This document shows positions 1 through 49,350 of a DNA stretch of 49,350 nucleotides, one piece after another. Position 1 is the stretch's first letter. Each line of letters opens with the position of its first letter. Both the position numbers and the translations under genes were made by a program. The stretch lies in assembly GCA_902597895.1 (NCBI GenBank), contig CACJZM010000003.1, positions 1 to 49,350 of the forward strand, given 5' to 3'. This DNA comes from an uncultured Pelagibacteraceae bacterium. Its GTDB lineage: Bacteria > Pseudomonadota > Alphaproteobacteria > Pelagibacterales > Pelagibacteraceae. Below the pieces are notes generated by a model that was not told where the DNA came from, did not search any database, and saw nothing but the letters and a program-made list of their open reading frames with translations.

Positions 1-46
1 CTATAGCCATGTCTTGAGACCAAATTTTTGTTATTTTACTAAACAT
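1..46 (-). CDS. mreB: MreB, rod-shape actin homologue (first 15 codons only)
   Basis: Only the N-terminus lies in the window: it reads MFSKITKIWSQDMAI and then runs off the edge. Alphaproteobacterial MreB proteins begin in this way, with a short amphipathic stretch followed by D-L-G-T-A-N-T, and the last visible base (G) fits the Asp codon. MreB polymerises under the inner membrane and guides lateral wall synthesis. It lies 6 bases after the leuA stop on the same strand, so it may be transcribed with leuA. The call rests on a short peptide and would be confirmed by the next hundred bases outside the window. Confidence 0.65.
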   Translation of the reverse strand, partial: MFSKITKIWSQDMAI

Positions 47-52
47 TCCCAT

Positions 53-1636
53 TTAAATTCCTCTCACTTTCTGATCATAATTTTGCTCTGGCGCTTGACC
101 AGGTGCAGTTTTATCTCTTTTGATTATCATTTTATTTAATGCATTAATATATGCATTAGCTGATGCTACAAGTGTATCAGTATCTGCAGCTTGTCCAACT
201 GTAGTTTTTCCATTTTCCTCAATTCGAACACTTACAGTTGCCTGAGCATCAGTTCCTTCAGTTACGGCATGAACTTGATATAGCTGTAAATTTACATTGT
301 GTGGATATAGTTTTTTAATACATTTAAATATAGCATCTACTGGGCCATCTCCTGTTTCTGAAGCATTTTTTACCTCTCCGAAAACATCTAGAGTCATTTC
401 AGCTCTTTGGGGCTCTCCTGTTCCAGCAAATACCTTTAAAGACTTTAAATTGATTGCATTTACTTTGTTATCAATAATTAAACTATCATCAACTAATGCA
501 ATAATGTCTTCATCATACACGTGTTTTTTTTTATCTGCCAAAACCTTAAATTTTCCAAATGCATTTTCTATAACATCATCAGTTAAGTCAGCATATCCAA
601 GACTAGTAAGTTTATCTTTAAAAGCATGTCTTCCTGAATGCTTTCCCATTACTAGAGAAGTTTGTTTAACTCCTACACTTTCAGGTGTCATTATTTCATA
701 TGTTTGTCTATTTTTTAACATACCATCTTGGTGAATTCCTGACTCATGAGCAAATGCATTCTTTCCAACAATCGCTTTATTATACTGAACTGGAAACCCA
801 GTGGCATTTGAAACTATTTTTGACGCTTTACTCAATAATTTTGTATTAATTCCTGTTTCATAAGGCATTAAATCTGGTCTGGTTTTCATCGCCATTACAA
901 CTTCTTCTAGTGCTGCGTTACCTGCTCTTTCTCCTATTCCATTAATAGTGCATTCAATTTGTCTTGCACCTGCTTGAACACCTGCTAAAGAATTTGCAAC
1001 TGCTAAACCTAAATCATTATGACAATGTGTAGATAAAATTGCTTTGTCAATATTTGGAACTTTATTTAATAATGTTTGAATTATTTTTGTAAATTCTGAT
1101 GGTACAGTATAACCTACCGTATCTGGAATATTAATTGTTTTAGCGCCACATTTAATTGCTAGCTCAACTGTTTTACACATATAATCCATATCAGTTCGAG
1201 TTCCATCTTCACATGACCATTCTACATCATCAGTAAATTTTCTTGCGTATGTTACGTGTTCTTTTATCGACTCATATACTTCTTCTGGACTTTTGTTTAA
1301 CTTATGCTTCATATGAAGCGGACTAGTGGATATAAAAGTATGTATTCTAAATCTTGGCGCATGCTTTAATGCTTCATAACATCTATCTATATCTTTCTTT
1401 GAATGCCTTGAAAGTCCTGCGGGAATTGATTTTTTTAGTATTTTACTTATCTCGCTGACAGCTTCAAAATCACCCGGTGATGCAATTGGAAATCCAGCTT
1501 CGATAATGTCAACTCCTAATTCATCGAATACTCTAGAAATCTGAATTTTTTCCTCTAAACTCATTGATGCGCCAGGAGACTGTTCTCCATCTCTCATCGT
1601 AGTGTCGAATATATAAACTCTATTTTGATCGGTCAT
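53..1636 (-). CDS. leuA: 2-isopropylmalate synthase
   Basis: This enzyme condenses acetyl-CoA with 2-oxoisovalerate, the first committed step of leucine synthesis. The 527-residue length is normal for the family. The N-terminal TIM barrel shows DTTMRDGEQ at residues 11-19, which holds the catalytic and metal-binding residues. HCHND at 204-208 supplies the metal-binding histidines, and NGIGERAGNAALEE follows. The C-terminal third is the regulatory LeuA dimer domain, so leucine feedback inhibition is expected from the family. It is the last biosynthetic gene after ilvB-ilvH-ilvC, 65 bases beyond ilvC, and that gap holds a plausible promoter of its own. No leader-peptide attenuator is visible. 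Confidence 0.97.
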   Translation of the reverse strand: MTDQNRVYIFDTTMRDGEQSPGASMSLEEKIQISRVFDELGVDIIEAGFPIASPGDFEAVSEISKILKKSIPAGLSRHSKKDIDRCYEALKHAPRFRIHTFISTSPLHMKHKLNKSPEEVYESIKEHVTYARKFTDDVEWSCEDGTRTDMDYMCKTVELAIKCGAKTINIPDTVGYTVPSEFTKIIQTLLNKVPNIDKAILSTHCHNDLGLAVANSLAGVQAGARQIECTINGIGERAGNAALEEVVMAMKTRPDLMPYETGINTKLLSKASKIVSNATGFPVQYNKAIVGKNAFAHESGIHQDGMLKNRQTYEIMTPESVGVKQTSLVMGKHSGRHAFKDKLTSLGYADLTDDVIENAFGKFKVLADKKKHVYDEDIIALVDDSLIIDNKVNAINLKSLKVFAGTGEPQRAEMTLDVFGEVKNASETGDGPVDAIFKCIKKLYPHNVNLQLYQVHAVTEGTDAQATVSVRIEENGKTTVGQAADTDTLVASANAYINALNKMIIKRDKTAPGQAPEQNYDQKVRGI

Positions 1637-1656
1637 TTTAATATTTTATGTTAAGT

Positions 1657-1684
1657 ATAATACAACCTATAGTTCAGATTGCAA
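1657..1684 (-). promoter_or_regulatory. Candidate sigma-70 promoter of leuA
   Basis: In the 65-base gap between ilvC and leuA the minus strand reads TTGCAA (1684-1679), 16 bases, then TATTAT (1662-1657). Transcription would start near 1650 and leave a leader of about 14 bases before the ATG at 1636. No Shine-Dalgarno sequence is seen in that leader. In such AT-rich DNA chance matches are common, so this is only a candidate. Confidence 0.4.
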
Positions 1685-1701
1685 AATAAAATGGATTAAA
1701 T

Positions 1702-3289
<1,588 letters not shown>

Positions 3290-3290
<1 letters not shown>

Positions 3291-5056
3291 TAAACTAAAG
3301 TTTTACCCTTGCCTGAAATTTTGTTATTTTTTTGGTCTTTTGGACCTAAAAGCATTTGATTATGTGGCTTACCTGAAGGTATCATTGGAAAACAATTTTC
3401 CTCTTTATCAACCAAACAATCAAAAATTACTGGTCTATCTGTATTAAGCATTTCAATAATTTTATCATCTAACTCTTCAGGCGTTTTAGCTCTAATACCA
3501 ACACAACCGTACGCCTCTGCCAATTTTACAAAATCAGGAAGGGCAGCTGTATAACTTTCGGAGTAATTTTTATCATGTAAAAGTTCCTGCCATTGTCTAA
3601 CCATTCCCATATATTCATTATTTAATATAAAAATTTTTATCGGTAAACTGTACTGAACTGCAGTGGACATTTCCTGCATAGTCATCAATACTGATGCCTC
3701 ACCCGCAATATCAATAACTAATTTATTTGGATGTGCAACCTGAACCCCGACAGCAGCAGGTAAACCATACCCCATTGTTCCTAAACCTCCAGAGGTCATC
3801 CATCTATTAGGTTTATTAAATTTATAATGTTGAGCTGCCCACATTTGATGTTGTCCAACTTCAGTCGTAATAAATGTTTCCTTGTTTTTTGTTAGCTCAT
3901 ACAACCTCTCTATAGCATACTGAGGTTTAATGCTTTCTTCACTATTAATGTAATCCAATGACTTAATGGATCTCCATTTTTGAATCTTTTCCCACCACTT
4001 TGAAATCTTTTGTCTGTTAGATTTTGAAAAATTAAGTTTTCTCTTTGAAATTGTTTTAATTGTTGCTTTAATAACATCAGTTACATCACCAATAATTGGT
4101 AGATCAACCTTCACATTTTTATTTATTGATGATGGGTCAATATCAATATGAACCTTCTTTGACTTAGGTGAAAACTCATCTAATTTTCCAGTAATTCTAT
4201 CGTCAAATCTTGCTCCAATGTTAATCATTAAATCACACTCATACATTGCATTATTAGCTTCATAAGTTCCATGCATTCCTAACATACCCAAAAATTGGTT
4301 ATCATCTCCTGGGTAAGAACCTAATCCTTGTAATGTTGTAGTGATTGGAAAACCAGTAATACTTACTAGCTCTCTCAATAAGGTACTGGCTTGTGGACCT
4401 GAGTTTATTACTCCTCCACCAGTATAAAAAACTGGTTTAGATGAATTTGACATTAATTTAATTAGTTCATCAATTTCTTTTTGTGAAAAAAGGTTTTTAC
4501 CTTTTCCATTTAATTTTTTAAGTTTGCTATATTTTTGGTATTTAGTTTTTTGAAACTGAATATCTTTTGGAATATCAACTAATACTGGACCTGGTCTTCC
4601 ACTAGTAGCGACCTCAAAAGCTTTGTGAATAGTTTTAGCTAAATCTTTAACATCTTTTACTAACCAATTATGTTTAGTGCATGGTCTTGTTATACCTGTG
4701 GTATCACATTCTTGAAAAGCATCAGTTCCTATTAGATGGGTTGGAACTTGTCCAGATATACAGACTAACGGGACCGAGTCCATGTAAGCATCGGTTAAAG
4801 CTGTAACTACATTTGTTGCGCCAGGACCTGAAGTAACTAAAACTACACCTGGTTTTCCTGTAGATCTTGCATACCCCTCAGCAGCGTGACCAGCACCCTG
4901 TTCGTGTCTTACTAAAATATGTTTTACAGATTGATGATTTTTCAATTCATCATATATAGGAAGAACTGCACCTCCAGGATATCCAAATACATTTTCAACA
5001 CCTTGATCTTCAAGACATTTAAATACTATTTCTGCACCTGAATATATTTTAGACAT
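3290..5056 (-). CDS. ilvB: Acetolactate synthase large (catalytic) subunit
   Basis: This thiamine-diphosphate enzyme makes acetolactate or acetohydroxybutyrate from pyruvate. All three family domains are present in 588 residues. The catalytic Glu is E52 in RHEQGAGHAAEGYAR, the FAD/central domain covers roughly 195-335, and the C-terminal ThDP domain carries the metal motif from 452 to NN at 479-480. That motif reads G-E-A-S where the family normally has G-D-G/A-S, a conservative Asp-to-Glu change at a cofactor-metal ligand. The gene is first in an ilvB-ilvH-ilvC run and lies 47 bases downstream of miaA. Symbol ilvI would be equally acceptable. Confidence 0.96.
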
Positions 5057-5103
5057 TTCTCAATCTAGCTGAAGTTGTGCTGATTGGTCAAGTTTAACTA
5101 TGA

Positions 5104-6018
5104 CTATCTAAGAATTTTTTTTAAAGTTAAGCTTGTTATTTTTGGATCAATATAGGTCCAATTTGCCATTTGACCTCTAGCCCAAGTGAATTGTCGCTTT
5201 ATATATTGCCTTGTTTTAATTGATATTAAGTCTTTTGCTGCTCTTAAATCACATTTATTATTTAAGTAATCGGTTATTTCTTCAATTCCTATTACTTTTT
5301 TTGCACTATTTTGTTTTTTTAACTTCAATCTATTAAATTTTCTAACTTCAGCTATAGCTCCATTCTTGAACATTTTGCTTACTCTAAGATTTGCCTTTTT
5401 AATAAGATCCTCTTTAGGATGATCAATATATATTTTGATAAATTCTGTGTCTATAAAACTTTTTTTTGTGTTTTGAAACCATTTAAATAATGATTTTTTG
5501 GTATAATATTTTATTTCATATGCTCTGATAGATCTCTGTGAGTCATTCTTTTCAATTTTATTTTTTACTAGTGAGTCTATTTTTTGTAGTTTAGAATAAA
5601 ACTTATCTTGACCTATTTTGTTTTGTAATTTTCTTATTTTACTTCTTATTCTCATGGGCACATTAGGAATTTGAACAAAACCTTCTGTTAAAGCTTTAAA
5701 GTATAAACCTGTACCACCAACAATTATAGGTATTTTTTTTCTTTTCCGAATTTCTTCTATTTTTTTTTTTGATAATTTGAGCCACTCACCAGTAGAAAAA
5801 TTTTTAGTTACATTTACAAATCCATACAAATGATGCTTGATTTCTTTTGTGTCTTTTATTGTTGGTCTGGCTGTTAAAATTTTCAGTTGTTTATAAACTT
5901 GCATACTGTCAGCATTAACAATTTCCCCATTAATTTTTTTTGCTAACTTTAATGCAAATTTAGACTTCCCACTCGCTGTAGGACCAGAAATTAGTACGAT
6001 CTTGGACTTAATGTCCAT
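5104..6018 (-). CDS. miaA: tRNA dimethylallyltransferase
   Basis: MiaA adds an isopentenyl group to A37 of tRNAs reading UNN codons. The P-loop GPTASGKS is at residues 13-20. The substrate-binding Asp lies in NADSMQVYK, the family signature VGGTGLYFKAL follows at about 100, and the C-terminus has RQFTWARGQ. It starts 3 bases after the upstream protease gene ends, on the same strand, so it probably shares a transcript. miaA next to ilvB is a common alphaproteobacterial arrangement. The dimethylallyl donor would come from the isoprenoid genes elsewhere in the window. Confidence 0.96.
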   Translation of the reverse strand: MDIKSKIVLISGPTASGKSKFALKLAKKINGEIVNADSMQVYKQLKILTARPTIKDTKEIKHHLYGFVNVTKNFSTGEWLKLSKKKIEEIRKRKKIPIIVGGTGLYFKALTEGFVQIPNVPMRIRSKIRKLQNKIGQDKFYSKLQKIDSLVKNKIEKNDSQRSIRAYEIKYYTKKSLFKWFQNTKKSFIDTEFIKIYIDHPKEDLIKKANLRVSKMFKNGAIAEVRKFNRLKLKKQNSAKKVIGIEEITDYLNNKCDLRAAKDLISIKTRQYIKRQFTWARGQMANWTYIDPKITSLTLKKILR

Positions 6019-6021
6019 AAC

Positions 6022-7425
6022 CTAATTTAAATTTACACCAATATATCTTCTTTGGTTTTGATTGTTATAAATTGCAATCATTATAGTTTTTTTAGAACTT
6101 CTAATTGCTGAATTTATAATATTTTTTAAATCCCCGATCGTCTTAATTTTTTTCTTGTCTGCTTCAACAATTATATTGTTAATGCTTAAGTAGTTAATTG
6201 GACTGTCTTGGTCTATTTTAGTTATTACTACTCCTGTTAGATCTTTTGGAAGTTTTCTATTGTTTATATCATCAGTATTTAAAGATCTAACTTCAATCTT
6301 CAATTTTTCAATAATTTTTACTTTTGGAAGCTCAGCTTTTTTAAGATTAAAATCTTCTGAAGTTTCTAATCTTCCTAAAGTAATTTTTTTAATTACCTCT
6401 CTTTTATTTCGCCAAACCTTTACATTGACTGTTTTTCCTACTTCGGTCTGCGCAACTATTAGAGGTAGCTCTTTCATTTCATTTATTAATTTACCATCAA
6501 ATTCTAAAATTATATCACCCGCTATAATTCCTCCCTTATCAGAAGGGCTTCCATCTGCAACACTAACAATTAATGCTCCTCTAGGTTTGTCAAGTTCTTC
6601 TGCTTCAGCAATTTCTTTAGTTACTATTTGAATCCTTACTCCTAGCCATCCTCTTTTTGTTTCTCCAAATTCGATTAATTGATTAATTACTTTAACTGCA
6701 CTATTCGATGGTATTGCAAAACCAATTCCGATTGAGCCTGATTGACCTAATATTGCGGTATTAATTCCAATTACATCACCATTCATGTTAAATAAAGGGC
6801 CTCCAGAATTTCCTTGGTTAATAGATGCATCAGTTTGAATAAAATCTTCATACCTCGCCAAACCTATGCTTCTGTTTCTTGCAGAAATAATACCTGAGGT
6901 AACAGTCCCACCTAAACCAAAAGGATTACCAATTGCAATTACCCAATCTCCTATTCTTGATTTATCTGAGTCACCAAATTTTACAGGTATAAATTTTTCG
7001 TCTGCTTCTATTTGCAAAACTGCAATGTCAGACAATGGATCTTTTCCAATAATTTTTGCTTTATATTCTTCATCCCCGTTTACTCTAACTAAAATGTCCT
7101 CTGCATTCTGTATTACATGGTTATTTGTAATAACTATTCCTTTTTCATCAATTATAAAACCAGAACCTAAAGCATAAGCTTGCCTTTCTTGTGGAGTACC
7201 AAAATCTTTGAACATGTCTTCAAATGGTGAACCTGGAGGAAATTGAAAAGGAAACGAGTTTGAATTGGTGGTAACAGTTTGAGTTGTAGATATGTTTACA
7301 ACAGATGGCATTAATCGTTCAGCTAAATCAGCAAAAGAATTTGGAGCAGATCTTGCAGTATTTAACAATATAAAATTAGTAAATACGAAAAATATTAGAA
7401 GTTTTTGAAATTTTTTAAAAGTCAT
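6022..7425 (-). CDS. degP: Do/DegP-type periplasmic serine protease
   Basis: This HtrA-family protease degrades or refolds damaged envelope proteins. A signal peptide with a hydrophobic core and an A-R-S-A cleavage site covers residues 1-27. The trypsin-like catalytic triad is visible: His in TNNHVIQNA, Asp in DPLSDIAVLQI and Ser in GNSGGPLFN. Two PDZ domains follow (about 250-345 and 370-465). The 467 residues fit the DegP/DegQ/MucD group. Which paralogue it is cannot be told from sequence alone. It lies downstream of hflK-hflC and a DUF2065 gene, forming an envelope quality-control cluster. Its start overlaps the end of the DUF2065 gene by 11 bases. Confidence 0.93.
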   Translation of the reverse strand: MTFKKFQKLLIFFVFTNFILLNTARSAPNSFADLAERLMPSVVNISTTQTVTTNSNSFPFQFPPGSPFEDMFKDFGTPQERQAYALGSGFIIDEKGIVITNNHVIQNAEDILVRVNGDEEYKAKIIGKDPLSDIAVLQIEADEKFIPVKFGDSDKSRIGDWVIAIGNPFGLGGTVTSGIISARNRSIGLARYEDFIQTDASINQGNSGGPLFNMNGDVIGINTAILGQSGSIGIGFAIPSNSAVKVINQLIEFGETKRGWLGVRIQIVTKEIAEAEELDKPRGALIVSVADGSPSDKGGIIAGDIILEFDGKLINEMKELPLIVAQTEVGKTVNVKVWRNKREVIKKITLGRLETSEDFNLKKAELPKVKIIEKLKIEVRSLNTDDINNRKLPKDLTGVVITKIDQDSPINYLSINNIIVEADKKKIKTIGDLKNIINSAIRSSKKTIMIAIYNNQNQRRYIGVNLN

Positions 7426-7606
7426 TTTTCATATACCAAATTATTATAAATCCAATCAAAGCAAATATAAATCCACCGCTTCGCATCTGTTTTTCATTAA
7501 TATCTTTTAATTTCGATAAAATACTTTTCATTTTTGATGGAAATAAGGCGTAAAAAATACCTTCAATAAACAAGAATAGACCAAATGCTATGATCAGTTC
7601 TTTCAT
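7415..7606 (-). CDS. DUF2065 family small membrane protein
   Basis: This 63-residue protein has two hydrophobic helices (about 3-20 and 45-59) joined by a short basic, Lys-rich linker. Size, topology and its position between hflC and a Do-type protease match the DUF2065/YjeT family, whose function is not established. It is 8 bases after the hflC stop, so cotranscription is likely. A link to the HflKC-FtsH membrane proteolysis system is an inference from position only. Confidence 0.8.
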   Translation of the reverse strand: MKELIIAFGLFLFIEGIFYALFPSKMKSILSKLKDINEKQMRSGGFIFALIGFIIIWYMKNDF

Positions 7607-7614
7607 ATAAAGAT

Positions 7615-8484
7615 TTATTCTGTCTTAGGTTTTATATTTCCAAAAAATTTGAAGAATTCACTATCAGGTGAAAGTATTAATGAAGTTTCACCTCCAATCA
7701 ATGCTTTTTCGTAAGCTTGCATTGCTCTATAAAAAGCAAAGAATTCTGGATCTTTTCCAAATGCTTCAGCAAAGATTTTATTTCTCATCCCATCGCCTTC
7801 ACCTTTCATGATCTGAGATTCTTTCTCTGCTTCAGCCAATATAACTGTTACCTCTTTATCAGCTGTTGAAGTAATAGTAATCGCCATCTCTGCTCCTTTG
7901 GCTCTAAATTCTTTTGCTTCTCTCTCCCTTTCAGTTTGCATTCTTCTATAAATTGCTTCGCTGTTTGCAGGTGGAAGGTCAGCTCTTTTAATTCTAACAT
8001 CTACAATTTTTATACCAAATTTTTCTGCCTCATTGTTAACTCCATCTTGTATAAGAGCCATTTGTTTAGTTCTATCCTCTGATAGTAAGGTCTGTAATCT
8101 TTGGGTACCTAAAACACTTCTTATTCTGGAATTAATAATTGTTGATAATCTAGATCTAGCTACTCTTTCATTACCAACAGAAATATAAAATTTTAGTGGA
8201 TCAATAATTTGAAATCTTGCAAATGCATCAACAATTAACCTCTTCTGGTCTGATGCAATAACCTCTTCAGGTGGAGCATCTAAATTCAATATTCTCTTAT
8301 CCAAAAAAACTACGTTTTGAATAAAAGGAATTTTAAAATTAATTCCAGGTTTTGATATAATTCTTTTTGGATCTCCAAACTGAAGTACAATCGCTTGATT
8401 TATTTCTTTAACTATAAAAATAGAAAAGAAAGCTGTTGCAGCTAAAACAATAATTATTGGAAGTACAAATTTTCCTGCTTTCAT
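7615..8484 (-). CDS. hflC: HflC, SPFH-domain modulator of FtsH
   Basis: HflC pairs with HflK in a large inner-membrane cage around FtsH and restrains its proteolysis. There is one N-terminal membrane anchor (about 5-24), then the SPFH/band-7 domain starting at VLQFGDPKRIISKPGINFKIPF. A charged coiled-coil stretch rich in Glu, Ala and Lys is at about 185-245. The 289 residues are typical. Its ATG directly follows the hflK stop. ftsH itself lies far away in this window, at 39.5-41.4 kb. Confidence 0.95.
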   Translation of the reverse strand: MKAGKFVLPIIIVLAATAFFSIFIVKEINQAIVLQFGDPKRIISKPGINFKIPFIQNVVFLDKRILNLDAPPEEVIASDQKRLIVDAFARFQIIDPLKFYISVGNERVARSRLSTIINSRIRSVLGTQRLQTLLSEDRTKQMALIQDGVNNEAEKFGIKIVDVRIKRADLPPANSEAIYRRMQTEREREAKEFRAKGAEMAITITSTADKEVTVILAEAEKESQIMKGEGDGMRNKIFAEAFGKDPEFFAFYRAMQAYEKALIGGETSLILSPDSEFFKFFGNIKPKTE

Positions 8485-9576
8485 CTAATTAACTTTCTTT
8501 TTAAGTTCTGGTAATGGAAGGTAAGGAACAACTCCAGACCCCGCATTTTTCTCAATTATAACTTTATCTATATCTGCTAAGACTTTTTCCATTGTCTCAA
8601 GATACATTCTTTCTTGTGTTACTTCCTTAGCTTTAGAATATTCTGTAAAAATAGATACAAATCTACTTGCTTCACCCTCAGCTTTTGCAACAACTTCTTT
8701 TTTATAAGCCTCAGCAGCTTGTAAAATTTTTGCAGCTTCACCTCTTGCTCTTGGTATTACATCGTTTGCGTAAGCCTCTGCTTCATTTTTAGATCTTTCC
8801 ATATCAGCTCTTGCTGCTTGAACATCTCTAAAAGCATCTATCACTTGGTCAGGTGGGTCAGCCTTTTGAGTTTGAACTTGTGTAACCTGAATACCAGAAG
8901 TGTATTCATCTAAAATATTTTGAATAATATCTTGTGTATCAATCTCTATTTTTGATCTCCCTTCAGTTAAGATCGGCTGAATATCTGACCTTGCAATAAC
9001 TTCTCTCATTGCAGTTTCTGCTGCTGCTTTTACTGTCCCCTCAGGATCTTGAATTTTAAATAAAAAATTTCCAGCATCTTTTATTACCCAAAATACAGAA
9101 AAGTCTATATTTACAATATTTTCATCACCTGTTAACATTAAACTTTCTTCTGGAACATCTGCTACACCACTTGATCCAAATCCACTATCCCTCTCGGATC
9201 TAAAGCCAATATCCATTCTATTAACTTTTGTAACTTTTGGTGTCAGAACACTTTCTACTGGAAAAGGTATATGGTAATTCAAACCTGGTTGAGTTGTTTT
9301 AACAAATTTACCAAATCTTAATACTACTCCTTGTTCATCAGGTAATACTCTATATAATCCACTAAGTGTCCAAATAACTAATAAAATTATTAAACCCAAA
9401 ACTATAGGTTTGCCCCCAGATGCAGAGCCTCCAGGGAAAAATCTTTTAATTTTGTCTTGAAGTTTCCTGACTACTTCATCAATATTTGGAGGTGTTGGTC
9501 CACGTCTAAAACCATCTCCATTTCCTCCTCCACCGGGAGGTGTTCCCCAAGGACTTTGATTTTTAAAATCACTCAT
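8485..9576 (-). CDS. hflK: HflK, SPFH-domain modulator of FtsH
   Basis: HflK is the partner of HflC. Its 363 residues begin with the Gly/Pro-rich cytoplasmic tail typical of HflK (PPGGGGNGDGF at about 13-23). One membrane helix follows at about 58-75, then the SPFH domain from VVLRFGKFVKTTQPGLNYHIPFP and a long Ala/Glu-rich coiled coil. It is the first gene of the minus-strand series that runs to the left edge. It starts back to back with an Mrp-type ATPase gene on the other strand, with about 50 bases between them. Confidence 0.95.
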   Translation of the reverse strand: MSDFKNQSPWGTPPGGGGNGDGFRRGPTPPNIDEVVRKLQDKIKRFFPGGSASGGKPIVLGLIILLVIWTLSGLYRVLPDEQGVVLRFGKFVKTTQPGLNYHIPFPVESVLTPKVTKVNRMDIGFRSERDSGFGSSGVADVPEESLMLTGDENIVNIDFSVFWVIKDAGNFLFKIQDPEGTVKAAAETAMREVIARSDIQPILTEGRSKIEIDTQDIIQNILDEYTSGIQVTQVQTQKADPPDQVIDAFRDVQAARADMERSKNEAEAYANDVIPRARGEAAKILQAAEAYKKEVVAKAEGEASRFVSIFTEYSKAKEVTQERMYLETMEKVLADIDKVIIEKNAGSGVVPYLPLPELKKKVN

Positions 9577-9585
9577 ATGACATTC

Positions 9586-9613
9586 TATATAGTGTCTTTA
9601 TAAGGAAAAACAA
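9586..9613 (-). promoter_or_regulatory. Candidate promoter of the hflK operon
   Basis: The minus strand has TTGTTT (9613-9608), a 16-base spacer and TATATA (9591-9586). The -10 box is so close to the hflK ATG (9576) that the transcript would be leaderless or nearly so. That weakens the call, or else means leaderless initiation. The gap is only about 50 bases and must also serve the divergent gene. Confidence 0.3.
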
Positions 9614-9628
9614 GGTAAGTTGTTTTTT

Positions 9629-10441
9629 ATGGATGACAAAAAAGTAGGACTAAATGAAGCGCAAAAACCAAAAAGGTTTCAAAAAAACCCCATTAAAGGA
9701 ACAAAATTTACTATAGCTATATCAAGCGCAAAAGGTGGGGTTGGAAAATCGACTTTTGCTACAAACTTTGCATTAGCGTTAAGTAAATTAGGATGCAAAG
9801 TTGGATTATTAGATGCGGATATTTATGGGCCATCCTTACCAAAGCTTTTCTCTATTAATAAAAAACCAGAGAGTGATGGTAAAAGTTTAATTCCAATTTT
9901 AAAATATGGAATTCAATGTATGTCTATAGGATTTTTAACAGATGAACAAACTCCTATGATATGGAGGGGTCCGATGGTTACAAGTGCTATAAAAACTTTT
10001 ACTCAAAAAGTTTTGTGGAAAGATTTAGATTTTATTATAGTTGATATGCCTCCAGGCACAGGAGATACTCAACTAACATTTTCTCAGGAAATTAGTTTAG
10101 ATGGGGTTATAATTATATCAACACCTCAAGAAATAGCTCTTCAAGATGTAATTAGAGGTATACAAATGTTTGATAAACTTAAAGTTAAAATTATTGGTTT
10201 AATTGATAACATGAGTTATTTCAAAGGCGATGATGGAAAAAAATACCCAATTTTTGGAGAAGGAGGTGTGAAAAGAACAGCTAATGAATTTAATAAAGAA
10301 TTTTTAGGAGAAATACCAATCAACCCGGATGTTGGAAGGTTAGGTGATATTGGAACACCTATTGTAGAAAAAGATCCTGATAATGAAATTTCAAAAATAT
10401 ATATTGAATTAGCAAAAAAAATTAAAGAGTCTTATCTTTAA
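9629..10441 (+). CDS. Mrp/NBP35-family P-loop ATPase (iron-sulfur carrier type)
   Basis: This is a deviant-Walker ATPase of the Mrp/ApbC family, which is thought to carry or insert Fe-S clusters. The Walker A motif [11 protein letters not shown], the switch motif [10 protein letters not shown] and VDMPPGTGD are all present. It lacks the N-terminal DUF59 domain of longer Mrp proteins. It also lacks the C-P-x-C pair normally just after NMSYF: here the segment reads [12 protein letters not shown]. The ATG at 9629 was preferred; an in-frame TTG at 9620 would add three residues (MFF). The 3' end overlaps thyX on the other strand by 20 bases. Confidence 0.9.
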
Positions 10442-11369
10442 TTTCAAAAGCCTCCATTAATTCATTCCATTCTCTTTTTGAAAGTCCAGAACTTTCTAAA
10501 TCAATAACATCTCCACTTATTAATTTTTTCAAAACTTTCTTACCTTTGCTGGAAACTTCAGTTCCACCTACTCTATAGTCTAAAAACGCTTCATAAGTAA
10601 TTGGGACCCATCTTTTTAATGTATCTAGCATAATATCAGCGTAGGCTCGTATTTCATATTGCGCGTGATGATCAGCTCTTAATCTTAGGAAATTCATTAA
10701 ATTAAGTAAATCTGTTTTCCAATACCACTGTGTATATGTTCCTAAAGTAAGATTCATTCTGGCTAGTTCTCTAGCTAAACCAATCTGTGATTCATCTATT
10801 ACAGAACCATCATATCTCTCATTTAACATGTTTTCATAATTGTCATATGTTCTTTCAGCATCACCTTTAAGCAAATCTAAAACTTTTTTTGCTTGTTCAC
10901 CCTGCAAAATATCTCCTCTGCCCTGTCTATTATTTTTTGATTGTGCTGCTAAATGATTAGGTTCTGGTAAGTAAAACTCCTTGTCTAATATCGAATATCT
11001 TGCAGAATATTCATTTACATTTGCTGTTCTATGTCTAATCCATTGTCTAGCAATAAAAATAGGAAGTTTAACGTGATATTTAATCTCACACATTTCAAAA
11101 GGTGTACTATGCCAATGCCTCATCAGGTATTTTATTAAACCTGAGTCAGTGGAAACTTTTTTTGTTCCCTTTCCGTAAGAAACTCTCGCAGCTTGAACTA
11201 TTGAAGAATCATCGCCCATATAATCAATTACTCTTATGAAACCATGATCTAATACTGGGATTGCTTCATAAAGTATATTTTCTAATTCTGCAGCAACAAC
11301 TCTTTTTGTCTTATTTTCTTGAGATTGTTGGTTTTTAATATCTTTTATTTGTTGATCAGTTAGTTTCAT
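10422..11369 (-). CDS. thyX: Flavin-dependent thymidylate synthase
   Basis: ThyX methylates dUMP to dTMP using FAD and methylenetetrahydrofolate. The diagnostic signature [15 protein letters not shown] (R-H-R-x7-S) is at residues 112-126 and binds dUMP and flavin. A C-terminal [18 protein letters not shown] segment and the length of 315 residues fit alphaproteobacterial ThyX. Since ThyX leaves tetrahydrofolate rather than dihydrofolate, the cell needs less dihydrofolate reductase, which matches reduced genomes. Its 3' end overlaps the Mrp-type ATPase gene. Confidence 0.97.
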
Positions 11370-11398
11370 TAGAATCTTTATTGATTATTAATATATTA

Positions 11399-12127
11399 TT
11401 ACTTGTAGAAACTAAATAAATTTTTTTTAATTATAAATAATTTGTAAAACATTTTAAAAGAATCAACATAAAGATTTAATTTACTTTCATTCCTATGTAT
11501 CCATGTAACTGGGAGTTCTTTTATTCCATAATTGAATTTTCTAGAGAGCAATACAACCTCGACGTCATGGACAAAACCTGTGTCTTTAATGTTATTAAAC
11601 AAATGTTTTGCTACTTTTTTCTTATATAATTTAAAACCACATTGAGTATCTTTTATGTCTATTTGGAATAGAATTCTTAGTAAAATTGAAAAAAAAATAC
11701 CTAAAATTTTTCTATGAAATTTAAATTCAATTACAGAATTTTTTACATTCCTGGAACCAAAATAAACACTATTATTATCAATAGATTTTTTTTTTATCCA
11801 CTTTTGAAGTTGTAGAAGAGAAACTGAAATATCAGTATCTAAAGTTAAAATCCAATCTTTTTTTGCAGCTAAAATTCCCTTTTTTAAAGCATTACCCTTG
11901 CCTGAGTTAATTTGTATTTTAACAATTTTATATTTAATGTTTTTTTTATTTTTAAAAAAATTTAATACTTTTTTTATTGAGTCATCTGAACTTCCATCGT
12001 CAACAAATATATATTCCAAATTTTTAATTAGATTTCTCTTTTGAAATTTCTCTATATCATCAAATGTTCTAAACAATCTTTTTGTTTCGTTATACATTGG
12101 AAAAATAATTGAAAGAGATTTGATCAT
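11399..12127 (-). CDS. GT2 glycosyltransferase, ALG5/dolichyl-phosphate glucosyltransferase-like
   Basis: This family 2 glycosyltransferase probably transfers a sugar from a nucleotide donor to a polyprenyl phosphate. The GT-A fold starts with SIIFPMYNE, followed by FVDDGSSDDS at 41-50. The metal-binding DTD is at 97-99 and the ALG5-type DTQCGFKLYK is near 160. A hydrophobic segment around 138-153 may lie at the membrane. It overlaps the preceding methyltransferase gene by 4 bases (ATGA), so the two are coupled. The substrate cannot be read from the sequence. It belongs to a glycan gene patch around the tmRNA. Confidence 0.85.
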   Translation of the reverse strand: MIKSLSIIFPMYNETKRLFRTFDDIEKFQKRNLIKNLEYIFVDDGSSDDSIKKVLNFFKNKKNIKYKIVKIQINSGKGNALKKGILAAKKDWILTLDTDISVSLLQLQKWIKKKSIDNNSVYFGSRNVKNSVIEFKFHRKILGIFFSILLRILFQIDIKDTQCGFKLYKKKVAKHLFNNIKDTGFVHDVEVVLLSRKFNYGIKELPVTWIHRNESKLNLYVDSFKMFYKLFIIKKNLFSFYK

Positions 12128-12834
12128 TTTTTTTCAAATACCCCTAAAATAGAAATTCCAAATGGAAAATTTAAAAAATTTATAATTTTACTCTCAATAT
12201 TAAATATTAAAAAAAGTAATAAATTTAAAAAAGAATTTGGTTTTTTTTCAACAGAATCTATGAAATCTGAATTTAGGATTTTATAAATTAATAAAGAGGT
12301 TGAGATTGGTAAAAAAAGAAAAAAATTAAAGTAACTTAATTTTTTAATTCTAAAATCATAAAAAATACTTTTAATTTCACTAAGTCTATATCTTCTATAA
12401 TGACCAAGGATAACATCTTTTTTGGTAAACAAAAATTTATAGGCAGGAACAGTTATCAAAAGTTTCCCATTTTTTTTTAATTTTCTTGATAATTCCTTAA
12501 TTTTTTTTTTATCTTTTTTAATATGTTCAAGTACATCTGCTAATATTATAAGATCATATTTCTTGGATGAAATTTTTTTTATAATTTTAAATTTCTTAGC
12601 TGAATATTTTTTATATAAATATTTTGCTGTTTCTTTGTGAGGCTCATAAATATCTACTTTGCCAAATTTTGATAGCATTCCGACATTCACCCCGCTACCT
12701 GCTCCATAATCTAAAATATTTATTTTTTTATTAATGTATTTTTGTAAGGTTTTTTCAATTATGTTTTTTCTACTTTCAAACCACCAGTGGTTATCAAAAT
12801 TTTCAATATGCCTTTTGTAAACATCTTTCCTCAT
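12124..12834 (-). CDS. Class I SAM-dependent methyltransferase
   Basis: The S-adenosylmethionine motif I, ILDYGAGSGVN, starts at residue 40. An acidic residue ends strand 2 (DIYEPH), and motif II/post-I reads LIILADVLEHI. The segment VPAYKFLFTKKDVILGHYRRY is typical of methyltransferases found in sugar and polyprenyl-glycan clusters. The last 60 residues are hydrophobic (LLIYKIL, LLLFLIF) and could anchor the protein in the membrane. It is translationally coupled to the ALG5-like glycosyltransferase, so a role in the same glycan is likely. The real substrate is unknown. Confidence 0.82.
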   Translation of the reverse strand: MRKDVYKRHIENFDNHWWFESRKNIIEKTLQKYINKKINILDYGAGSGVNVGMLSKFGKVDIYEPHKETAKYLYKKYSAKKFKIIKKISSKKYDLIILADVLEHIKKDKKKIKELSRKLKKNGKLLITVPAYKFLFTKKDVILGHYRRYRLSEIKSIFYDFRIKKLSYFNFFLFLPISTSLLIYKILNSDFIDSVEKKPNSFLNLLLFLIFNIESKIINFLNFPFGISILGVFEKK

Positions 12835-12864
12835 AATTTTGTTTTACAGAAAAAATCAGAAAAA

Positions 12865-12895
12865 TTGTAGTAATTTTAATTAATATAATTATAAT
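12865..12895 (+). promoter_or_regulatory. Candidate promoter of the tmRNA gene
   Basis: TTGTAG (12865-12870), a 19-base spacer and a perfect TATAAT (12890-12895) lie just before the first hairpin of the permuted tmRNA. Transcription would begin near 12902. A second TATAAT at 12884 gives a 13-base spacer, which is too short. The region is very AT-rich. Confidence 0.42.
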
Positions 12896-12901
12896 TACAT
12901 T

Positions 12902-13150
12902 GTTGGTTTTCCAACTATGACGATAAACGAATTTCGTAATAAGCATTGCGGACGTGGGGGCAGTACCCACCACCTCCACCAAAAATATATGGGGGTGAAT
13001 TAGGATCGACGGATGTCTAAAAGTTTTTTTTTCGTTCGGTATTGTTCCGCCGTAAAGGGCTATTTATAATTGCAAATGATAAATTTGCTCTTGCTGCTTA
13101 ATTTTTATTAAGCAACGGGGTTCGGGGCACCTGGCAACAGAACGCCCCTT
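12902..13150 (+). ncRNA. ssrA: Permuted two-piece tmRNA (tag ANDKFALAA)
   Basis: The gene is circularly permuted, as in alphaproteobacteria. The acceptor piece comes first: T-arm GTGGG-GGCAGTA-CCCAC (12954-12970), then the 3' acceptor strand CACCTCC and ACCA, ending at 12981. A 9-base spacer follows. The coding piece starts with GGGGGTG at 12991, which pairs with CACCTCC and gives the G3-U70 pair that marks alanine tRNA. The conserved GGATCGACGG follows. The tag frame at 13072-13101 is A-N-D-K-F-A-L-A-A-stop. It is followed by a hairpin (13095-13114) and a pseudoknot in which GGGGC (13124-13128) pairs with GCCCC (13144-13148). A hairpin (GTTGG/CCAAC, 12902-12915) lies at the 5' end. Exact mature ends are not visible. 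The RNA rescues stalled ribosomes with SmpB. Confidence 0.93.
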
Positions 13151-13154
13151 TAAA

Positions 13155-14441
13155 ATGACTTTTAAAAAAATTTATTTATATTTTCTAATAACAATATCTA
13201 TTATTTCTTATTTTTTAGGATTTTATTTTAGAGAGATATCTAATGGCGCTGGACATACTGATCTACAATTCCATATTTGGCCATTGATAAATGATTTTAA
13301 AGAAAATTATTTAGATACCTTGGAAAATTACTTATTTTATAAGGAAGCTACATTTCCTTTTTTTCATTCATTACAGTCAATACTAAATCCTTTTACAAGC
13401 GAAGTAATAAATTATTGTTTTACAAATACAATATTTAATATGTTTATTCTGATAATTTTTTATTATCTGATTAAGAAAAAAAAAATTTTTTTAAAAAATT
13501 ATGAATTGAGTATATTATTATCTATAATTTTTTTATTGAGCCCATGGTTTAGATCTTCTTCATATTGGGGAATGACAGAAAATTTATCTATTTTTTTTTT
13601 ATTACCAGCGTGTTTTTATTTTTCTAAATTAATAAATAAACAGGATAATATTCAAAGTAATATTCTATTAACTTTATTTATTTCATTAGCTTTATATTCA
13701 AGACAACAATTTATTTTTCTGGCTATTGCTCATCTTGTTATATTGATAGTAAACAAAGATATAAATAAATTCTTTTATTCAGTTTTCATTTATATCTTAT
13801 TATCTATACCTGGACTTTATGTTTATAGTTTATGGGGTGTATTTGAAAATTTAAACAATGCTACATCTGCATCACATTACATATCGTTAAAAAATATTTA
13901 TACAAACGTTCCAAAAATTTCAATAATGATTTTGTTTTATTTAATACCAATTTTAGTATTAAATTTTAAAAAAATTTATGATTCTCTAAAATCAAAAAAG
14001 TTTCTGTTTTTGTTTGGCATAATTTTTGTTGTAGAATTCCTCCTTTTTAAAGGAATTGAGTATCCAAAAAAAGGTGGCGGTTATTTGATTAAATTTAACC
14101 AAATTTTTTTAAATAATAATTTTTATTTTCTCATTTTTTTATCAAGTTTTTTCTTCTCTTTATTGATTTGGAATATTAAAAAAATTGATAAAAGTTTTAT
14201 AGTTTTATTATTATCAATATTTATAATAATAGGTTTGCCAGAGTATATTTATCAAGAGTGGTTTGATCCTATATATTTAATATTTATTTATATTTTATTA
14301 CCAACTTCAATCTTAAAAAATCTAAATCTTACTAGCAGTTTTGCTATATACTTCTTATTTTTTTGGGAGACTTTAATTTTATTCATTGCAATTTCTTACT
14401 ATCATTTTTTCCTCAAAATTCCGTTTTTTTACAATTTTTAA
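13155..14441 (+). CDS. Polytopic membrane protein, possible GT-C glycosyltransferase
   Basis: I do not recognise the family with certainty. The 428 residues form about ten hydrophobic helices. The loop after the first helix reads GAGHTDLQFHIWP, an acidic/His loop like the first periplasmic loop of GT-C glycosyltransferases that use polyprenyl-phosphate sugars. ALYSRQQFIFLA near residue 180 recalls the R-Q motif of ALG10-type enzymes. The neighbours are glycan genes, which supports a sugar-transfer role, but this is inference. An alternative is a flippase or polymerase. Its ATG is only four bases past the modelled tmRNA 3' end with no terminator between, so it may use the tmRNA transcript. It shares a TTAA with the convergent epimerase gene. 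Confidence 0.7.
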   Translation: MTFKKIYLYFLITISIISYFLGFYFREISNGAGHTDLQFHIWPLINDFKENYLDTLENYLFYKEATFPFFHSLQSILNPFTSEVINYCFTNTIFNMFILIIFYYLIKKKKIFLKNYELSILLSIIFLLSPWFRSSSYWGMTENLSIFFLLPACFYFSKLINKQDNIQSNILLTLFISLALYSRQQFIFLAIAHLVILIVNKDINKFFYSVFIYILLSIPGLYVYSLWGVFENLNNATSASHYISLKNIYTNVPKISIMILFYLIPILVLNFKKIYDSLKSKKFLFLFGIIFVVEFLLFKGIEYPKKGGGYLIKFNQIFLNNNFYFLIFLSSFFFSLLIWNIKKIDKSFIVLLLSIFIIIGLPEYIYQEWFDPIYLIFIYILLPTSILKNLNLTSSFAIYFLFFWETLILFIAISYYHFFLKIPFFYNF

Positions 14442-15433
14442 AAAAAATAATAAAATATTTTTAATATACCCATTCTTATTGGTGAGGTTATTTCAGTTTC
14501 GTATTTAGAAAATTTTTTTTTATTTTTATAGGCTTTTAGAGCAGAGATCATCATATCAGAAGTTTTTATTTTTGCTTTTAAATTGTATTTTTTTGTAATT
14601 TTTTTGGTATCCATTACAAGTGAATATTTTAACATTTTAAGGTGATAAATATTAAGTGGTGATATATTAATCTTATTTAAAATTGACAACATATACAATA
14701 ACCCAAAATCTTTAAAAAATATTAATTTTGATTTTGAATTAATTGAATTAATTAATTTTAAATAAAGTTCTTTAAGTGATAAAATCTCTTCACTTGCTAA
14801 ATTATATATTTCCTTCTCATTAATATTTAGACTTTTTAATATAAATTTAATTAAATCATCAATATGAATAAATTGAGTTAAATTATTTCCATTATTAATT
14901 AAAGGAATTTTTTTATTATTTATAATAAAATCAAAAAGTAAGCTTAAGACACCTAACCTTCTTTCTGATACTATCATAGGAATTCTAAAGATGGTCCAAT
15001 TAGCTAGTTTTGATTTTATAATATCATTCTCAGCATTTATCTTAGATTTACCATAAGTTTCAACTGAAAAGGTTTTAGTTTTTTCATTTACTGGATGTCT
15101 ATAATCTTTAACCCAAACTGCAGATGTAGAAAAAAAAATAAATTTTTTTACTTTATATCTTACTGCTAATTGTATTAAATTCTTATTTCCACCTACATTA
15201 GTTTTAAAAATTTTATTTTTTAATTTTGAAGTTGCTGGTTCGCAAGAACAGTTAATTATAACTTTAAATTTATTATTAAAAAAAATTTTTTCTAGTTGAA
15301 ATTTGTCATTGATATCTATCTTTTGTCTACCTTTTAAAGTTTTATCTATTTTAATGAATTTTTTTTTCTTTCTTTTAAAAGTTTCAGATAATTTCTGACC
15401 TAAGTATCCATTTGCTCCTACTAATAAAATCAT
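14438..15433 (-). CDS. NAD-dependent epimerase/dehydratase (extended SDR)
   Basis: This is an extended short-chain dehydrogenase of the sugar-nucleotide epimerase type. The cofactor motif GANGYLG is at 6-12. The catalytic serine region FFSTSAVW is at 101-108, and Y127-x3-K131 (YGKSK) is the active-site pair. The downstream residues VGGNKNL and FRIPM fit the family. The C-terminal 60 residues are Lys/Ile-rich and poorly defined. The nucleotide-sugar substrate cannot be told. It overlaps the next glycosyltransferase gene by 4 bases, so the two are coupled. Confidence 0.83.
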   Translation of the reverse strand: MILLVGANGYLGQKLSETFKRKKKKFIKIDKTLKGRQKIDINDKFQLEKIFFNNKFKVIINCSCEPATSKLKNKIFKTNVGGNKNLIQLAVRYKVKKFIFFSTSAVWVKDYRHPVNEKTKTFSVETYGKSKINAENDIIKSKLANWTIFRIPMIVSERRLGVLSLLFDFIINNKKIPLINNGNNLTQFIHIDDLIKFILKSLNINEKEIYNLASEEILSLKELYLKLINSINSKSKLIFFKDFGLLYMLSILNKINISPLNIYHLKMLKYSLVMDTKKITKKYNLKAKIKTSDMMISALKAYKNKKKFSKYETEITSPIRMGILKIFYYFF

Positions 15434-16149
15434 TTTTTTTGAAAACGAAGTTTCAATAAACCTATCCCATTAGTATAGGCAATTCTTGGTAAATTTTTTA
15501 GTGTATAAATTTTTGTATCTCCTGCAGATCTCTTTCTGTGGTTGATTTTAATTTCATTAAATGAAAAATTTAATGATTTAGCTCTTGCGTTAAATTCCCA
15601 AAAAAAACCATCTGGCATCAAAGGATTAAAATCATTCAATTGAGAATATACTTTTTTGTTCATAAATACATATGCAAAACTAGGGTCTCTTAAAGGAACA
15701 TTAAAAAGTATTTTATATAAAATATAAAAAGTTTTTGAAATAAACCTTCTGTAAGCAAAATCATATCTAGGATATCTATATCCATTTACCAAATCTGAGT
15801 TTTCCTTATTTTGCCAAAAGTTAAAAATATCTTTAGGATCACTTTGACCATCAGAGTCCATTATTAATAAATAATCAGCTTTTGCTTTTTTAATTCCGTC
15901 TATTACAGCTTTTGAGTAGTATTTTCTTCCCTCCTCACTTATCAAATCAATAGGATAAATTTGCTTGAGTTTTTTTAATATATCCTTTGTTCCATCAGTA
16001 CTACCATCCTCGGATAAAATGAATTCAAAGTCTATTTTACCATTTAAAGTTTCAAATATTTCTTTAACTGTATTTTCAATTGAGGATGCTTCATTGTAAA
16101 TTGGCATCAAAATTTGTAATTTTTTCATAGAGGAAAAGAAACTAATCAA
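15430..16149 (-). CDS. GT2 glycosyltransferase, dolichol-phosphate mannose synthase-like
   Basis: This is a second family 2 glycosyltransferase with a GT-A fold: QILMPIYNEASSIENTV, then SEDGSTDGT (46-54) and the metal-binding DSD at 98-100. DGQSDPKDI after the DSD and the later DPSFAYVFMNKKVY segment are like bacterial DPM1-type enzymes that charge polyprenyl phosphate. There is no C-terminal membrane domain. Start choice is open: the ATG at 16149 gives MISFFSSMKK, and one at 16128 gives MKKLQIL, which looks more natural. It is followed by the epimerase gene with a 4-base overlap. Product and donor are unknown. Confidence 0.83.
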   Translation of the reverse strand: MISFFSSMKKLQILMPIYNEASSIENTVKEIFETLNGKIDFEFILSEDGSTDGTKDILKKLKQIYPIDLISEEGRKYYSKAVIDGIKKAKADYLLIMDSDGQSDPKDIFNFWQNKENSDLVNGYRYPRYDFAYRRFISKTFYILYKILFNVPLRDPSFAYVFMNKKVYSQLNDFNPLMPDGFFWEFNARAKSLNFSFNEIKINHRKRSAGDTKIYTLKNLPRIAYTNGIGLLKLRFQKK

Positions 16150-16236
16150 CTTTGCATTTAAAGCAATAATTCTTTATTTGCTTTTTATTTAATTTTCTAA
16201 TGTTTTTTTATTTAAAGATGAATTTTATAGCATATT

Positions 16237-16323
16237 TGGTGCGGCCAGAGAGACTCGAACTCTCATGGAGATTTCTCCACTTGGCCCTCAACCAAGCCTG
16301 TCTACCAGTTTCAGCATGGCCGC
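16237..16323 (-). tRNA. tRNA-Leu(GAG)
   Basis: The minus strand folds into a complete class II tRNA. Acceptor strands are GCGGCCA and TGGCCGC with an encoded ACCA. The anticodon stem-loop is CTTGG-TTGAGGG-CCAAG, giving anticodon GAG. There is a long variable arm (TGGAG/CTCCA) as expected for leucine, and the T-arm is GAGAG-TTCGAGT-CTCTC. It bounds the glycan patch. The CCA end points toward the glycosyltransferase gene. Confidence 0.97.
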
Positions 16324-16332
16324 ATATGTCTC

Positions 16333-16361
16333 AGATTAATTGAATGACAAACATGTTTCAA
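16333..16361 (-). promoter_or_regulatory. Candidate promoter of tRNA-Leu
   Basis: The minus strand has TTGAAA (16361-16356), a 17-base spacer and TAATCT (16338-16333), ten bases before the tRNA 5' end at 16323. Spacing and position are what a tRNA promoter should show. Confidence 0.5.
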
Positions 16362-16378
16362 GTTGGTAAATTTAATGT

Positions 16379-17368
16379 ATGCAAATGACCCCTGAAATTA
16401 AAAAAGCAACCGATCCAATATATAAAAAAATATCTAAAGCTATTCCAGAAATAGAGTGGTCCATACACGCACCATACATTTACAAAATAAACAAATTAAA
16501 AAAAGATAAAAATGCAGTTATACTTGCTCATAATTATCAAACACCTGAAATATATCATGGTGTTTCAGATTTTTCAGCAGACTCACTTGCTCTAGCTATT
16601 GAAGCTGCAAAAACTGAAGCAGATATAATAATTATGTGTGGTGTTCATTTCATGGCTGAAACAGCAAAGTTAATGAGTCCAGAAAAAAAAGTTTTATTAC
16701 CAGATATGATGGCTGGATGTTCTTTGTCTTCATCTATTACTGGTGAAGATGTTAGAGAACTTAAAAAAAAAAATCCAGGCGTTCCAGTAGTTTCATATGT
16801 TAATACGTCGGCGGATGTTAAAGCAGAAACTGATGTTTGTTGTACTTCTGCAAATGCAGTTAAAATTGTTAACTCTCTGAATGTGAAAAAAGTAATATTC
16901 TTACCTGATGATTACTTGGCAAAATATGTTGCTTCTCAAACGGATGTGGAAATAATTTCTTGGAAAGGAACTTGTGAAGTTCATGAAAAATTTAATGATA
17001 TAGAAATAAATGAAATTAGAAAAAATAATCCAGGTATTAAAGTTATAGCTCATCCAGAATGTCCGCCTGAGGTTATTAATGCAAGCGATTTCACTGGATC
17101 TACTAGTGGAATGATAAAATATGTTAAAGACAATCAACCTGAAAAGGTCATGATGGTTACTGAGTGCTCAATGAGTGATAATGTGCAGGTAGACAATCCA
17201 AATGTAAAATTTATTAGACCTTGCAATTTATGTCCTCACATGAAGAGAATTACATTGCCTAAAATTTTAGATTGTTTAGAGAATGAAACAAATGAAATAA
17301 AGATGAACGCTGAAACTATTGAAAAAGCAAGAAAATCAGTTGAAAGAATGACAGAAATAGGCAGATAA
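16379..17368 (+). CDS. nadA: Quinolinate synthase (4Fe-4S)
   Basis: NadA condenses iminoaspartate with dihydroxyacetone phosphate to quinolinate, a precursor of NAD. The start of the first repeat reads ILAHNYQTPEIYHGVSDFSADSL. The three cluster ligands are visible as C114 (AGCSLSS), C199 (GTCEVHEKF) and the C282/C285 pair (CNLCPHM). The 329 residues match the short NadA type. It is followed by nadC after 7 bases. No nadB (aspartate oxidase) or aspartate dehydrogenase gene is in the window, so iminoaspartate must be made from another locus. Confidence 0.97.
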   Translation: MQMTPEIKKATDPIYKKISKAIPEIEWSIHAPYIYKINKLKKDKNAVILAHNYQTPEIYHGVSDFSADSLALAIEAAKTEADIIIMCGVHFMAETAKLMSPEKKVLLPDMMAGCSLSSSITGEDVRELKKKNPGVPVVSYVNTSADVKAETDVCCTSANAVKIVNSLNVKKVIFLPDDYLAKYVASQTDVEIISWKGTCEVHEKFNDIEINEIRKNNPGIKVIAHPECPPEVINASDFTGSTSGMIKYVKDNQPEKVMMVTECSMSDNVQVDNPNVKFIRPCNLCPHMKRITLPKILDCLENETNEIKMNAETIEKARKSVERMTEIGR

Positions 17369-17375
17369 AAACTCT

Positions 17376-18212
17376 GTGTCTAAAATTAAATTAAGTAAAA
17401 ACTTTATAAAGTCTGCTTGTAAACTTGCCCTCAACGAAGATCTATACCCTTCTGGAGATATAACCTCAAACTTATTAAATAACCATGAAATAGCAAAAGT
17501 TAAAATGATATGTAATCAGAAAGGAATAGTTGGTGGTTTAGAATTTGCAAAACAAACTTTTGATTTAATAGACAAAAAAATTAAATTTAAAATAAAAAAA
17601 AAAGAAGGTTCAAAAATAAATAAGAAAGTAGTTGTCGCAACTATTGAGGGAGATCTTAAAAATATTCTTACTGGTGAAAGAGTAGCTCTAAACTTTGTGT
17701 CTCATATTTCGGGTATTGCAACAAAAACAAATGAATTTTTAAAAAAGGTAGGAAAAAAAACTAAAATTTGTTGTACCAGAAAAACAATACCAAATTTGAG
17801 AGTAATACAAAAATATGCTGTCAAATTAGGTGGTGGAATAAATCATAGATTCAATTTAAGTGATGAATTTCTAATAAAAGACAATCACATCGCTTCATCT
17901 AAAAACTTTGAAAAGATAATTAAAAAAGCAATCAAAAATAAAAAAGGAAGAAAAATTACAGTAGAAGTTGACACATTAAAACAATTTAGAAAAATTAAAG
18001 GACTGAAATTTGATACAGTCTTGTTTGATAATATGAGTGTTAAGAATTTAAAAGCTGGTGTGAAATTAGCAAGAAATATATATGAAACTGAGGCATCAGG
18101 TGGTGTAAGCTTAAAAAATATTAAAAAAATAGCAGATACAGGTATTGATAGAGTTTCTATTGGTGAAATTACCCATAGCGTAAGAGCTTTAGACTTTAAG
18201 TTAGAGATTTAA
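17376..18212 (+). CDS. nadC: Nicotinate-nucleotide pyrophosphorylase (carboxylating)
   Basis: NadC turns quinolinate and PRPP into nicotinate mononucleotide. The signature CCTRKTIPNLRVIQKYAV, then GGGINHRFNLSDEFLIKDNH, holds the phosphate- and quinolinate-binding Arg, Lys and His residues. The C-terminal barrel ends with EASGGVSL and SIGEITHS. Its 278 residues are normal. It begins with GTG at 17376, 7 bases after nadA, and no better ATG is available before the conserved N-terminus. Its end faces ppdK with a 16-base gap. Confidence 0.96.
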   Translation: MSKIKLSKNFIKSACKLALNEDLYPSGDITSNLLNNHEIAKVKMICNQKGIVGGLEFAKQTFDLIDKKIKFKIKKKEGSKINKKVVVATIEGDLKNILTGERVALNFVSHISGIATKTNEFLKKVGKKTKICCTRKTIPNLRVIQKYAVKLGGGINHRFNLSDEFLIKDNHIASSKNFEKIIKKAIKNKKGRKITVEVDTLKQFRKIKGLKFDTVLFDNMSVKNLKAGVKLARNIYETEASGGVSLKNIKKIADTGIDRVSIGEITHSVRALDFKLEI

Positions 18213-18228
18213 CAATTGAAAGTTTAAT

Positions 18229-20886
18229 TTATTTTTTTAATTGTGCCTGTGCTGCTGCGAGTTTTGCTATCGGGACTCTATAAGGAGAACAGGACACATA
18301 ATCCAACCCAGTTTTAGCACAAAAATGGATGCTCTTTGGATCTCCTCCATGCTCGCCACAAATCCCTAATTTGATTCTTTTATTTTGTTTTCTTCCTTTT
18401 TCTGTAGCAATTTTTATTAAATCACCAACTCCCTCATCAATTGATACGAAGGGATCAATATCAAAAATTTTATTTTCAATATAATCATTTAAAAACTTTC
18501 CACTATCATCTCTACTTATGCCAAAAGTAGTTTGTGTTAAATCATTTGTACCAAAACTAAAAAATTCTGCATGTTTTGCAATTTCTTTTGATTTTATTAC
18601 AGCTCTCGGTAATTCTATCATAGTGCCAACTAAAAAACGAATACTGGTTTTATTTTCATTCTGAACTTTTTTTGCTACTCTGATAACTAGATCTTTCATT
18701 ATTTTTATTTCCACCTCGGTTGACACTAATGGTATCATTATTTCTGGCATTGTTGATTTAATATTATTTTTCTTACAATGAATTAATGCCTCAAAAATAG
18801 CTCTACATTGCATTTCATAAATTTCTGGGAATGATATACCGAGTCTACATCCTCGATGACCTAACATTGGATTTTGTTCATGAAGTTCAGAAGTTCTTGC
18901 TTTAAGTTCTTTAATTGGAATATTAAGAGATTTAGCAACTTCATTCAATTCTTCATTGTTTTTTGGTAAAAACTCATGCAAAGGTGGATCTAGTAGTCTA
19001 ACCGTGACGGGTAAACCATTCATAATTTTAAATATCTCAATAAAATCTTTTTTCTGGTGAGGTAATAATTTTGCAAGCGCAACATCCCTATCCTCCCTTG
19101 ATTTTGATAATATCATTTCTCTTACAGATAAAATTCTTTCCTCATCAAAAAACATGTGTTCTGTTCTGCATAAACCAATTCCTTCTGCGCCAAATTCTCT
19201 AGCAGTTTTGCTATCTGCTGGAGTTTCTGAGTTGGTCCTAATTTTTAATTTTCTAAAATTATCTGCCCATTTCATTAATTTTGAAAAATCTCCTGAAATT
19301 TCAGGTTTTACTGTTTTTATTTTACCAAAAATTATTCTACCTGTAGAACCATCAATTGTAATTGTGTCACCTTCTTTTATTTCTTTTTCTTTAGTTTTAA
19401 AAAGTTTGTTCTCATAATCAATTTCAATTTCGCTTGAACCAGATACACAAGGTCTGCCCATGCCTCTTGCAACTACAGCAGCATGGCTTGTCATACCTCC
19501 TCTAGCAGTTAAAATTCCTTTGGCAGCATGCATTCCATGAATATCTTCGGGTGAGGTTTCAATCCTAACTAAAATAGTATTTTGCATCATACCATTTAGT
19601 CTTTCTGCCTCTTCAGAGGTAAAAACAACTTTACCACTAGCTGCACCTGGAGATGCAGGCAAACCTTTTGCGATTACCTCTAATGTTTCTTTTTCATCTA
19701 AGGTTGGATGAAGTAATGTGTCTAGGGAATTTGGCTCAATTCTTAACACTGCTTCTTTTTTAGAAATTATTTTTTCTCTAACCATATCAACTGCAATTTT
19801 AACTGCTGATTTAGCAGTTCTTTTTCCTGATCTAGTTTGCAACATCCAAAGTTTATTTTTTTCTATTGTAAATTCAACATCTTGCATATCTTTGTAATGA
19901 TTTTCTAATTTTTTTAATATTTTTTTTAATTTTTTAAAAGCAGTTGGCATTGTTTGTTCCATTGATGGGAGATTCGCTTTTGCAGTATTTTTTGCTTTAG
20001 TTGTTATATATTGAGGCGTTCTAGTTCCTGCTACTACATCTTCTCCTTGAGCATTTATTAAATATTCACCATATATATCTTTAGATCCATCAGATGGATT
20101 GCGTGTGAACACTACACCAGTAGCACAATCACTACCCATGTTTCCAAATACCATTGATTGGACATTAACCGCGGTTCCCCAACTAGAAGGGATTTGATTT
20201 AGTTTTCTATAAATTTTTGCTCTATTACTTTGCCATGATAAAAATACTGCACTTATTGCACCAACTAATTGATCATTTACATTTTGGGGAAATTCTTTTT
20301 TTGTCTTTTCTTTTATTATATTTTTAAAATCTTTTATCAGACCATCCCAATCACTCACATCTAAATCGGTATCAAGCAAAACTCCTTTTGTTAATTTGTA
20401 ATTTTCAATAAGTTCCTCAAAATTATGACTCTCAATTCCTAAAACTACATTTGAATACATTTGAATAAATCTTCTATAACTATCTTTTGCGAATCTCATA
20501 TTTGAGGTACTTTTTGCTAAAGAAAGGACTGTCCTATCATTTAAACCCAGATTTAGAATAGTATCCATCATTCCAGGCATTGATACTCTTGCTCCAGATC
20601 TAACTGACACAAGTAAAGGATTTTTTAAATCTCCAAATTTTTTTCCAGAGTCTTTTTCAATATTTTTTAACTCTTTATTTATTTCTTTTAAAATTCTTGA
20701 ATTTAATTTTTTATTATTTTTAAAAAATAAATCACAAACCTCAGTTGAGATCGTAAAACCTGGAGGTACTGGCAGACCCATTCTTTCCATTTCAGAAAGG
20801 TTTAAACCCTTTCCGCCCAATATATTTTTTGGAAATTTTATTTTTTTTACATTTTTTGACTTAAAATTAAATATAAATTTTTTCAT
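18229..20886 (-). CDS. ppdK: Pyruvate, phosphate dikinase
   Basis: PPDK interconverts pyruvate, ATP and phosphate with phosphoenolpyruvate, AMP and pyrophosphate. The 885 residues carry the full set of domains. The N-terminal nucleotide-binding domain begins with GGKGLNLSEMERMGLPVPPG. The swivelling phosphohistidine domain has GGMTSHAAVVARGMGRPCVSG (catalytic His). The C-terminal PEP/pyruvate barrel includes GTNDLTQTTFG and GICGEHGGD. It starts one base after the glyS stop, an order (glyQ-glyS-ppdK) shared with other alphaproteobacteria. It gives a pyrophosphate-linked route between glycolysis and gluconeogenesis. Confidence 0.97.
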   Translation of the reverse strand: MKKFIFNFKSKNVKKIKFPKNILGGKGLNLSEMERMGLPVPPGFTISTEVCDLFFKNNKKLNSRILKEINKELKNIEKDSGKKFGDLKNPLLVSVRSGARVSMPGMMDTILNLGLNDRTVLSLAKSTSNMRFAKDSYRRFIQMYSNVVLGIESHNFEELIENYKLTKGVLLDTDLDVSDWDGLIKDFKNIIKEKTKKEFPQNVNDQLVGAISAVFLSWQSNRAKIYRKLNQIPSSWGTAVNVQSMVFGNMGSDCATGVVFTRNPSDGSKDIYGEYLINAQGEDVVAGTRTPQYITTKAKNTAKANLPSMEQTMPTAFKKLKKILKKLENHYKDMQDVEFTIEKNKLWMLQTRSGKRTAKSAVKIAVDMVREKIISKKEAVLRIEPNSLDTLLHPTLDEKETLEVIAKGLPASPGAASGKVVFTSEEAERLNGMMQNTILVRIETSPEDIHGMHAAKGILTARGGMTSHAAVVARGMGRPCVSGSSEIEIDYENKLFKTKEKEIKEGDTITIDGSTGRIIFGKIKTVKPEISGDFSKLMKWADNFRKLKIRTNSETPADSKTAREFGAEGIGLCRTEHMFFDEERILSVREMILSKSREDRDVALAKLLPHQKKDFIEIFKIMNGLPVTVRLLDPPLHEFLPKNNEELNEVAKSLNIPIKELKARTSELHEQNPMLGHRGCRLGISFPEIYEMQCRAIFEALIHCKKNNIKSTMPEIMIPLVSTEVEIKIMKDLVIRVAKKVQNENKTSIRFLVGTMIELPRAVIKSKEIAKHAEFFSFGTNDLTQTTFGISRDDSGKFLNDYIENKIFDIDPFVSIDEGVGDLIKIATEKGRKQNKRIKLGICGEHGGDPKSIHFCAKTGLDYVSCSPYRVPIAKLAAAQAQLKK

Positions 20887-20887
20887 A

Positions 20888-22240
20888 CTAAACTTCTATC
20901 TTTGAAAAGTTAAAATAATTATCGAAGCTTTTACACAACATTTTTAAAAGTTCTAGCCTATTTTTTTTAATCATTTTCTCCTCAGCATTTACTTTAACAT
21001 TGTTAAAAAAATTATTTACCTCAGTTTTTGCACTAGAAAGTATTTTAAGCCCTTGTTCGTAGTTTTCATCTCCTCCTACACTAGAAAAATATTTCCTTAT
21101 CTCATGTATTTTTTTATATAAATTCTTTTCGTATTCATTTTTAAACAATCCTGGGTCAGCAGTTCCTACCAAATCTAATTCTTCTTGTTTTTCATTAGTA
21201 AGAATATTGGATGATCTCTTATAAATAGCTAGTGCATCTAAACCAAAATCTTTTTTTATATTTTTATTTAAAAAAATAGATTTTTTATAAATTTTCATTA
21301 AATCATCAACTCCAAAAGAAGATATGGAGCTGTCAATAATATCCGATCTTATTTGCTTATCTTTAAGATAGTTTTTCAATCTATCTAAAATAAATTCGCT
21401 TAATTCATTTTGAATTTTTTTAGTTTCAAATTCATAGCCCTGATCTTTGTAAAGTGTACAGGAGTAATTTAATAAATCCCTGATTTTTATTTTTTTTTCA
21501 TTCTCAACAATTAATCTAACTAAACTAATGGCCATCCTTCTTAAAGCATAAGGATCTTTTGAACTCGATGGTCTTAAATCAATGCCAAAAAACCCGACTA
21601 AAGAATCTATTTTATCACTTAAAGACAATGCGATACTGTAGGGCTTTTTTGGAATTTTACTATCCATTCCTAATGGGAGATAATGCTCTGATATAGCTAG
21701 ACTAACTTCTTTTTCAAAACCTTGAGCTTCAGCAAAATATCCACCCATAACACCTTGTAGCTCAGGAAACTCAGCAACCAAGTCTGACATTAAATCTACC
21801 TTGCAAATTGACGAGGCAATTTCTATTTTTTCTTTACTAATTAAAAATTCGTCTGAGATAATTGCGCTTAACTTTCTCATTCTTTGAATTTTATCAAAGT
21901 AAGAGCCCAATCCCTTAAAGTAATTAATATTTTTTAATTTTGATATTTGTTTAACTAAGTTTTGGGACTTATTTCTATCCCAAAAAAACTCTGCATCACT
22001 TAATCTAGCATCTATTACTCTTTCGTTTCCTATTTTTACCAATCCTTTTGGATCATTGATATCCGCAACTACTATAAAATTATTCGTTAAATTAGATTTG
22101 TTATCTATAGTAGAAAAATATTTTTGATGTGTTTGCATAGTAGTAACTAAAATTTCACTAGGAATATTTAAAAATCTCTTATCAAATTCACACACCAAAA
22201 TTTTTGGTTTCTCAACTAAATCTGTAACCTCATTTAGCAA
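20888..22240 (-). CDS. glyS: Glycyl-tRNA synthetase beta subunit, C-terminal part (after in-frame stop)
   Basis: This frame continues GlyS from the segment LLNEVTDLVEKPKIL to the C-terminal helical/anticodon-binding domain. TTMQTHQKYFS, DARLSDAEFFWDRN and the DPYALRRMA segment are family hallmarks. It is in the same frame as the upstream part but separated from it by one TAA (22279-22277), then AAA codons from a run of 14 A. If translated separately it would have to start at a TTG (22240) with no visible Shine-Dalgarno. Together the two parts give the normal length of about 685 residues. I infer one interrupted gene rather than two evolved subunits. Confidence 0.85.
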   Translation of the reverse strand: MLNEVTDLVEKPKILVCEFDKRFLNIPSEILVTTMQTHQKYFSTIDNKSNLTNNFIVVADINDPKGLVKIGNERVIDARLSDAEFFWDRNKSQNLVKQISKLKNINYFKGLGSYFDKIQRMRKLSAIISDEFLISKEKIEIASSICKVDLMSDLVAEFPELQGVMGGYFAEAQGFEKEVSLAISEHYLPLGMDSKIPKKPYSIALSLSDKIDSLVGFFGIDLRPSSSKDPYALRRMAISLVRLIVENEKKIKIRDLLNYSCTLYKDQGYEFETKKIQNELSEFILDRLKNYLKDKQIRSDIIDSSISSFGVDDLMKIYKKSIFLNKNIKKDFGLDALAIYKRSSNILTNEKQEELDLVGTADPGLFKNEYEKNLYKKIHEIRKYFSSVGGDENYEQGLKILSSAKTEVNNFFNNVKVNAEEKMIKKNRLELLKMLCKSFDNYFNFSKIEV

Positions 22241-22276
22241 TTTTTCATTTAAATTTACTTTAAATTTTTTTTTTTT

Positions 22277-22951
22277 TTAAGCTTTTATAATTTCTTTTAT
22301 AATGAAATCTTTTCTTAATTCTTGATCAATAATAATATTATTTAATTTAAAAAATTTTTCATAGTTTTTAAATTCAGTAAATTTTTTCAAATTTTCCTCT
22401 AAATTTTTGTCAACAAATGTTTTGTTAGAGCTCTGGAGATGATTCAAATTAAAATCTAGAATTGATTTATCAAATACTGCTAAAATTGATTTAAGTGGCC
22501 TGCCCCAATAAAGATTATGCTCTCCCCATCTCATTGATTTTTTCCAAGAGATTTTTGCTAATAATTTTTTAATGTTGTCTCTAAAAAGCTGATGAGTACT
22601 TATTTTTACTGAAGGTTTTTTAAAAAAAAAGAATTCACCTTTGTCGGTAGTTTTTTTATAAACTTGACTCTTGTTTATTTGATTTGATTTTAAAAAACCC
22701 TGTAATGCCATATCTTGTGAATTTACACTCGGGCCTCTAATTTCTAAGGATTTTTTTTCAATTTCTTTTGGAATTTTATCTATATAAAGCACTAATCTAT
22801 TTGGTGTAGAAAAAGACTTAACCTTGCTGTTAATAGTTATATCGTTTTCATCAAGAAATTTTTGAAAAATTTCCTTCAATTCATTTCTAGCATTTGATTG
22901 TAAGTTAGCAGGTATTTCCTCACTAAATAATTCTAAAAAAAATTCAGACAT
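22277..22951 (-). CDS. glyS: Glycyl-tRNA synthetase beta subunit, N-terminal part (ends at in-frame TAA)
   Basis: The N-terminus MSEFFLELFSEEIPANLQ is typical of GlyS, as are KSMRWGEHNLYWGRPLKSI and the following segment. The ATG at 22951 was chosen because it sits just after the glyQ stop (TGA, one base, ATG) and gives the canonical N-terminus; a start at 22984 would add 11 unlikely residues. The frame ends early with KEIIKA-stop, where other GlyS proteins continue into the LLEEVT-type segment. The stop is followed directly by A14 on the coding strand. Substitution of one T would restore the frame. Confidence 0.88.
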   Translation of the reverse strand: MSEFFLELFSEEIPANLQSNARNELKEIFQKFLDENDITINSKVKSFSTPNRLVLYIDKIPKEIEKKSLEIRGPSVNSQDMALQGFLKSNQINKSQVYKKTTDKGEFFFFKKPSVKISTHQLFRDNIKKLLAKISWKKSMRWGEHNLYWGRPLKSILAVFDKSILDFNLNHLQSSNKTFVDKNLEENLKKFTEFKNYEKFFKLNNIIIDQELRKDFIIKEIIKA

Positions 22952-22952
22952 T

Positions 22953-23843
22953 TCAATTTTGACTTTCAATCCAAATTTTACCAATCTCCTTTGTAAGATC
23001 TCTAATCCTTGCTATATATTCTGCTCTTTGGGCAACACTTATTACTCCTCTCGCATCTAATAAATTAAATACGTGGCTTGATTTTAAGCACTGATCATAT
23101 GCGGGGAGTGAAATTTTTTTTTCAATTAAAGATTTTGCTTCGCTCTCTAACATATCAAAGATTTTGAATAGATTTTCTGTATTAGCATAATCAAAGTTAT
23201 ATGCAGAAAACTCTTTTTCTGATTGATGAAAAACATCCCTATATAGAATTCCTTCATTATTCCATGCTAAATCAAAGATGTTCTTTTTATTTTGTATAAA
23301 CATGCACAATCTTTCTAATCCATAAGTAATTTCAACTGAAATTGGATTACATTCTAATCCAGCCATTTGCTGAAAATATGTAAACTGAGTAACTTCCATG
23401 CCATCACACCAAACTTCCCACCCAAGACCTGCCGCTCCCAATGTTGGACTTTCCCAATCGTCTTCAACAAATCTAACATCGTGATCTTTATGATCTATTC
23501 CAATAGCTGTTAAGCTATTTAAATAAAGTTTTTTAATTTCTTTTGGAGATGGTTTGATTAAAACTTGAAATTGATAGTAATGTTGTAGTCTATTTGGATT
23601 ATCACCATATCTTCCATCTGTTGGTCTTCTTGATGGTTGAACATAAGCAGTTTTCCATGGTTTAGGTCCTAATGACCTGAGGGTGGTAGCTGGATGAAAA
23701 GTTCCTGCACCAACTTCTAAATCATATGGTTGTAGAATTACACAACCTTTTTTAGACCAATATTTCTGTAAATTTAATATTGTATCTTGAAAAGAAATAA
23801 AACTCGTTATCTTTTTACTTTTTTTCTTAATTTTAGAAACCAT
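22953..23843 (-). CDS. glyQ: Glycyl-tRNA synthetase alpha subunit
   Basis: GlyQ is the catalytic class II subunit of the bacterial alpha2-beta2 glycyl-tRNA synthetase. Hallmarks are [19 protein letters not shown], the [20 protein letters not shown] motif and [26 protein letters not shown]. The 296 residues are normal, with about 15 extra Lys-rich residues at the N-terminus. It overlaps the upstream peptidase gene by 11 bases and leads directly into glyS. It needs GlyS for tRNA binding, so the state of glyS matters for cell viability. Confidence 0.97.
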
Positions 23844-24639
23844 ATCTTTGCCAGATAGATCTTTCTTCTAAAGCGTTAATTATTTGGTTAGTATTAATTT
23901 CATTAGATAATTTTTTTGCTAACCAACCTTTAGTTTTTTCAAATTTCTTAATAATTATTTTTTCTCCGAATTTTTCTTTTAAAACTTTTTCTGGATTGCC
24001 AATATCATCTATTAATCCAAGTTCTTTTGCTTTCCTTCCTGACCAAAACTCTCCAGAAAATAATTCAATGCCACTATCTTTTTTTAATTTTGATGACCTG
24101 CTTTTTTCTACTACATCAATAAAATCTTTGTGTAAATCAATTTGAATATTTTTTAATCGTTCAATATCTTCATTTTTCTCCTCTAGAAAAGGATCAAGAG
24201 TGCTTTTATTTTTTCCTGCCGTATATACTCTTCTTTGAACCCCAATTTTTTTAATTAAATCTTTAAATCCAAAAGATGAATAAATCACACCTATGGAACC
24301 AACAATTGAACTTTGATTTGCATAAATTTCATCTCCTGCGCATGCTATTAAATACCCGCCTGAAGCAGCAACATCCTCAGCAAAAACTATTACTTTTTTT
24401 TTATTTTTAATCGCTTGAGATTTTATAAGGTCATGAATTAAATGTGACTGAACAGGGGATCCTCCTGGAGAATTGATTGAAATTGCTACTGCAGGTGATT
24501 TTTTTAAAGAAAATGCTTTTTTAATTATTTCTTCCTGACTTGAAAAATCTATTCCTTGTCTAAATTTACCAACGTTTCCTATAACTCCATTAAGAATTAT
24601 ATGTGGTATAATTTTTTTTTTTTTAAAAAAAGAAAGCAT
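23833..24639 (-). CDS. S49-family signal peptide peptidase (SppA/SohB-like)
   Basis: This is a single-domain serine-lysine peptidase that would cut remnant signal peptides at the inner membrane. The catalytic Ser lies in [18 protein letters not shown]. The general-base Lys is expected in the [13 protein letters not shown] segment. [15 protein letters not shown] forms the oxyanion region and SIVGSIGVI follows. The start at 24639 ([11 protein letters not shown]) was chosen because a good promoter lies at 24680-24707, downstream of the alternative ATG at 24720. With this start the protein has about 268 residues and no obvious membrane anchor. It heads the transcript with glyQ, glyS and ppdK. Confidence 0.9.
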
Positions 24640-24679
24640 AATAATGTTTATAAGATTTTTTTGTTTAATATAAAATCTC

Positions 24680-24707
24680 CTTATAGTTGAAGATTGAGGT
24701 GCGTCAA
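24680..24707 (-). promoter_or_regulatory. Sigma-70 promoter of the sppA-glyQS-ppdK transcript
   Basis: The minus strand reads TTGACG (24707-24702), a 16-base spacer and TATAAG (24685-24680). This is the best -35/-10 pair noticed in the window. Transcription would start near 24673, about 35 bases before the ATG at 24639. Its -35 box directly abuts the -35 box proposed for ispB on the other strand. Confidence 0.6.
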
Positions 24708-24738
24708 TTGATAAGTACAATAATGTGATAATTATACT
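24708..24738 (+). promoter_or_regulatory. Candidate promoter of ispB
   Basis: TTGATA at 24708-24713 begins on the base after the divergent -35 box. Two -10 choices exist: ATTATA at 24731 (17-base spacer) and TATACT at 24733 (19-base spacer). Either leaves a leader of under ten bases before the ATG at 24750. Confidence 0.38.
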
Positions 24739-24749
24739 ACTTTAATTTT

Positions 24750-25763
24750 ATGGGAACAGTTGTTCAATTAAAAAACAAGATAAATAATTCATATTTAGAG
24801 CTAAAAAATTCAGTTGAAGATAAACTGGTTTTGGTTGAAGAGAGAATAAAATCAAAACTATCTAGTAAAGTTGAGCTAGTAGAAAAAATGACAGATTATC
24901 ATTTAAACACTGGAGGTAAAAGATTACGAGCACTTTTAACATTGGGATCTGCAAAACTCTGTGGTTATCAAAAAGGAACTAGAGATGTCAACCTCTCAGC
25001 ATGCGTTGAACTGATTCATGCAGCAACACTGATGCATGATGATGTAATTGATAATAGTGATTTAAGAAGAGGAAAAAAAACTTTAAATAATATCTGGGGT
25101 AACCAATCATCAATTCTTGTAGGAGATTATTTGTTAAGCAGATGTTTTGAAATGATGGTTGATGACGGTGATAAAGAAGTTCTAAAACTGTTATCGTCAA
25201 CTTCAGCTGAAATTTCTCAAGGTGAGGTTCTACAATTACAAAATAAAGGTGAAATTGATATGCTTGAAGAAACCTATCTAAAAATAATATCATCAAAAAC
25301 TGCTTCATTATTTGCCGCAGCAACAAAAGTTGGCGCAATATTAACAAATAAAGAAAGTAAAATAAAAGACGCATTAGAATTTTATGGAAAAAATCTTGGC
25401 CTTACTTTTCAAATAGCTGACGATACTCTAGACTATAATTCTGAATTAAAATTATTTGGAAAAGAAATTGGTAATGATTTTTATGAAGGGAAAATTACTT
25501 TGCCTATAATATTACTTTATCAAAAAGCGTCTAAAGAAGAAAAGGAAGATATTAAAGTTTATTTTGCAAATCTTAATAGATCTAAAGAAGATTTTAAAAA
25601 TATTCTTAAATTAATAAAAAAATATAATATTATTGAAGATTGTTATGCTAAAGCAGAATATTTTATAAATCTTTCCTCAAATTCCTTGAGTATATTTTCA
25701 GATTCCAAAGAAAAGGAAATCTTTAAAAAATTAACATCTTTTAGTTTGGAAAGAAATTTTTAA
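24750..25763 (+). CDS. ispB: Long-chain polyprenyl diphosphate synthase (octaprenyl type)
   Basis: This trans-prenyltransferase builds the ubiquinone side chain from farnesyl and isopentenyl diphosphates. The first Asp-rich motif is LMHDDVIDNSDLRRG and the second is QIADDTLDY. GGKRLRALL binds the diphosphate. Two small residues (A-A) before the first motif agree with a long product, and 337 residues is usual for IspB. The chain length cannot be fixed from sequence. It converges with pdxH and the two stop codons share the bases TTAA. Confidence 0.92.
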   Translation: MGTVVQLKNKINNSYLELKNSVEDKLVLVEERIKSKLSSKVELVEKMTDYHLNTGGKRLRALLTLGSAKLCGYQKGTRDVNLSACVELIHAATLMHDDVIDNSDLRRGKKTLNNIWGNQSSILVGDYLLSRCFEMMVDDGDKEVLKLLSSTSAEISQGEVLQLQNKGEIDMLEETYLKIISSKTASLFAAATKVGAILTNKESKIKDALEFYGKNLGLTFQIADDTLDYNSELKLFGKEIGNDFYEGKITLPIILLYQKASKEEKEDIKVYFANLNRSKEDFKNILKLIKKYNIIEDCYAKAEYFINLSSNSLSIFSDSKEKEIFKKLTSFSLERNF

Positions 25764-26386
25764 GGACTAAGCAAAACCTTTTTCCAATTATTTCCATCTA
25801 ATCTAATGTATTTCAATCTTTGATGAATTCTATTTTCTCCATCTAACCAAAATTCAATTTCAGTTGGTGATAAATTCCAACCTGACCAATAATTGGGTCT
25901 AGGCACATTATTCACATCAGGAAATTTTTTTTTAAATTTATTTATTGATTGGGTCAATTCATCTCTTTGATTTAAAATTGCACTTTGTTTGGATGCCCAA
26001 GCTCCAATTCTGCTCCCATAAGCCCTGCTGTTATAGTATTCATCTGCATCTTTGCTGGAAACACTATTTATTTTTCCAATCACTCTTACTTGTCTTAATA
26101 AACTTTTCCAATGAAAACACATTGATGCTTTAGGGTTAACTTTTATATCTTCACTTTTTTTACTATTAAGATTTGTGTAAAAAATAAATCCTTTTTCATT
26201 GAAACCTTTTAGTAGCACCATTCTTACTGATGAATTTCCCTCTTTGTCTGATGTGCCTAGAGCTAAAGCATTTGGATCGTTTATTTCTGTTTTTTTTGCC
26301 GTATTAAACCATTCTTCGAATAGCTTAAAAGGGTTATCTAATTCCCCAAAACAGTGATCTATTCCTAATGAGTTTTTTTGATTCAT
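25760..26386 (-). CDS. pdxH: Pyridoxamine/pyridoxine 5'-phosphate oxidase
   Basis: PdxH oxidises PNP or PMP to pyridoxal phosphate with FMN. The FMN-binding split barrel shows [21 protein letters not shown] and the C-terminal signature [24 protein letters not shown] with the R-L-H-type end ([12 protein letters not shown]). Its 208 residues match the family. It is a single gene between ispB and aroC. Its start is 33 bases from the aroC start on the opposite strand, so the two promoters overlap coding sequence. Confidence 0.96.
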
Positions 26387-26405
26387 AATTTAAACAAAAT
26401 AATCT
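26378..26405 (+). promoter_or_regulatory. Candidate promoter of aroC
   Basis: TTGATT (26378-26383), a 16-base spacer and TAATCT (26400-26405) precede the aroC ATG at 26420. The -35 box lies inside the first codons of pdxH on the other strand. This is a modest match in AT-rich DNA. Confidence 0.35.
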
Positions 26406-26419
26406 ATATATTATATTTT

Positions 26420-27505
26420 ATGTCATTTAATACATTTGGAAAGATATTTCGGTTCACCACTTGGGGTGAGTCACATGGTCCTGCTATAGGTTGTGTGGTA
26501 GATGGCTGCCCTCCCAATATAAATATAAATGAGCAAGATATTCAAAAAGAATTAAATAAAAGAAAACCTGGGCAATCTAAATTTACAACGCAAAGAAAAG
26601 AGGATGACAAAGTAAATATACTTTCAGGTATTTTTAATGGTAAAACAACAGGTACACCAATTTCAATGATAATTTACAACAAAGATATGAGGTCTAGGGA
26701 CTATGAAACTATAAAAAATAAATTTAGACCTGGTCATGCTGATTATACTTATTTTAAAAAGTATGGAATCAGAGATTACAGAGGAGGTGGAAGACAGTCT
26801 GCAAGAGAAACTGCCTCAAGAGTTGCTGCAGGAGCAATAGCTAAAAAAGTTTTAGAAAAAAAAATTGGATCAAAATATAATTTAATAGGTGCTGTCACTC
26901 AATTAGGTATACTTGGTTGTAATGAAAAAAAATGGAATGATAAATTTATATCAAAGAACCCTTTTTTTTGTCCTGACAAATCAATTGTAAAATTATGGGA
27001 AAAATATTTATTGAGTATAAGAAAAGCTGGATCTTCTTGTGGGGCAATTATTGAACTAAGAGCAAGAGGTGTTCCTGTAGGCTTGGGCGCCCCAATTTAT
27101 TCAAAATTAGATATGGATCTAGCCTCAGCAATGATGAGTATAAATGCAGTTAAGGGTGTTAACATTGGATCTGGTATGAACTCCGCACAATTAACTGGAG
27201 AGCAAAATTCAGATGAGATTTCTCAAAAAGGTACCAAAGCTAAATTTGCGTCAAACAACGCTGGCGGCATTCTAGGCGGAATATCTTCAGGTCAAGAAAT
27301 AATTGTTTCATTTGCAGTTAAACCTACTTCATCTATTTTAACTAGAAGAAAAACAATCAATAGATTTGGTAAAAACACATCAATATCTGTTAAAGGAAGA
27401 CACGATCCATGTGTTGGTATAAGAGCTGTACCAATTGGTGAAGCTATGATGCACTGTGTTTTATTAGACCACTATCTAATGAATCAGGCTCAGTGTAGTT
27501 ATTAA
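26420..27505 (+). CDS. aroC: Chorismate synthase
   Basis: AroC makes chorismate from EPSP and needs reduced FMN, the last step of the shikimate pathway. The N-terminus [24 protein letters not shown] has the first family signature. [18 protein letters not shown] and the C-terminal [21 protein letters not shown] carry the others. The ATG at 26420 was chosen over one at 26378 because the family begins at this Met; the extra 14 residues are hydrophobic and unlike any AroC. With this start it has 361 residues. It shares stop-codon bases with dxs (TTAA). Confidence 0.97.
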
Positions 27506-29415
27506 TTACTTTTTTTAATTACAACTTTAGAATTGAGAGTATCTAAAATTTTAGACTCTATATTGAAGGAGTCCAGACCAGCATATTTATACATTATTTC
27601 AGGTTTGTCATGATCAATAAATCTATCAGGTAAAAACATTGATCTAAATTTCAAGTTATTATCAAGTAAATTTTTTTCATTTAAAAATTGTCCTACATGA
27701 GACCCAAAACCACCAATAGAACCCTCTTCAATTGTAATTACCACTTCATGATCAGTAGCTATTTGCCAGATAAGATTTTCATCTAAAGGTTTAGCAAATC
27801 TAGCATCCACTAATGTTATATTTACTCCTTTTTTTAATAAATTTTCTCTAGCAATTAAACACTCATTCAGTCTTGCGCCAAAATTTATTATGGCCACTTT
27901 TTTTCCTTCTTTAATTAATCTTCCTTTTCCGATTTCAATTTTTTCACTTATATTAGGAAGCTCAATTCCTACTCCATTACCCCTTGGATACCTAAATGCA
28001 GATGGTCTATCATTAATATCAATTGAGGTATTAATCATTTTTACAAGTTCAGACTCATCGCTTGCTGCCATTACAACAAAATTGGGAAGAGTTGAAAGAT
28101 ATGTGATATCAAATGATCCCGCGTGAGTAGGTCCATCAGCACCAACGAGCCCTGCTCTATCAATTGCAAATCTAACTGGTAAACTTTGAATCGCAACATC
28201 ATGAACTACTTGATCATATGCTCTTTGAAGGAATGTAGAATAAATTGCAGCATAAGGTTTAAATCCCTCTGTGGCTAGCCCTGCAGCAAATGTAACTGCA
28301 TGCTGCTCTGCGATCCCAACATCAAAAGTCCTCGATGGAAATTTACTTCCGAAAATATCCATACCAGTTCCAGATGGCATAGCAGCCGTTATTCCAACTA
28401 TTTTGCTATCTTTTTCTGCGTGTTTTACCAAAGTGTTTGCAAAAACCTTGGTATATGAGGGTATATTTGATTTAGATTTTTCTTGAACCCCTGTATTAAC
28501 ATTAAATTTTGATACACCGTGATATTTATCTTCAGATTTTTCTGCAAAACTATAACCCTTTCCTTTCTCAGTTTTAATATGAATCATTATAGGACCTTCA
28601 TAATTTATTTCTTTTGCATTTTTTAATACTGAAATCAGTGCATCAATATCGTGTCCATCAATTGGACCCACATAATAAAATCCCATTGAACTAAATAATG
28701 TTCCACCAGTTACTGCTGAACGCAAAAAGTCCTCAGCTTTTCCAGCTTTTTTACTAAATCTTTTTGAAAAAGCTGAAATAATTAGTTTAATTGTTTCTCT
28801 TAAACTAAAGTAAATTTTACCTGATAAAATTTTTGCCAAATAAGCTCTCATTGCTCCTACTGGTTTGGCGATTGACATATCGTTATCATTCAAAATCACA
28901 ATAAGCTTTGTTTTGCTAGATCCAGCATTATTCATCGCCTCATATGCCATTCCTGCGCTTATTGCTCCATCACCTATTACGGCAACAACATCATCTGATT
29001 TGTTTGATAATTTATTTGCAACAGCTATACCTATTGCTGAAGATATAGAAGTTGAACTATGCGCAGCTCCAAAAGGATCATATTCACTTTCCAACCTTTT
29101 AGTAAAACCAGAAAGTCCGCTCCCTTTTCTCAATGTTCTTATTTTATCTTTTCTACCTGTTAAGATTTTATGTGGATATGATTGATGGCCTACATCCCAT
29201 ATTAATTTATCATTGGGTGTATTAAAAATATAATGAAGAACCACTGTTAGCTCTACTACACCTAGGCCCGCTCCTAAGTGGCCACCAGTTTCGGAGACTG
29301 CATCTATCATTTCTTCACGCACTTCATTTGCGAGTACTTTTAATTCGCTGTGAGATAATTTTTTAATATCACTGGGAAAATTGATACTATTTAAAATTTT
29401 ATAATTTTTATTCAT
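27502..29415 (-). CDS. dxs: 1-deoxy-D-xylulose-5-phosphate synthase
   Basis: Dxs joins pyruvate and glyceraldehyde-3-phosphate, the entry to the MEP isoprenoid pathway. The N-terminal thiamine-diphosphate domain shows [16 protein letters not shown], the [15 protein letters not shown] segment and [20 protein letters not shown] (the GDG metal motif). The central pyrimidine domain has [17 protein letters not shown] with the catalytic Glu. A transketolase C-terminal domain follows. The 637 residues are normal. It overlaps the ispA stop by 4 bases and is the last gene of xseB-ispA-dxs, a common proteobacterial trio. Confidence 0.97.
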
Positions 29416-30281
29416 TTAGACCTTATTAAAATATAATTAATTGTATCTTTTAAATCTTTAGTTTTATTTCCAAATTTATTTAGTTTAGAAAATATTTCAA
29501 GTTTAAGCTTATCACCATATTTAACAGTATTTTTGTAACCTAGTAAACTAATTAAAGTTGCTTTACCTTTCTTTGAATCTTTTCTTGTTTTTTTTCCAGC
29601 TCTCTTTGAGCTCCCACTATAATCAATCAAATCATCTGCTATTTGAAATAACAGGCCTATTTTTGATCCAATTGAATCAAATAAATTTATATATTTACTC
29701 TTTTTTGAAATAATTATTGGTGCAACACAGCAAAAACTGAAAAGCTTTCCAGTTTTCTTTATTTGCATATTCACAATTTTATTTAATGATTGTTTTTTAC
29801 CTTCAAATTTAAGATCAGAGTACTGTCCTCCTGCAATTCCTGAATGTCCTGAGCATTTTGTTAAAAGATTTATTAAGCTTATTTTAGTTTTATGTTCTAC
29901 CTTTAAAGAAGATTGACTTAAAATTTCAAAAGCAATGGTTAATAATGAGTTGCCAGCTAAAATTGCAGTCGCCTCACCGTATTTAACATGTGTTGATATT
30001 TTGCCTCTTCTCAATTTATCATTATCCATGCATGGAAGATCATCATGAATTAATGAGTAAGCATGAATACATTCAACTGCAGCACCAATTAGAATTAATT
30101 TATTATAATCAATGTTAAAAATTTTTCCTACATCTACTATTAATTTTGATCTAATTTTTTTACCTCCAGGAAGAAGACCATACTTCATTGGATTTAATAA
30201 TTCTGAACTTTTTTGCATTAATATAAATTTCTTTAAATATAAATTTGTATCTTTAGCAACTTTATTTAATTTTTTTTTCAT
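29412..30281 (-). CDS. ispA: Farnesyl diphosphate synthase-type prenyltransferase
   Basis: IspA makes geranyl and farnesyl diphosphate. The first Asp-rich motif with the two-residue insert typical of bacterial FPP synthase is [17 protein letters not shown]. The second motif is [21 protein letters not shown] binds the diphosphate. The 289 residues fit. It sits between xseB (20-base overlap) and dxs (4-base overlap), so the trio is tightly coupled. Its product feeds ispB, also in this window, and undecaprenyl synthesis. Confidence 0.94.
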
Positions 30282-30513
30282 TTTTGTTTTTTATATTTTC
30301 AATTTTATCCTTAGTAGATTGGGATAACTCTTTAGATAATTTCTGGAACTGATTTTCAATTATGATATTTAATTTTATTAATTTTTGATATTCTTCAAGC
30401 GAGTCTTCTAGATTTTTTTTATTTTCTAAATTCTTAATTATGTTATTTGCCAATTCCGTTAACTCATCAAGAGATTTATTTTTAATATCATCTAGCAAAT
30501 TTTTATCTTTCAT
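30262..30513 (-). CDS. xseB: Exodeoxyribonuclease VII small subunit
   Basis: XseB is the small subunit that, with XseA, degrades single-stranded DNA to short acid-insoluble pieces. The 83-residue product is nearly all helical. It fits the family pattern SLDELTELANNIIKNLENKK followed by LEDSLEEYQKLIKL, and is found in its usual place before ispA. The ATG at 30513 (MKDKNLLDDI) was preferred to one at 30552, which adds 13 residues and would overlap the start of the divergent tsaC gene. The large subunit gene is not in the window. Confidence 0.87.
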   Translation of the reverse strand: MKDKNLLDDIKNKSLDELTELANNIIKNLENKKNLEDSLEEYQKLIKLNIIIENQFQKLSKELSQSTKDKIENIKNKNEKKIK

Positions 30514-30533
30514 ATAAAACTTGTTAATATTAC

Positions 30534-31466
30534 ATGAAAAAAGATCTTTCAAATATTAAAAAAGCAAAATACTTACTAGATAAAAATCATTGTGTAGCAA
30601 TACCTACAGAAACTGTGTATGGACTTGCGGCAAATGCATATTCTGACACAGCAATATTAAAAATTTTTAAATTAAAGAAAAGACCTAAATCTAATCCATT
30701 AATAGTACATTATTGTAAGGCTGAGGATATAAAAAATGACTGTGAATTAAATAGCAGCTTTATAAAGCTATACAATAAATTTTGTCCTGGGCCTTTAACT
30801 TTTATTTTAAAATTAAAAAAAAATAGCAAAATTTCAAAATATGTTACAAATGGGAAAAAAACTTTAGCTGTTAGATTCCCAAAAAATTTAAAAACTGAAA
30901 AGTTGCTTAAATCTTTAAATTATCCTTTAGCAGCACCTAGTGCGAACATTTATACTCAGATAAGTCCGGTATCTAAAAAAGATGTAAAGGATGAGTTTGG
31001 AAAAAAAATAAAATTTATTTTAGATGGTGGTTCATCTAGAGTTGGATTGGAATCCACTATAATCAACTTGGTCAACAAAGCTGAAATTCTTAGATTAGGA
31101 GGTATAGAAATTAATAAAATTAGTAAAGTTTTAAAAAAAAAATTAAAATACAATCGCTCAAAAAATAAAATTCAGGTACCTGGTCAATCAAATTTTCATT
31201 ATTCTCCAGGTATTCCAATTAGACTGAATGCAAAGAAACAATTTTCAGATGAGGCATTTATATTAATCCAAAAAAGAAAGAGATTTGATAAGAACTATTT
31301 TTACTTAACAAAAAATAAAAATTTGAAAGAGGCAGGTAAAAATTTGTATAATACATTAAGAAAAATAAAAAACTTAAAGTTTAAAAAAATTGCAATCGAA
31401 AAAATTCCTAATATTGGAATGGGACTGGCAATAAATGATAGATTAAAAAGAGCATCTAAAAGATAA
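30534..31466 (+). CDS. Threonylcarbamoyl-AMP synthase (Sua5/YrdC/YwlC)
   Basis: This enzyme makes threonylcarbamoyl-AMP for t6A37 modification of ANN-decoding tRNAs. The YrdC domain begins with VAIPTETVYGLAANA and shows KKRPKSNPLIVH (substrate Lys/Arg) and PLAAPSANI. The 310 residues include the extra C-terminal Sua5 domain after a linker with HYSPGIP, so it is the long (Sua5) form rather than TsaC proper. It starts only 20 bases from xseB on the other strand and is followed after 3 bases by an ABC transporter gene. Confidence 0.93.
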   Translation: MKKDLSNIKKAKYLLDKNHCVAIPTETVYGLAANAYSDTAILKIFKLKKRPKSNPLIVHYCKAEDIKNDCELNSSFIKLYNKFCPGPLTFILKLKKNSKISKYVTNGKKTLAVRFPKNLKTEKLLKSLNYPLAAPSANIYTQISPVSKKDVKDEFGKKIKFILDGGSSRVGLESTIINLVNKAEILRLGGIEINKISKVLKKKLKYNRSKNKIQVPGQSNFHYSPGIPIRLNAKKQFSDEAFILIQKRKRFDKNYFYLTKNKNLKEAGKNLYNTLRKIKNLKFKKIAIEKIPNIGMGLAINDRLKRASKR

Positions 31467-31469
31467 ATT

Positions 31470-32207
31470 ATGCAAAATTTAATTATTGTTGAAAATTTAT
31501 CTAAAAATTATCAAAAAAAAGAGGCCGTTAAAAATATAAATTTTACAATAAATGAAAATGAGATTTTAGGTTTATTGGGTCCAAATGGCTGTGGTAAAAC
31601 CACTACTATTGCAATGATGTTGGGATTGTTAAAACCTTCAAGTGGAAATGTTAAGATTCACGGGTTAGATATTGAAAAAAATCGAATTTCTTTGTTACAT
31701 AAAATGAATTTTATCTCACCTTACATTGAACTCCCAAAAAAATTAACAGTAATGGAAAATTTAATTGTTTACGGAAATCTTTATAATGTAAAAAAATTAA
31801 ATGAACGAATAGAATATTTGTCTCATAAATTAAGATTAAATGAATTTATCAATAATCAAACTGGAGAACTTTCGTCTGGACAAAAAAATAGAGTAAGTTT
31901 AGCAAAAGCGTTAATTAATGAACCTTCTGTTTTATTATTAGATGAACCTACCGCATCTTTAGATCCTGAGACCGGAGATTTTGTAAGAAAATTTATTGAA
32001 AATATTTCAAAAGAGAAAAAAATGTCAATTTTATTAGCCTCTCATAATATGGATGAGGTTAAACGTTTGTGTAAAAATGTTTTAATGATGAACAATGGAG
32101 TAATAATTGATAAAGGCACACCAGATGATCTAATTGCAAAACACGGTAAAAAAAATCTAGAAGAGGTATTTTTAAAACTAAATAGGAAAGAAAATGAGTT
32201 ACAATAG
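31470..32207 (+). CDS. ABC transporter ATP-binding protein (ABC-2 exporter type)
   Basis: Walker A reads GLLGPNGCGKTTT at about 34-46, the signature is LSSGQKNRVSLAKAL, and Walker B is LLLDEPTASLDPETG with the switch His in SHNMDEV. The closest pattern is the CcmA/NodI/DrrA group of exporters, but the cargo cannot be read. It directly follows the Sua5 gene and overlaps the permease gene by 14 bases, so the two subunits are coupled. The final residues (LEEVFLKL) are typical of this group. Confidence 0.92.
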   Translation: MQNLIIVENLSKNYQKKEAVKNINFTINENEILGLLGPNGCGKTTTIAMMLGLLKPSSGNVKIHGLDIEKNRISLLHKMNFISPYIELPKKLTVMENLIVYGNLYNVKKLNERIEYLSHKLRLNEFINNQTGELSSGQKNRVSLAKALINEPSVLLLDEPTASLDPETGDFVRKFIENISKEKKMSILLASHNMDEVKRLCKNVLMMNNGVIIDKGTPDDLIAKHGKKNLEEVFLKLNRKENELQ

Positions 32208-32985
32208 AATATTTGGATTATTTTTAAGGCATTATTTTTTAATAAAAGGATCTTTGCCTAGAATACTTGATTTAATTTATTGGCCCACAATACAAATTAT
32301 ATTATGGGGTTTTATTTCAAAATTTTTTACAACATATAGTGATTATTATAATAATACAGTTGGCGTAATCCTAACTTGTGCGATACTTTATGATTTTTTA
32401 TTTAGATCTAGTATTAGCTTTAATATGCTGTTTCTGGAGGAAATTTGGAGTAGAAATTTTACCAATCTATTTATTGCACCGATGCGAATTAGTGAAATTA
32501 TTACTGCTTTAGTGGGTACAGCATTACTTCGAACTTTAATCGGTTTAGTGCCAGCGATTTTAATTACAACTCCTTTATTTGGTATATCTATTTTAAATTT
32601 GGGTATTCCATTATTTTTTTTGTTCCTAAGTTTATATATTTTTGGTATCACACTTGGACTATTTGTTTCATCTGGATTGTTAAGGTATGGACCATCGTTT
32701 GAAAATATTGCTTGGTCCTCATTATTTCTACTTGCACCTCTAGGCTGTATTTACTATCCAATTGAGATATTACCAGAATTTTTTCAAAATGTTGCAAGAG
32801 GATTACCATTGGTTTATATTTTTGAAGAAGCCAGATCAATTCTAGTAAATAAAGTTGTAAATTATTCAAATATTAAAGACGCATTTGTTTTGAATGCAAT
32901 TTATTTATTTATTGGAATATCATTATTTTATTACTCTTTCAGTCAAGCAAGAAAAAAAGGTTCATTAATTAACATAGGAGAATAA
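32194..32985 (+). CDS. ABC-2 type transporter permease
   Basis: The 263-residue protein has six hydrophobic helices in the ABC-2 (NodJ/DrrB-like) arrangement. LEEIWSRNFTNLFIAPMRISEI forms the coupling-helix region, and APLGCIYYPIEILPEFFQNVARGLPL before the last helices is a family hallmark. It begins inside the ATP-binding gene at an ATG preceded by AGGAAAG. The substrate is unknown; a lipid, polysaccharide or small hydrophobic compound is possible. The stop codon ends two bases before the 3' end of the opposite-strand tRNA-Arg. Confidence 0.9.
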   Translation: MSYNRIFGLFLRHYFLIKGSLPRILDLIYWPTIQIILWGFISKFFTTYSDYYNNTVGVILTCAILYDFLFRSSISFNMLFLEEIWSRNFTNLFIAPMRISEIITALVGTALLRTLIGLVPAILITTPLFGISILNLGIPLFFLFLSLYIFGITLGLFVSSGLLRYGPSFENIAWSSLFLLAPLGCIYYPIEILPEFFQNVARGLPLVYIFEEARSILVNKVVNYSNIKDAFVLNAIYLFIGISLFYYSFSQARKKGSLINIGE

Positions 32986-32987
32986 TT

Positions 32988-33064
32988 TGGTGCGCCCGCA
33001 AGGAGTCGAACCCTGAACCTCCAGAGCCGAAATCTGGCGCTCTATCCAGTTGAGCTACGAACGC
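32988..33064 (-). tRNA. tRNA-Arg(UCG)
   Basis: A 77-base tRNA on the minus strand. Acceptor strands GCGTTCG and CGGGCGC pair with two G-U pairs, followed by an encoded ACCA. The D-arm is GCTC/GAGC. The anticodon stem-loop is CCAGA-TTTCGGC-TCTGG, giving anticodon UCG, and the T-loop is TTCGACT. Its 3' end lies two bases from the stop of the permease gene, so any terminator must be inside coding sequence. Confidence 0.96.
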
Positions 33065-33087
33065 ATATAGTATTAATATTATAAATT

Positions 33088-34062
33088 ATGAAAAATACCA
33101 TAAAATTAATTGTTAATATAAATGATAAAAATCAAAGAATAGATGTTTTTTTAAATAAAAAAAATCAGCAGATTAGTCGTTCAAGAATTAAAAACCTTAT
33201 TTTAAAAAAAAAATTAAAAGTTAATAATAAAGTAATTTTAAATCCTTCAAAAAAAATTTTGTTTGGGGATAAAATAGAATTAAATATTCCAGAACCAGTA
33301 AAGGCTTCATTAAAACCATATAATTTTAAATTAAAAATTATATATCAAGACAACAGCTTATTAGTAATAGATAAACCAGCTGGAATTTCAGTTCATCCAG
33401 GGCCAGGAAACTATGATAATACAATTGTCAATGCATTAATGAATTACAAAGTTGGTAAACTATCGAATATTGGAGATGAATTAAGACCTGGAATAGTACA
33501 TAGAATTGATAAAGATACCTCAGGGTTAATTGTAGTTGCTAAAGATAATCAGACACATGAACATTTATCAAAACAATTTAGTAACCATACTATTCAAAGA
33601 ATTTATAAAACATTGATCTGGGGTAAGTTAAGGCCTCAAACGGGTAAGATTAAAACACTTATAACAAGAAGTAAAAAAAATAGACAACTTATGGAAGTTG
33701 GTTTTTCTAAGGGTAAATTAGCAATTACAAACTATAAGTCATTGGAGATATTTGAAAATAAAAATGTACCAACGTTAAGTTATGTTGAATGTAAATTAGA
33801 GACTGGAAGAACTCATCAAATAAGAGTTCATATGAGTCATAAAGGTAACAATATCGTAGGTGATAAAAAATATAGAAAAAAATTTAAAAAGTTAAAAAAT
33901 ATTAATGCCGAAATTGAAAAGGATTTATTGGGATTGAACAGACAGTTTTTACATGCTGAAATTTTAGGTTTTATTCATCCTAAAACTGAAAAAGTTCTAA
34001 AATTTTCCTCAGATTTGCCCAATGAACTCAAAAAATTGTTAAAAAAGTTAAGAAATACATAA
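33088..34062 (+). CDS. rluD: Ribosomal large subunit pseudouridine synthase, RluD-type
   Basis: An N-terminal S4 RNA-binding domain (RIDVFLNKKNQQISRSRIKNLI) is followed by the RluA/RluD catalytic domain. The active-site Asp is in GIVHRIDKDTSGLIVVAK, and LETGRTHQIRVHMSH is the second motif. The 324 residues fit RluD, which modifies helix 69 of 23S rRNA; RluC would be the alternative. It precedes rpoH by 46 bases, an arrangement found in other alphaproteobacteria. Confidence 0.92.
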   Translation: MKNTIKLIVNINDKNQRIDVFLNKKNQQISRSRIKNLILKKKLKVNNKVILNPSKKILFGDKIELNIPEPVKASLKPYNFKLKIIYQDNSLLVIDKPAGISVHPGPGNYDNTIVNALMNYKVGKLSNIGDELRPGIVHRIDKDTSGLIVVAKDNQTHEHLSKQFSNHTIQRIYKTLIWGKLRPQTGKIKTLITRSKKNRQLMEVGFSKGKLAITNYKSLEIFENKNVPTLSYVECKLETGRTHQIRVHMSHKGNNIVGDKKYRKKFKKLKNINAEIEKDLLGLNRQFLHAEILGFIHPKTEKVLKFSSDLPNELKKLLKKLRNT

Positions 34063-34108
34063 TAAGAAAAAGATTGTAAAAAAAATAATATTTATTAAAT
34101 AACCCATT

Positions 34109-35002
34109 ATGAATTCTAAAAAAAGCTATAACTTGCCATCAATTTCAAGCGAAGGTGGTTTAGGCGCTTATTTAGCGCAAATTAAAAAATTTCCAATGTT
34201 GGATGCCGAGGAAGAATATATGTTAGCTAAAAATTGGAAAGAAACAGGAAATTTAAAATCTGCGGAAAAATTAGTTACTAGTCACTTAAGATTAGTAGCA
34301 AAAATTGCTATGGGTTATAAAGGTTATGGTTTGCCTGTTAATGAAATGATTTCAGAGGGAAATATAGGTCTTATGCAAGCAGTAAAGAAATTTGAACCTG
34401 AAAAAGGTTTTAGGTTAGCTACATATGCAATGTGGTGGATAAAAGCTTCAATTCAAGAATATATACTTAGGTCATGGAGTTTAGTAAAAATAGGAACAAC
34501 TACAGCACAAAAAAAATTATTTTTTAATCTAAAAAAAATTAAAAACCAAATTGCTCCTAGATCTGAAGGTGAATTAAGAAATGAGCACGTAAGTGAAATT
34601 GCGAGAAAGCTTGATGTCACTGAAAATGAAGTTGTTTCAATGAATAGGAGACTTGCGGGAAAAGAGCAATCATTAAATGCACCGATTGGGGAAGATGGAG
34701 ATCAATGGCAAGACTGGGTAGTAGATCAAGATATGGATCAGGAATTGAAATTTGCACAACAAGAGGAAATGGATCAAAGAAAAGATCTACTGAAAGATTC
34801 TATTAAAGTTTTAAACGAAAGAGAAAAAGAAATTCTTTACTCAAGAAGATTAACTGATGAACCTTTGACACTAGAAGATTTAAGTAAAAAATATAAAATC
34901 AGTAGAGAAAGAATAAGACAGATAGAAAACAAAGCTTTTGAAAAATTACAAAAGCATATGCTTAATTTAGCAAAATCTAAAAATTTATTGCCAGCAACTT
35001 AG
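34109..35002 (+). CDS. rpoH: Heat-shock sigma factor (sigma-32)
   Basis: RpoH directs RNA polymerase to heat-shock promoters. Region 2 is evident ([39 protein letters not shown]). The RpoH box ([14 protein letters not shown]) between regions 2 and 3 is diagnostic against RpoD. Region 4 has the helix-turn-helix [21 protein letters not shown]. Region 1.1 is absent. The 297 residues are standard. FtsH, the protease that turns over RpoH in other bacteria, is also encoded in this window. The stop shares bases with the purA stop (TTAG). Confidence 0.96.
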
Positions 35003-36291
35003 ATTTTAAAAGGATCTTCAATTAAGATTGTATCATTTCTTTCAGGACTAGTAGATATACTTGATATTTTTGTTTCAATAAATTTTTCTAAATCGAGAAT
35101 ATAATTTTTAGCTTTTTGAGGAAGATCATTAATATCTTTGATTCCTTTTGTAGATGATTTCCAGCCTTCAAAAGATTTATAAACTGGTTTAACTTTTAAT
35201 TGATCATCAACAGCTGCTGGCAAATAGTCAATTTTTTTGCCATTCAATTCATAAGCAATACATATCTTAATTTCATCAAGCTCATCTAAAACATCTAACT
35301 TAGTTAAAGCAATACCATTTATTCCAGAAATTTTAATTGTTTGTCTAACCAGCACACCATCAAACCATCCACATCTTCTTTTTCTACTGGTAACAGTTCC
35401 AAACTCTTTTCCTCTTAATCCTAATTTTTCTCCAATTTTATCTGTAAGTTCTGTTGGAAAGGGACCCTCTCCAACTCTAGTTGTGTAAGCTTTTGTAATA
35501 CCCAAAACATAGTTTATAGAATTGGGTCCACATCCAGATCCAGTCGCAGCTGATGACGCTACTGTATTTGATGATGTAACAAAAGGATAAGTTCCATGAT
35601 CTACATCTAACAAAATACCCTGCGCACCTTCAAATAATATTTTTTTTCTTTTTTGACTAAACTCATTAATTCTTTTCCAAACTGGTTGGGAATACCTTAA
35701 AATTTTTGGAGCTATTTTGAGTAAATCTTTTTTTAATTTATCTTTTTGAAAAAGATCTTTGCCAAGACCTTTTCTAATTGCATTATGATGCATCAATACA
35801 GTTTCTAATCTTTGGTCTAAATTTTTTTCTGATATTAAATCCATTACTCTTATTGATCGCCTACCCACTTTATCTTCATAAGCTGGGCCGATTCCTCTTC
35901 TTGTAGTTCCAATTTTTGATTTTCCAGCAGTGTCTTCTCTTATTTCATCCATCTCTCTATGAAATGGTAAAATTAAATTTGCTGCTTCAGAAATTATTAA
36001 ATTTTTTTCTGATATCTCCACACCTTTAGATTTAATTTCTTCAATTTCCTCCAGTAAAGCCCAAGGATCTATAACTACTCCGTTTCCAATGATTGATATT
36101 TTATTTTTTCTTACAATTCCTGATGGTAGTAATCTCAACTTATAAGTAATACCATCTATAACTAAAGTGTGACCCGCGTTGTGACCGCCCTGAAATCTAA
36201 CAACTACATCTGCTTCACTTGATAACCAATCGACAATCTTCCCTTTACCTTCGTCTCCCCATTGCGATCCGACAACAACTACATTTTTCAT
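34999..36291 (-). CDS. purA: Adenylosuccinate synthetase
   Basis: PurA joins IMP and aspartate with GTP to give adenylosuccinate, the branch step to AMP. The N-terminal [16 protein letters not shown] carries the catalytic Asp and the P-loop-like GTP site, and NAGHT has the catalytic His. [14 protein letters not shown] and [16 protein letters not shown] bind substrate. The 430 residues are normal. Its ATG follows closely after the thiD stop (4-base overlap). It is the last gene of the long minus-strand series. Confidence 0.97.
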
Positions 36292-37124
36292 CTAAATTTT
36301 TTATTTACATTCAATAAACTAATATGGTTTATTGGGCCATGACCCTCCCCATATTTAGGCCCTGCTCCTATTGAATGGTTAACATAATTAATTGCCATAC
36401 TACAAGATTTCTTTAATGTTTTTCCACACGAAAAATAGGTTGCTATTGCACTTGATAGTGTACAGCCAGTACCATGAGTATTTTTAGTTCTAATTTTTTT
36501 ACTTTTAAATATTTTGATTTCTTCTTTATTTAGATAAATGTCAAATACCTGTTTTGAATTTAAATGACCTCCTTTAATCAAAACATTTTTAGCACCTTTT
36601 TTGAGTAATTTATTCCCCGCAGTTATCATATCATCGATTGATTTAATTTTTACTTTACTTAAAATTTCAGCTTCAGGGATATTTGGTGTAATTAAAGAAA
36701 CTTTTTTCATTAATTTTGATCTTATTAATCCAATAGATTTATTATCTATTAATTTTTTACCACCTTTTGCGACCATAACTGGATCAAGTATAATTTTTTT
36801 AATTTTAATTTTAATTAATGAATTTAAAACTACATTAATAACCTTTGATGAATGTAACATTCCAATTTTAATAGCATCTGGTTTAATATCTTTTGAGGTG
36901 AATTCTATTTGGTTTTTTATTTCATTTAATGGCACCTTAGATATTGACAGAACCCCAGTGGTATTTTGCGATGTAATTGCTGTTATTGCTGTCATAGCAT
37001 ATGAACCTAAACTTGTGACTGTTTTTATATCTGCTTGGATACCCGCTCCACCAGAAGAGTCTGAACCAGCTATGATTAATATTTTAGATTTAAGTTTCAA
37101 ATTAATTAATTGATTTTTTAACAA
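36288..37124 (-). CDS. thiD: Hydroxymethylpyrimidine (phosphate) kinase
   Basis: ThiD phosphorylates HMP and HMP-P for thiamine synthesis. The ribokinase-like fold shows [18 protein letters not shown] at the N-terminus, [10 protein letters not shown], and the anion-hole motif [14 protein letters not shown] with the catalytic Asp replaced-in-family pattern GTGC. The start is uncertain: TTG at 37124 overlaps glmM by 23 bases, while a TTG at 37100 gives [12 protein letters not shown] with no overlap and looks equally good. SAR11 cells studied so far lack thiC and import the pyrimidine precursor, so a salvage role would fit; the rest of the pathway is not in the window. Confidence 0.93.
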
Positions 37125-38433
37125 TATTTATACATTTTTTTAATAATGAAATATTACTCGATTCTCCCATGATTCTAATTTTTGGTTCTGTCCCAGATTT
37201 TCTTACAAGCATTCTCCCATGATTTTTAATCAGTTTTTCTGATTTACTTATTGCTATTTTGCACTTTTGTGAATTAATTATTGATTTATCTTTTACTTTA
37301 ACGTTTTCTAAAATTTGAGGAGTTGCTTTAAAAGTATTAAATAAATCACTTGCTTTTTTACCTTTCCTCATTGAAAATAATATTTCTAATGCAACTAAAA
37401 GGCCATCTCCAGTTGTTGCAAATTTACCGAGTATAATATGTCCCGATTGCTCGCCTCCTAAGTTAAAATTATTATTTTGCATTTTTTCTTTAACATATCT
37501 ATCGCCTACCTTTGCTCTAATAAATTTTATTTTTTGGCTTTTCAAATAATTTTGCAATCCATAATTTGACATGAGAGTTCCAATTACCCCACCTTTCAAA
37601 ATTTTTTTTCTTTTCCACCTTGTTGCTAACATTGCGATGATTTGATCTCCATCGATTATATTTCCATTTTCGTCTGAAACAATTATTCTGTCAGCATCTC
37701 CATCAAGTGATATACCTATGTGTGCATTGTGCTTTTTAACTAAATATTTTATCTTGTTTGGAAAAGTTGAGCCACATTTATCATTAATATTAAAACCATT
37801 TGGAGAAGTACCAAATTGATAAACTTTTGCTCCTAGAGATCTTAATAAAAGTGGTCCTGATTTATAACCAGCTCCATTTGCGCAGTCTATTGCGATTCTC
37901 ATTCTTTTTAGTTGAAAATTTTTTGGAAAATTATTTTTTAGAATTTTAATATATCTATCATTTGCATCTTCTAATCTTTTAACTCTACCTAAGGTATTTG
38001 GTTCTGAAAGATTTTTTACAATCTTGGAATCTATCAATTTCTCTATCTTCTTTTCAATTTTATCTGATAACTTCAAGCCATTAGGTCCAAACAATTTTAA
38101 ACCATTATCATAATAAGGATTATGAGATGCAGTTATCATTATACCCATATTTGCGCTCATTTTTTTTGTTAACATTGCGAGCCCATTTGTAGGCAAGGGT
38201 CCAAGTGTATAAACATGCATTCCAGCTGATGTTAATCCAGACACTAAAGCTGGTTCTAAAGTATATCCAGATAGTCTAGTATCTTTTGCAATAATAGCTG
38301 TTTGTTTTTTTTTTCTTAGATTTTTAAAATATGTTCCTACTGCTAAACCAAATTTAAAGAACATTTCGCCATTAATTTTAGATAGGTTTACTCTACCTCT
38401 TATTCCATCAGTACCAAAATATTTTTTTGCCAT
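37102..38433 (-). CDS. glmM: Phosphoglucosamine mutase
   Basis: GlmM converts glucosamine-6-phosphate to the 1-phosphate for UDP-GlcNAc, and so for peptidoglycan and lipid A. The active-site serine loop is TASHNPYYDNGLK (near residue 100), the Mg-binding loop is DGDADR, and the C-terminal phosphate-binding loop is VRKSGTEPKIRIM. GGEQSGHII is the sugar-specificity loop. The 443 residues are standard. It starts one base after folP ends, within the order ftsH-folP-glmM that is common in bacteria. Confidence 0.97.
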   Translation of the reverse strand: MAKKYFGTDGIRGRVNLSKINGEMFFKFGLAVGTYFKNLRKKKQTAIIAKDTRLSGYTLEPALVSGLTSAGMHVYTLGPLPTNGLAMLTKKMSANMGIMITASHNPYYDNGLKLFGPNGLKLSDKIEKKIEKLIDSKIVKNLSEPNTLGRVKRLEDANDRYIKILKNNFPKNFQLKRMRIAIDCANGAGYKSGPLLLRSLGAKVYQFGTSPNGFNINDKCGSTFPNKIKYLVKKHNAHIGISLDGDADRIIVSDENGNIIDGDQIIAMLATRWKRKKILKGGVIGTLMSNYGLQNYLKSQKIKFIRAKVGDRYVKEKMQNNNFNLGGEQSGHIILGKFATTGDGLLVALEILFSMRKGKKASDLFNTFKATPQILENVKVKDKSIINSQKCKIAISKSEKLIKNHGRMLVRKSGTEPKIRIMGESSNISLLKKCINIVKKSIN

Positions 38434-38434
38434 T

Positions 38435-39496
38435 TTAAAATTTTAAAGAATTAAAAATTTTAATGCTCTGATTAACTTCGTTAACATCATGAACTCTTAA
38501 TATTTGGACTCCTTGCATCATTGCATATAAACTAGATGATATAGTTCCTCCCAATCTTTCCTTGCTATCATTTACTCCAGATAGATCTCTTATAAATCTT
38601 TTTCTTGAAGCACCTAACATTACAGGAAATCCAAGAGAGTGGAAAATGGAAATATTTCTCATCAAGGTAATATTATGTTTCAAGTTTTTACCAAAACCTA
38701 TCCCAGGATCTAATATTATATTATTATGTTTAATTCCTTTAGATCTTATATATTTAATCTTTTCATCAAAAAAATCATAAATATCTAAAACAACATTTTT
38801 GTATTTTGGATTTTTTTGCATTGTAGTTGGATTATCCTGGGTATGGTTAATTACAAATGGAATATTAGTTTTTTTTAAAACTATAATTGTATTTGGATCA
38901 TATTGTAGGCCTGAAACATCATTAATTAAATTTACATTATTGTTTATTCCTTTTCTCATTACTGAACTTTTTCTAGTATCTAATGAGATTATTTTTTTCA
39001 TTTTTTTTATTTTTTTTATTTGAGATAATGTTGAAAATATCCTTTTCCACTCCTTGTTTGGCTCAACAGTTTTTGATCCAGGTCTTGTTGACTCTCCTCC
39101 TATGTCCAAAATTTGACAACCATCAGCAATTAATTTTTTTCCATGGGTCAGCCCATTTTTATTTTTATTATATTTTCCACCATCTGAAAAACTATCTGGA
39201 GTTAAATTTAAAATCCCCATTAAAACTGGAATATTTGAAAAGTTTAAATACTTAAATCTTTTCTTTTTTTTAATTTGGTTTATGTCAAACAGTAATTTTT
39301 TTTTAATTTTACCTTTGAGTCCTTTAATTTTTTTTATACTAATTTTTTTTTTTGTTTTTCTTGTTAAAATTTCAATTGTATCAAAAGATATTAATTTATT
39401 TCCATGTAATGGGATTGATTGTTTTTTTTTAATTTTTTCTATTGAGGTTTGGCCGAAATAAAAATTACACGCTCTTGTGTAATATTTAATCATCAA
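38435..39496 (-). CDS. folP: Dihydropteroate synthase
   Basis: FolP joins p-aminobenzoate to the pterin diphosphate in folate synthesis. The TIM-barrel core begins at residue ~92 with MGILNLTPDSFSDGG, then ILDIGGESTRPGS, with the C-terminal GASRKRFI. Ahead of the core is a Lys-rich N-terminal extension of about 90 residues (YTRACNFYFG, then PLHGNKLISF). Several alphaproteobacterial FolP proteins have a comparable extension, so it is probably real. The ATG at 39496 is followed by a second at 39493. It lies 2 bases after ftsH. Confidence 0.95.
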   Translation of the reverse strand: MMIKYYTRACNFYFGQTSIEKIKKKQSIPLHGNKLISFDTIEILTRKTKKKISIKKIKGLKGKIKKKLLFDINQIKKKKRFKYLNFSNIPVLMGILNLTPDSFSDGGKYNKNKNGLTHGKKLIADGCQILDIGGESTRPGSKTVEPNKEWKRIFSTLSQIKKIKKMKKIISLDTRKSSVMRKGINNNVNLINDVSGLQYDPNTIIVLKKTNIPFVINHTQDNPTTMQKNPKYKNVVLDIYDFFDEKIKYIRSKGIKHNNIILDPGIGFGKNLKHNITLMRNISIFHSLGFPVMLGASRKRFIRDLSGVNDSKERLGGTISSSLYAMMQGVQILRVHDVNEVNQSIKIFNSLKF

Positions 39497-39498
39497 TT

Positions 39499-41391
39499 TT
39501 AATGAACAATTTTTGGTTTTAGTCCAATTGATCCTAATGCGGAACTTTCTTTTTCTTCTTCTACCTTTAAATCTTCTTTATTCGAAGGATAAATATTTTT
39601 ATTAATCAAATCTTCAATTTCAGACCCTGTTAAGGTTTCATACGTAAGAAGAGCTTTTGCAAGTTTGTGGAGATCTTCAATTTTTTCAGTTAAAATTTTT
39701 CTTGCTCTATCATAACCTTTTTCAACAAAATTTCTTATCTCTGCATCTACTTTTTTTGCTGTTTCCTCAGACATATTTTGTTGTCTTGCAACTGATCTGC
39801 CTAGGAATACCTCCTCTTCATTTTCTCCATATAATATTGGTCCTAGTTCCTTACTTAAACCTGCCCTCATAACCATAGCTCTTGCTCTCTTTGTAGCTTG
39901 TTCAATATCACTTGCTGCACCAGTTGTTACTTTGTCATCTCCAAAAATTATTTCCTCTGCAACCCTACCGCCCATTGCTATTGCCATTTGGGCGTGAAGC
40001 TGTTCTCTTGTTTGAGATACTTCATCTTTTTCAGGTAATTGCATAACCATACCCAATGCTCTACCTCTAGGAATTATAGTCGCTTTATGAATAGGGTAAG
40101 CTGCTTTCTCATTAATTGTAACTATAGCATGTCCAGCTTCATGATATGCAGTAAGTTTTTTTTCTTCCTCAGTCATTACCATGGATCTTCTTTCAGCACC
40201 CATCATAACTTTATCTTTTGCTTCCTCAAATTCAGAAGTGGTCACTATTCTTTTATTCTTTCTTGCAGCTAACAATGCCGCTTCATTTACTAGGTTTGCG
40301 AGGTCTGCCCCTGAAAAACCAGGCGTGCCTCTTGCTATGGTTCTTAAATTTACATCAGGTGCCATAGAAATTTTCTTTGCATGAACTTTAAGAATTTTTT
40401 CTCTACCAATTATATCAGGTAATGACACTACTACTTGTCTATCAAATCTACCTGGTCTTAGTAATGCTGGATCTAAAACGTCTGGTCTATTTGTAGCTGC
40501 AATTATTATAACGCCTTCATTGGTATCAAACCCGTCCATCTCTACTAACAATTGATTTAAAGTTTGCTCTCTTTCATCGTTGCCTCCACCTAAGCCAGCT
40601 CCTCTGCTTCTTCCTACTGCATCTATTTCATCAATAAATATTATACATGGTGAGTGTTTTTTTCCTTGTTCAAACATATCTCTGACTCTTGAAGCACCAA
40701 CTCCAACAAACATTTCAACAAAATCTGATCCTGAAATAGTAAAAAAAGGCACTCCAGCCTCTCCTGCTATTGCTCTAGCTAATAAAGTTTTACCTGTTCC
40801 AGGAGGACCTACTAATAAACAACCTCTAGGAATCTTACCTCCTAGTCTGCTAAATTTTCTTGGATCTCTTAAAAATTCTACAACTTCTTCAACTTCTTCC
40901 TTTGCTTCCTCTACCCCAGCTACATCGTTAAAAGTTACCTTTCCTTTAACTTGATTCATCATTTTTGCTTTAGATCTTCCAAATCCCATTGCCCCACCTT
41001 TTCCACCTTGCATTTGTCTCATAAAGAATATCCAAACTGCAATTAGTAGAAGCATAGGAAACCATGATAATAAAACTCCAAATAATGAAGGCATTTTATC
41101 TTCAAGAGGTGCAGCTGATATGCTAACGCCTTTATCTGATAACTTCTCAATTAAATTTGGATCATTAGGAGAATATGTTGTAAATTTTTCACCGTTAGAC
41201 ATAACTCCACTTATATTATTACCTTGAATATCAACTTGAACAACCCGTCCGTTTTCAACTTCATTTAAAAATTCTGAAAAAATTATAGTATTACTTTGAT
41301 TTGCAGCTCTTTGGGGATTTTTGAACATATTATATAACCCAATAGTTAAAATAACTATTACTGCCCACATCGCTAAATTTTTAATGTTCAT
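39499..41391 (-). CDS. ftsH: ATP-dependent zinc metalloprotease FtsH
   Basis: FtsH is the essential membrane-bound AAA+ protease. Two N-terminal membrane helices (about 5-22 and 105-123) flank a small periplasmic domain. The AAA module has [19 protein letters not shown] (Walker A), [15 protein letters not shown] (Walker B) and the second region of homology with RPGRFDRQV. The protease domain has the zinc site HEAGHAIV. The 630 residues are typical. The HflK-HflC partners are encoded at 7.6-9.6 kb. It follows tilS by 65 bases, a gap with a possible promoter. Confidence 0.98.
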
Positions 41392-41410
41392 ATATGTTAA
41401 AGTAAGAATT

Positions 41411-41438
41411 ATTATAAATTAAACAAGTGTTAAGTTGA
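41411..41438 (-). promoter_or_regulatory. Candidate promoter of ftsH-folP-glmM
   Basis: In the tilS-ftsH gap the minus strand has TCAACT (41438-41433), 16 bases and a perfect TATAAT (41416-41411), about 20 bases before the ftsH ATG. The -35 box is poor. I did not see a convincing heat-shock (RpoH) promoter pattern here. Confidence 0.35.
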
Positions 41439-41456
41439 TGCATTTAAGCTAAATTT

Positions 41457-42494
41457 TCATTTTTCTTTATAAATTTTGATTGAATTATTGACTTTTTCTA
41501 CAATACAGCCTGATAAAGTTGTTTTTTTAAACTTTTTTGTATTTAGGGAGTGAATTAAATTTTGAAGATTTTTACCTCTTGGTGGATAATATGTATTGCC
41601 AACTTTTTGTAAAATTATTGATAATGATCTAAAAATAATTTCAAAGGGCTCCTTAAGGAAACCACTTTTAACTATATATGAATTATTATTAAAATGGACA
41701 TTATGCACAAGATTTTTTTCTACATAATAGTTTATAGTTTTCTCACTGCTTGATAAATTTGTTAAAGTGAGCTTTAGTTTTTCTTCATCAAGTCCTTCCT
41801 TTTTTAAATTAAATAAAAGATTTCTTATTCTAATTCTTTTAAAATTTAAGTTTGTATTAGAAGAATCGTTAATGAAAAAATTAAAAACATTTGATGATAT
41901 GTAAGATAAATCTTTTTTTTTAAGTTCATATAAAGGTTTTATAACTTTTAATGATTTATCATCATTATTCATAACTGAATAAAATGAGATTAAACCCTTA
42001 AGACCAGATCCTCTTAAGAGCCTAATTAAAAAATTCTCATAAACATCTTCTATATGATGACCTGTCAGTAAGAGTTTAATTTTATTTTTAATACATTCTT
42101 TTTTAATTAAGCTATATCTTTTATTTCTAGCAATAGATTGAATGTTTGATTTTGGTTTAGGACCTCTCCACTTTAAAATTTTACAATTTAGATCATAACG
42201 TTTCATTTGATGCTTAAGCTCATTAGCCTCTAATTTAGAATCTTTTCTTAATCCATGATCAACATGATAAAAATAAACTTTAAGATTATTTTTGATTGAA
42301 TAGCATTTAGCTAAATATGCTAGAGCTAAACTGTCTTTTCCTCCCGATAATGCTATTGCTATTTTAGAACTATTCTTAAAATTAGTTAGATTACTATTAA
42401 AATTATTATAAATTTTTTTTATTTTTGGATTTTTTAGTTTTTTTAATAATTTCTTAAGAATTATCTTTTTTGCATTCAAACTTTTTTTCTTCAT
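41457..42494 (-). CDS. tilS: tRNA(Ile)-lysidine synthase
   Basis: TilS changes C34 of tRNA-Ile(CAU) to lysidine so that it reads AUA, a very frequent codon in such AT-rich genes. The PP-loop is ALSGGKDSLAL. The segments VDHGLRKDSKLEA, TGHHIEDVYENFLIRLLRGSGLKGL and KPLYELKK are family features. It is short (about 345 residues) but reaches a C-terminal TilS domain (LSGCIVEK). The ATG at 42494 was preferred over 42527, whose extra 11 residues lie in cpoB. It overlaps the end of cpoB by 41 bases. Confidence 0.93.
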   Translation of the reverse strand: MKKKSLNAKKIILKKLLKKLKNPKIKKIYNNFNSNLTNFKNSSKIAIALSGGKDSLALAYLAKCYSIKNNLKVYFYHVDHGLRKDSKLEANELKHQMKRYDLNCKILKWRGPKPKSNIQSIARNKRYSLIKKECIKNKIKLLLTGHHIEDVYENFLIRLLRGSGLKGLISFYSVMNNDDKSLKVIKPLYELKKKDLSYISSNVFNFFINDSSNTNLNFKRIRIRNLLFNLKKEGLDEEKLKLTLTNLSSSEKTINYYVEKNLVHNVHFNNNSYIVKSGFLKEPFEIIFRSLSIILQKVGNTYYPPRGKNLQNLIHSLNTKKFKKTTLSGCIVEKVNNSIKIYKEK

Positions 42495-43452
42495 ATTTAG
42501 ATTTCTGAAGAACAGATTGATTTGCATCAGGATACTGTTTTTGAACCCCTGTTATCATCAAACAACCTTGATCTTTTTCTCCTATCTGAACTAATGATAC
42601 TCCAAGTTTTAATAAATTTATAGGAGCCTTTTCACTTTTTGGATATTTTTGATAACCTTCTAAATAGGCTGATGCTGCATCAGTATACAGTTGTCTAATT
42701 CTAAAAGTTTCAGCATACCAATATTGAGCATTGCCGGCTAAATCATGTTCTGGGTTTGATGCTACAAATTCTTTTAGTGCACGCTCTGCAGTGTTGTAAT
42801 CTCCTACTTTTAATAGGTTAGTTGCAAACTCGTATTGATCTTTTGCACCTACATCGGGTAAAATTTTTTCTTCTATTACAAAATTTTCAGTTACTACACT
42901 CGCAGTAGTTTCAACAGACTGTGTTTGTTGGTTATCTAGTTTCGGTTCAGAGTCCTTATATGAGATTGAACCTAAGTCTTGTGGCTCTGAAGATCCTGGT
43001 AAAATTTTTTCTTTATCTTCTTGCATACTAGTACCTTCACTTTGTAAATTTACTAAATCACTACTTATTTTTTTATCTTCTAGTTGTTGAAATCTTAACT
43101 GATTATCCGCTTGCACTTTAGAAAGTCTTGAGGAGAGTTTGTCTATTTTAAAATTTATTTCCTCAAATTTATTTGTCAGTTCTTGAAATTGTTTCTCTAC
43201 TTCTGTTAATTTTAACAAATGTCTAGTTAAAACTTCCTCAGAGTTTTGATCAAGCTCTGTAAAATTCTTATCCTTATTGCTTTCATCACTTAGTCCGTCT
43301 GAATAAACTGCTTTTTCTAAAGTTTTTATATCTTTTTTTATTATCTCTAGAACCTCATATATATTATGATTATCTGCATTGACTGCCTGAGCTGAGATTA
43401 GGATTATAAAAATAATTATAATTTTATTTTTAAAATTTAATAGAATTTCCAT
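42454..43452 (-). CDS. cpoB: Tol-Pal system protein CpoB (YbgF)
   Basis: CpoB is a periplasmic protein that links Tol-Pal with peptidoglycan synthesis at division. A signal peptide (hydrophobic 11-22, then AQAVNA) begins the 332-residue protein. A coiled coil at about 60-135 (heptad-like Leu/Ile with Lys/Glu) forms the trimerisation part. Two or three TPR repeats follow from DQYEFATNLLKVGDYNTAERALKEF. The middle (about 140-200) is Ser/Gln/Glu-rich and probably disordered. It is separated from pal by an intrinsic terminator, so it probably relies on read-through or its own promoter. Confidence 0.9.
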   Translation of the reverse strand: MEILLNFKNKIIIIFIILISAQAVNADNHNIYEVLEIIKKDIKTLEKAVYSDGLSDESNKDKNFTELDQNSEEVLTRHLLKLTEVEKQFQELTNKFEEINFKIDKLSSRLSKVQADNQLRFQQLEDKKISSDLVNLQSEGTSMQEDKEKILPGSSEPQDLGSISYKDSEPKLDNQQTQSVETTASVVTENFVIEEKILPDVGAKDQYEFATNLLKVGDYNTAERALKEFVASNPEHDLAGNAQYWYAETFRIRQLYTDAASAYLEGYQKYPKSEKAPINLLKLGVSLVQIGEKDQGCLMITGVQKQYPDANQSVLQKSKYEEKKFECKKDNS

Positions 43453-43486
43453 TATTTTTTTATTTGTAATTATAATGATGGCAAAA

Positions 43487-43522
43487 AAAAGACCCTTAAT
43501 TTTTGAAAATTAAGGGTCTTTT
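43487..43522 (-). terminator. Intrinsic terminator downstream of pal
   Basis: A perfect 17-base inverted repeat (arms 43487-43503 and 43506-43522, core AAGACCC/GGGTCTT) lies 17 bases after the pal stop. On the minus strand it is followed by a run of T (eight T in all, from 43490 to 43483), the form of a Rho-independent terminator for tolQRAB-pal. On the plus strand the tail is only TTTTAAT, so it acts mainly on the minus strand. It is the only clear intrinsic terminator noticed in the window. Confidence 0.85.
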
Positions 43523-43538
43523 AATACTAAAATTTTAA

Positions 43539-44021
43539 TTAATTTGCTTTTACTGTTACTGACCTTCTATTTTTTGACCAAGCTAATGGGTTAGAACCTG
43601 AGTCCACTGGTCTTTCTTTACCATAACTTATTACTGAAATTCTATTTGATGAAATTCCATAAGTCATTAAGTAATCTTTTGCTGCATTAGCTCTTCTTTC
43701 TCCTAAAGCTAAGTTATATTCTCTAGTTCCTCTTTCGTCAGCATGACCTTCTAAAACGACAGTTACATCAGAATTTTTTCTTAACCATGCTGCTTGTTTT
43801 CTTAAAGTTTCTCTAGAAGCAGTTGTAAGAACTGATTCATTAGTTGCAAAAAATACTCTATCTGGAACTCCATCAGCTAAATATTCAACTGTGTCTGTTC
43901 CTGTGTAAACGTCGCCTTGCATTTGTCCATCGACTTTTTTAGTCTGCGTTGCACACGCTGAAAGCACTAAACTCATTAAAATTACTAAAAAAATATTTTT
44001 ATAATTTCTCCCTAAAATCAT
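43539..44021 (-). CDS. pal: Peptidoglycan-associated lipoprotein Pal
   Basis: Pal is an outer-membrane lipoprotein that binds peptidoglycan and TolB. The signal peptide ends in the lipobox LSAC at about residue 23, after which the mature Cys is lipidated. The OmpA-like domain has VFFATNESVLTTASRETL and LEGHADERGTREYNLALGERRANAAKDYL, where Asp and Arg hold diaminopimelate. The 160 residues are typical. A strong Shine-Dalgarno site precedes the start, as expected for an abundant protein. It follows tolB by 94 bases. Confidence 0.97.
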   Translation of the reverse strand: MILGRNYKNIFLVILMSLVLSACATQTKKVDGQMQGDVYTGTDTVEYLADGVPDRVFFATNESVLTTASRETLRKQAAWLRKNSDVTVVLEGHADERGTREYNLALGERRANAAKDYLMTYGISSNRISVISYGKERPVDSGSNPLAWSKNRRSVTVKAN

Positions 44022-44026
44022 TGCTG

Positions 44027-44032
44027 CTCCTT
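44027..44032 (-). promoter_or_regulatory. Strong Shine-Dalgarno site of pal
   Basis: The minus strand reads AAGGAG five bases before the pal ATG at 44021. Together with ilvC this is one of the few canonical ribosome binding sites noticed in the window, and it fixes the start of pal. Confidence 0.7.
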
Positions 44033-44115
44033 AAATCTTTTTATTTTTGTTAACTTTTTCACACATGAATAGATCTTACAAGCTTAAAAATCAATAAATA
44101 TTTAGTAAAAATCAA

Positions 44116-45462
44116 CTAATTACTTAATAATGACGACCAAGATGGGTCTGAAGCGTCTGTTTCAGTCTCAACTAACCTCTCATTGTAACCTGTTAAATCA
44201 ATTGACCATAGTTTCGCTGAGAATCCTTCTCCTTTGCTATCTGTCTTCGTTTCTCTATAAAAAATTAGAACTCTCCCATTTGGCGACCATGATGGTGCCT
44301 CCTGGTAATAATTTTCAGTTAATAATCTTTCTCCTTTGCCATCAGTTCTCATAACACCAATATAAAACTTTCCCTTATGTAGTTTTGTGAAAGCAATTAA
44401 ATCCCCTCTTGGAGACCAGACTGGAGTTCCGTATAATCCTTTTCCAAATGATATTCTTTTGACATCAGATCCGTCACTTTTCATGATATAAATTTGTTGG
44501 TAACCACTTCTGTCTGAATTAAAAGTAATGAATTTTCCATCTGGAGAGTACGATGGAGATGTGTCAATTGATGGATGGTTTGTTATTCTCTCTACAATCC
44601 TATTCTCTAAGTCCATTGTGTAAATATCTGAGTTACCATCCATGGCAAAACTCATAATAATTTTTTTTCCATTAGGTGAAAATCTTGGAGCAAAAGTCAT
44701 TCCAGGAAAATCACCAACTACTTCTTGAATTCCTGTTTCAATATCTAATAAATAGACCCTAGGTAAATTTCTGAAGTAAGATAAATATGTAACCATCTGA
44801 TTAGTAGGATTAAATCTTGGTGTCAAAACTAATTCATTTCCTAGAGTTAAATATTTTGTGTTGAAACCATCTTGATCCATAATAGCTAATTTTTTTATTC
44901 TTTGCGTTTTGGGTCCCTTTTCAGATACAAATATAATTCTAGTATCAAAGTATCCTTTTTCTCCAGTAAGTCTTTCGTATACTTTATCAGAAATTATATG
45001 ACCAACTCTTCTCCAATTTTTTGGAACGGTTGTAAATGCAAGGGCCATCATCTCTTTCGCTGCAAGAACATCCCAAAGTCTAAATTCTACTCTTAATTTA
45101 TCTTCAGAATAAGTTACTTTTCCTGTAATTAAAGCCTGTGCTTTAATTAATGACCAATCTTCAAATCTTGGTTTTAGATGAGCAATATCTGGTTTTTGAA
45201 GAAAAGAGTCTTTATTTAGAGGATTAAACAATCCAGATTGACGAAAATTATTTTCTATTACTTTTGAAATCTCTAAACCTACATCTTGAACTTTAAGTAA
45301 TTTTAAAAGTTCGTTTTTAGTTGAAATATCTGAAGATAAAGAAGAAATTGCAATAGGTAATGGATTTAAATTCCCTCTGGTTATATCAACTTCTATTAAC
45401 CCAAAAGATTTATTTGGAAAAATAAAAAAAATCAAAATTATTAATATATTTTTATAGTTCAT
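44116..45462 (-). CDS. tolB: Tol-Pal system beta-propeller protein TolB
   Basis: TolB is the periplasmic link between TolA and Pal. After a signal peptide (about 1-20, ending near FG) comes the N-terminal TolB domain with [16 protein letters not shown] six-bladed propeller follows with repeated blades such as [33 protein letters not shown] and [13 protein letters not shown]. The 448 residues are standard. Its ATG overlaps the tolA stop by one base, so it is coupled to tolA. Confidence 0.97.
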
Positions 45463-46271
45463 TAACCCTCTAACATTTCTCTTGCATCAAAATTTAGTTG
45501 TAAATCTTTCCACCTTTCATAACCTGTTGTGGGCACTCTTAATGGCTGACATAATTGTATAGCTCTTAGAGCGCTTTCAGCCAAAACTTTGTAGAAACCT
45601 TGACCAGGTTTATTCATTCTAGCATGATCTAAAATTTCCGTTTTTACAACTGAGCCATCAGGCTTAAGTTTAAGTTTTATTCTCACAAGTAAGTTTTCAT
45701 TATATGGTAAACCAAGTGGAATGCTCCAACAACCAAATATTTGGGCTTTTAATGCATCTTCCTCACTTAAAGTAAGTCCCGAAATATCCATATTTTGATC
45801 TTGAGATTGGGTTATTTTATCAGTTTGTACATTTGTTTCAGCTAATTGTTCTTTAGACTTATCAATTAAAGCAGCAATATTATTTGGATCAAAGATTTCT
45901 TTTTTTTCAAATTCTGAAACTTGTTTAACCTCATCATCAATTTTTTCAGGATTTTGCTTTTTCTCTTCTAGTTTTTTGACTTTCTCGTTATTTTCATTGG
46001 GTAAAGGAATTGCTTCTGGTTTTTCTTTTTTTACTTTTTTTGGTGGTGCTTGTTCTGAAACCAACTTCTCTTCTTCTTTCTTAACTTTTTCAATTATTTT
46101 ATTTGCCTTTGGTGCAAAAGGAATATTTGTTTTGTCAGTAATTTGTATTAATTCAACAGAAACTAAAGGAGGAAGATCAATTGGCTTTTTTGCTAAAAAT
46201 GGCAAACTTAAAGTTGCAATCATGATCAATAAAAAGTGGAAACCAGAGGAAATTATCACATTTTTATACAA
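45462..46271 (-). CDS. tolA: TolA-like envelope protein (TonB C-terminal type)
   Basis: TolA spans the periplasm between the TolQR motor and TolB/Pal. It has one N-terminal membrane helix (about 8-26). A Lys/Glu/Pro-rich stretch (about 60-130) is predicted to extend across the periplasm, and a C-terminal domain has [23 protein letters not shown]. At 269 residues the spacer is short compared with enterobacterial TolA. The identity rests on the position between tolR and tolB as much as on sequence, because TolA proteins diverge quickly. Confidence 0.88.
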
Positions 46272-46273
46272 AC

Positions 46274-46690
46274 TTACCTCTCTTTGTATGGTTCAGAAAT
46301 TAATGCGACTTTAGTAAAACCTGATCCAGATAACATCCCCATTATTTCAAGGACTCTTCCATAATTAATTGTTTTATCTCCCCTTACGTAAATTCTGGTA
46401 TCTGTTCTGTTCTTTGATACAGCTAAAATTTTTGCTATGATCTTATCATATTCAATTTTTGACTCTTGTATAAAAATCTCTCCTTTTGAATTTATAGTTA
46501 AGGTTAAAGGCTCGACTTCTTCTGGCAAAGAGTCTGCTGAACTTTCAGGTAAATCAACTTGGACACCTACTGTAAGCAATGGGGCTGTTACCATAAAAAT
46601 AATTAACAACACTAACATTACATCTACAAATGGAGTAACATTTATCTCACTCATTGGATCACGATTGGACCTACTAAATTTAAATGCCAT
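46274..46690 (-). CDS. tolR: Tol-Pal motor protein TolR
   Basis: TolR forms the proton channel of the motor with TolQ. The single membrane helix contains the key Asp in SEINVTPFVDVMLVLLIIFM (near residue 23). The periplasmic ExbD/TolR domain follows, with LTINSKGEIFIQ and TRIYVRGDKTINYGRVLEIMG. The 138 residues are normal. It starts directly after the tolQ stop and ends 2 bases before tolA. Confidence 0.97.
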   Translation of the reverse strand: MAFKFSRSNRDPMSEINVTPFVDVMLVLLIIFMVTAPLLTVGVQVDLPESSADSLPEEVEPLTLTINSKGEIFIQESKIEYDKIIAKILAVSKNRTDTRIYVRGDKTINYGRVLEIMGMLSGSGFTKVALISEPYKER

Positions 46691-47365
46691 TTAAATAATT
46701 GATAGAAATTTTTTTGAAAAACTCTCAAGTCTTTGAGAATATTTTTTAGAGTCACTATTAAATTTGTTGTAAGCTACTACGGCAGGTATAGCAGCCAATA
46801 AACCAAGTGCAGTTGCAAACAGTGCTTCGGCTATTCCAGGCGCAACAATGGCTAAACTTGTGTTTCTGGAAATTGCAATAGATTGAAATGAATTCATAAT
46901 ACCCCAAACAGTTCCAAACAATCCAATAAATGGTGCAGTCGAACCAACAGTTGCTAAGAAGGTATTACTTTTATCAATTATATTCATTTGTTTTTCTATG
47001 TTGACTTCAAGGATGTTATTAAGTCTTTCACTTAAATTAGATCTTGATCTAGATTTAATTACGACTTGCATTGTATCTTTAAAAAGATTTGCCATAGGAT
47101 CATCTAGATTTGCAGGCAAACTATTATAAAAAGTCTCTGCTGATTTTGACTTCCAAAACTTGCTCTCAAATTCTTCAGAGCTTAGATTAATTTTTCTAAA
47201 TAATTTAATTTTTTCAATTATTATTGCCCATGAATATATCGATGCTGCAATTAGAATTACTATTACTGACTTAACAATAATATCAGCTCTTAAGAATAAG
47301 CTTAAAATTGAAAAATCAGTAGCACCAGCTAATCCTGCTGCTTGAGATGTTATATCTGCTTCCAT
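46691..47365 (-). CDS. tolQ: Tol-Pal motor protein TolQ
   Basis: TolQ is the polytopic partner of TolR and uses the proton motive force. There are three membrane helices: about 30-50, then two in the MotA/TolQ/ExbB domain. LATVGSTAPFIGLFGTVWGIMNSFQSI and VAPGIAEALFATALGLLAAIPAVVAYN carry the conserved Thr, Gly and Pro residues of the channel. The 224 residues are typical. It is the first Tol gene. No ybgC precedes it; the next gene upstream, 53 bases away, is a RuvC-type resolvase. Confidence 0.97.
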   Translation of the reverse strand: MEADITSQAAGLAGATDFSILSLFLRADIIVKSVIVILIAASIYSWAIIIEKIKLFRKINLSSEEFESKFWKSKSAETFYNSLPANLDDPMANLFKDTMQVVIKSRSRSNLSERLNNILEVNIEKQMNIIDKSNTFLATVGSTAPFIGLFGTVWGIMNSFQSIAISRNTSLAIVAPGIAEALFATALGLLAAIPAVVAYNKFNSDSKKYSQRLESFSKKFLSII

Positions 47366-47418
47366 TAAACGTGTTTCACACTAAAATGTGTCATCAATTT
47401 GACTTAAAAAAACTACAA

Positions 47419-47913
47419 TTATTCAGCTTTTTGGTACGTATTATTAAAAAAATTAGCTATTAAAATAGCGTCTGCTTTATTTGAATCTTTTTTTTTGGAA
47501 AGTTTGTTTGATATGTATGGAAAAATTTCTATAACTTTCGTTCTGCTTGCATCCTTTTCTGTTTTTATTAAACCATAATACTTTTTCCATTTTGCTGGTC
47601 TTACAAAATACATTGAAAGCTGCATAGCTGAACAAATGCCTTTTAAAACTCCAAAAGATTGTCCAAAATTAAACATACTGGTTACACCTTGACCTGGCAT
47701 AGCTGAAACTTGTTCAATTACAACTATTATTTCTTTTTTGGGGATATTAATAATTCTTTCTGAAACTTCATTGAAAACTTGTTGACTGTTAATTTGTCTT
47801 TTATTTTTTTTACCGTCAGCCATAGACGGCATATCAATTACATCTGTAATTTCTCCGTTTTGAAAAAAACATATTGCACCAGAAATTCCAGGATCAATAC
47901 CAATTATAAGCAT
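47419..47913 (-). CDS. RuvC-family Holliday junction resolvase, phage-type
   Basis: This 164-residue RNase-H-fold nuclease has the four acidic residues of RuvC: D7 (IGIDPGISGA), E67 (VVIEQV), D143 and D148 (KKDSNKADAIL). The middle, MFNFGQSFGVLKGI and RPAKWKKYYGL, then KTEKDASR, resembles the RuvC-like proteins common in phages and some alphaproteobacteria more than enterobacterial RuvC. It probably cuts four-way DNA junctions as a dimer. It sits between yebC (6 bases upstream) and tolQ, where ruvC-ruvA-ruvB usually lie, but ruvA and ruvB are missing here. No phage genes surround it, so it is likely the resident resolvase. Confidence 0.82.
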   Translation of the reverse strand: MLIIGIDPGISGAICFFQNGEITDVIDMPSMADGKKNKRQINSQQVFNEVSERIINIPKKEIIVVIEQVSAMPGQGVTSMFNFGQSFGVLKGICSAMQLSMYFVRPAKWKKYYGLIKTEKDASRTKVIEIFPYISNKLSKKKDSNKADAILIANFFNNTYQKAE

Positions 47914-47919
47914 ATTTTT

Positions 47920-48108
47920 TTACAAGATAACATTTGTGAATACATTTTGTACATCATCATCTTCATTTAAAATATCAAGAAAATTGATTAAATCCTCTTT
48001 AGAAATTGATGAAAGTTTTATATTGTTAATGGATATCCACTCTATATCTGTTGATATAAAATTAGAAATATTTTTTTCTAAGGTTTTTTTTACCGTATAA
48101 ATACTATT
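47920..48108 (-). pseudogene. yebC: YebC, displaced C-terminal part (frameshift)
   Basis: After the frame of the upstream part ends, the next minus-strand frame encodes the exact YebC C-terminus: NSIYTVKKTLEKNISNF, then TDIEWISINN, and EDDDVQNVFTNV before the TAA at 47922-47920. Adding one A to the A6 run at 48112-48107 joins the two parts as CEKNSIYTVKK. The joined protein would have about 238 residues, the normal YebC length. There is no start codon of its own, so this part is either lost or the frameshift is a sequence error. Confidence 0.85.
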
Positions 48109-48635
48109 TTTTCACATTGTATTTCATGAAAATTTTCCCTAGAGATACATTCTTTTGCTCCACTTTCTGCTGCTATTTCAAAAATTTTTTCATCTGATAT
48201 CTCTGATTTAGGAATTTTTATTACACCTACTTGATTGAAATTATGTGATGCAGAACCAGATGTTCCTAGGTTACCACCATTTTTTTGAAATATTGCTCTT
48301 AGATTTGATGCTGTTCTATTTTTGTTATCAGTAAGAGTTTCGACTATTACTGCAGTATTGTGGGGACCAAATCCTTCATATCTAATATTTTCATAATTAC
48401 TACCAGAGTTTAATTCAGATTTATCAATCGCTCTTTGAATGTTATCTTTAGGCATATTTGCTGATTTTGCAGATTGTATAGCTGATCTTAATCTAGAATT
48501 CATACCTGGGTCTTTATCTCCAAGTTTAGCTGCAACTGTTATTTCTCTTGAAAGTTTAGAAAATAAATTAGATCTTAATTTATCAGCTCTACCTTTCTTG
48601 TGCTTAATTCCTGCCCAATGTGAGTGACCTGCCAT
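48090..48635 (-). CDS. yebC: YebC/PmpR-family translation or regulatory factor, N-terminal part
   Basis: YebC proteins aid translation of difficult proline stretches or act as regulators; the family is widespread. The N-terminus MAGHSHWAGIKHKKGRADKLRS and REITVAAKLGDKDPGMNSRLRSAI are diagnostic. FGPHNTAVIVETLTDNKNRT and the GTSGSASHNF loop follow. The frame ends after HEIQCEKIVFIR at 181 residues, about 57 short, because of an apparent one-base loss in a homopolymer. The remaining domain is found in another frame just downstream. It starts 9 bases after the ymdB-like gene. Confidence 0.92.
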   Translation of the reverse strand: MAGHSHWAGIKHKKGRADKLRSNLFSKLSREITVAAKLGDKDPGMNSRLRSAIQSAKSANMPKDNIQRAIDKSELNSGSNYENIRYEGFGPHNTAVIVETLTDNKNRTASNLRAIFQKNGGNLGTSGSASHNFNQVGVIKIPKSEISDEKIFEIAAESGAKECISRENFHEIQCEKIVFIR

Positions 48636-48644
48636 ATTAAATTA

Positions 48645-49350
48645 CTATTTTGATAGTTCGCCCCCCTGTATGAAGCTTTCTATCTTTTCCGCCAATCCAT
48701 TTTTAGGATTACAAGTAACAATTACACCACATAAACTTGCTTCTCCCTCAGAAGGAAAATGTTTGACAGAATTTTTTTTCATAAAACGATTTAATGAGTT
48801 ACTTTTATCCATGCCAATTACAGAATTATAATCACCGCACATTCCAGCATCTGTTTGATATGCTGTACCTTTAGATAAAATTCTCGCATCATTTGTTGGA
48901 ACATGAGTGTGGGTTCCTACAACTAGAGTTGCTTTACCATCAAATAGATGTCCTATAGCCATTTTTTCACTTGTTATTTCTCCATGAAAATCTACAACTA
49001 GAAAATCAAAATCTTCTTTTAGCTTATACTTATTAATAAAATTCGTTGAGTTTTCAAATACATCATCACATTTTTTCATAAAAACATTGCCCATTAAATT
49101 TAGTACTCCTATTCTTACTCCATCAGTTTTAAAAATTTCAAATCCACTGCCTGGATAAGCGGAAGATAAATTATTAGGACGTAATAACCTTTTCTCATTT
49201 TCGATTAATTCGGCTGTTTCTTTATGATCCCAAACATGATTACCAGTTGTAATTACTTGAACACCACTATCAAATAATTGATTTGTTATCTTTTCTGTTA
49301 TTCCCAATCCATTATCTGCAGCATTTTCTCCATTAACTATAACAAAGTTA
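48645..49350 (-). CDS. YmdB-family metallophosphoesterase (partial at window edge)
   Basis: The reading frame is open to the right edge; the visible upstream residues are NFVIVNGENAADNGLGIT, so the start lies outside the window. VNGENAA and TGNHVWDHKE supply metal-binding Asn and His residues, VVDFHGEITSEK the next, and VGTHTHVPTND the last pair. TAYQTDAGMCGDYNSVIGM is a TIGR00282-type hallmark. These proteins hydrolyse 2',3'-cyclic nucleotides or related phosphodiesters; the true substrate here is unknown. It lies just upstream of yebC, and this pairing is seen in other alphaproteobacteria. About 30 N-terminal residues are missing. Confidence 0.92.
   Translation of the reverse strand, partial: NFVIVNGENAADNGLGITEKITNQLFDSGVQVITTGNHVWDHKETAELIENEKRLLRPNNLSSAYPGSGFEIFKTDGVRIGVLNLMGNVFMKKCDDVFENSTNFINKYKLKEDFDFLVVDFHGEITSEKMAIGHLFDGKATLVVGTHTHVPTNDARILSKGTAYQTDAGMCGDYNSVIGMDKSNSLNRFMKKNSVKHFPSEGEASLCGVIVTCNPKNGLAEKIESFIQGGELSK

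Follow-up and report, generated by a model that had tools for sequence, protein, structure and literature searches.

An in-frame stop at the edge of an A run in a Pelagibacteraceae glyS gene: probably a one-base error or an isolated mutation, not a novel form of split gene

The window analyzed here, a 49,350-nucleotide stretch from the genome of an uncultured Pelagibacteraceae bacterium, contains a glycyl-tRNA synthetase (GlyRS) beta-subunit gene, glyS, whose frame is interrupted by a single TAA. The best explanation is an ordinary single-chain beta-subunit gene in which the TAA is probably a wrong base in the assembly, placed at the edge of a homopolymer, with a sense codon at that position in the living organism. 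On our best reading, a consensus or amplification error ranks first and a true private nonsense mutation second; judged from sequence comparison, the pattern points to one of these two and not to a new kind of split gene. The features on which the argument draws are listed below.

20888-22984, minus strand: glyS, glycyl-tRNA synthetase beta subunit, whole region; PF02092 matches both parts, which a single TAA divides
22280-22984, minus strand: N-terminal part of glyS, 235 codons ahead of the stop; PF02092 positions 1-225
22277-22279, minus strand: in-frame TAA, glyS codon 236; the aligned codon in relatives encodes Thr, Ser, Ile or Leu
22265-22278, minus strand: run of 14 A on the coding strand, its first two A also ending the TAA
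20888-22276, minus strand: C-terminal part of glyS, open to its natural end; PF02092 positions 231-534 plus the DALR anticodon-binding domain
22238-22240, minus strand: TTG, proposed as a restart; a conserved Leu of the NEKLLNEV block, hence no evidence for a start
22953-23843, minus strand: glyQ, alpha subunit, intact; TIGR00388 above cut-off, no stop

Across the whole glyS region, PF02092 scored 550 bits, and the N- and C-terminal parts reached 160 and 373 bits on their own (cut-off 29.2), with a gap of only 5 model positions between them. The true start codon probably lies a little inside 22984. Translated through the TAA, the gene has 698 codons compared to 687-709 amino acids (mostly 691-698) in intact relatives, which bears out the earlier note's observation that the two parts lie in one frame and together give a protein of normal length. 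Taken together, the two parts cover nearly the whole model, and in this, in its length, in its anticodon-binding domain and in its gene order with glyQ, the gene resembles the beta subunit of bacterial heterotetrameric GlyRS (GlyS, PF02092; structures 8ie2, 7yse and 7eiv). It differs by the one in-frame TAA at codon 236, which leaves the assembly without an uninterrupted single reading frame for GlyS. The partner alpha gene is present, as glyQ adjoins glyS upstream (TIGR00388, 477 bits). In the genome, which is 83% complete, we found one PF02092 match and no alpha2-type GlyRS above cut-off; two weak TIGR00389 matches, considered as a second GlyRS, both fell in one 639-amino-acid ORF below cut-off and were rejected.

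At the break, the coding strand reads GAA ATT ATA AAA GCT TAA AAA AAA AAA AAA TTT AAA GTA. The glyS frame is open on the minus strand save for this TAA (22279-22277), which sits at the 5' edge of the 14-A run. Of the window's 33 homopolymer runs of 9 or more, it is the longest, ahead of runs of 13 and 12. The GCT TAA followed by AAA codons and 14 A is thus as the earlier note had read it, and its argument that a single run-length error offers no explanation stands, because both parts share a frame. Its proposal of a substitution-type change also stands, but not in the form of TAA against AAA, since relatives have no Lys at this position (ACT, TCA, ATT or CTT); the implied change would be the substitution of a Ser/Thr/Ile/Leu-type codon.

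The stop is private to this genome among the relatives compared. Using the C-terminal part of glyS as query, we obtained matches in 152 of 201 same-genus genomes; among the matches listed, almost all lay in full-length, stop-free frames of 687-734 codons, the exceptions being mostly contig-edge fragments. One contig-edge fragment (G196, contig C37:1-588) carries one in-frame TAG. A codon alignment of 109 glyS loci shows the TAA column free of stops in all relatives: ACT predominates in the nearest large clade, other relatives have TCA, ATT or CTT, and several of these codons differ from TAA by one substitution. The earlier note had looked to homologues for a sense codon here and no second fragment, which is in substance what the relatives have, though not as the AAA, CAA or GAA that it had named.

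Downstream of the stop, the C-terminal part is 72-76% identical to relatives, equal to the identity between intact relatives, and its ratio of first- plus second- to third-position codon differences is 0.29-0.37 compared to 0.29-0.41 among intact relatives. The N-terminal part is 63-65% identical to relatives versus 65-70% for the closest comparisons. Because the C-terminal part resembles intact genes in both identity and codon-position ratio, glyS has not decayed and shows no sign of lost constraint past the TAA, which makes the stop either very recent or not real. The window glyS stands apart from its relatives, on an end branch of 0.25 and with 72% as its best identity. No same-species genome was found among 399 same-genus genomes, where the nearest DNA match was 75% identical, or in a scan of genome contigs (best protein identity 77%), and an exact-pattern search of viral contigs gave no match.

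We infer that the wrong base has a technical origin and is not a real mutation. It would have been made by amplification, sequencing or consensus calling, at the junction of unique sequence and the 14-A run. We favor this reading because GlyRS is essential and glyS single (one PF02092 match, no alpha2-type GlyRS and an intact adjacent glyQ), because the TAA is private to this genome, because the constraint on the C-terminal part shows no decay, because the lesion lies at the window's longest homopolymer and because the same assembly has further lesions, in yebC and an exoI homologue. Counting against it, substitutions are less typical of homopolymer errors than indels. The private stop, the intact constraint, the homopolymer edge and the other lesions likewise sustain the earlier note's proposal of a consensus error or a recent mutation.

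Published error rates are a further reason, as they predict false stops. A marine single-cell workflow gave 1.5 misassemblies, 3.0 indels and 5.0 mismatches per 100 kb (PMC6122165). We computed that 6.2% of substitutions in glyS yield a stop, and at the published rate about 3 false stops would be expected per 1-Mb assembly, taking this genome too to be of single-cell origin. Such an origin is suggested by the isolate names of many relatives, which are of single-cell style, and by the contigs sampled from this genome, whose numbers follow decreasing length.

To count lesions elsewhere in the genome, we compared proteins from 800 kb of a complete relative (G012) with 380 kb of the genome, covering 186 proteins and 192 kb of conserved coding sequence in sampled stretches, and discarded stops that belonged to antisense ORFs or lay upstream of the real gene start (most of those flagged). 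Three convincing lesions emerged in the 192 kb: glyS, yebC and the exoI homologue. The same method yielded none in two control genomes, G042 (190 kb, 181 proteins) and G117 (168 kb, 161 proteins), and the published error rate therefore marks the upper end of what to expect in genomes of this kind. The 527 kb of coding sequence surrounding glyS in 78 other SAR11 loci held two lesions, at A8 and T7 runs. The excess in this assembly is modest (Fisher p about 0.04, on small numbers and tested after the fact).

The yebC homologue (window 47920-48635, minus strand) is the second broken conserved gene in the window. It is frameshifted, with the break near 48100-48112: codons 1-174 (79% identity to G012) and codons 177-237 (56%) occupy different frames, as would be expected had a short A run near 48105 gained or lost one base.

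The exodeoxyribonuclease-I-like gene (the exoI homologue) has a clean in-frame insert of 51 nt between ...SNI and GFDDE... (L204 about 1440-1560, equal to contig C1 of this genome at about 55245-55300, minus strand). The insert contains an in-frame TAG and a G+C-rich hairpin (CCCCCTCTTTTTATAAGAGGGGG) that occurs once in the genome. No stop in this gene was listed for the 106 other same-genus genomes that have it, and the insert had no match among phages and viral contigs. Hairpins of the form CCCCCTC-GAGGGGG in four other genomes were considered as copies of it and rejected, being intergenic, beside T runs and terminator-like. The insert could be an artefact or a small mobile element; as Gly codons flank it, it could conceivably also be a translational-bypass gap like that of T4 gene 60.

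The two lesions in other genomes are frameshifts in glyS of L104 (A8 run, about 3980-4000) and in sppA of L074 (T7 run, about 1088-1125). Like the stop in the window glyS, each breaks a gene, is private to one genome and lies at an A/T run, but the window lesion is an in-frame, substitution-type stop. In these assemblies, A/T runs are where gene-breaking lesions cluster.

It is possible, but a good deal less likely than a technical error, that the sampled cell or strain had acquired a true nonsense mutation very recently. GlyS would be truncated, and the sequence would represent a dying cell or a rare variant soon to be lost. The TAA is one substitution away from codons present in relatives, long A runs are mutation hot spots, and intact downstream constraint is what a very recent change should leave. 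Nevertheless, GlyRS is essential and has no second copy in the 83% complete genome, and a lineage with the lesion should not persist, so this explanation needs a single doomed cell to have been sequenced.

By comparison, a GlyS that works in split form or by read-through is very unlikely, and we give hardly any credence to a TAA that is real and fixed in the lineage, with a two-chain GlyS or one produced through efficient read-through. A split beta subunit that functions, itself highly improbable, would combine a separate N fragment (the B1-B2 region) with a C fragment holding most of B3, HD and the anticodon domain, assembling in trans. The position of the break would suit such an arrangement: in an alignment with the E. 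coli beta subunit it falls at about residue 237, where the sequence is variable and rich in Lys, and thus lies beyond the limits of both B2 (65-125) and HD (341-540; PMC8464048), and just five Pfam-model positions are missing between the parts. However, the split is present in no aligned relative, and the junction has neither a start codon nor a Shine-Dalgarno sequence. Both pieces would also be needed, as an E. coli subunit that lacks B1 no longer forms the tetramer (PMC8464048), and a truncated chain should therefore not work alone. The re-initiation that the earlier note had suggested at TTG 22240, 36 nt downstream of the junction, is rejected because this TTG specifies a Leu conserved as part of NEKLLNEV and has no Shine-Dalgarno sequence ahead of it; conservation also runs upstream from it to the stop, and the restart is an artefact of the ORF caller.

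Least probable of all is a full-length GlyS obtained by TAA read-through or by slippage on the A run. Transcriptional slippage rescues poly(A)-tract frameshifts in the AT-rich endosymbionts Buchnera and Blochmannia (PMC3017870), cases that share with this one an essential gene, an AT-rich genome and a long A run; glyS, however, has no frameshift for run length to repair, both parts being in the same frame, and since its stop begins upstream of the run, any number of A keeps GCT TAA in frame and slippage cannot remove it. Read-through, another suggestion of the earlier note, fares no better: TAA is the main stop, closing 33 of the 47 ORFs in the window, and in 17 of these the four-base context is TAAA, as at the glyS stop; the context is not conserved and no UUA-anticodon (suppressor) tRNA was found among 32 tRNA genes in the 83% complete genome. 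A literature search on stop read-through in SAR11 returned nothing relevant.

If the stop were true and tolerated, it would represent a rare case of an essential synthetase that is split or made by read-through. The case also serves as a caution: where an essential gene looks broken in a SAR11 assembly, the break should be supported by reads before any biology is read into it.
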